Origin: Edaphobacter sp.
GTDB lineage: Bacteria > Acidobacteriota > Terriglobia > Terriglobales > Acidobacteriaceae
Direction: 5' to 3'
DNA length: 64,000 bases
Assembly: GCF_028283685.1 (NCBI RefSeq)
Contig: NZ_JAPWKF010000007.1
Location: 124,001-188,000, forward strand
The notes under the pieces were generated by a model. It made no database searches. It had not been told where the DNA came from and worked only from the letters and a program-made list of their open reading frames with translations. Of the stretch, positions 1-64,000 are shown in pieces. Made by a program: the position numbers and the translations under genes. Position 1 is the first letter of the stretch; every line of letters begins with the position of its first letter.

Positions 1-581
1 TCAGCGGCACCTCGGTCGAGAGCTACACCTCGTGGGCTACCTGGATCGACCGGAGCACCGATAACGGAAAGACCTGGTGGAAGTCCGGCCCCATCACAGT
101 CCCCGCACAATACTCCACCGGCGCACCGGACACGGGGGCAACGCCATCGGAACATGTCACCGGCATCATTCAGCCCACGGTCGTGGACCTTGGCCACGGA
201 CATCTTCGGCTCTATGCGCGACCCACGCGCGATATCGGCAAGATCTGCGTCTCGGACTCGAGCGACAACGGAGTGACATGGACCGATGCTCGCCCCATCG
301 ACCTGCCGAACCCAAACTCCGGAATTGACGCCGTTGGACTCGCCGATGGCCGCGTCGCGCTCATCTTCAACAACACGACGAAGGGACGCACGCCGCTGAA
401 CGTCGCCATCAGCTCCGATGGAGAGCACTTCGACATCATCTCGACGCTTGAGGATCAGCCCGGAGAGTACTCCTACCCTGCCATCATCCAATCGAAGGAT
501 GGCAGAATGCTGATGACGTACACCTGGAACCGCCAGCGCATTCGCTACGCGGAGATCGCACTGCCTCCCATGAAGCGATAA
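1..581 (+). CDS. Exo-alpha-sialidase-like BNR-repeat protein (C-terminal part)
   Basis: The reading frame is open from the window edge (first full codon at base 3) and ends with TAA at 579-581, so the N-terminus is missing. Two Asp-boxes (S-x-D-x-G-x-T-W) are visible: STDNGKTW near the start and SSDNGVTW further on. They lie around an IIQPTVVDLG...RPTRD block typical of sialidase/BNR-repeat six-bladed propellers. Such proteins cleave sialic acids or related sugars, and acidobacterial members are often secreted glycan-degrading enzymes. The substrate cannot be judged from this fragment. The C-terminus (MLMTYTWNRQRIRYAEIAL) has the usual family ending. Confidence 0.8.
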   Translation, partial: SGTSVESYTSWATWIDRSTDNGKTWWKSGPITVPAQYSTGAPDTGATPSEHVTGIIQPTVVDLGHGHLRLYARPTRDIGKICVSDSSDNGVTWTDARPIDLPNPNSGIDAVGLADGRVALIFNNTTKGRTPLNVAISSDGEHFDIISTLEDQPGEYSYPAIIQSKDGRMLMTYTWNRQRIRYAEIALPPMKR

Positions 582-652
582 GCCGCTCGGGCAACCACAA
601 ACTCCTGATTCGCGACCTAATGTAAGGCGCTCAACGCCGGCACGGAGCCTGA

Positions 653-1699
653 ATGCAAGATAGTCGAGAGTCACCCTGGAAGCAGACCAGCCTGTATCTG
701 CTGACAATTGCCGTTTTGGCTATCTGCGCCTTCATCCTGCAGCCGTTCGTCTCGGCTATCGTTGGCGCTTCTGTTCTTGCCGTCATCGTACAGCGTCCGT
801 ATCGCTGGCTCTCTGCCCGCATCGGTAACCGCAGCTTATGTGCGGCAGTGGCGCTTGTGCTGATCCTGCTTGTCATCGTGACGCCGGTGTACCTCCTCGC
901 CCAGAACCTGATCGGGCAGGCCTTCGATGTCATCACCTCGCTCCGCAGCCCGGAGACGCAGGAGAAGATCACCGACTACTTCTCCCGGCACCCAACCTTC
1001 GCGGCGCGCATCAACACCGTAACCGACTCGCTCGACCTTGCGAACATGGCGAAGTCCGTCGCCGCATTTCTCGGCAGCCGGTTTGCAGGCTTCATCGGGC
1101 GCTCTTTCGGGGCAATCACGCAGATCGTCGTGATGCTCTTCATCCTTTTTTTCCTGCTGCGGGATCGCGATCTGATCCTGTCGTTTGTGCGTTCCCTCTT
1201 ACCGATGCGCGACGATGAGTCGGACCTGCTGACGACGCGTGTTGGCGACGCAATCTACGCAACCGCACTGGGACGGCTCGCGATCGCTGGTATCCAGGGA
1301 ACGCTGGCCGGACTCGGCTACTGGTTTTTGGGCGTGCCCAACCCGCTGTTCTGGGCGATCCTGACCGGCACGCTTGCCATGGTTCCAGCGTTCGGCGCCT
1401 TCCTGGTCTGGGTACCGATCGCGTTGTATCTCGGCTTCGGCGGTCACTGGGGCAAAGCCGCAGTACTTGCAGCGTGGGGCGGCGGCTTCGTCAGCACGAT
1501 CGACAACTTCCTCTACCCGCTTCTGATCGGCCCGCGTCTGCGCCAGCACACGGTCGCGGTGCTGGTTTCAATCCTCGGGGGCATCACACTGTTTGGCATC
1601 GACGGAATCGTTCTTGGGCCGGTCTTCTTTACGCTGGCTTCGACCCTGCTCGATATCTGGAAGAAAAGAAATGCTGAGACCGCCATATCTTCCCGATAA
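653..1699 (+). CDS. AI-2E family transporter (PerM/YdiK-like membrane protein)
   Basis: This 348-residue integral membrane protein has the PF01594 layout: two hydrophobic segments at the N-terminus (about 15-65), a soluble helical linker (about 95-135, SLRSPETQEKITDYF), and a C-terminal bundle of membrane helices from about residue 140. The region GVPNPLFWAILTGTLAMVPAFGAFLVWVP (named by its ends, GVPNPLFW and FLVWVP) is the most conserved part of the family, and IDNFLYPLLIGPRL is a second signature. Members have been linked to autoinducer-2 export and to Na+/H+ antiport, but most have no known substrate. It is monocistronic between a sialidase-like gene and PEP carboxykinase on the same strand. 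Confidence 0.85.
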   Translation: MQDSRESPWKQTSLYLLTIAVLAICAFILQPFVSAIVGASVLAVIVQRPYRWLSARIGNRSLCAAVALVLILLVIVTPVYLLAQNLIGQAFDVITSLRSPETQEKITDYFSRHPTFAARINTVTDSLDLANMAKSVAAFLGSRFAGFIGRSFGAITQIVVMLFILFFLLRDRDLILSFVRSLLPMRDDESDLLTTRVGDAIYATALGRLAIAGIQGTLAGLGYWFLGVPNPLFWAILTGTLAMVPAFGAFLVWVPIALYLGFGGHWGKAAVLAAWGGGFVSTIDNFLYPLLIGPRLRQHTVAVLVSILGGITLFGIDGIVLGPVFFTLASTLLDIWKKRNAETAISSR

Positions 1700-1799
1700 T
1701 CGCCCAGAACGGCCGGATACCGCTCATTTCAGCAAACCTTGATTGACATGCCTTCTGCGGGAGCGAAGACTGGTCAATCAAAGGGAGAGCGTCTGCCCC

Positions 1800-3647
1800 A
1801 TGAAGAATGAGAAGACTGAAAGTACTGTCCTCACCGGCCCGCTGACCACCAACAAACACCTCATCCGCTGGGTCGAAAAGATGGCCGACCTGACGCAGCC
1901 GGAATCCATTCACTGGGTCGACGGCTCACAGGCCGAGTACGACGCTCTGTGCCAGGGGCTGATCGACGCCGGGACCTTCATCCGCCTCAACCAGAAGCTG
2001 TGGCCGGGCTGCTTCTACGCCCGCTCTGCGCCGAACGACGTCGCCCGCGTCGAAGACCGCACCTTCATCTGCTCTCTCTCCAAGGACAACGCCGGCCCGA
2101 CGAACAACTGGGAAGATCCCTTCGTCATGCGGAGAAAGCTCAAGCAGCTCTTCCGCGGCTCCATGCGCGGCCGCACAATGTATGTGCTCCCCTTTTCGAT
2201 GGGTCCTATCGGCTCGCCCATGTCGAAGATCGGCGTTCAGCTGACGGACTCGGCCTACGCCGTCGTCAACATGCGCATCATGGCCCGGATCGGCGCACCT
2301 GTCTTCGCCGAGATCGATAAGGACACCAAGCGCGTGGTGCCATGCATGCACACCGTAGGCGCTCCGCTGGCACCAGGCGAGCAGGATGTCTCGTGGCCCT
2401 GCAACGATGAAAAGTACATCGTCCACTTCCCGGAGACACGCGAGATCTGGAGCTACGGGTCAGGCTATGGTGGTAATGCCCTTCTGGGGAAGAAGTGCTT
2501 CGCTCTACGCATCGCCTCCAACATCGCCCGCGATGAAGGCTGGATGGCCGAGCATATGCTGATCCTCGGCGTCGAATCGCCCAGCCACGAGAAGACCTAC
2601 GTCGCTGCCGCCTTCCCCTCCGCATGCGGCAAGACCAACTTCGCCATGATGATTCCTCCAGCAGGCTTCGAGGGATGGAAGATCTGGACCGTGGGCGATG
2701 ACATCGCCTGGATCAGGCCCGACGCGACAGGCCAGCTTCGCGCCATCAATCCCGAAACCGGCTTCTTCGGTGTCGCTCCTGGCACTTCTCCCAAGACCAA
2801 TCCGAATGCAATGGCGACGCTCGCGAAGAACACCATCTTCACCAACGTCGCGCTAACGCCTGAAGGCGGCGTGTGGTGGGAGGGCATGACCGACCAGCCG
2901 CCCGCTGAGTGTCTCGACTGGCAGGGCAATCTGTGGACTCCCGCCATCGGCAAACAAACGGGCAAGCCAGCGGCTCACCCCAACGGACGCTTCACCGCAC
3001 CGGCCAGCCAGTGCCCGACCATCGATCCGGATTGGGAGACTCCTACCGGCGTCCCCATCTCAGCCATCATCTTTGGTGGGCGGCGCTCGACGACGATGCC
3101 GCTGGTCTATCAGGCCTTCAACTGGTCAGGCGGTGTCTACGCCGGGGCGACGATGGGCTCCGAGATGACTGCCGCCGCAGGCGGTACGCTGGGCAAAGTT
3201 CGACGCGACCCGATGGCCATGCTTCCCTTCTGCGGCTATCACATGGGCGACTACTTCCGGCACTGGATCAAGATGCAGCGCACCTTGAACTCCACGCCGC
3301 GCGTCTTTCACGTGAACTGGTTTCGTAAAGATGAGAACGGACGCTTTCTTTGGCCGGGGTTCTCGGAGAACATGCGCGTGCTGAAGTGGATCGTCGATCG
3401 AGTCCGCGGACGGGCTCAGGGCAAGGAGACGCCCATCGGATGGACGCCGTACTTCGAAGACATTCGCTGGGAGGGCATCGCAATGCCCCGCGAACGTCTG
3501 CATGCCATCTTCGATGAGTTACAGACAGTCGACCGCGCCGCCTGGCGCAAAGAGGTCATGGATCACGAAGAGCTGTTCCTGGCTCTCCATGACCACCTCC
3601 CGCCTGAGATGATCTATGAGCGCGAACTCCTGATCTGCCGTCTTTAG
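1800..3647 (+). CDS. pckG: Phosphoenolpyruvate carboxykinase (GTP)
   Basis: Catalyses oxaloacetate + GTP to PEP + GDP + CO2, the entry step of gluconeogenesis, in the cytosol. The 615-residue product has the normal length of the GTP class. The reactive-cysteine P-loop [12 protein letters not shown] lies at about residue 272, and [12 protein letters not shown] at about 424. [14 protein letters not shown] and [17 protein letters not shown] are the substrate-binding blocks of this family. I chose ATG 1800 because a GGGAG sequence sits about 12 nt upstream and the product then starts like other family members. An in-frame TTG at 1743 would add 19 unconserved residues. Confidence 0.95.
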
Positions 3648-3779
3648 CAATGCGGAGAGAATAAAAGGCAAAAATAAATCACGTAGCGACCGTCTATAGT
3701 ATTGATAAATAAGTATTTTCTATGTTAATCCCAATAAGGAAATCTTATGAGGGAAGACGGACATTTTTATTGATATTCC

Positions 3780-3808
3780 TTGACTCCCCTGTCCGTTGTC
3801 GCTATCTT
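3780..3808 (+). promoter_or_regulatory. Candidate sigma70 promoter of regulatory unit 1
   Basis: TTGACT at 3780-3785 and TATCTT at 3803-3808 are separated by 17 bp. Transcription would start near 3815 and run into the hairpin terminator at 3884-3926. The stretch 3648-3779 behind pckG is A+T-rich, and I see no gene in it. Confidence 0.5.
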
Positions 3809-3814
3809 TGTCGA

Positions 3815-3926
3815 GTGGCAAGACTCCCTTCGGGTTGAGTCGGTCATAGCGAAGTCCACCCACTTCGTTGCTTCAAATGGAATACCCACGCAACAGCCCC
3901 CACCGCGCTGCGTGGGTTTCCTTTTT
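3815..3926 (+). ncRNA. Candidate short structured RNA or leader (unit 1)
   Basis: Between a good promoter and a terminator lies about 110 nt with two local hairpins. GACTC (3822-3826) pairs with GAGTC (3837-3841) around a C-UUCG-G tetraloop, and CGAAGT (3850-3855) pairs with ACTTCG (3862-3867) around loop CCACCC, which could also pair with GTGG at 3815-3818. No convincing peptide is encoded; a 7-codon GTG reading frame begins at 3815. Its terminator stem is the same as the one in the following Cys-peptide unit. It could be an independent small RNA, a leader or a decayed duplicate of that unit. No known riboswitch class was recognised. Confidence 0.35.
3884..3926 (+). terminator. Intrinsic terminator, unit 1
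   Basis: ACCCACGCA (3884-3892) pairs perfectly with TGCGTGGGT (3909-3917), followed by a T-rich tract to 3926. The same nine-base stem recurs at 4099-4133. Confidence 0.7.
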
Positions 3927-3939
3927 AAGCGGTCCAGCC

Positions 3940-3968
3940 TTGACTCGCTCCCGGCAAAACAATAAACT
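3940..3968 (+). promoter_or_regulatory. Candidate sigma70 promoter of the Cys-peptide unit
   Basis: TTGACT at 3940-3945 and TAAACT at 3963-3968 are separated by exactly 17 bp. The predicted start point, 7-9 nt after the -10 box, falls at 3975-3977. This is on or just before the ATG at 3977, so the message would be leaderless. Confidence 0.6.
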
Positions 3969-3976
3969 TAGTATCA

Positions 3977-4066
3977 ATGGGATCGAAGAACATCGCGGCC
4001 AGCACCTGTTGCCTCTGTTGTATGGGCAGCTGTTGCTGTTGCTGCGTCGGACTCTCCCGCTTCTAA
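3977..4066 (+). CDS. Cysteine-rich leader peptide (29 aa, nine Cys)
   Basis: This short frame runs from ATG 3977 to TAA 4064-4066. It encodes MGSKNIAAST, then CCLCC, MGS, CCCCC and VGLSRF, so 9 of 29 residues are cysteine. There is no Shine-Dalgarno sequence, and a well-spaced promoter places the transcript start at the ATG, so translation is probably leaderless. A Rho-independent terminator (4099-4137) follows, then genes for a membrane peptide and a YeiH-family transporter. This matches amino-acid attenuation leaders and recalls the leaderless polycysteine peptides that control sulfur genes in actinobacteria. TGCGTCGG at 4043-4050, at the end of the Cys run, can pair at 7 of 8 positions with the 5' arm of the terminator, giving a possible antiterminator. 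Function is inferred; the frame, Cys run, promoter and terminator are seen directly. Confidence 0.7.
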   Translation: MGSKNIAASTCCLCCMGSCCCCCVGLSRF

Positions 4067-4098
4067 GCTGAAAAAAATCGCTTAGCAAGATTATCGGA

Positions 4099-4137
4099 AC
4101 CCACGCAAACGGCACCCCCGAAACTGCGTGGGTTTTT
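4099..4137 (+). terminator. Terminator/attenuator after the Cys peptide
   Basis: ACCCACGCA (4099-4107) pairs perfectly with TGCGTGGGT (4125-4133), followed by TTTTT to 4137. It lies 33 nt after the stop codon of the Cys-rich peptide and upstream of the transporter genes, where an attenuator would be expected. Confidence 0.7.
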
Positions 4138-4192
4138 CTATTGCCTCCGCGCAGGCCACCTCCTGAAGCAGACAACCAGAATCGAGAACCGG

Positions 4193-4309
4193 ATGGCACG
4201 CCCCGACTCCAGTACGAACCGCATCAATATCGACCTGATCGCCATTGCGATTGCTCTGACCGTCGCAGCCCTGATTCGGCTGAACATCATCCCGCCGGTA
4301 TCCTTCTAA
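4193..4309 (+). CDS. Small single-pass membrane peptide (38 aa)
   Basis: The frame from ATG 4193 to TAA 4307-4309 encodes a 38-residue peptide. Its N-terminus is polar (MARPDSSTNRINID), a hydrophobic helix follows (LIAIAIALTVAALIRL), and the tail is NIIPPVSF. It ends 13 nt before the start of the YeiH-family gene and sits after the attenuator, so both would be expressed together. The YeiH gene has no clear Shine-Dalgarno sequence, so translation of this peptide may carry ribosomes to it. It could be a small partner subunit of the transporter or only a coupling ORF. I know of no named family for it. Confidence 0.55.
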   Translation: MARPDSSTNRINIDLIAIAIALTVAALIRLNIIPPVSF

Positions 4310-4322
4310 GCATCCGCTGTTT

Positions 4323-5420
4323 ATGTCGGCCCACACGATTCCATCGCCAGTCTCGAACCAAAACCCCACACTCACGCAGCGGTTTCTGCGGGTTCTGCCG
4401 GGTATGGCTTTATTGTTTGGAATCGGCTTTCTTGGCAAGCTTCTGGAGCACACCTTCAAGCAGCTCCAGGCCGCGCATCCCACTCTTCCCCTTCCACACC
4501 TCGAATATGTTCTCTGGGCGATTCTGCTGGGCCTTGCAATCGGCAACACCGTTGGCCTGTCCAATGTCTTTCGCCCCGGAGTCGCGACCTACGAGCTTTG
4601 GCTGAAGCTCGGCATCGTCTTTGTCGGCGCGCGCTTCCTGTTGCAGGACATCCTCCACATCGGCGGCCTGGCGCTTGGCCTGGTTGCGGTGGAACTGGCT
4701 CTGTCACTCTCATTCATGCATCTGCTCGGCCGTATCTTCCGCCTTCCACCGAAGCTGACCAGCCTGCTTGCCATCGGTTCGAGCATCTGCGGCGTAACGG
4801 CGATTATGGCTGCGCAGGGAGCCATCGAGCCCGAGGAAGAAGATACCTCCACCGCCATCGCCGCGATTCTCACGCTGGGTGCGATTGCGCTCTTTACCTT
4901 TCCTGCGATCGGACACGCGCTGCACATGAGCCAGCAGGGATACGGCATGTGGGCCGGTCTTGCGGTCGACAACACCGCAGAATCGCTGGTAACGGGCGCT
5001 CTCTATGGTGAAGAGGCGGGACGGTGGACGGTGCTGGCGAAGACCGCGCGCTCCGGCTTCATCGGCTTCGTCGTGCTGGCTTACGCGGTGTACTGGTCTT
5101 CACGCGGGCTGGCTCCTGACGTAAAACACAAAGGCGTCTTTCTCTGGCGCAAGTTTCCGAAGTTCATCCTGGGCTTCCTCGCTCTTGCAATCCTTGCGAC
5201 CTCAGGATTTTTCTCACACAACCAGCTGACAAGCCTCGCCAATCTTTCCAAGTGGGCCTTCCTGCCTGCCTTTGCCGGCGTTGGCCTGCGTACCAACCTG
5301 CGCGACCTGACCAGCCAGGGCTGGCGGCCTTTGATCGTGGGCATTCTCGGCGAGATCGCCATCGCCCTGATCACGCTGGGCCTTGTGTACTGGAGCTATA
5401 ACCACGGAGTGGCACGGTGA
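4323..5420 (+). CDS. YeiH-family putative sulfate exporter
   Basis: This 365-residue polytopic protein belongs to the PF03601 (Cons_hypoth698, YeiH) family. It has about ten hydrophobic segments, the signature GSSICGVTAIMAAQGAI at about residues 157-173, and WAGLAVDNTAESLVTGALYG further on. The SICG element is diagnostic. The family is annotated as putative sulfate exporters, largely by association with sulfur genes; the real substrate and direction are unproven. The cysteine-rich leader upstream supports a sulfur-linked role. The start ATG at 4323 has no strong Shine-Dalgarno sequence. The stop TGA overlaps the GTG of a second Cys-containing mini-ORF. Confidence 0.88.
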   Translation: MSAHTIPSPVSNQNPTLTQRFLRVLPGMALLFGIGFLGKLLEHTFKQLQAAHPTLPLPHLEYVLWAILLGLAIGNTVGLSNVFRPGVATYELWLKLGIVFVGARFLLQDILHIGGLALGLVAVELALSLSFMHLLGRIFRLPPKLTSLLAIGSSICGVTAIMAAQGAIEPEEEDTSTAIAAILTLGAIALFTFPAIGHALHMSQQGYGMWAGLAVDNTAESLVTGALYGEEAGRWTVLAKTARSGFIGFVVLAYAVYWSSRGLAPDVKHKGVFLWRKFPKFILGFLALAILATSGFFSHNQLTSLANLSKWAFLPAFAGVGLRTNLRDLTSQGWRPLIVGILGEIAIALITLGLVYWSYNHGVAR

Positions 5421-5467
5421 TCCGTAGCACCTCCATCGCTGTTCGCTGTTGTTGTCGCCTGCCTTAG
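5417..5467 (+). CDS. Candidate second Cys-run leader peptide (16 aa)
   Basis: A GTG at 5417-5419 overlaps the YeiH-gene stop (GTGA) and opens a 16-codon frame, MIRSTSIAVRCCCRLP, ending with TAG at 5465-5467. Three consecutive TGT codons sit near its end. The frame lies between the YeiH gene and the TonB-dependent receptor whose ATG is at 5558. The overlap would let ribosomes finishing YeiH start here by reinitiation. Very short frames arise by chance, but a second Cys run in the same locus makes a regulatory role plausible. Only a weak hairpin follows (GAGAA...TTCTC, about 5471-5489), so any control may act on translation. Confidence 0.4.
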   Translation: MIRSTSIAVRCCCRLP

Positions 5468-5557
5468 CGCGAGAACCAGCAGTTTCTCTTTAACGCACGA
5501 ATCAATGTCCGCTCGCCGTAAGAGGTGAGTGTCCCTGCTTTTCTTCTGGAGTCCGCC

Positions 5558-8500
5558 ATGCAAATCTTTTTGCGCAGGATCACGCCTGCCCTGATCGTCT
5601 TTCTTTATTTGTTTACTCCCATCTCTCTGCGTGCGCAGGTTGTCGGCGGCAGCATCTCCGGCACCGTCACGGACCCCAGCAGCGCTGCTCTCTCCGGGGC
5701 GACCGTAGTTGTCCATAACGATGAGACAGGCAGTGAACGCCGCCTTACGACCGGCGACGATGGACGCTTCTCTGCGCCATCCATCACGATCGGGACGTAC
5801 ACGGTATCTGCAAGCCACGACGGCTTCACGCCGCAGCATCGCACCGGCATCGGACTCACCGTAGGGCAGAGCCGCCAAGTCGATCTGCAGCTAACGGTCA
5901 ACTCCGTCGAGCAACAGGTCACCGTCGAGGACACACCCGGCGTCGTCAATCTTTCGACGCAGCAGACCTCGGGGCTGATCGACGAGCGCCAGATCAAGCA
6001 GCTTCCCCTGAACGGGCGCAGCTACGATCAACTCGTTACGCTGAACCCGGCCGTGGTGAACTACACCGGCCAGCGCTCCGGCTCGATCGGCACCTCGAAC
6101 TCATCAGTCGGCAACATGTATGCGATCTCTGGCCGCAGGCCGCAGGACAATATCTTCCTCCTGAACGGCATCGAGTACACCGGCGCATCGCTGATCAACC
6201 TGACTCCTGGAGGCACCAGCGGGCAACTGCTTGGTGTCGACGCGGTGCGCGAGTTTAACGTCGTCACCGACAGCTACTCTGCCAGCTACGGCAAGCGGCA
6301 GGGAGCGCAGATCTCCATCGTGACCGCCTCGGGCACCAACCAGGTGCATGGCTCGGTGTACGAGTTTCTGCGCAACTCAAAGCTCGACGCACGTAACTAC
6401 TTCGACCAGGCAAAGATTCCGGAGTTTCAGCGCAATAATTTCGGCGGATCGCTGGGCGGTCCCATTCGTAAAGACAAGTTGCTTCTGTTTGCGAACTACG
6501 AGGGCTACCGGCAGAATCTCGGTCTTTCGAACGTCACCTTTGTCCCCGATACGCAGGCAAGGCAGGGCTATCTACCCGATCCGGCCAATCCAAGCGGAGC
6601 GCGTAAGAACTATGGCATCGCACCTGGCGTAGCGCCGTTGCTCAACCTCTGGCCTGAGCAGAACGGCGCTTATCTGCTCGATGCGAATGGCAAGCAGACC
6701 GGCATTGGCCTTGCCTACTCGAACCCGATGCAGCGCATACGCGAGGACTTCGGCACCACGCGGTTCGACTACAACGTAACGCCGAAGGACCTCTTCTTCG
6801 CGGTCTACACGGTGGACGACTCCACAGCCGATACGCCGACACAGAACCCCCTGGCCTCCATCAACGAAGACCTGCGCGAGCAGGTAACAAGCCTTCAGGA
6901 GCAGCATGTCTTCTCTCCCCGGCTGCTGAATACGGCGCGCTTCGGCTACTCTCGGGCGTCGTTCTTCTTCCTTGGCTCATCTTCGCCACTTGATGGAGCG
7001 ACGGTACCCGGATGGGTCTCCGGCAAGCCTGTCGGGGCCATCGTTATTGCAGGGTCGACAGCCTCTAACGGATCGTCGCAGATCACCGGAGCAGGCGCCA
7101 ACGTTGGCTCGAACAATGCGACCACACGCAACCTGTTCACCTTCGACGACCATATCTTCTGGACGTTTGGGCGCCACCAGATTGAGGCCGGCGGCTGGAT
7201 CCAGCGCATGCAGTCGAACGACAGCCTGGCGCAGAACCAGTTTGGACAAGCCTCATTCGCTTCGCTGACGACCTTCCTTCAGGGCACAGTAAAGACCTTC
7301 ACCGTCGTTCCAGCGCCCACCAAGCTGGGATGGCGTTCGTGGATGGGAGCAGCCTACATCGAAGACACCATGCACCTGACACCCCGCCTGGAGATTCGCG
7401 CCGGCCTGCGCATGGAGTCGACCAATGGCTTCAATGAAGTGCAGGGACGCGCGGCCAATTACCTCTTCACAAACGGAGTCATCGATACCAACCCAACTGT
7501 CGGCAACTCCCCGCTGACGAACAACCGCGCGAAGTTTCTGCCTGCGCCTCGGGTCGGCGTGGCCTGGGATGTCTTCGGCGATGGAAAGACAAGCATCCGC
7601 GGCGGATTCGGTCTGCACTACTCTCTACTCGACAATCTGAACTATCGTGTCGACCAGGCCGCGCCGTTCAACACGACGCTGTCACTCTCCAACGTCGCCG
7701 TCTCCAGCCTGAACATCAACTCGTCGACGCAACCGTCTGCCGGGACATTGATCTCGCCGTCTACAGTACAGACCGATATTGCGACGCCGACGGTAGCCTC
7801 GTGGAGCCTGCACATCGAGCAGCAGATTGCGCCGAATACGTCCCTGACGCTGGGCTACATCGGTTCGCACGGTTACAACCAGGTTCTCTCCGCCGACCTC
7901 AACGAACCGGAGGCCACGGTTGTCAACGGACGAATCTACTACCCAACGACGACCAAGGCGAATCCTGCGGTTGCGAATACAACGTCGTGGATCTCGAAGG
8001 GCATGAGCAACTACAACGGCCTCGTCGTCGACGTGCGCCACAGCCTGACTCGAGGTCTGCAGGTGCGCGGCAATTACACCTTCTCAAAGAACCTCGACAA
8101 CGGCTCGGCCTGGAACACCAGCGTCTCTGCAAACACACCGGCCTTCGTCTCCTACCCTGCCGATCCCTCCATCGACTATGGACGTGCTGCGACAGACATC
8201 CACCACATCGTCGCCATCAACGGCAGCTACGATCTCCCCTTCGGTGCAGGTCACCTGATTGGATCGAACCTGAGCGGCATCGCTAACCGCGCCGTCAGCG
8301 GTTGGACAGCGAGCACGATCGTGACGCTGCAATCGGGCTTTCCCTTCTCGCCGCAGCTGGGTTACAACCCGACGGGTTCCGGCGATACACGCAATCCGGT
8401 TCGGCCGGATATCAACCCCAACTTCCACGGCAATCTGTATCCACGCACAGTACAGCAGTATTTCAACCCGAATGCGTTTCTGGCACCGGCCTATGGCACC

Positions 8501-8800
8501 GTCGGCAACCTTGGCCGCGATACGCTGACCGGCCCGGGACTGGCAAACGTCGATATCTCACTGCTCAAGGCGACGCACATCACCGAACGCGTGCGTGCGC
8601 AATTCCGCGCAGAGTTTTTCAATGCCCTCAACCGTGCCAACTTCGCTACGCCCAATCCCGTGGTCTTCTCCTCGGGGCCCACTCAGGGAACATCCTCGAA
8701 CCAGACGGCAGCCATCGTTGCCAGCCCTACTGCCGGAGTCGTCACAGCTACAGCAACCACCTCGCGACAGATTCAGTTTGGCCTGAAGCTGTTGTTCTAA
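5558..8800 (+). CDS. Oar-like TonB-dependent outer membrane receptor
   Basis: This 1080-residue protein starts at ATG 5558 with GGAG 6 nt upstream. It has a signal peptide (MQIFLRRITPALIVFLYLF, cleavage likely after SLRA). Next comes a carboxypeptidase-regulatory-like domain (about residues 28-110, GSISGTVTDPSSAALSGATV), then a plug domain with RQIKQLPLNGRSYDQLVTL, and a long beta-barrel ending in QIQFGLKLLF, with the terminal aromatic residue typical of outer membrane barrels. Acidobacteria carry many such receptors, mostly assumed to import glycans or metal chelates. Here it follows a YeiH-family gene and a Cys-run mini-ORF, so a sulfur compound is a possible substrate; this is inference only. 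No TonB box was identified. Confidence 0.9.
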   Translation: MQIFLRRITPALIVFLYLFTPISLRAQVVGGSISGTVTDPSSAALSGATVVVHNDETGSERRLTTGDDGRFSAPSITIGTYTVSASHDGFTPQHRTGIGLTVGQSRQVDLQLTVNSVEQQVTVEDTPGVVNLSTQQTSGLIDERQIKQLPLNGRSYDQLVTLNPAVVNYTGQRSGSIGTSNSSVGNMYAISGRRPQDNIFLLNGIEYTGASLINLTPGGTSGQLLGVDAVREFNVVTDSYSASYGKRQGAQISIVTASGTNQVHGSVYEFLRNSKLDARNYFDQAKIPEFQRNNFGGSLGGPIRKDKLLLFANYEGYRQNLGLSNVTFVPDTQARQGYLPDPANPSGARKNYGIAPGVAPLLNLWPEQNGAYLLDANGKQTGIGLAYSNPMQRIREDFGTTRFDYNVTPKDLFFAVYTVDDSTADTPTQNPLASINEDLREQVTSLQEQHVFSPRLLNTARFGYSRASFFFLGSSSPLDGATVPGWVSGKPVGAIVIAGSTASNGSSQITGAGANVGSNNATTRNLFTFDDHIFWTFGRHQIEAGGWIQRMQSNDSLAQNQFGQASFASLTTFLQGTVKTFTVVPAPTKLGWRSWMGAAYIEDTMHLTPRLEIRAGLRMESTNGFNEVQGRAANYLFTNGVIDTNPTVGNSPLTNNRAKFLPAPRVGVAWDVFGDGKTSIRGGFGLHYSLLDNLNYRVDQAAPFNTTLSLSNVAVSSLNINSSTQPSAGTLISPSTVQTDIATPTVASWSLHIEQQIAPNTSLTLGYIGSHGYNQVLSADLNEPEATVVNGRIYYPTTTKANPAVANTTSWISKGMSNYNGLVVDVRHSLTRGLQVRGNYTFSKNLDNGSAWNTSVSANTPAFVSYPADPSIDYGRAATDIHHIVAINGSYDLPFGAGHLIGSNLSGIANRAVSGWTASTIVTLQSGFPFSPQLGYNPTGSGDTRNPVRPDINPNFHGNLYPRTVQQYFNPNAFLAPAYGTVGNLGRDTLTGPGLANVDISLLKATHITERVRAQFRAEFFNALNRANFATPNPVVFSSGPTQGTSSNQTAAIVASPTAGVVTATATTSRQIQFGLKLLF

Positions 8801-8808
8801 CGCAACGC

Positions 8809-8842
8809 CGGGGCACCGTAAACACCGTGATTCGGTGCCCCG
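8809..8842 (+). terminator. Hairpin after the TonB-dependent receptor
   Basis: CGGGGCACCG (8809-8818) pairs perfectly with CGGTGCCCCG (8833-8842), starting 9 nt after the receptor stop codon. There is no U-tract, so it may stabilise the 3' end rather than terminate. Confidence 0.5.
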
Positions 8843-8882
8843 TGCGCTCTGCCATGCGACTCTCGTAGACTGGAGAGAGCGC

Positions 8883-10571
8883 ATGCCTCTCGAAACGCCA
8901 AATACCGACCCGAAGCTTTCAGTCGTCAAGCCAGTCCCCAGCGGCTTTGCTCCCCTTCGTATAGCCCTGTTTCGCGATCGCTGGATTGCCTCGACCGTCT
9001 CGTCGGTCGGTACCTGGATGCAGGACACGGCCGGCACCTGGCTGATGACCTCGCTGACGGCATCCCCTCTACTGATCGCCCTGATGCAGACGGCAGCTTC
9101 GCTACCGGTGCTGATGCTGGGCCTGCTGGCCGGAGCCACAGCCGACATCTTCGATCGCCGAAAACTGCTGATCATCTGGCAGGCCTGGATGCTCGGTTCC
9201 GTGGCCATCCTTGCGCTGCTTACCTTCCTTGGACACATCTCTCCCTGGGCCCTGCTGGCGTTCACCTTTTTGCTGAACATCGGCTCCGCGATGAACAATC
9301 CGGCGTGGCAGGCGATCGTGCCGGAGCTGGTGCCACGCGAGTTCATCCCCGACACCGTCGCCCTCAATGCGGCCTCCAACAATCTCGCACGTGCCGTCGG
9401 CCCTGCGCTTGGCGGCCTGATGGTCGCGGGCTTTGCCAGCGTCTATATGGGTGCAGGATCGGTCTTCCTTCTGAACGCAATTTCGTTCGCCGGTGTGATC
9501 TGGGTTCTCTACAACTGGAAGCGCACGCCGCTGTTCAAGTCCGCCCTGCCGTCTGAGCGTATTGCCGGATCGATCATGACCGGGCTGCGTTACGTGCGCT
9601 ATGCCCCGGAGCTGCGTGCCTCGCTGACGCGTGCTTTCACCTTCACCTTCTTCGTCTCGGCCATCTGGTCGCTGCTTGCCGTAGTCGCCAAGCGCGATCT
9701 CAACCAGGGAGCGCTTGGATACGGCATCCTGAACGGATCACTGGGAGCTGGCGCCGTCATCGCAGCAACGCAGCTCCCTCGCATCCGACGTCGATTTACC
9801 GCCGACCAGATCATCGCCGCCAGCACCTTCTACGACGTCATTACTCTGGTGGTGCTGGCCTATGTGCCACATGCGTACGTTGTGATCCCGGTGCTGGTCA
9901 TCTCGGGCTTTGCCTGGACCAGCACGATGTCTACACTGAACACCTCGGTGCAGCTCTCGGTGCCCGCATGGGTGCAGGCGCGAGCGCTGGGCACCTACCT
10001 GATGACCTTTCAGGGCGGCATGGCCTTCGGCTCCATCATCTGGGGCATCGTCGCAGAACACACCTCCACGCCCACTGCGCTTGCCGCATCGGCTGTGGGC
10101 CTTGGACTGAGCTACCCTCTCATTCGCCGCTTCCACGTTCTCAGAGGGCCGGTTCCCGATCACACGCCGCATCAGTTTTCCCGGCCTGCCCCACAGCTGG
10201 CTCCCTTTCCGGAAGGACCGAGCAACGAGGATGACCCCGTCCACGCGGGGCCAGTTCGCATCTCGATCAACTACACCATCCCGGCAGAAAACTACGGAGA
10301 GTTCACCACCGCCATTCATCAACTGCGCGGCGTAAGACTGCGTGACGGCGCGATCCGCTGGGGCATCTATCGCGATGCGATCGATCCGCAACGCTTGAAC
10401 GAGACCTTCATCATGGAGTCCTGGCTGGACTATCTGCGCTCCCGCGAGCGCGTCACCGCCGCCGACGAAGCCATCCGCGCCCGTGTCCGCGCGCTTCACA
10501 AGGGGGACGATCCACCGGCGATCTCCTATCAGATCTATGCACGCGAGATCACGCCGCACGAGGCAGAGTAA
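8883..10571 (+). CDS. MFS transporter of the MFS_3/EntS-like family
   Basis: This 562-residue protein has twelve predicted membrane helices between about residues 25 and 425 and a soluble C-terminal domain of about 110 residues. The opening (RIALFRDRWIASTVSSVGTW) and the loop LAGATADIFDRRKLL (motif A region) are typical of PF05977. The C-terminal ferredoxin-like domain (ISINYTIPAENYGEF...FIMESWLDYLRSRERVT) is usual in this branch. Members export siderophores or drugs; the substrate here is unknown. ATG 8883 is preceded by GGAGAG at 8872-8877, which decides the start over an in-frame GTG at 8835. Confidence 0.87.
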   Translation: MPLETPNTDPKLSVVKPVPSGFAPLRIALFRDRWIASTVSSVGTWMQDTAGTWLMTSLTASPLLIALMQTAASLPVLMLGLLAGATADIFDRRKLLIIWQAWMLGSVAILALLTFLGHISPWALLAFTFLLNIGSAMNNPAWQAIVPELVPREFIPDTVALNAASNNLARAVGPALGGLMVAGFASVYMGAGSVFLLNAISFAGVIWVLYNWKRTPLFKSALPSERIAGSIMTGLRYVRYAPELRASLTRAFTFTFFVSAIWSLLAVVAKRDLNQGALGYGILNGSLGAGAVIAATQLPRIRRRFTADQIIAASTFYDVITLVVLAYVPHAYVVIPVLVISGFAWTSTMSTLNTSVQLSVPAWVQARALGTYLMTFQGGMAFGSIIWGIVAEHTSTPTALAASAVGLGLSYPLIRRFHVLRGPVPDHTPHQFSRPAPQLAPFPEGPSNEDDPVHAGPVRISINYTIPAENYGEFTTAIHQLRGVRLRDGAIRWGIYRDAIDPQRLNETFIMESWLDYLRSRERVTAADEAIRARVRALHKGDDPPAISYQIYAREITPHEAE

Positions 10572-10631
10572 GTTGTCCCCTCGCCTCTCCTGCTGTCATC
10601 TGCGCGCGACGCACGTCTATAGGAAACGGTG

Positions 10632-11570
10632 ATGAGCGTCCCTCCAGCAAGAAGCGTTCTGGCCTTCGCGGGCTGCGGACTCTTCGCTCTCTCCTCCGTC
10701 GCCCAGCAGCCATCTCCCTCGCAGCAAGACCGTGCTCTGCCTGATGTCGCCACCCTGATGCACGAGGTCGAAGACCATCAGCGCACATTGGAGGCGATCC
10801 AGAAGGACTACCTCTATCACGAGGACGCCAGGCGCGAAGATGCCGATGGGAAACAGATCGAACACCAGGAGTTCGACGTCTTCTGGCTCAACGGCGTTGA
10901 GATCCACAAGCTCACTCGAAAAAATGACCGCGATCTGACCGCCGACGAACAAAAGAAAGAGAGCGACCGGATCGATAAGGAGATCGCAAAGGCGAAGGAA
11001 CGCAAACAGAAGGCCGCGCAAAAAGGACAAGAGACGGACTCCCATGGCTATGAAGAGGTCACCGTCTCGCGCTTTCTCTCTCTCGGCAGCTTCACCAACC
11101 CACGGCGCATGACGATGGACGGACGCGACACCATCGTCATCGATTACACGGGAGATCCCAAGGCGAAGACGCACAACCGGCTTGAGGACGTGATCCGCAA
11201 TCTTGCGGGAACAATCTGGGTGGACGAACAGGATCGGACGATCGCCCGTCTCGAGGGGCACTTCATCAACAGCTACAAGATCGGCGCCGGGCTGGTGATG
11301 AATATCAGGAAGGACACGAGCTTCGCCATCCGGCAGAAGAAGATCAACAACGAGGTCTGGCTGCCCGCGGAGATCACCGGTAGAGGCGCGGCGCGCGTCA
11401 TGCTCTTCGTCAGCTTCAGCGGAACGATTCGCGTGACCGACTCGGAGTATCGCAAGTTCAAGACCTCGTCCAAGATTTTGCCGGGCCTCTCGACGATCGA
11501 TGACAACCCCGCGAACAACGAATCGCCCTCGAAGACGCCTCCCGATTCAAGCCCGACACCACCGCAGTGA
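10632..11570 (+). CDS. Exported protein of unknown function
   Basis: This protein of about 312 residues has a signal peptide (VLAFAGCGLFALSSVAQQ), a charged helical region (about 90-140, rich in Lys, Glu and Gln, probably coiled), a mostly beta C-terminal half, and a Pro/Ser-rich tail. The segment GTIWVDEQDRTIARLEGHF and the following SYKIGAGLVM...WLPAEI resemble the LolA/outer-membrane-lipoprotein-sorting-like fold seen in many acidobacterial exported proteins. I cannot name a function. AGGAAA lies just upstream; GTG 10629 is an alternative start. It lies about 60 bp after the MFS gene and may be co-transcribed. Confidence 0.75.
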   Translation: MSVPPARSVLAFAGCGLFALSSVAQQPSPSQQDRALPDVATLMHEVEDHQRTLEAIQKDYLYHEDARREDADGKQIEHQEFDVFWLNGVEIHKLTRKNDRDLTADEQKKESDRIDKEIAKAKERKQKAAQKGQETDSHGYEEVTVSRFLSLGSFTNPRRMTMDGRDTIVIDYTGDPKAKTHNRLEDVIRNLAGTIWVDEQDRTIARLEGHFINSYKIGAGLVMNIRKDTSFAIRQKKINNEVWLPAEITGRGAARVMLFVSFSGTIRVTDSEYRKFKTSSKILPGLSTIDDNPANNESPSKTPPDSSPTPPQ

Positions 11571-11806
11571 AAGATCCCAAAAGCCGACCTCCGCACAAAA
11601 TGTTCGTTATTCGCCCGACTTCTTTTTTGCCAAAACGTGACTTTGTCCCGAAATAGGCCACCAGCGCAACCCCCTTACCACGGAAGTAACAGGAAGGTTT
11701 GCGCGGGAAGGCTCGGAAAGGTCTAGCATAGATATAGGCCGTCTCCGGCGTAGGGGAAGCTTGGGCCGTGCCTATATTTCGATCTTTCGGAAACCGAGAG
11801 GCAGCA

Positions 11807-14293
11807 ATGGCCAGCAAGGCAGAGGCACTTACGCAATCGCCCATGGAGCAACACGAACGCGACACCGTCTTTGATATCTTCCGACGGTGGGGCTATCTGC
11901 AGGCATCTCTCGATCCTCTTGGACAATACCTTCCGCCCGAGCCGTTTCCGACTCCCGCCCCCGAGGGCGAACTTGCCGCTGAGGCACGCGGCTACTACTG
12001 CGGCACCATCGCCGTCGAGTTCATGCATATCCCCAGCCCGGAACAGCGTCAGTGGCTGCAGGAACGCATGGAGATCAAGGCACCAAAGGCCAACCAGTCG
12101 CTGATTCTCACCCAGTTGATCAAGGCCGACCTCTTTGAGCAGGTCATTCAGTCGCGCTACCTCGGCGCCAAGCGCTTCTCGCTCGAAGGCGTCACCGCCT
12201 TCATTCCCTTCCTCGATCGTATCTTTGAGGTCGGCTCCGGCCTGGGCGTCACCACCTCAATGTTGGCCATGAACCACCGCGGCCGTCTCAACGTGATGGC
12301 CAACACCATCGGTCGTGATCCATCCGAGATCTTCACCAAATTTGAGGATGTCGATCCGCGCAGCACGATGGGCGGCGGAGACGTGAAGTACCACATGGGT
12401 GCCACGGGGGAGTACACCGCGCCCGACGGCAAGGTGATGAGCCTTCACCTCGCGTCGAACCCGAGCCATCTTGAAGCCGTCAATCCTGTGCTTATGGGAC
12501 GCACCCGCGCCAAGCAGGAGCGCATCGGCAAGGGCGGCAAGCAACAGGTACTGCCGATCATCATTCACGGCGACGCAGCCTTCGCCGGTCAGGGCATTAC
12601 AGCAGAAGCGCTAAACATGGCCACGCTGCACGGCTTTAACATCGGTGGCACCATTCACGTCATCGTGAATAACCTGCTTGGCTTTACCGCAATTCCGGAG
12701 GAGTCGAACTCGACTCGCTTCTCCACCGACATCGCCAAGCGGCTCCCGATTCCGATCTTCCACGTCAACGCCGAAGATCCCGATGCGGTCGTCCGCGTGG
12801 CCGCGATTGCAGTCGAGTACCGCCAGCAGTTCGGCAGTGACATCATCGTCGACTTGATCGGCTACCGCAAGCACGGTCACAGCGAGGTCGATGATCCGAC
12901 CGTGACTCAGCCTCGTCGCTACGCCATCATCAAGGACCGCAAGCCGCTTTATCAGATCTACGCCGACCAGATCGGCGTCAATCCGGCGAAGGAAGCCGAG
13001 CAGATTCAGAAGGAGCTTCTCGACGACCAGAAGGAAGCGACCAAGGCAGAACACATCCCCAAGCTCTCGGAGCTGCCCGATTACTGGGATGCCTACTTTG
13101 GCGGCGAGCATGAGGCTTCGTTCGAGGTGAACACCGGCATCTCCGCCGCGAAGATCAACGAGCTGGTGCAGATGATCACTACGGCACCCGCTGACTTCCA
13201 CGTTCATCCCAAGGTCAAGAAGCTCTTCGAGCAGCGCCAGGAGATGGGCACAGGTGCAAAGCCATTCGACTATGGCACCGCCGAGCTGGTTGCCTTCGCC
13301 TCTCTGCTTGAGTCCGGCACACTGGTTCGCCTGACCGGCCAGGACTCACAGCGCGGCACCTTCAATCAGCGCCACTCAGTTTTGGTCGATACGGAGACGG
13401 AGTTGCGTTACTCTCCGCTCGCTCACCTGAGCAAGGATCAGGGACGCTGGGAGGTCTACAACTCCCTGCTCTCCGAAGCTGCGGTTCTCGGCTTCGAGTA
13501 CGGCTTCGCCCGCGACTACCCGGAGGCTCTCGTCCTGTGGGAGGCGCAGTTCGGCGACTTCGCAAACGGCGCGCAGATCATCATCGATCAGTTCATCGCA
13601 TCCAGCGAGGCCAAGTGGGGCCTGCTCTCGGGAGTGGTGATGCTGCTGCCTCACGGCTACGAAGGCCAGGGGCCGGAACACTCGAGCGCCCGCATAGAGC
13701 GTTATCTGCAACTGGCGGCAAACGACAATATGCAGATCTGCCAGCCTTCGACCGCAGCGCAGTACTTCCACCTGCTGCGCCGTCAGTCGATGCGCAACTG
13801 GCGCAAGCCGCTGGTTGTCTTTACCCCGAAGAGCATGCTGCGTCACCCGGATGCCTCGTCGCCTGTGGCAGACTTTGGACGCGATCGCTTCCTCAACGTT
13901 CTTCCGGACAACGACGTTGTCAATCCTCGCCGCCTGCTGGTATGCAGCGGAAAAATCGGCCACAACCTTCGGGTCGAACGAGAGAAGCGGAAGGAAAAAG
14001 GTGTCGCCATCATCTTCCTGGAGCAGATGTATCCCTGGCCCGAGGAAGAGTTGCAGGCTGCGCTCGATCAGCACCCCGGAGCCGAGGAGATCGTCTGGGT
14101 GCAGGAAGAGCCGGCAAACATGGGCGCACAGTTCTACGTCATGCCGCTGCTCCGTCGCATCGCGCGAGACCGCGCGGTTCTGAGCATTAAGCGTAGAGCC
14201 AGCGCCACTCCGGCAACCGGTTCAGCCAAGGCGCACGACATCGAGGAGAAGACACTGATCGATCTTGCCCTTGGTACAAGCGGCGACAAATAA
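11807..14293 (+). CDS. sucA: 2-oxoglutarate dehydrogenase E1 component
   Basis: This is the thiamine-diphosphate-dependent decarboxylase of the TCA cycle, which passes a succinyl group to the lipoyl E2. The 828-residue protein is shorter than the E. coli enzyme at its N-terminus. It shows MLAMNHRGRLNVMANT, the ThDP motif beginning GDAAFAGQG at about residue 255 and ending in VNN, the pyrimidine-binding segment LLPHGYEGQGPEHSSAR, and the C-terminal EEPANMGAQFY. I chose ATG 11807 because AGAGG lies upstream and the next residues match family starts; an in-frame ATG at 11768 adds 13 residues. No E2/E3 genes follow. The 236 bp before it (11571-11806) hold no gene I can see. Confidence 0.95.
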   Translation: MASKAEALTQSPMEQHERDTVFDIFRRWGYLQASLDPLGQYLPPEPFPTPAPEGELAAEARGYYCGTIAVEFMHIPSPEQRQWLQERMEIKAPKANQSLILTQLIKADLFEQVIQSRYLGAKRFSLEGVTAFIPFLDRIFEVGSGLGVTTSMLAMNHRGRLNVMANTIGRDPSEIFTKFEDVDPRSTMGGGDVKYHMGATGEYTAPDGKVMSLHLASNPSHLEAVNPVLMGRTRAKQERIGKGGKQQVLPIIIHGDAAFAGQGITAEALNMATLHGFNIGGTIHVIVNNLLGFTAIPEESNSTRFSTDIAKRLPIPIFHVNAEDPDAVVRVAAIAVEYRQQFGSDIIVDLIGYRKHGHSEVDDPTVTQPRRYAIIKDRKPLYQIYADQIGVNPAKEAEQIQKELLDDQKEATKAEHIPKLSELPDYWDAYFGGEHEASFEVNTGISAAKINELVQMITTAPADFHVHPKVKKLFEQRQEMGTGAKPFDYGTAELVAFASLLESGTLVRLTGQDSQRGTFNQRHSVLVDTETELRYSPLAHLSKDQGRWEVYNSLLSEAAVLGFEYGFARDYPEALVLWEAQFGDFANGAQIIIDQFIASSEAKWGLLSGVVMLLPHGYEGQGPEHSSARIERYLQLAANDNMQICQPSTAAQYFHLLRRQSMRNWRKPLVVFTPKSMLRHPDASSPVADFGRDRFLNVLPDNDVVNPRRLLVCSGKIGHNLRVEREKRKEKGVAIIFLEQMYPWPEEELQAALDQHPGAEEIVWVQEEPANMGAQFYVMPLLRRIARDRAVLSIKRRASATPATGSAKAHDIEEKTLIDLALGTSGDK

Positions 14294-14309
14294 GCGTCAC
14301 CCACAGTGA

Positions 14310-14365
14310 ATCTCCGGCAGAGAAATGCCCCAGTCATGCAATCGGGGCGTCTCTCTGCCGGAGAT
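14310..14365. terminator. Long bidirectional hairpin between sucA and the csp gene
   Basis: ATCTCCGGCAGAGA (14310-14323) pairs perfectly with TCTCTGCCGGAGAT (14352-14365), with an inner GCCCC/GGGGC stem. It lies 16 nt after the sucA stop and between convergent genes, so it can serve both strands. Confidence 0.6.
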
Positions 14366-14457
14366 TGATCGACTTAAACGTGCAAAGGGGAGTAGCCGAA
14401 GCCATCCCCTTTGCAGTACCGGTCGATTGATTTGGTTTGTGCAGCTCGGAGCGAATC

Positions 14458-14658
14458 TTACAGCGGCTGAACGTCAGAGGCCTGCCAGCCCTTCGGTCCC
14501 TTCACCACATTGAACTGAACTGCCTGGCCTTCCTGAAGGCTCTTGAAGCCGCTGGAATTGATCGCCGAGTAGTGCACGAACACGTCCTCGCCGTTCTGGC
14601 GGCTGATAAAGCCAAATCCCTTAGCGTCATTGAACCACTTCACTGTTCCCTGTTCCAT
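14458..14658 (-). CDS. Cold shock protein (CspA family)
   Basis: This 66-residue protein is a single OB-fold that binds single-stranded RNA/DNA and melts RNA structure. RNP1 is KGFGFI and RNP2 is VFVHY; the start [14 protein letters not shown] and the end [12 protein letters not shown] are typical. ATG at 14656-14658 is preceded by AAGGA at good spacing. In-frame sequence further upstream is not conserved and is probably 5' untranslated leader. The 228 bp up to cmk hold no gene; that stretch includes an A/T run around 14783-14790 and an inverted repeat GCAAGC...GCTTGC at 14833-14859. Confidence 0.95.
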
Positions 14659-14886
14659 TTTGTTTCGTTCCTTGTTTCTAACTGATGATTTGCCGCCAGA
14701 TCCAAATCGGGTCCGCTCAGACGAGCATTGCAGAAAACCAACTTGTTTCAAACGATGTGTGAAGGTTAGCACATTCGAGAATTTTTTTTGAGAAATCTTT
14801 TCCAGGCACACTTCATGGTGCATGGAGTCACGCAAGCTACTGCTAATACGACGCTTGCGACAATTTCATGAGATCTCTAAGTGTGC

Positions 14887-15669
14887 TCAGGAAGGCACAG
14901 TTTGCAGATGCGAGAGCACGATCTTCTCGGCTTGAACAAGCACTTCATCGAGAGTCATGCTAGTCGAATCGAGCACGATTGCGTCCTCTGCGGGGCGCAG
15001 CGGTGACTCGGCCCGGTTGCGATCCCGCTCGTCGCGCTCCTTCATCTCACGCAACAATTTCTCCTGATCCAGCATGCGAGCCGCGGCCTCTTCCGGTGTG
15101 GGTGCGGGTGGTTCCATACGCTCTTCTGGCAGCAGAGGAGGCATCGAAACCTGGCGATAACGCCGTCCGCCGCGCACCTCTGGCGAGGCATCGAGAAAGA
15201 TCTTGACCTCAGCATCGGGAAAGACAGCCGTACCAATATCCCGTCCTTCCATCACCACACCACCTGCCGCTCCCAGGGCACGCTGCTGATCGACCATCCA
15301 CGCACGCAGATGAGGATGCACCGAGATGCGCGACGCTGCGGCCGTCACATCGGCATCCCGTATGCGGAGCGAGACATCGCGGCCATCGAGCAGAACGCGG
15401 TTGCCCTCCAACTGCGGCTGCAACTGGATGCGCGTATAGTTAGCCAGTTCGAGAAGCGGCTGCTCCTCATCAAAGGACAGGTCGCCTTCAACAGCCTTCA
15501 GTGCCAAAGCGCGGTACATCGCGCCGGTCTCAAGATTAAGAAAGCCGAACCGTCGTGCAAGATGCGCGGCAAGCGTGCTCTTGCCCGCGCCAGCGGGGCC
15601 GTCGATGGCGATGACGGGACGCTGGCGGGGCGTAGCGAAGTTTGTAGCGGTCACAGTGCTATTGCTCAT
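14887..15669 (-). CDS. cmk: Cytidylate kinase
   Basis: Phosphorylates CMP/dCMP to the diphosphates with ATP in the cytosol. The 260-residue protein has the P-loop GPAGAGKS at residues 24-31, the NMP-binding segment LETGAMYRALALKA, and MEGRDIGTAVFPDAEVKIFL with RYRQ downstream. An acidic/proline segment (about 185-215, LLPEERMEPPAPTPEE) lengthens the usual LID region. The N-terminal 16 residues are poorly conserved. It is on the same strand as the cold shock gene and downstream of the repeat-rich protein gene, with a 65-bp gap. Confidence 0.95.
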   Translation of the reverse strand: MSNSTVTATNFATPRQRPVIAIDGPAGAGKSTLAAHLARRFGFLNLETGAMYRALALKAVEGDLSFDEEQPLLELANYTRIQLQPQLEGNRVLLDGRDVSLRIRDADVTAAASRISVHPHLRAWMVDQQRALGAAGGVVMEGRDIGTAVFPDAEVKIFLDASPEVRGGRRYRQVSMPPLLPEERMEPPAPTPEEAAARMLDQEKLLREMKERDERDRNRAESPLRPAEDAIVLDSTSMTLDEVLVQAEKIVLSHLQTVPS

Positions 15670-15734
15670 GCGCGGCTTATCTTACTCGCATTGGTGTTCT
15701 TGAAAACGATTGAAGTTGAGGGCGGTACCCAGGC

Positions 15735-17963
15735 TTATTCCTGCCCCTTGTTTCGAGGGGTATCGCGCTTGGCAAACGGCTTCTTGCTACCACCAAATTT
15801 TCCGAACGAACCTTCCTTGCGAGGTCCACTGGCAGAAGACTTGAAGGGGCGATCCGACTTTCCGGCAAAGCCCGGTCCCTTCTTGAAGGGCTTGTCGAAC
15901 GGTTTACCCGAGGGCCTTCCGAACGAAGGTTTGCCGAAGGGCTTCTTGCCAAATGCAGGCGCCCCACCCTCTTCGGGAGACCGGCGCGGACGACGTGCGC
16001 CTTCTCCACCACCGTCGAAGCTACGACGCTCCTTGAAGGGAGCACGATCGCGCGACTCTCCATCAAACGGCTTGCGATCACCAAAAGGCTTACGGTCACC
16101 GAAGGGCTTGCGATCTCCGAAGGATTTCCTTTCACCGAAAGGCTTGCGGTCGCCAAACGACTTACGCTCACCGAAGGCCGGCTTGTCCCCAAACGGCTTG
16201 CGATCTCCGAAAGATTTCCTTTCACCGAAAGGCTTGCGGTCGCCAAACGACTTGCGCTCACCGAAGGCCGGCTTGTCCCCAAACGGCTTGCGATCCCCGA
16301 AAGACTTCCTTTCACCGAAAGGCTTGCGGTCGCCAAACGACTTGCGCTCACCGAAGGCCGGCTTGTCCCCGAACGGCTTGCGATCTCCGAAAGACTTCCT
16401 TTCGCCGAAAGGTTTGCGGTCGCCGAAGGGCTTGCGATCGCCAAACGATTTGCGCTCACCGAAGGGCTTGCGATCCCCGAAAGGCTTCCTTTCGCCATCG
16501 AAGCGCTTCTCGGTCGACTCCTCCCCGCCTTCACTGCGCGGCGATTTGAAGCGGTCGCGCGGAGCATCAAACTTGCGGAAGGGCGGTCCACTGCGCGCGC
16601 GGTCGCCAAAGCTGCGGCGCTCGCCAGACTGTTCGCGTCCACTGAAGCTGCGACGCTCTCCACCACGGTCCTGATCAAATCGCGGACGCGACGGACGTTC
16701 CGAGTTTCCACCAGACTGGCCTTCGACGCTGCGCGGCGGACGTGCCGGGCGATCGCGGCGATCGTCATTCCACGGCTTAGTGAAGTCCGGGCGGTCTCCG
16801 CGGTTGGACGGACGATCTTCACGGTTGAAGGGACGACGCTCACGGTCGGGACGTCCATCAAACCGGGGCTTCGGACGATCTCCACGATCAGTGGGGCGCC
16901 CTCCACGATCTGCAAAACGGCTCTGTTCGCCGTCACGGCGCACAAACGGCTTCCGCGGCCGCTCTTCGCCATTGGACGAACGGGCAAACTTCGAGATGCG
17001 TTCCCTCGGCGCGGACGCGTCGCCCTCGGTCGTAGCGGCAGGAGCGTCCACGTCGTCTGCAGCCGGCGCAACGACTTCCGGAAGCTCTGCGAGCGTTGGG
17101 AACTCTCCGCTGATGTAGGGGCGTGCCTTGCCGTCGATGACGACGCTATCCAGCTGCCGCGCGGAGTTCAGCGCGTTGAGGACCTCCCGGATGCGCGAGC
17201 GCGAAGCCAGCGGCGACAGGAAGATCTCAATCTCCTCATCGGTTGGCAGGATCGCCTGGCTCAGGTAGAGCGAGGTCAGCGCCGAAAGCGCGGAAGGCTG
17301 TCCGGCGTTGGCGCCTGCCTTGATCTGCTTGGTGTAGCGCGTCGTAGCCAGCTCCCACAGCGTCGCAGAGCCATCCGCCTGAAACAGGGGCAGGACACGC
17401 AGGTGCTGCCAGAGTTCCGTAAGGGCGCGTAGAGCGGCGGACTCGGTAACCTCGTTGCCAAGATCGGTCGCCAGCTCTGCTGCCGTCATCTGCCCCTTGG
17501 TCGTAATCAGGTTGTAGCTGGCAAGCGCCAGAGGAGAGACCCTGCTGGCTCCGCTGACTGCGGGAGGCTGCTTCCAGGTCTTGTCGCCCCGCATAGTGAA
17601 GATGTAGGGGAACGCCAACGGCGAGACGATAAAATCCGGCGTCTCCGTTCCTGCCCCGTTAGGCGATCCAAGAAGATTCAGCGGAATCGCTCCGCTGTCC
17701 GCGATCAGGCGGGCCAGCATCGTGCGGGGCTCCGCCAGTTCTGCGAGCGTCGGCGCAGGCGTTGCTGCTCCAAGAATCACCTCGACGAAGGAGGGCGCGG
17801 GAGCAGGAAGCTGCTGGATGCGGGGTGTGTAGAGTACCAGGCCTGAGGTGTTCAGCCAGTCGCGCAGCATGTTGATGGTCAAAATTGGCTGGGCATCGTG
17901 ATGCCAGTGCGCGACGCGCGTAGCGGCCAGCTGGCCTGCCGAGGGAGTGCCTGGATTACTCAA
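15735..17963 (-). CDS. Winged-helix-like protein with a long [12 protein letters not shown] repeat tail
   Basis: This is a 742-residue protein when started at TTG 17963, which has AAGGAAGG seven nt upstream; the frame stays open further upstream, but that sequence looks non-coding. The N-terminal 290 residues ([19 protein letters not shown]..., [19 protein letters not shown]..., [18 protein letters not shown]) look like tandem winged-helix domains as in the YcaQ/AlkZ-type DNA-glycosylase-related family. This resemblance is tentative. The rest is low-complexity and very basic/acidic, rich in Arg, Asp, Gly, Phe and Pro, first with RGD/RRD clusters, then an array of G-[DE]-[RK]-[KP]-[PSA]-F hexapeptides, then FGK/FGR motifs. 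Such tails often bind RNA or phase-separate. The function is unknown. Confidence 0.75.
16066..16500 (-). repeat. Tandem coding repeat: 18-bp units inside 90-bp units
   Basis: The stretch encodes hexapeptides such as [12 protein letters not shown] and GDKPAF. A higher-order unit of 90 bp (30 residues) is visible: the 20-mer starting at 16141 recurs at 16231 and 16321 with almost no change. It lies wholly inside the preceding gene and keeps its frame. Confidence 0.9.
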
Positions 17964-18346
17964 GGTGTTGCCTTCCTTGCTGCGCCGGAGACGGCTGGCA
18001 GCGGTCTCAACCTGGGTCGAGAGAAAAATACGGCGCTGCGTTCTGGGTAAGTCGCGCGCAAGATCAAGAATATCAGTAAATCGGCTCCCGGATGGGGGCA
18101 AAAAGTGCTGCAAAAGACGTAATCCGGCCTCCCGTTTTTCGCACGGAAAATCTTCCCGAGTAACATTCTTCCCTGAACCACTCGAACCATACCACTTAGC
18201 CGCCCAAATCCCTGTGCAACCACAGTTGGCGCATGTCTCAAAAGCAACGCGAGTATGGCTCCTGTCGTCACAGAACTGTGCGCAGGGCTGGCGGGCAGCG
18301 AAAAAGCCGGCCAAAGCGCAGATGGCATGGCATGAAAGGAGAACGG
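17964..18346. other. Divergent intergenic region, 383 bp
   Basis: Lies between the repeat-tail protein gene (minus) and the exported protein gene (plus). Frames are open across it on both strands, but codon use and lack of conservation argue against coding. I found no RNA gene or clear promoter pair in it. Confidence 0.4.
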
Positions 18347-19192
18347 ATGCAGCAAAACTCACTCCGCAACATGATCAGAACAATCTTGCCTGTGGCCTCG
18401 CTGACCGTGATGTCCATCACGCTGTCGGCGCAAACAACGGCTACTCCGCAGGCTCCAGACCCGGCCATGACGCCGGGAACAACCCAGGGTGGGTCCTTGC
18501 CAAAGGCGACGAGTGACACAGGCGCATCCCCACAACAGAAGCAAACGGCTGCTCAGGTGCAAGCCACAAGCCTGGAAGCCGAATTCACCAAAAACATCGA
18601 CACGAAGAAGGCGAAGGCGGGTGACGAGGTCGATGCCAAGACAACCGCGGACGCCAAACTGCCGGACGGCAATGCCATTCCGAAAGGAACCAGGCTGGTC
18701 GGTAATGTCGTTGAAGTCACGCCGAAGTCCAAGGAGCAGAAGAACTCTCACCTGGTCATCTCTCTCAATCGCGCTGTAACGAAGGATGGCAAAGACATGC
18801 CTATCCGCGCCGCAGTCACGTCGGTAACAGGTCCGGCGATGGCGCAGTCGATGGATATGCCTTCTCCTGGCGGAGGCATGGCTCCCTCTGCAGGCGGCGG
18901 TGGCGGATCATCGGCTGGAGCCAGCGGAGGCGGCGCTTCCTCAGCCCCGTCCTCTCAGCCAATGCCGACAGCCACTGGAAGTACCGAGGCATCGGCTCAA
19001 CAGGGCGCCATGTTGAAGAGCGCGCAGGATCGCGTGCCGGTAGGCAATATGCCGAACGTTATGCTGAGCGCGCCGACCACACCTGAGAGCGCAGGAGTTC
19101 TGGATGCGCAGAACCAGAACATCTCCATCTCAAACGGCACGAAGTTTACGGTTAACGTCAGCCCTGCTCAGGCAGGACAAGGTGGTCAGTAG
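18347..19192 (+). CDS. Exported Gly/Ser/Ala-rich protein of unknown function
   Basis: This 281-residue protein starts at ATG 18347, with AAGGAG 7 nt upstream. A signal peptide runs to about residue 26 ([21 protein letters not shown]). The central domain (about 80-155, [32 protein letters not shown], described by its ends) repeats an idea seen in TrbI/VirB10-like pilot domains, where a PxGTRLxG turn occurs, but the match is weak. It is followed by a Gly/Ser/Ala-rich linker (about 180-225) and a conserved-looking tail ([14 protein letters not shown]). It resembles many acidobacterial periplasmic or surface proteins. It is monocistronic with a strong terminator. Confidence 0.7.
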
Positions 19193-19232
19193 TAAAGGTC
19201 AACACGTAAAAGGAATACGTCCAGACATGACA

Positions 19233-19272
19233 TACGAGGAGCGGCACCTTTGCCGCTCCTCGTATTGTTTTT
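19233..19272 (+). terminator. Intrinsic terminator
   Basis: TACGAGGAGCGGCA (19233-19246) pairs perfectly with TGCCGCTCCTCGTA (19251-19264), followed by TTGTTTTT. It ends the plus-strand exported-protein transcript just before the convergent mutL gene. Confidence 0.9.
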
Positions 19273-19281
19273 GGCGTGCAT

Positions 19282-21225
19282 TTAAATTCGCTGGAAGGCT
19301 TTTTGAATATCTTTCATGGAGTATCGAAGTGCGATAGGCCGCCCATGCGGGCAGCTGGTCGGGTGCTCCGTCTTTGCCAGCTCACGCAGCAGCCAATCGA
19401 TCTTGGTCGGCTCCAGTGGAGTGTTGATCTTGATCGCAGCATGACAGGCAATCGATGCCGCGATGCGATGCCGGCGCGCCTCTGCGTTCTCGGTCTGCTG
19501 CTCACGATCCGGGACAGCCAGAACCTCTTCCAGCATCCGCTCCAGTTCTCTTCCCTCAAGACCAACCGGGGCAGCCTTGATCGCGATAGTCTTCGGGCCA
19601 AAGGGCTCGGCCTCAAACCCATTGCGTTCCAGCTCCGCAGCCAGCCGGGCGAATGTGATCATCTGCGCCGGAAGCAGATCGATGAGCACCGGCATCAGCA
19701 GGCGCTGACGCTGCACGCGCTCCACCTCGCGATCGCGCAGAATCTTCTCGAACAGCACGCGCTCGTGAGCTACATGCTGGTCCACGATCCAGAGACCTTC
19801 GTCATTGACCGCCAGAATGAAGGAGTCTCGTAACTGTCCCAGCGGACGCAGCGTGGCCAGCGCGTTCAGCGTCTGCGCCTCTCCATCCGGCGTCAGTACG
19901 GCTTCGTCGGAGTAGCCCACGGGAATAGCCGGATGGCTGAAGTCCAGACGCTCAGCGATTGCAGGCTGTGCCGCGGGTTGCAGAGTAAATGAGGCGATCT
20001 CCTCTGCGCTAACAACTCCCTCCGAGCCAAAGGACGTCGGGGGCAACTGCGGATCGAAGCCGGGCTGCGAGGGATCTCCTGGCAGCGGACTGACATCGAC
20101 CAGCAGCGATGCACTGGCCAGCGGCGAGTTGTTGTTCAACGCTTGCAGGAAGTCTGCTGCCGGACGCGCGTGCATCAGCGTATTGCGCACGGAGTCGCGG
20201 ACAAAGTCGTGAATGAACGCCGACTGCCGGAAGCGAACCTCCGTCTTCGCTGGATGCACATTGACGTCGACCTCTTCCGGCGGCATCTCCAGGAACAGCA
20301 ACACAACCGGATACGAAGTCGGCGGAATGATGTTGCGATACGCATCGGTCAGCGCGTGCAGGATCAGGCGATCGCGAATCAGTCTTCCATTGACGAAGAT
20401 GTAGATCGAGTTGCGATTCAGCTTCTGCAGGTCGGGCTTCGAGACAAACCCGGAGAGTCGCAGCATCCCCGGTGCAGGTGACTCGTAGTCCGGCTCCCTC
20501 TTCCACGGCGGCGGCTCAGGCAGCCCCGCGCGCGCGAAATCAATCTCTGCCGCTGTCGGCAGCATGTGCATGCTGGTATCGCGGCCAAAGATCTGAAACA
20601 GGCGGTCGCCGTTGCTCGATGTCACAGGTGCGGTCAGCAAAGCCTGTGTCGAAGAGTGCAGCTCAAAGTGCTTCGATGGATTCGCCAGCGCGTAGTGCGT
20701 CACCAGCGCCGCGATGTGCGACAACTCTGTCTGCTCTGAGCGCAGGAACTTGCGGCGTGCAGGCGTGTTGAAGAAGAGGTCGCGAATCGTGATGGTCGTG
20801 CCTACCGGCAGCCCTGCGGCTTCCACACGCTGGATATGGCCGCCATTGATCTCGACGACGGTGCCCGCCTCCTCTTCCGCTGCCCGCGTCTCCAGCGTCA
20901 GCCGCGAGACGGAGGCGATCGACGGCAGGGCCTCCCCGCGAAAACCCAGGGTCGCAATCGAGAGCAGATCGTCCGACGTTCGCAGCTTCGACGTTGCATG
21001 CCGCTCGAAGGCAAGCAGAGCATCATCGGCCATCATGCCGTGGCCGTTGTCGACGATGCGGATCAGCTTGCGGCCGCCACCCTCCACCTCGATACGAATG
21101 CGCGTCGACCCGGCATCGAGGGAGTTTTCCAGCAGCTCTTTAACGACCGATGCGGGACGCTCCACCACCTCACCAGCGGCAATCTGGTTCGCAACCAGGT
21201 CGGACAGGATACGTATGCGGCCCAT
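19282..21225 (-). CDS. mutL: DNA mismatch repair protein MutL
   Basis: This 647-residue GHKL ATPase couples mismatch recognition by MutS to strand incision. The N-terminus shows IAAGEVVERPASVVKELLEN, DNGHGM, the lid motif ATSKLRTSDDL, and TLGFRGEALPSI. The C-terminal endonuclease site reads DQHVAHERVLFE (about residues 480-491) against the family DQHA(x)2E(x)4E, so one Ala is Val. ACHAAIK and SCPHGRP complete the metal site. It is therefore probably a nicking MutL, as expected in bacteria without MutH. No mutS lies in the window. There is no Shine-Dalgarno sequence; TACAAT 7 nt before the ATG suggests a leaderless message. Confidence 0.95.
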   Translation of the reverse strand: MGRIRILSDLVANQIAAGEVVERPASVVKELLENSLDAGSTRIRIEVEGGGRKLIRIVDNGHGMMADDALLAFERHATSKLRTSDDLLSIATLGFRGEALPSIASVSRLTLETRAAEEEAGTVVEINGGHIQRVEAAGLPVGTTITIRDLFFNTPARRKFLRSEQTELSHIAALVTHYALANPSKHFELHSSTQALLTAPVTSSNGDRLFQIFGRDTSMHMLPTAAEIDFARAGLPEPPPWKREPDYESPAPGMLRLSGFVSKPDLQKLNRNSIYIFVNGRLIRDRLILHALTDAYRNIIPPTSYPVVLLFLEMPPEEVDVNVHPAKTEVRFRQSAFIHDFVRDSVRNTLMHARPAADFLQALNNNSPLASASLLVDVSPLPGDPSQPGFDPQLPPTSFGSEGVVSAEEIASFTLQPAAQPAIAERLDFSHPAIPVGYSDEAVLTPDGEAQTLNALATLRPLGQLRDSFILAVNDEGLWIVDQHVAHERVLFEKILRDREVERVQRQRLLMPVLIDLLPAQMITFARLAAELERNGFEAEPFGPKTIAIKAAPVGLEGRELERMLEEVLAVPDREQQTENAEARRHRIAASIACHAAIKINTPLEPTKIDWLLRELAKTEHPTSCPHGRPIALRYSMKDIQKAFQRI

Positions 21226-21232
21226 GTCTCTG

Positions 21233-21238
21233 ATTGTA
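21233..21238 (-). promoter_or_regulatory. Possible -10 box of a leaderless mutL transcript
   Basis: On the minus strand TACAAT ends 7 nt before the mutL ATG (21225). No good -35 hexamer is visible upstream, so the call is tentative. Confidence 0.35.
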
Positions 21239-21309
21239 TGGGCTTCTCGAATGCGGAAAACGGGGAAGAAACATCAGGGCATCTCATCACACGCAGGAGG
21301 AATTTCACG

Positions 21310-21459
21310 ATGATCCGCAAACTCAAAACCGGCGAGTTCCGCATCTACTCCCGACACGCCGATCCCAAGACCGGCAAACGGAGAAACCTGGGGACCTTCG
21401 CATCGCGCGAGAAGGCTGAGCAGCATGAACGCGCCATCCAGTACTTCAAACACCACTGA
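21310..21459 (+). CDS. Small conserved basic protein (49 aa)
   Basis: This 49-residue protein starts at ATG 21310 with AGGAGG at the right distance. It is rich in Lys and Arg (MIRKLKTGEFRIYSRHADPK, then TGKRRNLGTFASREKAEQHE). The pattern of a short three-strand sheet followed by a helix resembles AP2-like or integrase N-terminal DNA-binding domains, but it stands alone. Similar stand-alone proteins occur in many bacteria without a known function. It is divergent from mutL, 84 bp away. Confidence 0.75.
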   Translation: MIRKLKTGEFRIYSRHADPKTGKRRNLGTFASREKAEQHERAIQYFKHH

Positions 21460-21716
21460 TTCTCCGGGAATGGCTCGACCACCCCAATCCTCTTCACTCA
21501 AAGAAGCCGACTCGATGGCGAGCCTTTCAGGGGGAACTATTGATTTCCGTTCGTTTATCGACCATTCCCTTCTTTTAGTGGTCAAGCCAATCCTCGCTTC
21601 TGTACACTTCCGCCGCTGACGGAACCGATCAACTCTTCGTTTTGAATCTGGATGCTGATTCACTCGAAGCAGATCCCTGTCTCCGCAGCTTGCACCCTTT
21701 GGAGGAGCGGAAGAAG

Positions 21717-23069
21717 ATGGCACCTGAACAGACCAGTCGTCGTGATTTTGTAAAGATGGGCGCGGCCGTCGCCGGCACCGTCGCAACATGGAACGCAACC
21801 AGCTACGCCAAGATCGTTGGCGCCAACGATCGCGTGCGCACTGCCGTGGTAGGTTGCGGCGACCGCATGAAGGGCGCGCTGATTCCCTCCTTCCTGCAGC
21901 ACTCCAAGGAGATGAACTTCGAGTTCGTCGCCATCTCCGATCTCTGGAACCGCCGCCGTGATGAGGGCGTCGCCTACATTGAAAAGAAGGGTGGCCCGAA
22001 GGTTGAGACGGTTCGGAACAACGACGAGCTCTACGCCCGCAAGGACGTCGACGCCGTTCTGATCGCGACCGCCGACTTCCAGCACGCCAAGCACGGTGTC
22101 GAGGCCGTCAAGGCCGGACGCGACGCCTACGTCGAAAAGCCGCTCGCGCACACCATGAAGGACGCGCTCGCCATCCGCAACACCGTTCACGCCAACAAGC
22201 AGATCGTGCAGATCGGCACCCAGCGCCGCTCGACGCCCAGCTACCAGAAGGCCTACGAGTACATCAAGAGCGGCAAGTTCGGCGACATCAACATGGTTGA
22301 GATGACCTGGAACGTCAACCAGCCCGGCCGCTGGCGCCGTCCCGACGTCGTGCCGCTGCTCAAGGAGCAGGACACCGACTGGAAGCGCTATCTGATGGAC
22401 CAGCCCTATGAGGCCTTCGACGCGCGCAAGTATCTTGAGTTCCGCCTCTTCTGGCCCTATTCCTCAGGCATTCCCGACCAGTGGCTCGTGCACCAGATCG
22501 ACACCGTGCACTGGTTCACCGGCTATCCTCACCCGCGCAGCGTCGTCGCCAACGGCGGCATCTACCAGTGGCACGACGGCCGCAAGAACTGGGACACCAT
22601 GACGGCGGTCTTCGACTACGGCCCGGAAGACGATCTGACCAAGGGCTTCCAGGTGCTCTACTCCTCGCGGCAGACCAACTCCGCCGGCGGCGTCAAGGAG
22701 ATCTATTACTCCAACGGCGGCTCGCTGGATATGGACAAGCAGGTCGTCAACTCCGAGGGCGGCCTCACGGCGAAGGCTGCGGCTGAGATGAACATGAAGG
22801 CGGATCTCCTGCCCACCTTTGCCCTGAGCGAACACGCTGAGGCTGCATCCACCGCTGCCAACACCGGAGCTGATCCTCAGACCTCCGCCAACATGCGCAA
22901 CTGGATGGAGTGCGTGCGCTCACGCAAGCAGCCCAACGCCAACGTCGATGCCGGCTACAGTCATTCCGTCGCCCTGTGCATGTGCATTGCGGCCATTCAG
23001 ACCGGCCAGAAGATCACCTTCGATCAGAAAACCCAGCAGATCCTGGCTGGAGGCAAGGCGCATGCATAA
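21717..23069 (+). CDS. Gfo/Idh/MocA family oxidoreductase, Tat-exported
   Basis: This 450-residue NAD(P)-dependent dehydrogenase-like protein has a twin-arginine signal at the N-terminus (SRRDFVKMGAAVAGTVA). The Rossmann fold follows (RVRTAVVGCGDRMKGALI), with DAVLIATADFQHAKH and AGRDAYVEKPLAHTM, the EKP lysine being the usual catalytic-site residue. The C-terminal part carries WRRPDVVPLL and LVHQIDTVHWFTG. Secreted members in Acidobacteria and Planctomycetes are linked to sugar conversion. Its stop codon overlaps the start of the next gene by 8 bp, so the two are translated together. The upstream 257 bp (21460-21716) hold no other gene. Confidence 0.9.
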   Translation: MAPEQTSRRDFVKMGAAVAGTVATWNATSYAKIVGANDRVRTAVVGCGDRMKGALIPSFLQHSKEMNFEFVAISDLWNRRRDEGVAYIEKKGGPKVETVRNNDELYARKDVDAVLIATADFQHAKHGVEAVKAGRDAYVEKPLAHTMKDALAIRNTVHANKQIVQIGTQRRSTPSYQKAYEYIKSGKFGDINMVEMTWNVNQPGRWRRPDVVPLLKEQDTDWKRYLMDQPYEAFDARKYLEFRLFWPYSSGIPDQWLVHQIDTVHWFTGYPHPRSVVANGGIYQWHDGRKNWDTMTAVFDYGPEDDLTKGFQVLYSSRQTNSAGGVKEIYYSNGGSLDMDKQVVNSEGGLTAKAAAEMNMKADLLPTFALSEHAEAASTAANTGADPQTSANMRNWMECVRSRKQPNANVDAGYSHSVALCMCIAAIQTGQKITFDQKTQQILAGGKAHA

Positions 23070-24084
23070 GCTGCTGGCGGGCTCCCTTCTGGTCATGAGC
23101 AGTCTGCACGCGGCGTGGGCAAAGGTTGAGGTTAAGACAGATACGGCGAAGCAGCGCGTCGATGTCACCATCGACGGAAAGCCCTTTACCGCGTATGTCT
23201 GGCCCAACTCGCTAATGAAGCCTGTGCTCTTCCCGCTGGTCGCCGCCGATGGTGTGACGGTGACCCGCGGGTATCCGCTTGAACCACGCGATGGCGAGCG
23301 TGTCGATCATCCTCATCACGCCGGAGTGTGGTTCAACTACGGCAACGCCAACGGCTTCGACTTCTGGAACAACTCCACCGCGATCAAAGCGGAACAGGCG
23401 CCGAAGATGGGCACCATCCACCACGAGAAGATCGTCTCCACCAAAAGCGGAGCCAGCGGCGAACTCGTCGCCGACTCCGTCTGGGAGACCGGCGCGGGCC
23501 AGAAGATCTTCAACCAGCGCACGAAGTACGTCTTCTCGCAGATGGGCGACACCCGCATGATCGACATGACCGTTAGGATGACGGCTCTCGAAAAGGTCGT
23601 CTTCCATGACGACAAGGAGGGAATGCTCGGCATCCGCGTCGCTCACTTCCTGGAGTCAGCAACCGAGAAGGGTGGCGTCTTCGCCGACGCCAGCGGACGG
23701 CCAACCACGGTCACCGGCAATACTGCCGGAGCCACGGGTGTCTATCTGACCAGCGAAGGCAAGGAGGGCGACGCCGTGTGGTCCACGCGCGGCAAGTGGT
23801 GCAAGCTCACCGGCCACACCACCGACGGTCACACCGAGACCATCGCCATCCTCGATCACACCGGCAACCCCAACTACCCTACCTTCTGGCACGCCCGCGG
23901 CTACGGCCTCTTCGCCGCAAATCCGCTGGGACAGAAGATCTTCGACAACAAGATGCCGCAGCTCGATTACACCGTCGACAAAGGCAAGACCATCACCTTC
24001 CACTACCGCATCCTCGTCTCCTCACACGATGTTTCCGCCGAGGAGATGAACAAGGCGTCCTCGGCGTTCGAGGCGAAGAAGTAA
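23062..24084 (+). CDS. DUF6807 / PmoA-like exported protein
   Basis: This 340-residue protein has a signal peptide (MHKLLAGSLLVMSSLHAAWA). Family landmarks are TAYVWPNSLMKPVLFPL, RVDHPHHAGVWFNYGNANG, the HHE-containing KMGTIHHEKIVS, and HTGNPNYPTFWHARGYGLFA near the C-terminus. Databases call the family 'PmoA-like' because of a historical link to methane monooxygenase; this name does not imply methane oxidation. The DHPHHAG motif suggests a metal or sugar site. The start overlaps the oxidoreductase gene by 8 bp, and this pair recurs in polysaccharide-degrading bacteria, so a joint role in sugar derivative breakdown is likely. Confidence 0.85.
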   Translation: MHKLLAGSLLVMSSLHAAWAKVEVKTDTAKQRVDVTIDGKPFTAYVWPNSLMKPVLFPLVAADGVTVTRGYPLEPRDGERVDHPHHAGVWFNYGNANGFDFWNNSTAIKAEQAPKMGTIHHEKIVSTKSGASGELVADSVWETGAGQKIFNQRTKYVFSQMGDTRMIDMTVRMTALEKVVFHDDKEGMLGIRVAHFLESATEKGGVFADASGRPTTVTGNTAGATGVYLTSEGKEGDAVWSTRGKWCKLTGHTTDGHTETIAILDHTGNPNYPTFWHARGYGLFAANPLGQKIFDNKMPQLDYTVDKGKTITFHYRILVSSHDVSAEEMNKASSAFEAKK

Positions 24085-24106
24085 CGTCCTCTCACGACAG
24101 AACAGA

Positions 24107-24137
24107 AAAGCCGCCTCATATCGAGGCGGCTTTCTTA
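24107..24137 (+). terminator. Intrinsic terminator
   Basis: AAAGCCGCCTC (24107-24117) pairs with GAGGCGGCTTT (24123-24133), followed by CTTA. It ends the oxidoreductase-DUF6807 transcript. Confidence 0.85.
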
Positions 24138-24168
24138 TTACCCTGCACGTTGCCTTAGACCATGTTGC

Positions 24169-25377
24169 TTAGACGTAGAGTCCGTCCTCGTCACGCCGCA
24201 CAAAGGGACGCTCATTGAACGCCGAAGCCGACGTGCTCATCGCCTTTTTGAATGATGCCTGAAAGGTCTCCATCTCCGAGGGCAGACCCACCGTGACGCG
24301 AACATGATTCGGCCACGCGGCCCAGCTGCGGCCGATGTAGACCTGGTCCTTCGCCATCAGAGCGCGAATCTCCTTACCCGGACGCTTCACGTCGATCATG
24401 AAGCAGTTGCTCTCCGATGGCACGAAGTCATAGTTATTCGCCTTCAGCCACGCAAAGGTCTTGTTGCGCGTATCGGCGATAAGCTTCTTCCGCGTGGGCA
24501 CCAGACTGGCATCCATCAGGCTGGCCTGCGCTGCGATCATGCCGGTGATCGGCATGGGCGACTGGCCATAGGTCTCCAGCTTCTTCAACAGGTCGGGACG
24601 ACCGATGGCAAAACCGCAGCGAATGCCGGCCATGCCGTAGATCTTTGAGAAGGTCCGCAGGATGACGACATCCTTCCCTGCCTTCACATGATCGATGGCC
24701 GAGGTTGCGTCCGAAAGATGGATGTACGCCTCATCGACCAGCACCACCGCGCCCGCCGGCTTGTTGGCGACAGCGTAGTCAATCTGTGCCTTCGACGTGA
24801 TCGTTCCAGTCGGATTGTTCGGATTGCAGATGTAGATAAGCCCGGCGTTGGGATCGGCCTTTACCATCGCCTCGGTGTCGTGTGAATAGTCCTTCGACAG
24901 CGGCACCGCGTGAATTTTAGCGCCGTTTACATCCGCCGCGCGCTGTCCAGCCTCGTAGGTCGGATTGCCACAGACGAAACTGCGCGAGGGAGACGTAAAT
25001 GCAAGTGTCGTGAAATGCAAAGGAGCACTGGAGCCGTCGTAGATCATCACGTGATCCATCGGCACGCCCATCTGCTCAGCGAACAACTTCATCACGCCGA
25101 TGTAAACCGGCATCGCATAGCGTCCGCCGTTGGGAATGATATCGGCAATGGCCTTGCGAGCGTTCTCAGAAGGGCCGAGCGGGTTCTCATTCGCGTCGAT
25201 GTAGACGCCCTTCATGGTGAACTCGGGAACGCCGGCAGCTGCGTCCATCATGGCAGCGCGGGCAAAGTGGGCCTCGGTCAGGATAGGGGCGGCGACAAGC
25301 GACGCGGAGGCGGTACGAAGAAACGAGCGGCGAGAGAAGCCACTACAGGCGGCGGAATCGTTCGAGAGCTGCGACAT
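24169..25377 (-). CDS. HisC-like class I/II aminotransferase with Tat signal
   Basis: This 402-residue PLP enzyme resembles histidinol-phosphate aminotransferase: DANENPLGPSENARKAI, YDGSSAPLHF, YICNPNNPTGTI, LVDEAYIHL, and TFSKIYGMAGIRCGFAIG with the PLP lysine. The final arginine segment is PNHVRVTVGLPSEM. Unlike cytosolic HisC it begins with a twin-arginine signal (SRRSFLRTASASLVAAP), so it should be exported folded with its cofactor. Its role is then unlikely to be histidine synthesis; a periplasmic amino-donor reaction is possible but unknown. ATG 25377 is preceded by AGGAGTGAG, which decides against an ATG at 25419. The 186 bp to pyk hold the pyk terminator. Confidence 0.85.
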   Translation of the reverse strand: MSQLSNDSAACSGFSRRSFLRTASASLVAAPILTEAHFARAAMMDAAAGVPEFTMKGVYIDANENPLGPSENARKAIADIIPNGGRYAMPVYIGVMKLFAEQMGVPMDHVMIYDGSSAPLHFTTLAFTSPSRSFVCGNPTYEAGQRAADVNGAKIHAVPLSKDYSHDTEAMVKADPNAGLIYICNPNNPTGTITSKAQIDYAVANKPAGAVVLVDEAYIHLSDATSAIDHVKAGKDVVILRTFSKIYGMAGIRCGFAIGRPDLLKKLETYGQSPMPITGMIAAQASLMDASLVPTRKKLIADTRNKTFAWLKANNYDFVPSESNCFMIDVKRPGKEIRALMAKDQVYIGRSWAAWPNHVRVTVGLPSEMETFQASFKKAMSTSASAFNERPFVRRDEDGLYV

Positions 25378-25508
25378 GGGACTCACTCCTGAGACAGCGT
25401 GCAATTGAGTTGTAGGCAAGGGGAAAGAACGCGGAACAGACGGGGTTTCGCGATGCGATTAGGGTACGCCCCGGCGCGGCAATCGACAAGAGAATCGTGA
25501 CCGGATGC

Positions 25509-25538
25509 AAAAAGGCCGCCCAGCGCCGGGCGGCCTTT
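25509..25538 (-). terminator. Intrinsic terminator of pyk
   Basis: AAAGGCCGCCC (25511-25521) pairs with GGGCGGCCTTT (25528-25538); read on the minus strand it ends in TTTTT. It lies 26 nt after the pyk stop codon. Confidence 0.9.
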
Positions 25539-25563
25539 CAATGTTTCCAAGCGGTCAAACGAT

Positions 25564-27144
25564 TTAGCGACGCTTTGCCGCTTTCTTCGCTGGCTTAGCA
25601 GCCTTCTTCGCGGGTTTCGCGGACTTCTTTGCCGCCTTTGACTTTGCGGCACGGGCAGGAACATCCTTCTCCCGATCGCCGATCATGTGCAGCCGCATGA
25701 AGTTAGTCGCACCCGAGCGTGTCCGCGTACCGGCGACGATGCCGACGATCTGACGCTCCTGAACGCCCGCATGCAGCTCCAGAATATCTTCGGCCATATT
25801 CACCAGCATATCCGTGTCATGGAAACGCGAGCACAGCAGAGGATACGTTCCCCACAACAGCATCGAGCGGTTGATCACCTTCTCAAACGGCGACAGAGCG
25901 AAGATCGGAGGGTCAGGACGGTACTTCGACAGAAGCCGCGCCGTGGCGCCGCTCTCGGTAAAGATTGCAATCGCCGCCATGTCCAGGTCCTGCGCCGAAT
26001 GCGCCATGCACTCGCAGATCGTCTCGGCCACCGACAGACGAACACCGCGTGCATGATGCTTCGTCGGAGGAGGATCGCGGCGGATCTGCTCTTCGGTCTC
26101 GATGACGATCTTCGCCATCATGGCGACCGACTCGACCGGATACTTGCCGGCCGCGCTCTCCGCCGAAAGCATCACGGCATCGGTGCCGTCATAGACGGCA
26201 TTGGCCACGTCGGAGGCCTCAGCGCGGGTCGGACGAGGATTCTCGATCATTGACTCGAGCATCTGCGTCGCCGTGATCACAGGCTTGCGATACTCCGAGG
26301 CGCGGCGAATGATGTGCTTCTGAATCGCCGGTACCTTCTCCGGAGGAACCTCGACGCCGAGATCGCCACGCGCAACCATGATGGCATCCGTCACCTCGAG
26401 AATTGAGTCAAGGTGCTCGATCGCCTGCGGCTTCTCCAGCTTCGCGATGATCCACGCATCCGAGTTCAGCTCAGCCAGGCGGCTCTTGACATGACGGACG
26501 TCGTCCGCCGTGCGCACGAAGGAGACAGCAATCGTATCCACGCCCTCACCGACGGCGAAGACCAGATCTTCTTCGTCCTTCTCTGTCAGCGACGGTACCT
26601 TCACCGGGATGCCCGGCAGGTTGATGCCCTTGTTCTCGCCCAGCGTGCCGCCGTTGACGATGCGGCAGACAACGTCGCCGCCCTTGATCTGCTCGACCAT
26701 CAGCTCGATCAGGCCATCTGAGAGCAGGATGCGGGAGCCGGGCTCAAGATTCTCGGCCAGCGTGGTGAATGTTGTTCCCACCATCGCTGCGGTACCTGCG
26801 ATCTCGCGCGGCGTGATGATGATCTGCTTGCCCGCAACCAGCTGCACCGGCTTGTGATCCTTCAGCTTGCCGGTACGGATCTTCGGCCCCTGCAGGTCGG
26901 CGAGAATGCAGATCGGTTTCCCTTCCTCGCGCGAGACCTGGCGCACCATGCGGATCAGCTCCGCCTTCTGCTCATGCGATCCATGCGAGAAGTTCAGTCG
27001 TGCCACGTCGAGTCCTGCGCGTACCAGCTTGCGGAAGACCTCGATCGAACTTGAGGCCGGCCCCAGGGTTCCGACGATCTTAGCGCGGCGAAGAGTGCCG
27101 GCTCCGTTTGAGAGGGTGTCGATAAAAGAAGCCTTGGTGGTCAT
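25564..27144 (-). CDS. pyk: Pyruvate kinase with Lys/Ala-rich tail
   Basis: Converts PEP + ADP to pyruvate + ATP in glycolysis. From ATG 27144 the product has 526 residues. AKIVGTLGPASSS and VARLNFSHGSHEQ form the start of the barrel; ILADLQGPKIRTG, the catalytic-lysine region IIAKLEKPQAIEHLD, and VMVARGDLGVEVPPEKVP follow, with ITATQMLESM and PTRAEASDVANAV. The C-terminus carries about 30 extra residues made almost only of Lys, Ala, Pro and Ser (KKSAKPAKKAAKPAKKAAK), like bacterial histone-H1-type tails, which is not usual for the enzyme. The frame extends to an ATG at 27234, adding 30 unconserved residues; neither start has a clear Shine-Dalgarno sequence. Confidence 0.93.
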   Translation of the reverse strand: MTTKASFIDTLSNGAGTLRRAKIVGTLGPASSSIEVFRKLVRAGLDVARLNFSHGSHEQKAELIRMVRQVSREEGKPICILADLQGPKIRTGKLKDHKPVQLVAGKQIIITPREIAGTAAMVGTTFTTLAENLEPGSRILLSDGLIELMVEQIKGGDVVCRIVNGGTLGENKGINLPGIPVKVPSLTEKDEEDLVFAVGEGVDTIAVSFVRTADDVRHVKSRLAELNSDAWIIAKLEKPQAIEHLDSILEVTDAIMVARGDLGVEVPPEKVPAIQKHIIRRASEYRKPVITATQMLESMIENPRPTRAEASDVANAVYDGTDAVMLSAESAAGKYPVESVAMMAKIVIETEEQIRRDPPPTKHHARGVRLSVAETICECMAHSAQDLDMAAIAIFTESGATARLLSKYRPDPPIFALSPFEKVINRSMLLWGTYPLLCSRFHDTDMLVNMAEDILELHAGVQERQIVGIVAGTRTRSGATNFMRLHMIGDREKDVPARAAKSKAAKKSAKPAKKAAKPAKKAAKRR

Positions 27145-27258
27145 AGAGAAATTGTTGCTGAAGTCCCTTTCAAACGCCGCGAGAGTAATGTCGATCTCGC
27201 TGAATGGATCACACAAAGGTGCTCCGTTGGACATTCTAACCGTCTGGAGGCGGAAAGG

Positions 27259-28131
27259 CTAAGATGGCTCTGCGTTCTGATCGTTTACCGGCATATGGCC
27301 ATGCAGATGAAACTGCGCATTAAACTCCGCCCCGAAGAAGACGCTGAGCGAGATGATGTAGAGCCAGAACAGCAAGGCGATGCCCGCGCCCAGCGAACCA
27401 TAGACCTGCGAGTAGTTGGCGAAACGGGTGACATACCAGCCAAAAGTCAGCGTCGTCAGAAACCACATCGCCGTGGCGGCGACGGCACCGGGCAGCACCT
27501 GCCGCCATGGCTGACGCGACGGTGTCCCCATGTGGTAGATCAGGCCAATCAGGCCGATGGAGCTTGCGAGAGCCACGCCCCAGCGAATGATCGAAGCAAC
27601 CACGTAGACCTCCGTTCGCATGGAGGGCACCACATGGTAGGCGAGCCATCGGGTGACGAAATGACCGAAGACGACCAGCATGCTGGCGATACCAAGCGGA
27701 AGCAGCGACAGAGGCACCAGGGCGTACGATCGCATCCGTCGCGCCACAAAGGTCCAGCAGTCTCCCGGCAGTTCACTGGCACGGCGAAGCCCCTCCATAT
27801 AGGTCGCGATCACGCTTGACGCGCCGGTCAGCGAGACTAAAAAAGCCAGCAGCAAAGCCTGCGCCGACTTGGAGCTGTGGGGCTGGAAATAGGCTTCCAG
27901 CAGCGGCATCACCTGCGGCGGCAGAATCCGGCTGAAAAAGTAGCTGACCTGGTTGCGAATCGGAGCGTTATCCGGAAGCACCGCAATCACCGCAGCAGAG
28001 ACGATCATGGCTGGAAACAACGCCACCATCGCCGAATATGCCGCCGATTGCGCGAGATTGAATACGTCATGCTCCACCGCCTTCAAGACCGCGCGATGGA
28101 GAATGACGTGGATGCGGAGCATTTGTCTCAC
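27259..28131 (-). CDS. YihY/BrkB-family membrane protein
   Basis: This 290-residue inner membrane protein has about six helices. The family signatures are LAQSAAYSAMVALFPAMIVS near the N-terminus, and YSQVYGSLGAGIALLFWLYI with FGAEFNAQ near the C-terminus. It was once thought to be RNase BN, which is wrong; the actual role is unknown, perhaps transport. The start is GTG 28131 or ATG 28122, with no strong Shine-Dalgarno sequence to choose. It is upstream of pyk on the same strand with a gap of about 114 bp. Confidence 0.88.
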   Translation of the reverse strand: MRQMLRIHVILHRAVLKAVEHDVFNLAQSAAYSAMVALFPAMIVSAAVIAVLPDNAPIRNQVSYFFSRILPPQVMPLLEAYFQPHSSKSAQALLLAFLVSLTGASSVIATYMEGLRRASELPGDCWTFVARRMRSYALVPLSLLPLGIASMLVVFGHFVTRWLAYHVVPSMRTEVYVVASIIRWGVALASSIGLIGLIYHMGTPSRQPWRQVLPGAVAATAMWFLTTLTFGWYVTRFANYSQVYGSLGAGIALLFWLYIISLSVFFGAEFNAQFHLHGHMPVNDQNAEPS

Positions 28132-28196
28132 AGGGTCGTCTCAGGCTCCAGGGACGGTTGAAGATGCCCGATGATATCCGCAGTAGCGGTGATAGG

Positions 28197-28706
28197 TTAG
28201 GACTTCGACTTCCAATGATTCAGGAACTCCGTGACGTCGCTCGACCTCATGTTACGCATATTCTCAAACTCTTTGTTTGCCTGGGAATAAAGAAGTGCGC
28301 CATTCGAATCGAGCACCGCGAGCGCGGGAACTCCCTTCTCGATGGGAACCTTGTACTGCTTCGCAACATCCACATTCCGGTCAAAGCGGCCGATGTCCAC
28401 GTGGACGACGACAAAGTGCTTCGCCAGAAGCTGAGCGTTCACGTTGTCCTGCATGTAATAGTCCAGCACCTGGCAGTCACCGCACCAGTTTCCGCCGAAG
28501 TCCAGAATGACCCGCTTCCGCTCCGCCTTTGCCTTCTTCACCGCTGCGGAGATATCCATCCTGGCGTTCGCCGTGTCCGAATAGATGTTCTTCTTGACGA
28601 ACGGCACCGTCATCTGCGCCTGCGCGGTTACCCCGGCCAGAAGACCCGTGAAGAGTGCGGCGACCGCAAAACGCCGTAAGAATGACTTAAACATGAATCT
28701 GCCCAT
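28197..28706 (-). CDS. Exported thioredoxin-like protein
   Basis: This 169-residue protein has a signal peptide (FAVAALFTGLLAGVTAQA). The thioredoxin fold follows: VILDFGGNWCGDCQVL holds the redox pair Cys75-Gly-Asp-Cys78, VVVHVDIGRFDRN is the central strand region, and VPIEKGVPALAVLD has the cis-proline. It probably works as a periplasmic thiol reductase or isomerase. The Cys-Gly-Asp-Cys site differs from the Cys-Gly-Pro-Cys of thioredoxin. ATG 28706 has AGGA about 8 nt upstream. A perfect 8-bp inverted repeat lies just upstream and may be an operator. Confidence 0.85.
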   Translation of the reverse strand: MGRFMFKSFLRRFAVAALFTGLLAGVTAQAQMTVPFVKKNIYSDTANARMDISAAVKKAKAERKRVILDFGGNWCGDCQVLDYYMQDNVNAQLLAKHFVVVHVDIGRFDRNVDVAKQYKVPIEKGVPALAVLDSNGALLYSQANKEFENMRNMRSSDVTEFLNHWKSKS

Positions 28707-28717
28707 ATGGATTCCTC

Positions 28718-28739
28718 AAACAAGATACTTGTCTTGTTT
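28718..28739. promoter_or_regulatory. Palindrome upstream of the thioredoxin-like gene
   Basis: AAACAAGA (28718-28725) and TCTTGTTT (28732-28739) form a perfect inverted repeat with a 6-bp gap. It ends 12 bp from the start codon of the minus-strand gene, where a repressor would overlap the promoter or leader. Confidence 0.4.
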
Positions 28740-28800
28740 AAGATGCAACATGGGCAGAGGAGACGCAAACCGCTTCCGGCTCGTTTGGAACGTCCGGGGT

Positions 28801-30015
28801 CTAATCCTTGTTTCCGGTGTAGTACCCGTCCCGCGTCTGGAGACGCAGATCCTTCTTCTTCGCCGTCAGATCTATCTGGTGATATCCATCCGCCGCCGTC
28901 GCCGTATCCGGGGTATATCCCAGCCGGTACTGTGAACGCAGCTCCTCGGCGATCTGATCGTAGATCTGGGCGACCGTCTGCTTCTTCGACACCTCGAAGA
29001 GACGCCCTCCGGTCTCCTGCGTCATCCGCTCCAGGATCTTCTTTCCATCGACATGGCTGTTTCCGCCGCCTCCAGGACCGCCGCGCCCGCCGCCACCACC
29101 ACGACCTCCGCCGCCACCCGGATAACCACCACCCCCTGGATAGCCTCCTCCGCCTCCAGGAAACCCGATGCCGCCGCCACGGGGAACGTGCCCCCCGTTG
29201 TTGCCGTGGTTGCCGGAGTTCGACTCGCTTCCTTTGAAGTAAATGGCATAGAGAATGGCGTCCGCGCGCTGCGCCGACTCAATCGACTTCACCAGGTTCT
29301 CTTTGCTTCCGTTGTCGACCCCATCGGAGAGGATGATCAGCGCCTTTCTCCCCTTCTGCTTGCTCATCAACTCATCCGATGCCAGGAACGTCGCATCGTA
29401 GAGCGTCGTTCCGCCGCCGGCGTGTCCGCCCCTGCCCTGCTGTCTTCCGCTACCGCTGCCGGAATCATCCGAGGGGTCATTCGACGAATTGTTGCTGCTC
29501 CGGCTCGGCGTGTCGACCTGCTTCAATCCGGCCTGCAGCTTGGGCCGCGAATTGGTGAGATCGGCCAGGAGGTCCGTCTGATTGGCGAACTGGATGATAA
29601 AGGCCCGATCCTTGTCCGTCTTGAGCATCTCGTCCAGAAAGGTGCCGCTCGCCTCGCGCTCGTCGTCGATCACATCGCGTTGACTGTAGCTGGTATCGAT
29701 CAACAGGCCAAGGGTCAGAGGCAGATTGCTGTCTAGATCGAAGTAACGGATCGTCTGCTGATGACCATCCACCTGCAGATCGAAATCATCCTTGTGCAGG
29801 TCGCGGACGAGAGCTCCCTTCTTGTCGCGAACAACCACAGGAATGTTGACCAGGCGGGCATCGACAGAGATAGTAGGAGCCGTGGTCGCCGGTGCAGCTT
29901 GTGTCTGGGCCGCTGAAGTCACGGCACTCGACTGCGCACGGCCAGACAGAGGAATCAGGGATATAAGAGCGATCCATGCCCAAGAGCGGAGAGCGGCCAT
30001 TTTTTGGAGCGGCAT
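28801..30015 (-). CDS. Acidobacterial VWFA-domain exported protein
   Basis: This 404-residue protein when started at ATG 30015 has a signal peptide (SWAWIALISLIPLSGRAQ). An N-terminal beta domain (VDARLVNIPVVVRDKKGALV, KDDFDLQVDG) is followed by a von Willebrand A domain with the MIDAS motif DTSYS and SDGVDNGSKENL. This arrangement is the VWFA-related family that is expanded in Acidobacteria. A Ser/Asn/Asp-rich loop (about 170-195) and a long Gly/Pro-rich loop (FPGGGGGYPGGGGYPGG and on) interrupt the A domain. A role in binding a surface partner or substrate is assumed. The start is uncertain: ATG 30000 is also possible, and neither has a good Shine-Dalgarno sequence. Confidence 0.8.
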   Translation of the reverse strand: MPLQKMAALRSWAWIALISLIPLSGRAQSSAVTSAAQTQAAPATTAPTISVDARLVNIPVVVRDKKGALVRDLHKDDFDLQVDGHQQTIRYFDLDSNLPLTLGLLIDTSYSQRDVIDDEREASGTFLDEMLKTDKDRAFIIQFANQTDLLADLTNSRPKLQAGLKQVDTPSRSSNNSSNDPSDDSGSGSGRQQGRGGHAGGGTTLYDATFLASDELMSKQKGRKALIILSDGVDNGSKENLVKSIESAQRADAILYAIYFKGSESNSGNHGNNGGHVPRGGGIGFPGGGGGYPGGGGYPGGGGGRGGGGGRGGPGGGGNSHVDGKKILERMTQETGGRLFEVSKKQTVAQIYDQIAEELRSQYRLGYTPDTATAADGYHQIDLTAKKKDLRLQTRDGYYTGNKD

Positions 30016-30097
30016 ACGCCCGTATAGACGAGATCTCGCGAAATATGTTGCGCTTATCCGGTCATATGGCCTGAAACGACTCAGAACAATCCTCATC

Positions 30098-30119
30098 CCA
30101 GAGGTCTACAGACCTTTGG
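30098..30119. promoter_or_regulatory. 22-bp near-perfect palindrome between divergent genes
   Basis: AGGTCT (30102-30107) and AGACCT (30110-30115) flank AC, and the outer CCA/TGG extend the symmetry with one mismatch. It sits in the 257-bp divergent region between the VWFA gene and the GGDEF-EAL gene and could be an operator. The rest of this region is A+T-rich without a gene. Confidence 0.4.
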
Positions 30120-30272
30120 ACTAAAAAAATGATGGCTTTTATTAAAGTTTTCAGAGAAAGTGATTCATAAATAAGGCTGTTGAACTACGATCACAGCACT
30201 GGATCCATACCGCAAGCAACCTAATCAGGCCAACACGCAACCATACACATAACTTGTTGTTAAAGAAGCGAT

Positions 30273-32675
30273 TTGCGACTCGTTTCCCGTGACAACACCA
30301 ACCGACTTCGAACACGAGATAGAACCTTGAGGGCTTGGGTGTTGGACTCCCCCCGACCGTGGATGTGGAAGGCTGGATTCGTCGTTGTGTCCCTGTTTCT
30401 TGGACTTTCCCTAGTCTGGAGTATCCACCAAGGGCTGCACGAGAGCCAGGCATTCACCATCGTCATCGCAGTCGCCGGTATCACGCTGGCGCTCTGGGCC
30501 ATCCTTCACGATCGATACAGCCGGATCGCTCATCAGCAGAAGGAGGAAGCGCTCTCACGTTTCCACGCCGCAACCGAATCCTGTCTTAATGCCTTCTGCC
30601 TGCTCGATGCCGTCCGCGACAGTGAAGGAAGGATCGTTGACTTCCGCGTACAGTATGTCAATGCCAACGCCCAGGATCAGATTGGCCTGTCCCAGGTCCA
30701 GATCGTCGGGAAGAACTTCAGCGAAGCTCTTCCCCGCCTGCTGACAAAACGCATGTTCGAGGTCTTCTGCGAAGTCGCTGAAACCGGCATCCCCCGCACT
30801 GAGATGTACGAGGTTCCCGCGGAAGCTCATATCAGGCCCTCATGGATCCGCTACCAGGTCATTCGTCTTGGAGATGGCCTCGCCGTTACATCCAGCGATA
30901 TCAGCGAGACCAAGTCCGCCCAGCAAAGATACGAGCAGCTCGTCACGTTCACGGATTCGGTAATTCAACACGCACCCTTCAGCATTATCGCGACGGACAC
31001 ACGCGGCATCATCACGGCCATGAACCAGGCTGCCGAGAAACTGACCGGGTACTCGCGAACGGAGCTGGTGGGTAATGTCTCCATCACGGTTCTCTACGAT
31101 GAGCGCGAACTGACAGCGCGCGCCGAGCCGGCCCATGACTACGCCGACGACATCGAGCAGATCGGCTTCGAGATCCTTACTGCAGGAGCGTCCGCGGGAA
31201 CGGTCGACGAGAAGGAGTGGACCCTGATCTGCCGTGACGGCTCCCGCATTCCGACTAGCGTGGCCATGCGCGCCGTCTCTTCGGAATCAGGTGAGATCAA
31301 TGGCTATGTAAGTATCGCGATCGATATCACGGACCGTCGCCAGATGCTCCAATACGTCACGCACCTCGCGACCCATGACCAGCTCACAGGCCTCGTTGGC
31401 CGCGCTCTGCTCCGGGACAAGACCGTCGAAGCAGTCGAGCGCGCTCGGCGTTATGGAACCAAGGTGGCGCTTTTTGTGGTGGACCTGGACCAGTTCAAGC
31501 GCATCAACGATTCTCTCGGTCATTCCTCCGGAGACCAGATTCTCATCGAAGCCGCCACCCGGCTCCGGCGCGCGGTTCGCAGCACCGACGTCGTCGCCCG
31601 CGTCGGAGGAGATGAGTTTGTCGTCGTAATGACGGACATCACCTCGCTGGCGGACGTCGAGCTCTGCGCCTCGAACCTCGTCGCCAAACTCTCACCCGAG
31701 ATCAAGATCGACGAGTACCTCGTCAACGTCACGGCCAGCGTCGGCGTCTGCGTCTACCCCGACTTCGCATCGGACGCCAAGCATCTGCTCAAGCGTGCCG
31801 ATTCGGCCATGTACGCTGCGAAGGAGCGTGGCCGCAACCAGCACCAGGTCTTCACCGAGGACATGCTCAAGGAGACCGCCGATCGGCTCACCATGGAGCA
31901 TGCACTACGCCATGCCCTTGCCAACAAGGAGCTGTCGCTGCACTATCAACCACAGCTCTCGCTGACCACCGGCCTGGTGACAGGCATGGAAGCCCTGCTG
32001 CGCTGGAAGCATCCCAAGCTCGGCAGCGTATCTCCTGCACAATTTATTCCGCTGGCAGAAGAGACGGGCCTCATTATCTCCATCGGAGAATGGGCCTTCA
32101 TGACCGCCTGCCATGAGGGCAAAACTCTTCAGGACACGCTGGGGTCGGATCTGACCGTCTCCGTCAATCTGTCGCCTCGACAGTTACAGCAACGCAACCT
32201 GGTCGAGGTGATCGAACATGCGCTGGCCTCAAGTGGGCTGGCTGCACGCAACCTCGAGATTGAGATCACCGAAAACATGTTGATGGTCAATACGGACAAC
32301 AATCTGAGCAAGCTGCAGCGTATCCGTGAGCTTGGCGTTCGTATCTCCATCGACGACTTCGGGACCGGTTTCTCGAGCTTCTCCTATCTGCTGCAGTACC
32401 AGGTTGACCGCCTCAAGATCGACAAGAGCTTCGTCAAGCAGGCTGGGACCGACCCGAACGCAGCCGCTGTTGTTCGAACCATCATCGCCATGTCGCACGG
32501 GCTCTCCATCCGCGTCGTCGCCGAAGGCGTCGAGACCGACGAACAGCTTCGCTTCCTGATGCGCCGAAAGTGCGATGAGGCCCAGGGCAACTACATCGCC
32601 GGGCCCGTGCCATTCAGCGAGTTCGCGAATACCGCAGGATCCTGCAACGGACTGAGCATCCTGCAGAGCATCTGA
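30273..32675 (+). CDS. PAS-GGDEF-EAL cyclic di-GMP signalling protein
   Basis: This 800-residue membrane-bound protein has two hydrophobic segments at about residues 33-80. Two PAS-like domains follow (about 95-215 and 225-355, the second with FSIIATDTRGIITAMNQAAE). Then come a GGDEF domain with intact GGDEF at about residue 445 (ARVGGDEFVV) and an EAL domain with GMEALLRWKHP at about 573 and SIDDFGTGFSS. Both catalytic motifs are complete, so it may make and degrade cyclic di-GMP, often with one activity dominant. The start is taken as TTG 30273, weakly supported by AAAGAAG; ATG 30363 would remove part of the N-terminus. Confidence 0.93.
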   Translation: MRLVSRDNTNRLRTRDRTLRAWVLDSPRPWMWKAGFVVVSLFLGLSLVWSIHQGLHESQAFTIVIAVAGITLALWAILHDRYSRIAHQQKEEALSRFHAATESCLNAFCLLDAVRDSEGRIVDFRVQYVNANAQDQIGLSQVQIVGKNFSEALPRLLTKRMFEVFCEVAETGIPRTEMYEVPAEAHIRPSWIRYQVIRLGDGLAVTSSDISETKSAQQRYEQLVTFTDSVIQHAPFSIIATDTRGIITAMNQAAEKLTGYSRTELVGNVSITVLYDERELTARAEPAHDYADDIEQIGFEILTAGASAGTVDEKEWTLICRDGSRIPTSVAMRAVSSESGEINGYVSIAIDITDRRQMLQYVTHLATHDQLTGLVGRALLRDKTVEAVERARRYGTKVALFVVDLDQFKRINDSLGHSSGDQILIEAATRLRRAVRSTDVVARVGGDEFVVVMTDITSLADVELCASNLVAKLSPEIKIDEYLVNVTASVGVCVYPDFASDAKHLLKRADSAMYAAKERGRNQHQVFTEDMLKETADRLTMEHALRHALANKELSLHYQPQLSLTTGLVTGMEALLRWKHPKLGSVSPAQFIPLAEETGLIISIGEWAFMTACHEGKTLQDTLGSDLTVSVNLSPRQLQQRNLVEVIEHALASSGLAARNLEIEITENMLMVNTDNNLSKLQRIRELGVRISIDDFGTGFSSFSYLLQYQVDRLKIDKSFVKQAGTDPNAAAVVRTIIAMSHGLSIRVVAEGVETDEQLRFLMRRKCDEAQGNYIAGPVPFSEFANTAGSCNGLSILQSI

Positions 32676-32684
32676 TACGGATGC

Positions 32685-32942
32685 TCAGGTTGTCTGGTTT
32701 CTGCGGAAGAAGTGGTAGATCGCAAGCAGCAGAATCGCTCCAATCAGCGAGACGATAAACCCGGCCGACTGCCCTTCCTGATAGTGTCCGATCATCCTGC
32801 CGAGAAACGTTCCGAGGAACGATCCTGCGATTCCAAGGACCATCGTGATCAAAATTCCCCCAGGATCTTTCCCTGGCATAATCAACTTGGCAAGGGCGCC
32901 GACAACCAGCCCAATCAGGGCTGTCCACAACAGGCTCAGCAT
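32685..32942 (-). CDS. GlsB/YeaQ/YmgE-family stress membrane protein
   Basis: This 85-residue protein has three glycine-rich membrane helices (LLWTALIGLVVGALAKLIMP, GGILITMVLGIAGSFLG, FIVSLIGAILLLAIYHFF). It belongs to the 'transglycosylase-associated' PF04226 family, which is induced by stress in several bacteria and has no proven enzymatic role. ATG 32942 is preceded by AGGAGG at 7 nt. It is convergent with the GGDEF-EAL gene. Confidence 0.88.
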   Translation of the reverse strand: MLSLLWTALIGLVVGALAKLIMPGKDPGGILITMVLGIAGSFLGTFLGRMIGHYQEGQSAGFIVSLIGAILLLAIYHFFRRNQTT

Positions 32943-33073
32943 AGAGATGCCTCCTAGTCGTTCTGTTGCATGACCTCCGGATGACCGCTCCGGTGGCGTC
33001 AAGCATACCCCGGCCAATACGTTTTCGAACAGCGCAATCTTCTGCGTTGTTGAACAACGATGCGCCTCAAACG

Positions 33074-34537
33074 CTAGTAGGCCTGGAGCAGATTGACAGG
33101 AAGCCGAATCTGGAAGCAGGTGGCATGGGGGCGTGAGTCGATCGCGACCGATCCTGCATGCTTTCCGACGATACGCTGCACCGTATCCAGCCCCAGTCCC
33201 ATGGCCGTCCCCAGGGGCTTGGTGGTGAAGAAAGGCTCAAAGATGCGCGACTGAATCTCTGGCTGGATTCCCGGCCCGTTATCCCGAACCTCAACCAGCA
33301 CCATCTTTGCGGTACACCGAATCGCAATCGTCAGAATGCCTTCATCGTGCATCGCATCCAGAGCGTTCTCGATCAACGCCGACCAGACCTGATTCAGCTC
33401 ACTGCCGTATGCGCTGACCAGGGGCAGCTCCGGTTCAGACTCCAGCTTCGTCTCCACGCGATTCATGCGCGAGCGAAACATCGCCAGCACGTTGCGAATC
33501 GATTCGACCAGATCGATCTCCTGCACCGGCGCCTGATCCATAAACGAATACCCCCGAATCGCGCTGATGAGTTCGAAGATCCGTTCACTGGAATCCATCA
33601 CCGTGTGCGACATCGCCTCGACCTGCAGCGAACCGGAGACGGTCGTAATCGCCATCGGCAACACACTCGGGCCAACGATTGCTTCCAGCTGCTCCAGCTT
33701 TGCCGTCGTGACGCACATCTCCGCCAGAATCGGCCCATACTCCCAGGGGGTCATCACACCATGCGCCGCAAGCCACTCCGACAGCTCCTGCTCCCGGTCG
33801 CTCGCCTCCAGAGGGCTTCGCGGCAACGCCGAATATTCGAAGCTGTTGCGCACGTCCTGTTGCAGATTCCGAAACCACTGATGATACTGCTCCAGTTGCT
33901 CCTCTGAGGTGAACATCCTCCCCAGTCGATACTTTGCCTCGTCCGTGCGCACTAACTCGGCGGCAATCATCGACGCGGAACGCTGTGCAGCCGAGGCCGG
34001 ATTATTGAGCTCGTGGGAGAGATTCGCAGCCAGCTTTCCCAGGGCAAGCAGCTTTTCCGCCTGCTCATCCATGCGGGTAAAGTCGCGAACGCGGTCCAGC
34101 AGGAGCGTCACACTGCGTTGCCCCATCGAGGGAATAACCTGCAACATCTCACCGAAGAGATCCTGGTGAATATCCAGCACCCAGACCTCTCCCACACATC
34201 GTCCGTCCGCGCCCCAGGACTTCATTCGCGAAAATGGAAGCTTACCCGTCAGGTGCGCCGTACGCCCCACAAAGCGCGAAACCGGCCCGGACTTGCGGCG
34301 ATGTACCATCACGTCTCCGCGCAGAATGATGGTCATATGAAAGGAGGGTTGGTCTTCGCAGAAGATGAGCGCCCCATCTTCCCCAACGCGTTCCGTACTG
34401 TGCGTCGCGAACCAGCGATACTCCTGCTCCGTCAGACCATCCAATACCGCTATCCCACGCAGAGCCTCGACGACCTGTTCGATCGGCGTCGGCTCAGCCG
34501 GCGACGCCGCAAGCGGACGACCGCCTGCGGAAGGCAC
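33074..34537 (-). CDS. Cyclic-nucleotide-binding-domain sensor histidine kinase
   Basis: This 487-residue soluble kinase has an N-terminal cNMP-binding-like domain (about 25-150, LDGLTEQEYRWFATHS, TIILRGDVMVHR). A dimerisation helix with the phospho-acceptor His follows (LAANLSHELNNPASAA). Further on is a long helical region, and then the ATPase domain with N-box ALIENALDAM, G1 DNGPGI, F-box FEPFFTTKP and G2 GTAMGLGL. It has no membrane segment, so it senses a cytosolic signal, perhaps a nucleotide or redox cofactor. No response regulator is adjacent. Similar kinases in Acidobacteria lie next to thioredoxin-reductase-like genes; none is seen here. Confidence 0.9.
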   Translation of the reverse strand: MPSAGGRPLAASPAEPTPIEQVVEALRGIAVLDGLTEQEYRWFATHSTERVGEDGALIFCEDQPSFHMTIILRGDVMVHRRKSGPVSRFVGRTAHLTGKLPFSRMKSWGADGRCVGEVWVLDIHQDLFGEMLQVIPSMGQRSVTLLLDRVRDFTRMDEQAEKLLALGKLAANLSHELNNPASAAQRSASMIAAELVRTDEAKYRLGRMFTSEEQLEQYHQWFRNLQQDVRNSFEYSALPRSPLEASDREQELSEWLAAHGVMTPWEYGPILAEMCVTTAKLEQLEAIVGPSVLPMAITTVSGSLQVEAMSHTVMDSSERIFELISAIRGYSFMDQAPVQEIDLVESIRNVLAMFRSRMNRVETKLESEPELPLVSAYGSELNQVWSALIENALDAMHDEGILTIAIRCTAKMVLVEVRDNGPGIQPEIQSRIFEPFFTTKPLGTAMGLGLDTVQRIVGKHAGSVAIDSRPHATCFQIRLPVNLLQAY

Positions 34538-34648
34538 ACTAGAGGCGTTCCATGCGGTTTCAGTAGTGATCGCGACCCCTCGTTCCGAAGACTTCGGAAA
34601 CGTCTTCAGACTACCCCAGAACCGGACGTCACGCCTCCCCCGTCAGGG

Positions 34649-35400
34649 TTATCGCGTCGCGGAACGCCTTCCCTTCGCCGCCTTCTTGGCCGGAGCCAGC
34701 ACCGGCTTGAGAGACTGCATGTCCGGAGAGAGAACCATCCGCTCATCCGTACTCTGCCATAAGCGGATGCCCCGATGACCGCGTTGCCGTTATCGCCCAG
34801 GATGACGTGCGGTGGGAGATACTTCATCAGCTTGGCATTGCCTCCGCCGAGCAGAATATAGTCGCAGATCAGCGCAGTCTTAAGACGCACCATGATGTCC
34901 AGCACTGACTTCCGCCAGCGTTTCTTTCCCAGCCTGTCCAAACCGTCTTTGCCGACCCACTCCTCGTAGGTACGACCTTTCTTGTATGGCAGATGGGCGA
35001 GTTCCAACGGAATAACGAGCCCCTCGGCGATCATCGCAGACCCCAGGCCTGTGCCCACTCCGAGAAAGAGCATCTTGCCGCCGCGATAGCCCCCCAGGGC
35101 TTGCATCGCCGCATCGTTGATGAAGCGCAGCGGCTTGCCGAATGTCTTTTCGTACGGGAAGTCGATCCATCCTGCTGCCAGATTATGCGGCTCCGCCAGA
35201 GGACGGTCATGGACGACTGGGCCGGGATACCCAATGGAGACGCAGTCATACTGCCAGTTCTTGGTGGCAAGCTTTACCTGCTCCACCATCAGCTTGGCGG
35301 TCATCGTCGGACCGGAGGGAATCTTCAGGGGGGACTGCTGACTGGTTGATGACACCTTCACATGGGTGCCGCCGACATCGATGACAAGAACCTCTCTCAT
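34649..35400 (-). CDS. ROK / polyphosphate-glucokinase-like sugar kinase, frameshifted near the C-terminus
   Basis: The start is ATG 35400 (MREVLVIDVGGTHVKVSS, the phosphate-binding motif). Later come SIGYPGPVVHDRPLAEPHNL, FINDAAMQALGGYRGG and FLGVGTGLGSAMI, with ALICDYILLGGGNAKL. These are typical of PpgK-like ROK kinases, which phosphorylate glucose with polyphosphate or ATP. After GDNGNAVIG the frame goes wrong: it continues with an Arg-rich sequence to 34606. Reading one frame over from the CCCC run at 34770-34773 gives GIRLWQSTDERMVLSPD, matching the expected family ending, then a Lys/Arg-rich tail and TAA at 34649-34651. A one-base deletion or sequencing error is the simplest reading. 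The enzyme core is complete, so it may still work. Confidence 0.75.
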
Positions 35401-35615
35401 TCCCAAGAGGATACGCCACATGGCCGGGTTCAAGGTGCCATCCCACGGCCGATATCCCTTGGCCAGCTGAGGAGTACCCCAAAACGTTTCGCCACGAGCC
35501 CGCAAAGGGATTCGGGCGATAAACGGTAAAGCCATTCAAAACAGGATGCTTACTGAGTTATCCATGAAACTCAAGCGCTGATAATAAACGAGTTATATTT
35601 TTTAAAATTTAGCAT

Positions 35616-35644
35616 TTGACAACTGTATTCAGTAAATTTTATAG
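35616..35644 (+). promoter_or_regulatory. Strong sigma70-like promoter
   Basis: TTGACA at 35616-35621 and TTATAG at 35639-35644 (17-bp spacer) lie in an A+T-rich stretch 38 bp before the start codon of the small TonB_C protein. The region 35401-35615 holds no gene I can support. Confidence 0.6.
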
Positions 35645-35681
35645 TGGTGACGGGTACTTCAAAACTCTCAGGAGAAACATA

Positions 35682-36131
35682 ATGCGTCAAGCACTTCTAG
35701 CTTCGCTCATCCTTTCCCCCGTTATGCTTCACGCTCAGGCAAATTCGCCTGCACAACCGAAGAATGTTTTGGAGTCCCGGCTTGCTGCTCCTGCCGAGCT
35801 CGCTGGCGCCGGTGACCGCACCGCATCCACCAAGGCCCTCCGCATCTCGACCGGAGTTGTTGCCCCCAAGCTGATCCACTCGACCGACGTTGCACTCGAT
35901 AACAACTCGTCGCTCTCCTACAGCGGCCCCCGCCACGTTGTTGTTGGCATGATCGTTGGCAAGGATGGAGTTCCCTCCGACCTGCACATCGTTGAATCGG
36001 CCGGGGTCCTCGTCGATCGCAACGTGCTCGCAGCAGTCAGCCTGTATCGCTTTGCTCCCGGGACGGTCAGCAATCAGCCCACAGAAGTTCCGCTGAATCT
36101 CGACATCACCCTGGTCGGCGCGGCTCGCTAA
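35682..36131 (+). CDS. Exported protein with TonB C-terminal-like domain
   Basis: This 149-residue protein has a signal peptide (MRQALLASLILSPVMLHAQA) and starts at ATG 35682 with AGGAG upstream. The C-terminal 70 residues (GPRHVVVGMIVGKDGVPSDL, HIVESAGVLVDRNVLAAVSL, YRFAPGT) have the pattern of TonB C-terminal domains. There is no membrane anchor or proline-rich spacer, so it is not a normal energy transducer. Stand-alone TonB_C proteins of this kind are common in Acidobacteria with no defined role. A strong promoter and a terminator enclose it as a single-gene unit. Confidence 0.8.
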   Translation: MRQALLASLILSPVMLHAQANSPAQPKNVLESRLAAPAELAGAGDRTASTKALRISTGVVAPKLIHSTDVALDNNSSLSYSGPRHVVVGMIVGKDGVPSDLHIVESAGVLVDRNVLAAVSLYRFAPGTVSNQPTEVPLNLDITLVGAAR

Positions 36132-36158
36132 ATCAGTTTCTGAACGCCACAAACGTTC

Positions 36159-36191
36159 AACGGCGGACTCTATCTATGAGTCCGCCGTTTC
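36159..36191 (+). terminator. Intrinsic terminator
   Basis: AACGGCGGACTC (36159-36170) pairs perfectly with GAGTCCGCCGTT (36178-36189) followed by TT. It lies between convergent small genes. Confidence 0.8.
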
Positions 36192-36224
36192 CATTTGCAA
36201 GCACGCTTACGTAGCGAAAAGAAG

Positions 36225-36593
36225 TTACTTCTGCTCCGCCTTCTTCGCCGTAAATGTCCCGGAAACATTCAGTGGCTGTACATCGATATCGCCACCGAGC
36301 TCTCCCTTGTCATTCATAAATCCGGTAAAGGTCAGCGTGAGAGCCTCTCCCTGATACTCCCCGCCATGGACGAAGATGACCTTCTTCTCAGCGACGGTCA
36401 CCGTCGTATCGAAGGTCTTCCCTTCGCCGTTTTTGCAGGTGCCGGCGATCTTATCCTTGTCCTGAGCAAAGCTGCACGACTCGTTGATGGGGTAACCCTG
36501 AACATCACCGGTAACGGTCCACGAACCCGGTACTGTCGACTGCGCCAGCAGTGTCGCGGCGGATGCAAGCATCAAACACAGTATTCTCTTCAT
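36225..36593 (-). CDS. Small exported protein of unknown function
   Basis: This 122-residue protein starts at ATG 36593 with GGGGA 5 nt upstream. A signal peptide (MKRILCLMLASAATLLAQ) is followed by a small beta-rich domain (GSWTVTGDVQGYPINESCSF, TFTGFMNDKGELGGDI) with two cysteines that could form a disulfide. The sequence pattern suggests a lipocalin-like or similar small barrel, but I recognise no family. Confidence 0.7.
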   Translation of the reverse strand: MKRILCLMLASAATLLAQSTVPGSWTVTGDVQGYPINESCSFAQDKDKIAGTCKNGEGKTFDTTVTVAEKKVIFVHGGEYQGEALTLTFTGFMNDKGELGGDIDVQPLNVSGTFTAKKAEQK

Positions 36594-36701
36594 CCTGATC
36601 CCCACTCACAAAAGTATTGGAACGTCCTTGAGCATACCGCTTTCATTCCGCGTTGCAAGGAAATCGTGATGAAAGACTCCTTCTTTTAGTAGCAGCCAAA
36701 G

Positions 36702-36731
36702 AAAACGGCAGAGCCGAAGCTCTGCCGTTTT
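36702..36731. terminator. Intrinsic terminator after rpoC
   Basis: AAAACGGCAGAGC (36702-36714) pairs perfectly with GCTCTGCCGTTTT (36719-36731) around loop CGAA. The A and T runs make it work on both strands; it ends the rpoC transcript. Confidence 0.9.
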
Positions 36732-36764
36732 GAGTTTGAAGCAGTAAGCGCTTCGTGAGCCGTC

Positions 36765-40955
<4,191 letters not shown>

Positions 40956-41110
40956 AGTTAGCGTCTCCCTTATTTCCTGCGTATAGCAGTGGCAGCGTCA
41001 TGCTGCGGTTACAAAACTTTTGCGATAACTCTCGGCGTATCGCTTTGCCGTCTATCTGGATCTGAAGCTCAATTTCAGTTGTCTTGCCGCTCGATCAAGG
41101 GTAAGCGGCT

Positions 41111-41141
41111 GCCGGAAGGGCGTTCTGACTGCCCTCCCGGC
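41111..41141 (-). other. Hairpin in the rpoB-rpoC spacer
   Basis: GCCGGAAGGGC (41111-41121) pairs with GCCCTCCCGGC (41131-41141) with a small internal mismatch. It lacks a U-tract and lies in the 200-bp spacer, so it may be an RNA processing or stability element. Confidence 0.4.
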
Positions 41142-41155
41142 TTCCCTGTAGCAAG

Positions 41156-45628
<4,473 letters not shown>

Positions 45629-46294
45629 GCTCTCTCCCTGAATACTTACCTTCGAGGACCAGCTTCGGGATGACTCTTCCCTTTGCCGGGGAGAGCCCCG
45701 GTCAAGGCCCTCCTGCTGTTTTCTCTCTGCGCCTCGTACTTCGTCAGGTCCTGCCATCCTCGAAACGGCTGGCCCTGTGCGCAAAATCTCATGCTCAAAC
45801 TGTCCCAATGCGGGACGCCTGCTCGATTAACTTTCCTGACTATTCACAGCGCTGGTTCGCCTGCTGCCGGCGGAATCTGCTATAAGGAACCCGTAGTTGT
45901 TGCCCGCAACGAGAATCGAGAGGGCGGAAGTACCTGAAAACACGACAAGGCGCTCAGAGGGACAGCGTGTCCCGCGAGCGCAAAGGTTCGACTTGTGCAC
46001 TATTTCGTTCGTGTTGAGATAAATGTCTGCCGCCATTTTGAGGCTCGCCTTGCCCCAAATTCGCTGCTGTCTGCCTGAAACCAGTGGCACTATGCGCATC
46101 CGCCGCTAGAAACGCATAATGGCCGGCCCCCTAACCTCTCTCTCAATTCAAGAGGATGGACCGGATTACAACCGTATATCTCGCTCAACTGCCGACTGAA
46201 ATCGTTTCGCCAACCGAGCACAGCTGGGCGGAACGGTTCTTCCCTGAAAAGAAAGGATAACTCGTTCCGCCCAGGCGTGCAACTATCTGGGTTG
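45629..46294. other. Long rplL-rpoB intergenic region, 666 bp
   Basis: No gene is supported here on either strand. Apart from a hairpin near its rplL end (46224-46274), it holds nothing I can identify. Such a long spacer could carry an rpoBC promoter, but I found no convincing hexamer pair. Confidence 0.5.
46224..46274 (-). terminator. Hairpin/attenuator after rplL
   Basis: CTGGGCGGAACG (46224-46235) pairs perfectly with CGTTCCGCCCAG (46263-46274). It begins 21 nt after the rplL stop on the minus strand. Partial termination between rplL and rpoB is known in E. coli; this hairpin may do the same job, though no clear U-tract follows. Confidence 0.5.
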
Positions 46295-46672
46295 TTACTT
46301 GATCTCGACCGTGGCAACACCCTCGAACTTCTTCGCGATTGCAGCCGCGTCGTCCTTCGAGATGTTCTCCTTCAGGGGCTTGGGAGCTCCGTCAACCAGG
46401 TCCTTGGCTTCCTTGAGCCCAAGGGCGGTGACTTCGCGCACAGCCTTGATGGTGTTGATCTTGTTCGCGCCGGCATCCTTCAGGATGACGGTGAACTCGG
46501 TCTTCTCTTCTGCCGGGGCAGCCGCCGCAGCGCCGCCGCCAGCTGCCGGAGCAGCCACAGCTGCAGCCGCAGCCGAAACGCCAAGGCGCTCCTCAAGCTT
46601 CTTTACAAGAGCCGAAGCCTCGAGCAGGCTGAGGCTAACGATCTGATCTTCCAACTGCTGAATGTCCGCCAT
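46295..46672 (-). CDS. rplL: Ribosomal protein bL12
   Basis: This 125-residue stalk protein recruits translation factors. The N-terminal dimer domain ([20 protein letters not shown]) is followed by an Ala/Gly-rich hinge (about 38-58) and the C-terminal factor-binding domain ([40 protein letters not shown]). ATG 46672 is preceded by GGAGAG. It follows rplJ by 134 bp. Confidence 0.97.
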
Positions 46673-46806
46673 TTTTCTCTCCAATAATTACTGTACTTGT
46701 ACTGCCGATTGCTTCACCGGAGGCTCTCTTCTGCCACCGTTGCTCAACTCCATTCAGGTTTCCGTTGCGCCCAGACCAGCGCACCTGAACAGAACTGCGC
46801 GAAACC

Positions 46807-47478
46807 TTATCCCTCTGCGGGAGCTTCGTCCGCTGCCTCGCCGGCCTGCGACGCCGTCGCGTTCTCCGGCTGCGCTGCGCCCGAAGGCTGCTCCCCTGCC
46901 GCTGACTCCTCGGCATGAGCCGACTCTGCCACAGGTGCTGCAGGAGCCGAACCGCCGAACTTGCCCTTCTCCACACCCTGGTTGATCACGACGGCCAGAT
47001 CGCGTCCGGTCGCGTTGATCACCGTCGCAAGACGCTGCGCCGGGGAATTGATGAGGAACAGCAGCTTCGAGAAGAGCTCTTCCTTGCCCGGCAGCTTCGC
47101 CAGGTCGCCGATATCTTCGATCGACAGAACCTTGCCGTCGACGATGCCCAGCTTGAAGGTGAACTCAGAGTTATCCTTCACCCAGGTCGAGAGCGCCTTG
47201 GCCAGAGCCACGGGATCGCCCGAGGTGTAGGCAACCGAAGATACGCCCTTAAGGCCCTTGAGGGCCTCCTCGATCTTCGTTCCCTCAGCCGACCTTGCGG
47301 CCAGCTTGTTCTTCACCACGTGATAGCTGCCACCGGCAGCCCGTACCGCCTTGCGCAGGTTGAAGTCCTTCGCTGCCGTCAGCCCGGTAAACGTACCGAT
47401 AATGGCCGAGGTCGAGGTCTCCAGCTCTGCAGCGAGCTTCTTTACCTTATCCGACTTCTGTGATCTGGACAGTGCCAT
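46807..47478 (-). CDS. rplJ: Ribosomal protein uL10 with acidic tail
   Basis: This 223-residue protein anchors L12 dimers to the 23S rRNA. The core is typical (MALSRSQKSDKVKKLAAELE, VVKNKLAARSAEG, FKLGIVDGKVLS, SPAQRLATVINATGRDLAVV). About 45 extra residues after the L12-binding helix form a low-complexity tail of Ala, Glu, Gly and Gln (about 177-223), unusual against the ~165-175 residues of most L10 proteins. ATG 47478 is preceded by AGGA. The 92-bp gap to rplA may include the L10 autoregulation leader. Confidence 0.96.
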   Translation of the reverse strand: MALSRSQKSDKVKKLAAELETSTSAIIGTFTGLTAAKDFNLRKAVRAAGGSYHVVKNKLAARSAEGTKIEEALKGLKGVSSVAYTSGDPVALAKALSTWVKDNSEFTFKLGIVDGKVLSIEDIGDLAKLPGKEELFSKLLFLINSPAQRLATVINATGRDLAVVINQGVEKGKFGGSAPAAPVAESAHAEESAAGEQPSGAAQPENATASQAGEAADEAPAEG

Positions 47479-47570
47479 AACAATTCCTAGCCTTCACTGC
47501 TAGCCAAAACGCTAGCTGAAATTTGAGCGCCGCAAGCTTTGCGGCCAAACCGTACCGCGATTCGCCTTGC

Positions 47571-48281
47571 CTAAGCCTTGCCGGCAGCCTCAGCCGCCGC
47601 ATAATCCAGCTGGATGCCAGGGCCCATCGAGGAGCTCAGCGTTACGCCCTTGATGTACTTACCCTTGGCAGCCGAAGGCTTCGCCTTCACCACGCTGGTA
47701 ATGACCGTCATCGCATTGTCGACAAGCTTCTGCGCATCGAACGAGAGCTTGCCTACGGGAACGTGAACCAGAGCGGTCTTATCCGTGCGGAACTCAACCT
47801 TACCGGCCTTGATCTCCTTGACCGCCTCAGCCACGTTCGTGGTCACGGTACCGGTCTTCGGGTTCGGCATCAGGCCCTTGGGGCCGAGAACCTTACCCAG
47901 ACGTCCGACCGACTTCATCATGTCGGGCGTCGCGATCAGGGCATCAAAATCGGTCCAGCCTTCCTTCTGAATCTTCTCGACGAGCTCTTCGCCGCCGAAG
48001 AACTCAGCGCCGGCAACCTGTGCGTCCTTCACCTTGTCGCCCGAGGCGATAACAGCAACAATCTTGGTCTTACCCAGACCGTGCGGGAGAACAACCGTGC
48101 CGCGAACCATCTGGTCCGCATGACGGGGGTCGACACCGAGACGCAGCGTCAGATCGACCGTCTCATCAAACTTTGCGTACTTTGCCTTCTGGAGCAGCGG
48201 AACCGCGTCCGCCAGGACGTAAGGACGGGGCTCAACGAGCGCGCGCGCCTTCGCCAGATTCTTGGAGATCTTCCTAGCCAT
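47571..48281 (-). CDS. rplA: Ribosomal protein uL1
   Basis: This 236-residue protein forms the L1 stalk at the ribosomal E site. Signatures are [39 protein letters not shown], and [28 protein letters not shown] just before ATG 48281 gives the ribosome-binding site. In most bacteria rplK precedes this gene; here it is the first gene of the cluster, behind its own promoter and divergent from rph. L1 usually represses its own operon through a leader site; a hairpin at 48339-48359 may take part. Confidence 0.97.
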
Positions 48282-48338
48282 CTTTCCTCATCTCCCACCC
48301 CTCTCGGCGAAACACTGCCGGGGCGTGGTTATCGACTA

Positions 48339-48359
48339 GTCTCAATACGGGATTGAGAC
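48339..48359 (-). promoter_or_regulatory. Hairpin at the 5' end of the rplA leader
   Basis: GTCTCAAT (48339-48346) pairs perfectly with ATTGAGAC (48352-48359). It lies within a few bases of the predicted start of the rplA transcript, about 60 nt before the start codon. It could protect the 5' end or be part of an autoregulatory site. Confidence 0.4.
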
Positions 48360-48368
48360 GCTCTTGTA

Positions 48369-48397
48369 AGTATGCAACAAATTGGGGGAATTGACAA
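48369..48397 (-). promoter_or_regulatory. Candidate promoter of the rplA-rpoC cluster
   Basis: On the minus strand TTGTCA (48392-48397) and CATACT (48369-48374) have a 17-bp spacer; transcription would start near 48362, giving a leader of about 80 nt. Confidence 0.5.
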
Positions 48398-48535
48398 CCA
48401 GTTTCCCACATCCCACCCTAAAACTCCTGTCCGCCCTGCTGACCTTTTTCGGGACGCTCATCGTCTCCGCCACGCAATGAGCGCCGCAGAGAGGCCTTCG
48501 CGGAGCACTTGATCGGTACAAACCGCTGCAGACCC

Positions 48536-48566
48536 TTGATTCTTCTATCAGCAGGCCCTCTATAAT
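48536..48566 (+). promoter_or_regulatory. Candidate promoter of a leaderless rph transcript
   Basis: A perfect TATAAT (48561-48566) lies 6 nt before the rph ATG (48573); TTGATT (48536-48541) gives a 19-bp spacer. Transcription should start at or next to the ATG, and there is no Shine-Dalgarno sequence. Confidence 0.55.
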
Positions 48567-48572
48567 CTCCGA

Positions 48573-49316
48573 ATGTCCGCCGCACTCCAGATCTTCCGCC
48601 CCGATGCCCGCCCTGCCGACGCACTCCGTCCCATCCGCATTACGCCGGGCTTTGTCGCCATGGCCGAAGGATCCGTTCTCATGGAGTCCGGCAATACCCG
48701 GGTTCTCTGCAATGCCTCCATCGAACAGGGTGTCCCCGCCTGGCTGCGAAACTCCGGCCGCGGCTGGGTGACGGCGGAGTACGGCATGCTGCCTCGCGCC
48801 ACCCTGACCCGCACTCCGCGCGAGGCCGAGCGAGGCAAGATCGGCGGACGCACCCATGAGATCCAGCGCCTGATTGGGCGCTCCCTGCGCTCCGTTGTGG
48901 ACATGAAGGCCCTCGGCGAACGCACCATTATTCTCGACTGCGACGTCCTGCAAGCCGATGGTGGTACCCGCACAGCAGCCATTACCGGCGCCGCGGTTGC
49001 CCTTGCCATCGCCCTCGATAAACTCGTTGCCGCAGGAACTCTCAAGGCATCGCCCCTGCGCCAGATGGTCGCCGCAACCTCCGTCGGCATCGTCGACGGC
49101 AACGTCCTGCTTGACCTCTGTTACGAAGAGGACTCCCGCGCCACCGTCGACATGAACGTCGTCATGCTCGCCTCTGGCGGACTGGTCGAAACACAGGCGA
49201 CCGCGGAGAAGGACTCCTACTCCCGCCAACAGCTTAGCGAGATGCTCGACTACGCGGAAAAAGGCATCCACCAGCTGCTCGAGGCACAACTGGCCGCGAT
49301 CCGCTCCGCAAAATAA
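48573..49316 (+). CDS. rph: Ribonuclease PH
   Basis: This 247-residue phosphorolytic 3'-5' exoribonuclease trims tRNA 3' ends. Signatures are [40 protein letters not shown], the [20 protein letters not shown] region, and [19 protein letters not shown]. Length and ends are normal. It is divergent from rplA, takes the place usually filled by rplK/nusG, and seems to be leaderless. Confidence 0.96.
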
Positions 49317-49329
49317 CCAGACCGCCTGC

Positions 49330-50004
49330 TCAGTGGCAGGAGGCAACATCCTCGAACTTGCCTCCCGGAACCGCCTGCGCAGCCATCCCCTGCGCGCAGG
49401 CGAGGATCTTCTGATCCACCGGATCGTTATCCAGGGCATCGGTCGGCACAAAGGTCAGCGAAGAGCGTAACCCCAGAAAACGACCGCTCATCTGCTGCAT
49501 AAGACTCATCGCCCCCTGCAGCAAAGCGAGCCCCTGCCGATCTGCATCGCTTGCCGCAGAGGCTGTCGCCATCTGCATGCGGCTATCCGCATTGCGTCGA
49601 TATCCGGAGATCCAGGTCTGCTCGACTGGATTGTTCGTACGCACTGCATTTTCAATTGCACTGCGCCACTCGCGGATCACCGTCATCTGCTCGACGCCTG
49701 CCTGCAGAAATTCGCGGGTGTAGCCACTGTCCGCAGGTTTGGTTTGCGGAGCATCCGCCGCATGTGACGCTGGTGCTGTTGGCAGCGCTGCGGGCAGCGT
49801 CAGGACTACCCTGCTGCCCTGGAAGCCGAGCGTCGCCCCCGTGATGCGGGCCAAAGACTCCACCTCCACATACGACCGCCCATTGTGCTGGATCACCGGT
49901 GCCTGGCCGTCTCGACCAGGCACCGTCAGCGCGGAGCTTTGCACCTGGGCGAAAGCTGCCGCCGAAAGCAATACCAGAGAACCTGCTGTCATCATCGCGT
50001 TCAT
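49330..50004 (-). CDS. Exported protein with copper-amine-oxidase-N-like stalk domain
   Basis: This 224-residue protein has a signal peptide (MTAGSLVLLSAAAFAQ). A short beta domain follows (QHNGRSYVEVESLARITGAT, LGFQGSRVVLTLP), resembling the stalk/Cu_amine_oxidN1 domain. After a Pro/Ala linker the C-terminal 130 residues are helical (REFLQAGVEQMTVIREWRSA and on) with a pair of cysteines near the end (ILACAQG and VASCH). The function is unknown. GAGGAAGAC precedes the ATG. It is convergent with rph (13-bp gap). Confidence 0.75.
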   Translation of the reverse strand: MNAMMTAGSLVLLSAAAFAQVQSSALTVPGRDGQAPVIQHNGRSYVEVESLARITGATLGFQGSRVVLTLPAALPTAPASHAADAPQTKPADSGYTREFLQAGVEQMTVIREWRSAIENAVRTNNPVEQTWISGYRRNADSRMQMATASAASDADRQGLALLQGAMSLMQQMSGRFLGLRSSLTFVPTDALDNDPVDQKILACAQGMAAQAVPGGKFEDVASCH

Positions 50005-50165
50005 GCTGTCTTCCTCAACCGCAATTATCTATAGCATTCGCTCCGCTTTGGAGCGGAACGTGGCTTAGCCTTCATGAAACCGGATTGCTTCGCTGCCAAA
50101 GGCAAGCTTTGCCTTTACTTACGACGAGAGCAACGATTAGTCGTCGTCATACCCTGCAAAAAAAC

Positions 50166-50194
50166 TTGACCGGCCCTGATAGCGAACCTATTAT
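50166..50194 (+). promoter_or_regulatory. Candidate promoter of the cupin-like gene
   Basis: TTGACC (50166-50171) and TATTAT (50189-50194) have a 17-bp spacer, 62 bp before ATG 50257. The divergent region 50005-50165 also contains inverted repeats (AAAGGCAA...TTTGCCTTT around 50097-50115, and ACGACGA...TCGTCGT). Confidence 0.6.
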
Positions 50195-50256
50195 CCGGAA
50201 ACTCCCCTGAAAAAAGATTTATTGCTGTTCCCATTTGCGAGTTGAAAGGCCGATTC

Positions 50257-51180
50257 ATGTCCTCCACAGGAGTTGCAACGACCTATTTCCCCCCGATGAC
50301 GGAATTAGCAAATTCCGTCGGCAAAGATTCCTTCCTCTTCTCTCACAGCCTCAGCGGCCACGAACTCTTCACCCGCGACGCCGTCAAGCGTCTGGTAGAG
50401 ACGATCGGGGCTCTTCACGTCAGGCAGTCGTTCGGCGGAATTCCCCCAGGCTTCTTCATCAAGAAAGATGTTGGGCATCTGGAATGGGGATCCCCCGAAT
50501 TTCAACGGGCACTGGACGAAGCCTATGACAACATCGACTTCAGCGGATCTCGCATTAAGCTCTCCGATATCCAGCAGGTCGATGTCTACCGGGATCTGCT
50601 GGCTGCCTGCATCCTCAACCTCAGCGAAGTAACAGGCATCGACTTCCAGCGCGACTTCAGCCGTGCCATCGCAACGCTTTTTATCAGCTCTCCCGGTGAG
50701 CAGACGCCCTATCACGTCGATCAGGAGGTCAATTTCCTTCTCCAGATCGACGGCATCAAGCACGTCAGTCTCTTCGATGGAAACGATCGCGCCGTAGTCA
50801 CTTCTGAACACATGGAAGAGTTCTGGATGGGCAACAGCTTCATCGAGAGAAGCCACAACAAGGAACCAAAAAGTTACGTAATGGGGCCGTATCAGGGAGT
50901 TCACCAGCCTCCCTTCTTTCCCCATCTCATCACCGTGGGAGACAGTATGTCCGTCTCTCTCAGCCTTGGATTTCGTAAGGCCAAATTTCCGGAGGCTGAG
51001 GTCTACCGCATGAACTCCTACCTGAGAAAGCTCGGCCTTACGCCAAACCCTCCAGGATCGAGCCAGGTGGTCGATGGCCTCAAAAGCGCCATCATCCGCC
51101 CCGCGCTCCGCGCCAAGGAGCGCTTCCTTGGCTCCAACGGAGCCACGCTATCCTCACTTAAAAAGCCGGCCATGCGCTAA
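50257..51180 (+). CDS. Cupin/JmjC-like Fe(II)-dependent oxygenase-like protein
   Basis: This 307-residue protein has the layout of the cupin_8/JmjC hydroxylase superfamily. The segment TPYHVDQEVNFLLQIDGIKH carries an H-x-D metal motif preceded by a conserved Pro-Tyr. HQPPFFPHLITVGDSMSVSL would supply the second histidine. Members hydroxylate proteins, peptides or tRNA with 2-oxoglutarate; here the substrate is unknown. Start ATG 50257 has AAAGG about 8 nt upstream. It has its own promoter and terminator. The family assignment rests on the motif pattern and is moderately sure. Confidence 0.7.
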   Translation: MSSTGVATTYFPPMTELANSVGKDSFLFSHSLSGHELFTRDAVKRLVETIGALHVRQSFGGIPPGFFIKKDVGHLEWGSPEFQRALDEAYDNIDFSGSRIKLSDIQQVDVYRDLLAACILNLSEVTGIDFQRDFSRAIATLFISSPGEQTPYHVDQEVNFLLQIDGIKHVSLFDGNDRAVVTSEHMEEFWMGNSFIERSHNKEPKSYVMGPYQGVHQPPFFPHLITVGDSMSVSLSLGFRKAKFPEAEVYRMNSYLRKLGLTPNPPGSSQVVDGLKSAIIRPALRAKERFLGSNGATLSSLKKPAMR

Positions 51181-51226
51181 CGCCTGTTCCTGCAGCTTCC
51201 GAATAAGTCCTTCGAGTAGAACGAAG

Positions 51227-51269
51227 AAAGCCCGACACACGCCCAGACTTCATGAGCGTGCCGGGCTTT
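51227..51269 (+). terminator. Intrinsic terminator
   Basis: AAAGCCCG (51227-51234) pairs with CGGGCTTT (51262-51269), and CACGC with GCGTG inside. It ends the cupin-like gene transcript. Confidence 0.8.
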
Positions 51270-51348
51270 GCTGTTCAATGGCTTTGCCGGTCCCCTGCAC
51301 GGTAAACGCCCACCTTTTGAGGCACATGCAACTCCCTTCAGCCTGCTT

Positions 51349-51377
51349 TTGACATCTAACCTATTAGGATTGATAGA
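51349..51377 (+). promoter_or_regulatory. Possible promoter of the aldolase gene
   Basis: TTGACA (51349-51354) is followed after 17 bp by GATAGA (51372-51377). Downstream is a short palindrome CTATTGAATAG. Another -10-like TAGAAT lies at 51449-51454 without a good -35. The region 51270-51494 has no gene. Confidence 0.3.
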
Positions 51378-51494
51378 GTTGCCCTATTGAATAGAGGCAT
51401 AGACCGATCCCACCCGTTACGTTGAGGCAAGTTGTTCAATTTGCTGTGTAGAATGACCGTCTAGCGAGACTCAAACACCGAGGAGAAAAGAGCA

Positions 51495-52505
51495 ATGTCA
51501 AAGCTGACCCCAGGGAAACTTGCCGGACTGAAAGCCGTATCCGACCCGCGCGGCGTCATCGCCGCTGCCGCAATGGACCAGCGTGGCTCGCTGCAGAAGT
51601 CTCTGGCCAAGGAGCGCGGGGCCGCAGCCGATGCCCACGACCTTGAGCAGTTCAAGGTTCACGTGACCGAGGTCCTTACCAGGCACGCCTCCGCCATCCT
51701 GCTCGACCCGGAGTTCGGTCTGCCTGCCTCCAAGGTGCGCAACGGCAAGGGCCTGCTGCTCGCCTATGAGAAGACCGGCTACGATGCCGCCACGCCCGGC
51801 CGCCTGCCCGACCTGCTCGACGTCTGGAGCGTCCGTCGCCTGAAAGAGGCCGGTGCCGACTGCATCAAGATCCTTCTCTACTACACTCCCTACGAGAAGA
51901 CCTCCATCAACGATCTCAAGCATGCCTGGATCGAGCGCATCGGCGACGAGTGCCTCGCCCACGACATCCCCTTCTTCCTCGAGACGGTCGGCTACGATGC
52001 CGATGGTGGCGACGAGAAATCCCTCGCCTACGCCAAGAAGAAGCCAGAGGTCGTCTCCGGCTCCATGGCCGAGTTCGGCAAGGAGCGCTATAACGTCGAC
52101 GTCCTCAAGGTCGAAGTTCCCATCGATATGACCTTCGTCGAAGGCACCAAGGCCTTCAAGGGCGAGCGCGCCTACACCCGCGCCGAGGCTCTGCAGCACT
52201 TCCGCGACGCCGAGACCATGACACACAAGCCCTTCATCTATCTCTCGGCCGGCGTCTCCAACCCCGTCTTCATCGAGACCCTCGAACTGGCCGCCGAGTC
52301 CGGCACCAAGTTCAACGGCGTCCTCTGCGGCCGCGCCACCTGGAAGGAAGGCATTCCGATCTTCGCTAAGCAGGGCGCCAAGGCCTTCCATGAGTGGCTC
52401 GAGACCACCGGCGTCGAAAATATCGAGAACGTCAACAAGGCGCTTAAGGCCGCCAGCCCCTGGTATCTGAAGTTCGGAGCCAAGAGCATGGACGAGCTGG
52501 GCTAA
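51495..52505 (+). CDS. Tagatose-1,6-bisphosphate aldolase (LacD-like class I)
   Basis: This 336-residue aldolase cleaves ketose 1,6-bisphosphates into DHAP and glyceraldehyde 3-phosphate. The N-terminus (VIAAAAMDQRGSLQKSLAKE) and LLDPEFGLPASK are typical. DVLKVEVPIDM contains the likely Schiff-base lysine, and PFIYLSAGVSNPVFIETLEL with GVLCGRATWKEGI builds the phosphate site. LacD-type enzymes accept several stereoisomers, so it may serve as the fructose-bisphosphate aldolase here. GAGGAG precedes the ATG. No other lactose/tagatose genes are nearby, which favours a general role. Confidence 0.9.
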   Translation: MSKLTPGKLAGLKAVSDPRGVIAAAAMDQRGSLQKSLAKERGAAADAHDLEQFKVHVTEVLTRHASAILLDPEFGLPASKVRNGKGLLLAYEKTGYDAATPGRLPDLLDVWSVRRLKEAGADCIKILLYYTPYEKTSINDLKHAWIERIGDECLAHDIPFFLETVGYDADGGDEKSLAYAKKKPEVVSGSMAEFGKERYNVDVLKVEVPIDMTFVEGTKAFKGERAYTRAEALQHFRDAETMTHKPFIYLSAGVSNPVFIETLELAAESGTKFNGVLCGRATWKEGIPIFAKQGAKAFHEWLETTGVENIENVNKALKAASPWYLKFGAKSMDELG

Positions 52506-52530
52506 GCGACAACGCTCTCCGGCTTCAATT

Positions 52531-52566
52531 GAGAACGGCGGCCTGATCAGGCCGCCGTTCTCTTTG
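52531..52566 (+). terminator. Intrinsic terminator
   Basis: GAGAACGGCGGCC (52531-52543) pairs perfectly with GGCCGCCGTTCTC (52550-52562) and is followed by TTTG. It ends the aldolase transcript. Confidence 0.9.
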
Positions 52567-52687
52567 CTTTTATAAGTACTGCTATTTACATCGTCTGTAC
52601 TTCTCTCGGACAACACCTTCAAAACTTTGAAAAAATAGAGCGGGGCCGACGGGATTGCAGCCCCGCTCTTGCGAAAAATCAAACTTG

Positions 52688-54259
52688 TCAGCTCACGGTC
52701 TCACTCACCGGAGCGCGATAGCGCATATGGAGCTTCTCCATCTCGATATGAATCTGCTGGCCGTTCTGTTCCCTCTGCTCGGTCCAGCCTTCGATCACCT
52801 CAATGCAGGCGTGATCGATATAGCGCAGATTGACGCAGTGGATGTGGACCTCGCACTCCGTCTTCACCTCGTCCAGCGCCTGTGCGATACGAGGTATCGC
52901 AAGGAACGTGCCGATGCCGGAGAGATGCACGTGCGTCGCGCCCTCCTGCTCCTCCACCCGCGCATCAAGATGAGTCACCGTGTACAGCAGCCGCAGCAGC
53001 GACAGCCCCACGCCAACCATCACGCCCGTCAGCAGGTCTGTGGAAACGATCGTGATCATGGACGCGAAGTAGATCAGCACCGGAATCTTGCCGAATCGCG
53101 CCAGCTTACGAATCTCGGCCGGCTTCACCAGCTTGATGCCCACCAGGATCAGCACCGCCGCCAGGCTTGCCGTCGGGATCATGCGCAGGACAGAAGCGAA
53201 CAGCACCACCGACATCAGCATCCACACGCCGTGCAGAATCGCAGACCGCCGCGTCTCCGCGCCCGCCTGTACATTGGCCGAGCTGCGCACGATCACGCCC
53301 GTCATCGGCAAGGACCCCACAAAGCCGCACAGCATATTGCCGACGCCCTGCGCCATCAACTCGCGGTCATAGTTCGTCTTGTGCCGCGTCTGCATCTGGT
53401 CGACCGCAGCCGCCGAAAGCAGTGTCTCCGCGCTTGCGATAAACGCCAGCGCCAGGGCCGTGCCCGCCAGCGTCGACAGGCCAATTCCCTGCATCGAGCT
53501 CAGGTGCGGCAGCGAGATCATCTGCCCCAGGTTCTCCGGCACCTTCACCCGGTTCACGCTCATAGCAAAAATCTGCGCCGTCGCCGTCGCCGTCACAATG
53601 CCCAGCAAAGCACTCGGAACCAGCTTCAGCTTCGCCGGACGGAATCGCTCCCACAACACCATCACGACAATCGTGATCAGTCCCACAAGTGCGGCAGCCT
53701 CTTCTTTGCTTCCGTTCAGCGGAAACAGACCGCCGAAGATCGCCCCCCACATCGCCTTGATGTTCGCCGGACCGCTATGCTCCGGTGTGCGATCCAGTAC
53801 GACGTGGAACTGTTGAATCACAATCAGCACGCCGATACCGGCCAGCATGCCATGAATCACCTCGGGTGAGATCGCGCGAAACCAGCGCCCCGTCTTCAAC
53901 AGACCGGCCACCAGCTGTATCGCGCCCGCAACCATCAGGATCGGTCCAAGCGCCGCCACACCATGCTCGCGCACCATCTCGAACACGATCACGGCCAGTC
54001 CCGCCGCCGGGCCGGAGACCTGCAGCGGCTGTCCCGAAAGAAAGCCCACCACCAGCCCACCGATAATGCCCGTCACCAACCCCGACGCCGGGGGCATCCC
54101 CGACGCCAGCGCGATCCCCATGCACAGTGGCAGCGCTACCAGAAAGACCACCAGCGACGCCGAAAGGTCCTTCATCCACGCACCGGACGGGCGCGCAGAG
54201 CCGCCCGCCGGTGTTGTAACTTCGTGCTTTGGATTGCGGATCTCAACCGAGGTGCTCAC
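52688..54259 (-). CDS. SulP-family anion transporter with STAS domain
   Basis: This 523-residue transporter has about ten to fourteen membrane segments between residues 30 and 420 and a C-terminal STAS domain (about 430-510, HVHLSGIGTFLAIPRIAQAL). Signatures are ALPLCMGIALASGMPPASGL, QVSGPAAGLAVIVFEMV, and ASAETLLSAAAVDQM. SulP proteins carry sulfate, bicarbonate or dicarboxylates. The gene directly follows a carbonic anhydrase gene (11-bp gap), which points to bicarbonate uptake (as in BicA or DauA-type members) rather than sulfate. The stop is in a 182-bp spacer shared with the convergent aldolase. Confidence 0.92.
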   Translation of the reverse strand: MSTSVEIRNPKHEVTTPAGGSARPSGAWMKDLSASLVVFLVALPLCMGIALASGMPPASGLVTGIIGGLVVGFLSGQPLQVSGPAAGLAVIVFEMVREHGVAALGPILMVAGAIQLVAGLLKTGRWFRAISPEVIHGMLAGIGVLIVIQQFHVVLDRTPEHSGPANIKAMWGAIFGGLFPLNGSKEEAAALVGLITIVVMVLWERFRPAKLKLVPSALLGIVTATATAQIFAMSVNRVKVPENLGQMISLPHLSSMQGIGLSTLAGTALALAFIASAETLLSAAAVDQMQTRHKTNYDRELMAQGVGNMLCGFVGSLPMTGVIVRSSANVQAGAETRRSAILHGVWMLMSVVLFASVLRMIPTASLAAVLILVGIKLVKPAEIRKLARFGKIPVLIYFASMITIVSTDLLTGVMVGVGLSLLRLLYTVTHLDARVEEQEGATHVHLSGIGTFLAIPRIAQALDEVKTECEVHIHCVNLRYIDHACIEVIEGWTEQREQNGQQIHIEMEKLHMRYRAPVSETVS

Positions 54260-54270
54260 GTTACGTCTCC

Positions 54271-54960
54271 TTAAGCAATCTTCCGTTCGTCCCGCACGCC
54301 AGCCTCAATGACGGGCTGATCTTCAGGAAGTAGAGCAACGAAGCTTCCCTTCTCGGTATCGAAGCGGCGGATCCCTCCGCTGCCAATGTCGTACATCCAT
54401 CCATGAACCTTCAGCGTCCCGCGGCGCATCGCCTCGTACACCGCTGGATGCGCCTTCAGGTTCTCCACCTGCGCGATGACATTCAGTTCAGCCAGAAGCG
54501 CCAGCTTCTCCTGAAAGGGCAGCGCCTCCGCGTCCTTCACCGAGGCGAGCCTTCCGCGCGACGACGCGCCGGCATTCTCCAGCCACGCCTTCACCACCGG
54601 CAACGACTCCAGCTGCTCCATGTGCAGCATGCCCTTCATCGCGCCACAGTCCGAGTGGCCACAGATAATGACATCGGCGACATTCAGCACGCGGATGGCA
54701 TACTCCACCGTCGCCGCCACACCGCTCGATGCCTCGCCGGGGACAGGAACAAGGTTGCCCGCATTACGAATCGGAAACAGGACACCCGGCTCGCACTGCA
54801 TGATCATCTCTGGCATCACGCGTGAATCCGAGCAGCAGATAAACAGCGCCTGCGGCTGCTGTCCGGTGGACAGCTTCTCAAAAAGCTCGGAATGCTGGGG
54901 AAAGACTTTGGAACGGAATTTGGCGTAACCATCAATCAACTGCTGCATAATCTTCTCCAT
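54271..54960 (-). CDS. Beta-class carbonic anhydrase
   Basis: This 229-residue zinc enzyme interconverts CO2 and bicarbonate. The zinc ligands are visible: Cys43 in CCSDSRVMPE, and His102 and Cys105 in ICGHSDCGAM; Asp45 and Arg47 form the catalytic dyad. The gene lies upstream of SulP in the same unit. It probably feeds or drains the bicarbonate pool moved by the transporter. The start ATG 54960 could also be ATG 54948 (MQQLID). Confidence 0.95.
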   Translation of the reverse strand: MEKIMQQLIDGYAKFRSKVFPQHSELFEKLSTGQQPQALFICCSDSRVMPEMIMQCEPGVLFPIRNAGNLVPVPGEASSGVAATVEYAIRVLNVADVIICGHSDCGAMKGMLHMEQLESLPVVKAWLENAGASSRGRLASVKDAEALPFQEKLALLAELNVIAQVENLKAHPAVYEAMRRGTLKVHGWMYDIGSGGIRRFDTEKGSFVALLPEDQPVIEAGVRDERKIA

Positions 54961-55119
54961 GGACTGACCTGAAGCAGGGCATCAGGAACAGCCATCGGTA
55001 CTTCGCTGAAGGGGTTTCATCGAAACTGCCGTCTGGCGGCTCTTGAGAGGGTCAGGCGCTCACGCAATGTGCGGAAGCAGCTGCCCCTGTCGCACGATGA
55101 AGTTCTGCGAGGGGTGTGA

Positions 55120-55545
55120 TTATGCAGCGATAGGAGGAGCGCGTCCAAGCCCGGGCGCACGAGGTGCAGCTCCCAGGGCAATGACATTCTGATCAGCCAG
55201 CGGCTCCGTCAATCCGTCCGGGCGGACGAGGCGAAGCATGGCGGTCGCAATAGCACCCTGGATGTGCGTTCCCGCACCAGGATGGCCCTGCGACAGCATG
55301 ACCTTCGGAGCATGATCTGCAAACGAGTGATCGAAATGCGCCACGACCACCGTCGCCGAGCTCTCGCTCTCACTGCGCGACGATCCTGCTCTCCGTGTGG
55401 AGTGAACAGGAATGTGCGAGTAGTTCAAACGCGTGTGCTGGAAGACATGCTGGCCGTGCAGAATCCCCAAAAAGCACAGGAGGTTGAGACCGAGGAAGAT
55501 AGCCCCGAGTAGCAACCGATCCGAGATGGCTTTATGACGATTCAT
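55120..55545 (-). CDS. Small membrane-anchored protein of unknown function
   Basis: This 141-residue frame has one N-terminal hydrophobic helix (LLLGAIFLGLNLLCFLGILH) followed by a His-rich, polar segment (GQHVFQHTRLNYSHIPVHST, later VVVAHFDHSFADHAP). AAGGTG precedes ATG 55545, and a promoter-like sequence with a perfect palindrome lies upstream, which supports a real gene. His-rich periplasmic segments can bind metals. No family is recognised. It is followed by 159 bp without a gene and then the carbonic anhydrase gene on the same strand. Confidence 0.45.
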   Translation of the reverse strand: MNRHKAISDRLLLGAIFLGLNLLCFLGILHGQHVFQHTRLNYSHIPVHSTRRAGSSRSESESSATVVVAHFDHSFADHAPKVMLSQGHPGAGTHIQGAIATAMLRLVRPDGLTEPLADQNVIALGAAPRAPGLGRAPPIAA

Positions 55546-55549
55546 GACA

Positions 55550-55588
55550 CCTTAGGGAGGAGTCTACCCTAAGGCAAGCCCTTGTCAA
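55550..55588 (-). promoter_or_regulatory. Promoter with palindromic operator around the -10 box
   Basis: On the minus strand TTGACA (55583-55588) and TAGACT (55561-55566) are 16 bp apart. CCTTAGGG (55550-55557) and CCCTAAGG (55567-55574) form a perfect inverted repeat that exactly brackets the -10 element. This is a typical place for a dimeric repressor or a MerR-type activator. Confidence 0.5.
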
Positions 55589-55662
55589 CTGTCAGCCGTC
55601 CCTATCTTTCGGTCATTTCTATCGGTTACCAATTCGCGGTCACAACAATTTACCCGGCACTC

Positions 55663-55691
55663 AAAAAAGAAAAGCGGCCCGAAGGCCGCTT
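55663..55691 (-). terminator. Intrinsic terminator of guaA
   Basis: AAGCGGCC (55672-55679) pairs with GGCCGCTT (55684-55691) around CGAA; on the minus strand it is followed by a T-rich tract. It starts 3 nt after the guaA stop codon. Confidence 0.9.
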
Positions 55692-55694
55692 CTC

Positions 55695-57254
55695 TTACTC
55701 CCACTCGATCGTTCCCGGTGGCTTCGAGGTAATGTCGTACACCACGCGATTGATCCCGCGTATCTCGCTGACGATACGGCTCGATATAGTGCGTAACACC
55801 TCATACGGCAGCGGCGCCCAATCGGCCGTCATGCCGTCCTCGCTCTCCACCGCGCGGATCGCACAGGTGTACGCGTAGGTTCTCTGGTCGCCCATCACGC
55901 CAACGCTCTTCACCGGCAACAGGACCGCAAAGCTCTGCCACACCTTGCGATAAAGCCCCGCTTTCTTGATCTCGGTCACGACGATCTCGTCCGCCTCCTG
56001 AAGCAGCGCCACACGATCGGCCGTCACTTCACCCAAAATACGTACCGCCAGGCCCGGTCCGGGGAACGGCTGACGCTCCAGGATCTCCTCCGGCATACCC
56101 AGGTCGCGGCCAATCCGCCGCACCTCGTCCTTGAAGAGGTCGCGCAGCGGCTCGATCAGCTTCAGCTTCATATCGTCCGGCAGGCCACCGACATTGTGGT
56201 GACTCTTGATGGTGTGCGAAGGCCCATGCACGCTCGACGACTCGATCACGTCCGGATACAGGGTTCCCTGCACCAGCCACGCCACCTCTTCACCCGAGCT
56301 CTTCTCGGCCTGAAATATCTTCCCGGCCTCATCGTCGAACACCGCGATGAACTCGTTGCCGATGATCTTGCGCTTCTTCTCCGGGTCAGTCACGCCGGCC
56401 AGCTTCGTCAGAAAGCGCTCACCCGCATCCACGGCCACGACGTTCAGCCCCAGCCCCTCGCGCATCGTCTTCTGCACCTTGGCGAACTCTTCCTTGCGCA
56501 GCACGCCGTTGTTCACGAAGATGCACGTCAGCCGGTCGCCGATCGCCTTGGCCACCAGCACCGCAGCCACCGACGAGTCCACGCCGCCGCTCAGCCCGCA
56601 GATCGCATGACCATCGCCAACCTGCGCCTTGATCTTCTTCACCGTCGACTGGATAAAGTGCTCCGGCGTCCAGTCCGCCTTGGCTCCGCAGATGTCGATG
56701 CAGAAGTTCTTCAGCAGCTCCATGCCCTGGCGCGTATGTGCGACCTCGGGATGAAACTGCACCGCCCACATCTTCCGCTCTTCATTCGCTATACCCGCGA
56801 CAGCGTTCGACGTCTTCGCCGTCAGCCTGAAGCCCTCAGGCAGCTCCTTCGCCTCGTCGCCATGCGACATCCATACATCCAGCGTCTGCGGCAGGCCGCG
56901 GAACAGCGGAGTCTCCTCGATCACCGTCACCTGCGCATGGCCGTACTCCCGTGCCGGCGCGGACTCCACCTTGCCGCCGAGGTGATACGTCATGAACTGG
57001 AGGCCATAGCAGATGCCCAGTACCGGCAGCTCCATCTTGAGCACCGCCGGATCGGCCGCAGGAGCATCGGCGTCGTAAACCGAGCTCGGTCCGCCGGAGA
57101 GAATGATGCCCTTCGGCTTCAGCTCCCGAACCTTCTCCAGCGGAGTCGTACAGGGCAGCACAACCGAAAATACGTTGAACTCGCGGATACGCCGCGCAAT
57201 CAGCTGCGTATACTGCGACCCAAAATCAAGGATGACGATCGTAGAGGTGTCCAC
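55695..57254 (-). CDS. guaA: GMP synthase (glutamine-hydrolysing)
   Basis: Converts XMP to GMP using glutamine and ATP. The 519-residue protein has the class I amidotransferase domain first, with the catalytic cysteine in [11 protein letters not shown] and the His/Glu of [11 protein letters not shown]. The ATP-pyrophosphatase domain follows with the PP-loop [12 protein letters not shown], and the C-terminal dimer domain ends [13 protein letters not shown]. The start is GTG 57254, with no Shine-Dalgarno sequence; a -10-like TACACT ends 6 nt before it. It lies downstream of the membrane protein gene that follows leuS. Confidence 0.97.
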
Positions 57255-57260
57255 ACTACA

Positions 57261-57291
57261 AGTGTAAACGGCGCCACTCCGTCGCGATCAA
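57261..57291 (-). promoter_or_regulatory. Candidate promoter of leaderless guaA transcript
   Basis: On the minus strand TACACT (57261-57266) lies 6 nt before the GTG start. TTGATC (57286-57291) gives a 19-bp spacer. It overlaps the end of the upstream membrane protein gene. Confidence 0.4.
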
Positions 57292-58232
57292 TGTTCCTCG
57301 TACGCCTTCCACAGCCGCAGATACCCCAGCAGCCGCGCCACATGAAAGAAGTCCGAAGCCGCCAGGTACAGCACCCCGTCCGCGGCCCACCAGATGCCAA
57401 GGAACTCCGGCGTGGTAATGCTCTCAAAAGGCAGCGGGGTCGAGGAGAAGACCAGCGCCAGCACAATCAGCGCGATCTTCACAATCCCCATCACCAGGTT
57501 GATCTCTACCAGCTTGCTCTTCAGCTTGCCCAGCCGGAACGCCCCGGCCAGCGCGGCCCCCGGCCCCTCGTCGCGCAGCATCGCCAGCAGCGGAGCCACA
57601 CTGAATCCCCAGCTGACGATCGCCCACAGGGTAAACAGGCCGATCGTCGCGATGATCGTCAGTGCGAAGTAGCCCACCAGGTTTGGGTCTCCACCACGCG
57701 CCAGCGGATTCGTTACCGTCACCCGCGCCGCGCCCTGCAGGCAGGCAAACCACACGCCGAAGCTCGCCAACAGCGCCACCACGCGAATCGCCTGCAGCAC
57801 CATCAGCGTGAATGGCCGCGCCTTCAGGCTCGGGTCGATCTTCCGCAGCACCACGGTTCGCCCCAGCGCCGACCACACCGACCAAGTCACCAGCAGCAGC
57901 GGCCCCAGCCACTTCGCCTCGGCCATCACAGGCGGCAGCAGCACATCCATCGCCTGCGCCAGCGTCTGGGCAGCCTTCATCGGCTGAGTCACCGTCATCG
58001 CCTCGAGGCCGTGAATATCCAGCGGCACACTCGCCACAATCCGCGATCCCACACGCCACAACAGCCACAGCGCAGGAATGCCGTAGATCCATCTCCACAG
58101 CACCTCGTACAGCGTCAGCAGCGGACGCTTCCAGCACTCCTCCAGCACCCGAACAAACGACTGCGTCGCCCGAACATCACCGCCCGCAACGGCAACGATC
58201 GTCCCCTGCCCGTCGTTAAAAGAACCGGCCAC
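57288..58232 (-). CDS. Integral membrane protein of unknown function
   Basis: This 314-residue protein has about six hydrophobic segments (for example WIYGIPALWLLWRVGSRIVA, LLLVTWSVWSALGRTVVL, YFALTIIATIGLFTLWAIVS, IVKIALIVLALVFSSTPL). The start is GTG 58232, which shares a base with the leuS stop codon (TAGTG), so its translation should be coupled to leuS. The C-terminus (FFHVARLLGYLRLWKAYEEH) is polar. I recognise no family; similar proteins seem limited to Acidobacteria. Confidence 0.75.
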   Translation of the reverse strand: MAGSFNDGQGTIVAVAGGDVRATQSFVRVLEECWKRPLLTLYEVLWRWIYGIPALWLLWRVGSRIVASVPLDIHGLEAMTVTQPMKAAQTLAQAMDVLLPPVMAEAKWLGPLLLVTWSVWSALGRTVVLRKIDPSLKARPFTLMVLQAIRVVALLASFGVWFACLQGAARVTVTNPLARGGDPNLVGYFALTIIATIGLFTLWAIVSWGFSVAPLLAMLRDEGPGAALAGAFRLGKLKSKLVEINLVMGIVKIALIVLALVFSSTPLPFESITTPEFLGIWWAADGVLYLAASDFFHVARLLGYLRLWKAYEEH

Positions 58233-60844
58233 TACTTCACCACGAGATTCACAAGCTTGTTCGGCACTACGATCACTTTGACCACGGTCTTCCCTTCAAT
58301 ACGCGCCTTCACCTTCTCATCTGACGAAGCTGCGGCCTTTACGGCATCATCGTTGCTGCCCGCGGCGACCTTCACCACGTTCACCAGCTTGCCGTTCACC
58401 TGCACCGGAATCTCGATCTCATTCTCCCGTGCCAGATCCTCATCCGCCACCGGCCACGCCGCCCGGAAGACCACGCCCTCGCCGCCCATCTGCTCCCACA
58501 TCTCAGCCGCAAAGAACGGCGCAAACGGAGCCAGCAGCAGCACAAGATTGCGGAAGATCTCCGCCACGGCAGCAGGCGAAACCTCGCCCGCATCCATCGC
58601 CGCCTCGGTCGCAACAATCTCGTTGATCAGCGTCATAATCGCCGCAATCGACGTGTTGAAGTGCCACCGTCCGCCAAAGTCCTGCGTCACCTTCGCAATC
58701 GTCTGGTGCAGTTTCCTCAGCAACTTCTGATCGGTCTGCGTACGGCTAGCCAGCTGCGGCGACTGCCCCTCCCGCACCAGCTCCGCATACTTCGTCGCCA
58801 GCCGGTGCACGCGCCCCAGGAAGCGGCTGATGCCTGCAACGCCCTCCTCCTGCCACTCCAGATCACGGTCCGGCGGCGCCGCGAACAACGCATACATCCT
58901 CGTCGCATCCGCGCCATACTTCTCAATCATCAGGTCCGGCGAGACCACGTTGCCCTTCGACTTCGACATCTTCGCGCCGTCCTTGATCACCATGCCCTGC
59001 GTAAACAACCGCTCCGCAGGCTCATCGTTCTTGATCAGGCCAAGATCGCGCATCACCTTCGTCCAGAACCGCGAGTAGATCAGGTGCAGAATCGCGTGCT
59101 CCACGCCGCCGATGTACTGGTCGATCGGGAACCAGTAGTTCGCCTTCTCGCTCGCAAACGGAACCGTGCTGTCCTTTGCATCCGTGTAGCGGTAGAAGTA
59201 CCAGCTCGAATCGACGAACGTATCCATCGTGTCCGTCTCGCGCTTCGCCGGTCCGCCGCACACCGGGCACGTCGTGTTCAGGAAGTCAGCCACCTTGCCC
59301 AGCGGCGAACCGCCCTCCTGCGTAATCTCGATCTGCTCCGGCAACAGCACCGGCAGCGCGCTCTCCGGCAACGCCACCACGCCGCCTGCTTCTACGCCCG
59401 CATGCCCGTTCTGGCAGTACACCATCGGGATCGGCGTGCCCCAGTAACGCTGACGGCTCACGCCCCAGTCCTTCAGGCGATACGTCACCGTCGGCTCGCC
59501 AAAGCCCTGCTCCTTCGCCAGCGACGAGAGCTTCTGCTGTGCATCCACGCAGCCCAGGCCATCCCACTCGCCGGAGTTGATCAGCACCGCATCCTCTTCC
59601 GCCGTAAACGGAAGCTCAGGTTCGCCACCATCCTTCGGCGCGATCACCCGCTTGATCTCCAGCCCATACTTCGTCGCAAACTCGAAGTCGCGTTCATCAT
59701 GCGCCGGAACGCTCATAATCGCGCCCGTGCCATAGTCCGCCAGAATGTAGTTGCCCACCCAGATCGGAACCTTCACGCCATTGAACGGATTCACCGCGAA
59801 CCGGCCCGTGTTCACGCCATGCTTCTCGATCGCTCCCAACGCATCAGACTCGCGCGCCTTCTTCTGCTCCTCCAGCAGCGCCTCGACCTTCGCCGCCAGC
59901 TCCGCATCCTCGGCAGCAAATGCCTTCGCCACCGCATGTTCCGGAGCAAGCTGCACCGACGTCGCGCCAAAGATCGTATCCACGCGCGTCGTAAACACCG
60001 TAATCGCTTTACAGGTGTCATCCTGAACGGATCCTGAGCGAACGGAGTGAGTCGAAGGAGAAGTCGAAGGACCTGCGGTTACTGCAGAAGCCCCGTCGAC
60101 CGCAAAGTCCACCAGCGCGCCTTCGCTCCGTCCGATCCAGTTGCGCTGCATCGTGCGCACCTTCTCCGGCCAGCCCTCCAGCTTGTCCAGGCCTTCCACC
60201 AGCTCATCGGCGTACTTCGTAATCTTCAGGAACCACTGCGTCAGGTCGCGCAGCTCGACGATCGTCTCCTCGTGCCGCCAGCAACGGCCGTTGATGACCT
60301 GCTCGTTCGCCAGAACCGTCTGGCAGTCCGGGCACCAGTTCACCTTGCTCTTCTTGCGATACGCCAGGCCCTTCTCGAACATCTTCAGGAAGAACCACTG
60401 GTTCCACCGGTAGTAGTCCGGCAGACAGGTCGTCACCTCGTTCGCCCAGTCGTAGCTCAATCCCATCCGCCGCATCTGCGTCTTCATCGCGGCGATATTC
60501 TTCAGCGTCCACTCGCGCGGCGGCGTGTTGTTCTTCAGAGCCGCGTTCTCCGCAGGCAAACCGAACGCATCCCATCCCATCGGGTGCAGCACGTTGTAAC
60601 CGCGCATCCACATATGCCGCGCCAGCGCATCGCCGATCGAGTAGTTCCGCACATGCCCCATGTGCAACTGGCCACTGGGATACGGCAGCATCTCCAGGCA
60701 GTAATATTTCGGCTTGCCCGAATCGTGCCCTTCGGCGGCATACAGCGCAGGATCGGCGTCCCACCGCGCCTGCCACTTGGGCTCAATCGCTGCTGGGTTA
60801 TATCGTCCGTCGCGCTCGTTCTCGTCTTTCACCATCTCGGCCAT
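58232..60844 (-). CDS. leuS: Leucyl-tRNA synthetase
   Basis: This 870-residue class I synthetase charges tRNA-Leu. The HIGH-type motif is HMGH (residues 61-64) after LEMLPYPSGQL, KMSKS is in GAKMSKSKGNVV, and the editing domain (with VFTTRVDTIFGATSVQLAPE) removes mischarged amino acids. WFLKITKYADELVEGLDKLE and DWGVSRQRYWGTPIPMVYC are also diagnostic. Just before VFTTRVDT sits an extra segment, STSPSTHSVRSGSVQDDT (about residues 256-276), encoded by an inserted genomic repeat that keeps the frame. The gene is followed by a coupled membrane protein gene. Confidence 0.97.
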   Translation of the reverse strand: MAEMVKDENERDGRYNPAAIEPKWQARWDADPALYAAEGHDSGKPKYYCLEMLPYPSGQLHMGHVRNYSIGDALARHMWMRGYNVLHPMGWDAFGLPAENAALKNNTPPREWTLKNIAAMKTQMRRMGLSYDWANEVTTCLPDYYRWNQWFFLKMFEKGLAYRKKSKVNWCPDCQTVLANEQVINGRCWRHEETIVELRDLTQWFLKITKYADELVEGLDKLEGWPEKVRTMQRNWIGRSEGALVDFAVDGASAVTAGPSTSPSTHSVRSGSVQDDTCKAITVFTTRVDTIFGATSVQLAPEHAVAKAFAAEDAELAAKVEALLEEQKKARESDALGAIEKHGVNTGRFAVNPFNGVKVPIWVGNYILADYGTGAIMSVPAHDERDFEFATKYGLEIKRVIAPKDGGEPELPFTAEEDAVLINSGEWDGLGCVDAQQKLSSLAKEQGFGEPTVTYRLKDWGVSRQRYWGTPIPMVYCQNGHAGVEAGGVVALPESALPVLLPEQIEITQEGGSPLGKVADFLNTTCPVCGGPAKRETDTMDTFVDSSWYFYRYTDAKDSTVPFASEKANYWFPIDQYIGGVEHAILHLIYSRFWTKVMRDLGLIKNDEPAERLFTQGMVIKDGAKMSKSKGNVVSPDLMIEKYGADATRMYALFAAPPDRDLEWQEEGVAGISRFLGRVHRLATKYAELVREGQSPQLASRTQTDQKLLRKLHQTIAKVTQDFGGRWHFNTSIAAIMTLINEIVATEAAMDAGEVSPAAVAEIFRNLVLLLAPFAPFFAAEMWEQMGGEGVVFRAAWPVADEDLARENEIEIPVQVNGKLVNVVKVAAGSNDDAVKAAASSDEKVKARIEGKTVVKVIVVPNKLVNLVVK
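60016..60076. repeat. Dispersed repeat element inserted in frame in leuS
   Basis: The stretch starts TGTCATCCTGAACGG and ends GAGTCGAAGG...GGACCTGC, the form of short intergenic repeats common in acidobacterial genomes. Internal duplications (GTCGAAGG twice) are visible. A related element (GTCATTCCGAGAG...) occurs at 63281 and another (GTCATCCCAACCGAAG) at 63493. Confidence 0.7.
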
Positions 60845-60888
60845 ATCTATCGATTGTAAAGAAACGGGCCGCGAGGTGCAGACCCGAC

Positions 60889-61683
60889 CTAATTCGACAT
60901 CTGATCCAGCCTCTCCTGCAACTCCTTCAGCGTCTGCCGAACATCCTTCACCGAGTAACCCGCAGGCGCACGGAACAGCGCTGGGTCAGGCTCTGCCCGA
61001 GAAAACGGATCCAGCTCCACCGTCTGCTCTCCCGATCTCGGGTCTTCCCACTGCTCCTTCATCACCAGCTTCAGATCGGGCGACGTCCACGTCTCATGAA
61101 TCTTCGTAATCGGAGCATCATTGCCAGACCTCCCAATCGGAACCACCGTCGTCACCTTCCTGACCGTGACCGGTAAGCCCTGCAGCGTATCCGGGGCTAG
61201 ATCCTCGGTCGTCACCACTGGTTGCGGCCTTGAATCCTCCGCCGCCTGTTGCTTCTCCGCAGCAGGCTTCGCCGCTTCTTTCTTCTCCGGCAGCCTGATC
61301 AGCGTGGCCACCTTCGTCGTCCTGGGTCCCGTCGTCCAGATCATCATGGTGTGAGCCACAGGATCGAGCACGAACACCATCACCGTCTCCGGCTGTCCAT
61401 TCTGTGCCTCCTCCATCCTCCGCTCCACCCGCACTCTTCCAGCGGAATCTCGCGCGACCGAATGGTGTCCATGATGCGAGATCCTTGTCCCATCCGCCAG
61501 TACCCTCTTGATCCTCCGAACCTGCATCGCCGAATACGGCTGCCCCACCACAGGAGCCGCCATAAGCGTGTGTATCAATCCCCCATTTGCAATAACCTCT
61601 TGAGGCGCATCGCTCGCCGTCGCCTGTGCTCCCGCCAATGTCGTCATCAACGCCAGAAAACCAACCGCCATCGTCCTGCGCAT
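60889..61683 (-). CDS. Exported protein of unknown function
   Basis: This 264-residue protein starts at ATG 61683 with GGAGAG 4 nt upstream and has a signal peptide (MAVGFLALMTTLAGAQATA). The middle part (YSAMQVRRIKRVLADGTRIS, HHGHHSVARDSAGRVRVERR) and the second half (ITKIHETWTSPDLKLVMKEQ, WEDPRSGEQ) recur in acidobacterial exported proteins. An Ala/Glu/Lys linker (about 130-160) separates them. It probably acts in the periplasm; no function is known. It is 44 bp upstream of leuS on the same strand. Confidence 0.75.
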   Translation of the reverse strand: MRRTMAVGFLALMTTLAGAQATASDAPQEVIANGGLIHTLMAAPVVGQPYSAMQVRRIKRVLADGTRISHHGHHSVARDSAGRVRVERRMEEAQNGQPETVMVFVLDPVAHTMMIWTTGPRTTKVATLIRLPEKKEAAKPAAEKQQAAEDSRPQPVVTTEDLAPDTLQGLPVTVRKVTTVVPIGRSGNDAPITKIHETWTSPDLKLVMKEQWEDPRSGEQTVELDPFSRAEPDPALFRAPAGYSVKDVRQTLKELQERLDQMSN

Positions 61684-61832
61684 CGTTCTCTCCTGAGCCA
61701 ACGCTCCAAATGTACTGTGGGTCTTTTCACTTCAACCCGGAAAACTTGTCTAAGACTTACCAAATCTCTACATTGTTTCCGTGCTGTCTGTCTGAACCTA
61801 ACCAGCGGTAACCTATCGGAATAAGGTCAACA

Positions 61833-63185
61833 ATGAATAAACGGCAGTTCCTCAAGACCTCAGGAGTCCTCGTGTCCGGAAGCATCCTCTCCCGTTTCGC
61901 TCACGCTGAATCTCCCTCCGCTCCCGCTCAGAAGCCCCGCACCAACTGGGCCGGCAACCTCACCTATCACACCAGCAATCTCTTCGAGCCCACCACGGTC
62001 GCCGAACTCCAGCAGGTCATCAAGGACAACCCCAGCATCCGCCCCCTCGGCACCCGTCATTCCTTCAACGCCCTCGCCGACAGCACCCACGCCCAGGTCT
62101 CGCTCAGCCATTTCAAAGACATCACAATCGACGAGAAGACCCGCACCGTCTCCGTCGACGCCGGGGTCCGCTACGGCGACCTCGCCCCCGTCATCGACGC
62201 CAGGGGTTTCGCCGTCCACAACCTCGCCTCCCTGCCCCACATCTCCGTGCCCGGAGCCATCGCCACCGCAACCCACGGCTCCGGACTCCACAACAAGAAC
62301 CTGTCCTCCTCCGTAGCGGCAATCGAGTTCGTCGACGCCAACGGCGACCTGCAAAAGCTCTCCCGCGCCGACGGAGAAAAATTCAACGGTGCCGTCGTCA
62401 ACCTCGGACTCCTCGGCGTCATGACCAAAATCACCCTGGACCTCGAACCCTCCTTCCAGGTCGCGCAGACCGTCTACACCGACATCCCTTTCGCCGAGCT
62501 CGAACACCACTTCGACGACATCTTCGGCGCCGGCTACTCCGTCAGCATCTTCACCGACTGGCAGCACTCCCGCGGCACCGAGCTCTGGCTCAAGCGGCTC
62601 GTCAAAGCCGACCATCCCCTCGATACCCCGGAGATGTTCTACAACGCCCGCCTCGCCAACCGGAATCTGCATCCCATCCCCGCCCTCGACCCGGTCAACT
62701 GCACCCCGCAGATGAACCTCCCCGGCCCCTGGTACGAGCGTCTTCCCCACTTCCGCATGAACTTCACCCCCTCCAGCGGCGAAGAGCTGCAGACCGAGTA
62801 CTTCGTCCCCCGCGCCGACGCCTACAAGGCCATCCGCGCCGTCGAAACCCTCCGCGACAAGATCACGCCACACCTGCTCACCACCGAGCTCCGCGTCATC
62901 GCCGCCGACAACCTCTGGCTCAGCATGGCCCACCAGCAGGACTCCCTCGCCATCCACTTCACCTGGAAGCGCGAGTGGCCCGAGGTGCAGAAGATCCTCC
63001 CGCTCATCGAGGCCCAGCTCGCCCCCTTCAACCCGCGCCCCCACTGGGCCAAGCTCTCCACCCTCAAGCCCGATCACTTCCACCAGGCCTACCCACGCCT
63101 GAACGATTTCAAATCCCTGGTCCAGCAGTACGACCCCAAGGGCAAGTTCCGCAACGACCTCATCACCACCGAGCTCTACAGCTAG
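61833..63185 (+). CDS. FAD-linked oxidase, alditol-oxidase-like, exported
   Basis: This 450-residue flavoprotein of the VAO family resembles alditol/xylitol oxidase. PLGTRHSFNALADS places His76 where AldO attaches FAD covalently, and SVPGAIATATHGSG is the second FAD-binding block. GVMTKITLDLEPSFQV ends the FAD domain. The substrate domain leads to AKLSTLKPDHFHQAYPRLND and YDPKGKFRNDLI at the C-terminus. The N-terminus (MNKRQFLKTSGVLVSGSILS) is Tat-like with Lys-Arg instead of Arg-Arg, fitting export of a folded flavoprotein. It would oxidise polyols or sugar derivatives to aldehydes and produce H2O2. Confidence 0.88.
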   Translation: MNKRQFLKTSGVLVSGSILSRFAHAESPSAPAQKPRTNWAGNLTYHTSNLFEPTTVAELQQVIKDNPSIRPLGTRHSFNALADSTHAQVSLSHFKDITIDEKTRTVSVDAGVRYGDLAPVIDARGFAVHNLASLPHISVPGAIATATHGSGLHNKNLSSSVAAIEFVDANGDLQKLSRADGEKFNGAVVNLGLLGVMTKITLDLEPSFQVAQTVYTDIPFAELEHHFDDIFGAGYSVSIFTDWQHSRGTELWLKRLVKADHPLDTPEMFYNARLANRNLHPIPALDPVNCTPQMNLPGPWYERLPHFRMNFTPSSGEELQTEYFVPRADAYKAIRAVETLRDKITPHLLTTELRVIAADNLWLSMAHQQDSLAIHFTWKREWPEVQKILPLIEAQLAPFNPRPHWAKLSTLKPDHFHQAYPRLNDFKSLVQQYDPKGKFRNDLITTELYS

Positions 63186-63230
63186 CGCCAAGCACCGTCA
63201 CTCATCAAGCCAAACACCATCACTCATCAA

Positions 63231-63264
63231 AAAGAGAGACGCCATCCGACGTCTCTCTTTCTTT
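63231..63264 (+). terminator. Intrinsic terminator
   Basis: AAAGAGAGACG (63231-63241) pairs perfectly with CGTCTCTCTTT (63250-63260), then CTTT. Just upstream are two near-identical copies of a CACC[GA]TCACTCATCAA motif. Confidence 0.8.
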
Positions 63265-63279
63265 ACCCGCCACAAACTG

Positions 63280-63521
63280 TGTCATTCCGAGAGAGCGCAG
63301 CGAACCGAGGAACCCCCGCATTCGCCCGCATCGCCACAACTTCACGCCGGACGCACCAATACGGGTGCCCCATATCTCGAAGAGATGTGGGTCGCGGAAA
63401 ACCGGGTTCGCGGAAAGCCGGGTGCCCCATTCATGCAGCCTCACCGCATGAGTGGGCTTCGCGCAAAAGCGCGAACCGCTCTTCCTCCCTCCGTCATCCC
63501 AACCGAAGTAGAGGAACCTGC
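63280..63521. repeat. Cluster of dispersed repeats
   Basis: This spacer contains at least three elements typical of acidobacterial dispersed repeats: GTCATTCCGAGAGAGCGCAG (63281 on), GGTGCCCCATATCTCGAAGA (63363 on) with a second GGTGCCCCATTCATGCAGCC (63421 on), and GTCATCCCAACCGAAGTAGA (63493 on). It also holds a GTTCGCGGAAAGCCGGGT duplication. No gene is supported in it. Confidence 0.65.
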
Positions 63522-63579
63522 TTTCCTTCACCACCACCCCAACCGCTCCTTTCCCCCACCCCACCGCATCCAACCCAAC

Positions 63580-64000
63580 ATGACCCAGGAACTCAAAGGC
63601 CAACTCGCCGTCGTCACCGGAGCAGCCCGCGGCATCGGCGCCGCCATCAGCAAACAGCTCGCCTCCATGGGAGCCACCGTCGTCCTCGCCGCCCGCGACA
63701 AGGCAAAGCTGGAGCAGGTCCAGTCCGAAATCGCTGCCGACGGCGGTCAGGCCGAGATCGCAAGCTTCGATCTGACGAGCGATTCCTCCATCACCGCACT
63801 CGCCGACACCATCAAAGCCCACCACAGTCGCTGCGACATCCTCATCAACAACGCCGGCATCGGCATCCTGGGCAAGCCGCTCCACGAGACCACGCCCGAT
63901 GAGTGGGACAACCTCATGGCCACCAATCTCCGCGGCCCTTACCTCATGATCCGCGCCCTCGCGCCCCTCATGATCGCCGCAAACTCCGGTCACATCATCA
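63580..64000 (+). CDS. Short-chain dehydrogenase/reductase (N-terminal part)
   Basis: The frame from ATG 63580 runs off the window edge after 140 codons. The cofactor motif TGAARGIG follows QLAVV, AARDKAKLEQV is the end of the second strand, and the NNAG motif (DILINNAGIGILGKPLHETT) with DEWDNLMATNLRGPYLM is diagnostic for classical SDRs. The Ser-Tyr-Lys catalytic residues lie beyond the window. The substrate cannot be predicted. No strong Shine-Dalgarno sequence is visible. Confidence 0.9.
   Translation, partial: MTQELKGQLAVVTGAARGIGAAISKQLASMGATVVLAARDKAKLEQVQSEIAADGGQAEIASFDLTSDSSITALADTIKAHHSRCDILINNAGIGILGKPLHETTPDEWDNLMATNLRGPYLMIRALAPLMIAANSGHII

Follow-up and report, generated by a model that had tools for sequence, protein, structure and literature searches.

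The region upstream of a yeiH-family transporter gene in Edaphobacter (Terriglobia, Acidobacteriaceae) very probably encodes a transcription attenuator of the ribosome-mediated kind, which would sense charged tRNA-Cys and is one of a set placed on sulfur-acquisition genes in this family. The element lies in the window, the whole stretch of 64,000 nucleotides that was analysed, and all of its parts are on the forward strand. Support for this reading comes entirely from comparative sequence analysis: the parts present at the locus, their conservation and spacing, covariation in the terminator, and the presence of Cys-rich leaders ahead of further sulfur operons. Its main interest is the gene set found under Cys leaders and what this implies for yeiH.

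The promoter, TTGACT-17-TAAACT (3940-3968), has its -35 element at 3940-3945 and its -10 element at 3963-3968, separated by a 17-nt spacer. The ATG of the leader frame follows at 3977, leaving 8 nt after the -10 element, and transcription is predicted to start at or just before this ATG. The frame (3977-4066), taken from the sequence and the ORF translation, has 29 codons and encodes MGSKNIAASTCCLCCMGSCCCCCVGLSRF, a peptide of 29 residues with nine Cys, in which CCLCC corresponds to 4007-4021 and CCCCC to 4031-4045. An intrinsic terminator at 4098-4138 folds at -18.3 kcal/mol, a value matched by 0 of 200 shuffles, and its 5' arm is the predicted partner of an antiterminator strand. Two marks of an attenuator are therefore present at the locus, namely a short frame with a Cys codon run close to the operon start and an intrinsic terminator ahead of the structural genes. 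Promoter and nine-Cys frame, as well as a terminator between the leader and the transporter genes, had been claimed in the preliminary description, and the sequence and the fold energies confirmed them. A scanner requiring at least three Cys per five codons, a terminator, and a promoter whose end lies 4-12 nt ahead of the start found this site as the single one on both strands of the window and none in ten shuffles of it. Rfam gave five weak matches in region 3000-7000, none reaching the gathering score of its family.

By eye, a second promoter-like site, TTGACT-17-TATCTT, was noticed at 3780-3808, with a terminator after it (region 3780-3924). The stem of this upstream terminator (3885-3919) is nearly identical to the attenuator stem (4100-4135), and the window contains no other such stems. 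This promoter and terminator may belong to a small RNA, or they may be what is left of an old leader copy.

In the folds of the leader RNAs, a long hairpin spanning the frame is followed by a small one at the stop codon and then by the terminator. At our locus, the leader hairpin (1:2) spans 3979-4058 (z -2.41) and would sequester the antiterminator strand if the leader is untranslated, and the small hairpin containing the stop codon lies at 4060-4089. The preliminary description had proposed an antiterminator formed by 4043-4050, and TGCGTCGG at these positions indeed pairs with CCCACGCA of the terminator 5' arm at 7 of 8 positions. However, the helix had been given too short: when we folded 4022-4118, the RNA left free by a stalled ribosome, the alternative helix joined 4029-4055 with 4096-4113 around the stop-codon hairpin. 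In 46 of the 50 leaders measured, exactly 20 nt separate the GCG core of the antiterminator from the stop codon, although the leader peptides vary from 25 to 34 residues. A ribosome of usual footprint size at the stop codon would cover the 3' half of the antiterminator strand, and one at the first Cys codons would leave that half uncovered. With this footprint size, the stop codon is placed for masking of the antiterminator strand by the ribosome.

From these features we infer how stalling and antitermination might proceed in the cell. The transcript would start at or beside the leader AUG. When cysteine is sufficient, the ribosome would translate the whole frame, whose stop codon lies 20 nt downstream of the GCG core, and mask the antiterminator strand, so that the terminator forms and transcription ends. 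When charged tRNA-Cys is short, the ribosome would stall on the first Cys codons and melt the leader hairpin, and the freed antiterminator strand would pair with the terminator 5' arm, allowing RNA polymerase to continue. Read-through would then extend into a small membrane peptide gene, yeiH and probably an outer-membrane receptor gene.

We assessed conservation of the leader through a YeiH protein search, which gave 42 related loci, mostly from Edaphobacter, Granulicella, Terriglobus and unclassified Acidobacteria, with one from Bacillota; the window made 43. A Cys-rich leader was present within 700 nt upstream of yeiH in 35 of the 43 loci and was not found within this distance in L017, L032, L035-L038, L042 and L043. 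This count includes the variant leader of L041, which was left out of the alignment. Further genomes, partly of the same strains, brought the collection to 69 leaders, of which 51 were distinct after 18 duplicates were dropped. L216 was counted as a yeiH leader although yeiH was not found in its 981-base region (yeiH was present in 35 of 36 checked regions). All 51 distinct leaders had TTGAC and 50 had a 17-nt spacer; the -10 element ended 6-11 nt before the start codon, and none of the 51 had a Shine-Dalgarno-like motif. The script sought promoters within fixed limits, so the evidence lies in the narrow spacing and not in promoter presence. The promoter spacing and the absence of Shine-Dalgarno-like motifs predict a leaderless start, with the mRNA beginning at or next to the leader AUG. 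Cys codons in the leaders were TGT in 241 cases and TGC in 159, compared with 4 TGT and 34 TGC in the pooled yeiH genes. An RNA model of the leader matched 14 of 396 genomes of the phylum and 52 of 398 of the family (E ≤ 0.01), and seven matches, six of them weak, were ahead of genes other than yeiH. Conservation had been set beforehand as one of the checks on which the proposal could fail, and relatives proved to share the Cys run and the terminator as well as the promoter spacing and the alternative pairing. That a Cys-rich frame and a terminator merely happen to precede yeiH is thus extremely improbable, given this recurrence, the single site per 64 kb with none in the shuffles, and the lack of any promoter plus Cys frame near SulP and CysT-like genes, of which 20 loci were surveyed.

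Several Cys frames were not accepted as leaders: those in L032, L035 and L038, those in the yeiH regions L055, L084, L103, L048 and L083, and, in L045 and L049, those at an upstream distance of about 840 nt. Among 40 yeiH regions of the same family, 12 carried this leader type, 11 a different type (type 2) and one a third type; no Cys leader was accepted in 20 yeiH regions of other families. In the different type, CCC stands directly before the last codon or the stop. The yeiH paralogue regions L047, L051-L059 and L063 were seen to have a different leader of this kind, for example MTVFRQPAPLHLMPTRCCCS, with Cys codons immediately before the stop, followed by the same small ORF as at our locus. 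By eye, no terminator was evident after these type-2 leaders. The second yeiH copy of our own genome had no Cys leader that we could find. In L043, a Cys leader with its own promoter and terminator was located about 1.6 kb upstream of yeiH, before a rhodanese-like gene (named by eye); it was first taken for a weak background frame and then counted as a leader. In L043 and L001/L152, yeiH of another type lies behind rhodanese-like and heme-binding-like genes (both named by eye), and in L043 this longer yeiH operon begins with the Cys leader.

The terminator and the antiterminator were evaluated separately across the leaders, with three group-C leaders and L023 left out of the pair counts for both. 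Terminator covariation was clear in group A, with 15 two-sided cells and 0 of 500 shuffles as high; in group B, 100% of the cells were paired and 2 of 500 shuffles were as high. Directly 3' of the stem core, 42 of 50 leaders have C[AG]GC, which stands opposite GCUG of the Cys codons. In the group-A terminator as drawn, the purine of C[AG]GC bulges out, and termination alone offers no explanation for this bulge.

In most leaders, the later Cys codons paired with the terminator 5' arm when the RNA was folded without the ribosome-covered part and before the terminator 3' arm. In the antiterminator register 87.3% and 85.3% of cells were paired, compared with 13-47% in slid registers. The pairing was stronger than a flank-shuffled null (mean z -2.14; p ≤ 0.05 in 30 of 50 leaders). 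Repeat tests with anchored 21-nt windows gave z -2.50 against whole-arm shuffles (36 of 50 leaders) and z -1.45 against 46 unrelated terminators, with 17 of 50 leaders within the best 5%. L205, whose T-run falls outside the search pattern, was left out of the flank and arm-null pairing tests and of the spacing measurements. The first versions of the last two tests, with longer windows, had given z -0.45 (11 of 50) and +0.66 (0 of 50), respectively; in these the arms were set from the first hairpin loop, a placement judged wrong but not case by case, and L033 was left out. Compared with synonymous recodings, the leader hairpin had a mean z of -1.53 (p ≤ 0.05 in 12 of 34 leaders), and the antiterminator was not stronger (mean z -0.32; p ≤ 0.05 in 4 of 34). 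Cognate arms exceeded the row median of non-cognate arms in only 18 of 34 leaders. These last two tests gave the antiterminator no support, probably because the Cys codons themselves provide the complementarity. Changes in the antiterminator were one-sided only in group A, and group B had two two-sided cells, not beyond shuffles, so that compensation did not exceed chance. Pairing was weak in L039, L216, L023 and L021, and RNAalifold on MAFFT alignments of the leaders gave little signal. In the complete RNA after a stall, the terminator and not the antiterminator was the most stable structure in 27 of 34 leaders, including that of the window, indicating that antitermination must depend on the order of folding.

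We then considered Cys leaders on other sulfur genes, noting that most leader searches began from sulfur genes. Our genome has three Cys leaders, on yeiH, a PF01077 reductase gene and cysD. The second of them, first met as a weak match (E 5.65), consists of TTGACG-17-TAGCCT, MVYKYANSLDCRMCCCGRVFGVSAFLLR and a terminator, followed by the PF01077 reductase gene, whose NCBIfam matches are below cut-off and whose sequence does not separate sulfite from nitrite reductases. In 30 loci we surveyed the sequence ahead of the best PF01077 gene and found a sense Cys frame in 17 of the 20 loci from the same genus (antisense 3), in 7 of the 9 from a sister family (antisense 0) and in the one from another family. 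A promoter-based scan of these loci added L123 and L134, with L141 still lacking a Cys leader; some sister-family frames are weak (L126 and L131) and may be due to chance. Upstream of PF01507 genes (cysD/H), a sense Cys frame was present in 15 of 22 loci (antisense 7) and, in a further set, in 3 of 8 (antisense 0). In three of the antisense cases, a receptor gene that has a leader of its own lies in divergent orientation. The cysD leader of our genome is MVLIAMRACCCCRSISCPCMRCCR at C1:892008, after which no terminator was found. Among the matches in family genomes, single leaders preceded cysD-cysN in L160, a PF01077 reductase gene in L161 and a sulfatase gene in L158. Receptor genes stood behind a Cys leader in L155, L157 and L159, and the L157 receptor adjoins an alkanesulfonate-monooxygenase-like gene. 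In L119 (G202), a Cys leader and terminator were located ahead of a peroxiredoxin gene (PF00578). In L155 and L173, two successive Cys frames were noticed before the receptor, the second (MNCFFSNSMCPGRTTRCCCRCPRPVAV in L155, for example) lying past the terminator of the first. In L154, a gene that by eye resembles a methionine synthase gene is located further downstream. The preliminary description had proposed an amino-acid attenuator; unrelated Cys-run leaders on sulfite-reductase-like and cysD/H operons agree with what this idea predicted, and the wider regulon is what it had missed. Sulfur genes read out by Cys codons would offer a testable mechanism of sulfur control in a widespread soil group.

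The same leaders bear on whether the peptide acts as a product, for example as a metal-binding or stalling Cys-rich peptide, with no sensing of Cys-tRNA. Residues other than Cys are also kept within each leader group, as such a peptide would require. However, leaders of different operons have Cys runs in common and little else, and most of the genes that they precede are sulfur genes. Moreover, the shared residues of the yeiH leaders overlap paired RNA segments, indicating that RNA constraint accounts for part of their conservation. We consider a peptide product very unlikely.

Downstream of the attenuator, the first gene is a small ORF at 4193-4309, listed between the terminator and yeiH, which encodes 38 residues with one predicted transmembrane stretch and has no Pfam or NCBIfam match. 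A similar one-helix ORF precedes yeiH in 41 of 43 loci, also in places where no Cys leader was found, and precedes the second yeiH copy of our genome as well; its C-terminal pattern is D..A...ALI.AALIR......[WF]. The one-helix product may be a transporter subunit. The yeiH gene itself (4323-5420) encodes a product matching PF03601 with 244.8 bits (cut-off 24.5), and TIGR00698 with 120.1 bits, below its cut-off of 232.6. A second Cys frame, VIRSTSIAVRCCCRLP (5417-5467), overlaps the yeiH stop codon. Of the 43 loci, 12 have such a frame listed directly after yeiH, and each of these 12 is one of the 24 loci in which a receptor motif follows. At our locus, an outer-membrane beta-barrel receptor-like gene follows at 5558-8800 (ORF listed from 5525; PF25183 and PF13620), and its product is 71% identical to that of L159:2336-5668, a gene behind its own Cys leader. 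Given the second Cys frame at the yeiH stop and the kinship to the L159 receptor, the transcription unit probably comprises the small ORF, yeiH and the receptor gene.

This second Cys frame could also fit cysteine control that is mainly translational, in which a stalled ribosome changes access to, or couples with, the next ribosome-binding site and the terminator is secondary; the cysD and type-2 yeiH leaders, after which no terminator was detected, point the same way. At our locus, however, the terminator is strong and covarying, and the core-to-stop spacing fits transcription attenuation, making mainly translational control improbable here. It may apply to other members of the leader set.

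We also considered what YeiH might transport. Sulfite resistance in Salmonella depends mainly on YeiH, for which no transport function has been established (PMC12880088). If cysteine shortage induces yeiH, its product could import a sulfur source, or it could protect the cell from the sulfite that assimilation generates. SulP was present in 15 of 41 relatives and CysT above cut-off in 1 of 41, with weaker permease matches in 40 of 41. G049 and G217, both 99% complete, had neither SulP nor such a CysT but carried PF01507 genes and yeiH with its leader. Since the permease search was limited to SulP and CysT-like proteins and our own genome has two SulP genes, import by YeiH is offered as a hypothesis. 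Tentatively, and as something possible rather than probable, we suggest that sulfur acquisition in Terriglobia is under the general control of leaderless Cys-codon attenuators, covering sulfate activation, sulfite reduction, the outer-membrane receptor and YeiH, and that YeiH, its one-helix partner and the receptor form a sulfate/sulfite uptake route in genomes without known sulfate permeases. If this is true, 'sulfate exporter' would be the wrong name for YeiH in this clade. The leaders also offer a way into the function of yeiH, be it import or export, and into that of an outer-membrane receptor family and a small membrane peptide with no family name.

In attenuators of the trp/his type, 1:2, 2:3 and 3:4 pairing is combined with a codon run for the end product of the pathway. 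The Edaphobacter element has the end-product codon run and would share this pairing logic, but differs in a leader without a Shine-Dalgarno motif, in the proposed sensing of cysteine and in an additional hairpin that contains the stop codon. Joining a predicted leaderless start to a terminator switch of the classical type raises the question of how leaderless initiation is timed against transcription.

The preliminary description knew of no such element in Acidobacteriota, and our search of the open-licence literature, outside which most subscription papers lie, likewise found none described. Two related cases are known from other bacteria. The uORFC-8-2 motif lies upstream of cysS in Rhodobacterales, and ribosome-mediated attenuation by Cys-tRNA has been proposed for it (PMC8632094). 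It resembles our element in having tandem Cys codons in an upstream ORF followed by an intrinsic terminator; in contrast, it has two Cys codons, belongs to a different class and targets cysS (cysteinyl-tRNA synthetase), where our locus has yeiH downstream, and the cited text mentions no leaderless start (PMC8632094). In mycobacteria, leaderless polycysteine short ORFs have been reported (Canestrari et al. 2020, as cited in PMC9031893 and PMC13236596), with candidate leaders described earlier (PMC1262725). Like the Edaphobacter frame, these short frames carry contiguous Cys codons and precede sulfur genes; they are also leaderless and respond to cysteine supply (PMC9031893, PMC13236596), as is predicted for the Edaphobacter element. 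According to the passages cited, however, the mycobacterial leaders act by translational attenuation (PMC9031893, PMC13236596), and no conserved terminator hairpins were found for them (PMC1262725), whereas the terminator present at our locus is not what translation-only control would have. The Edaphobacter element adds an intrinsic terminator and a predicted alternative pairing, in another phylum and on yeiH and other genes. The element is thus of a kind already known from mycobacteria and Rhodobacterales, and the phylum, the regulon, and the joint occurrence of a predicted leaderless start and an intrinsic terminator appear to be new with respect to the open-licence literature searched.
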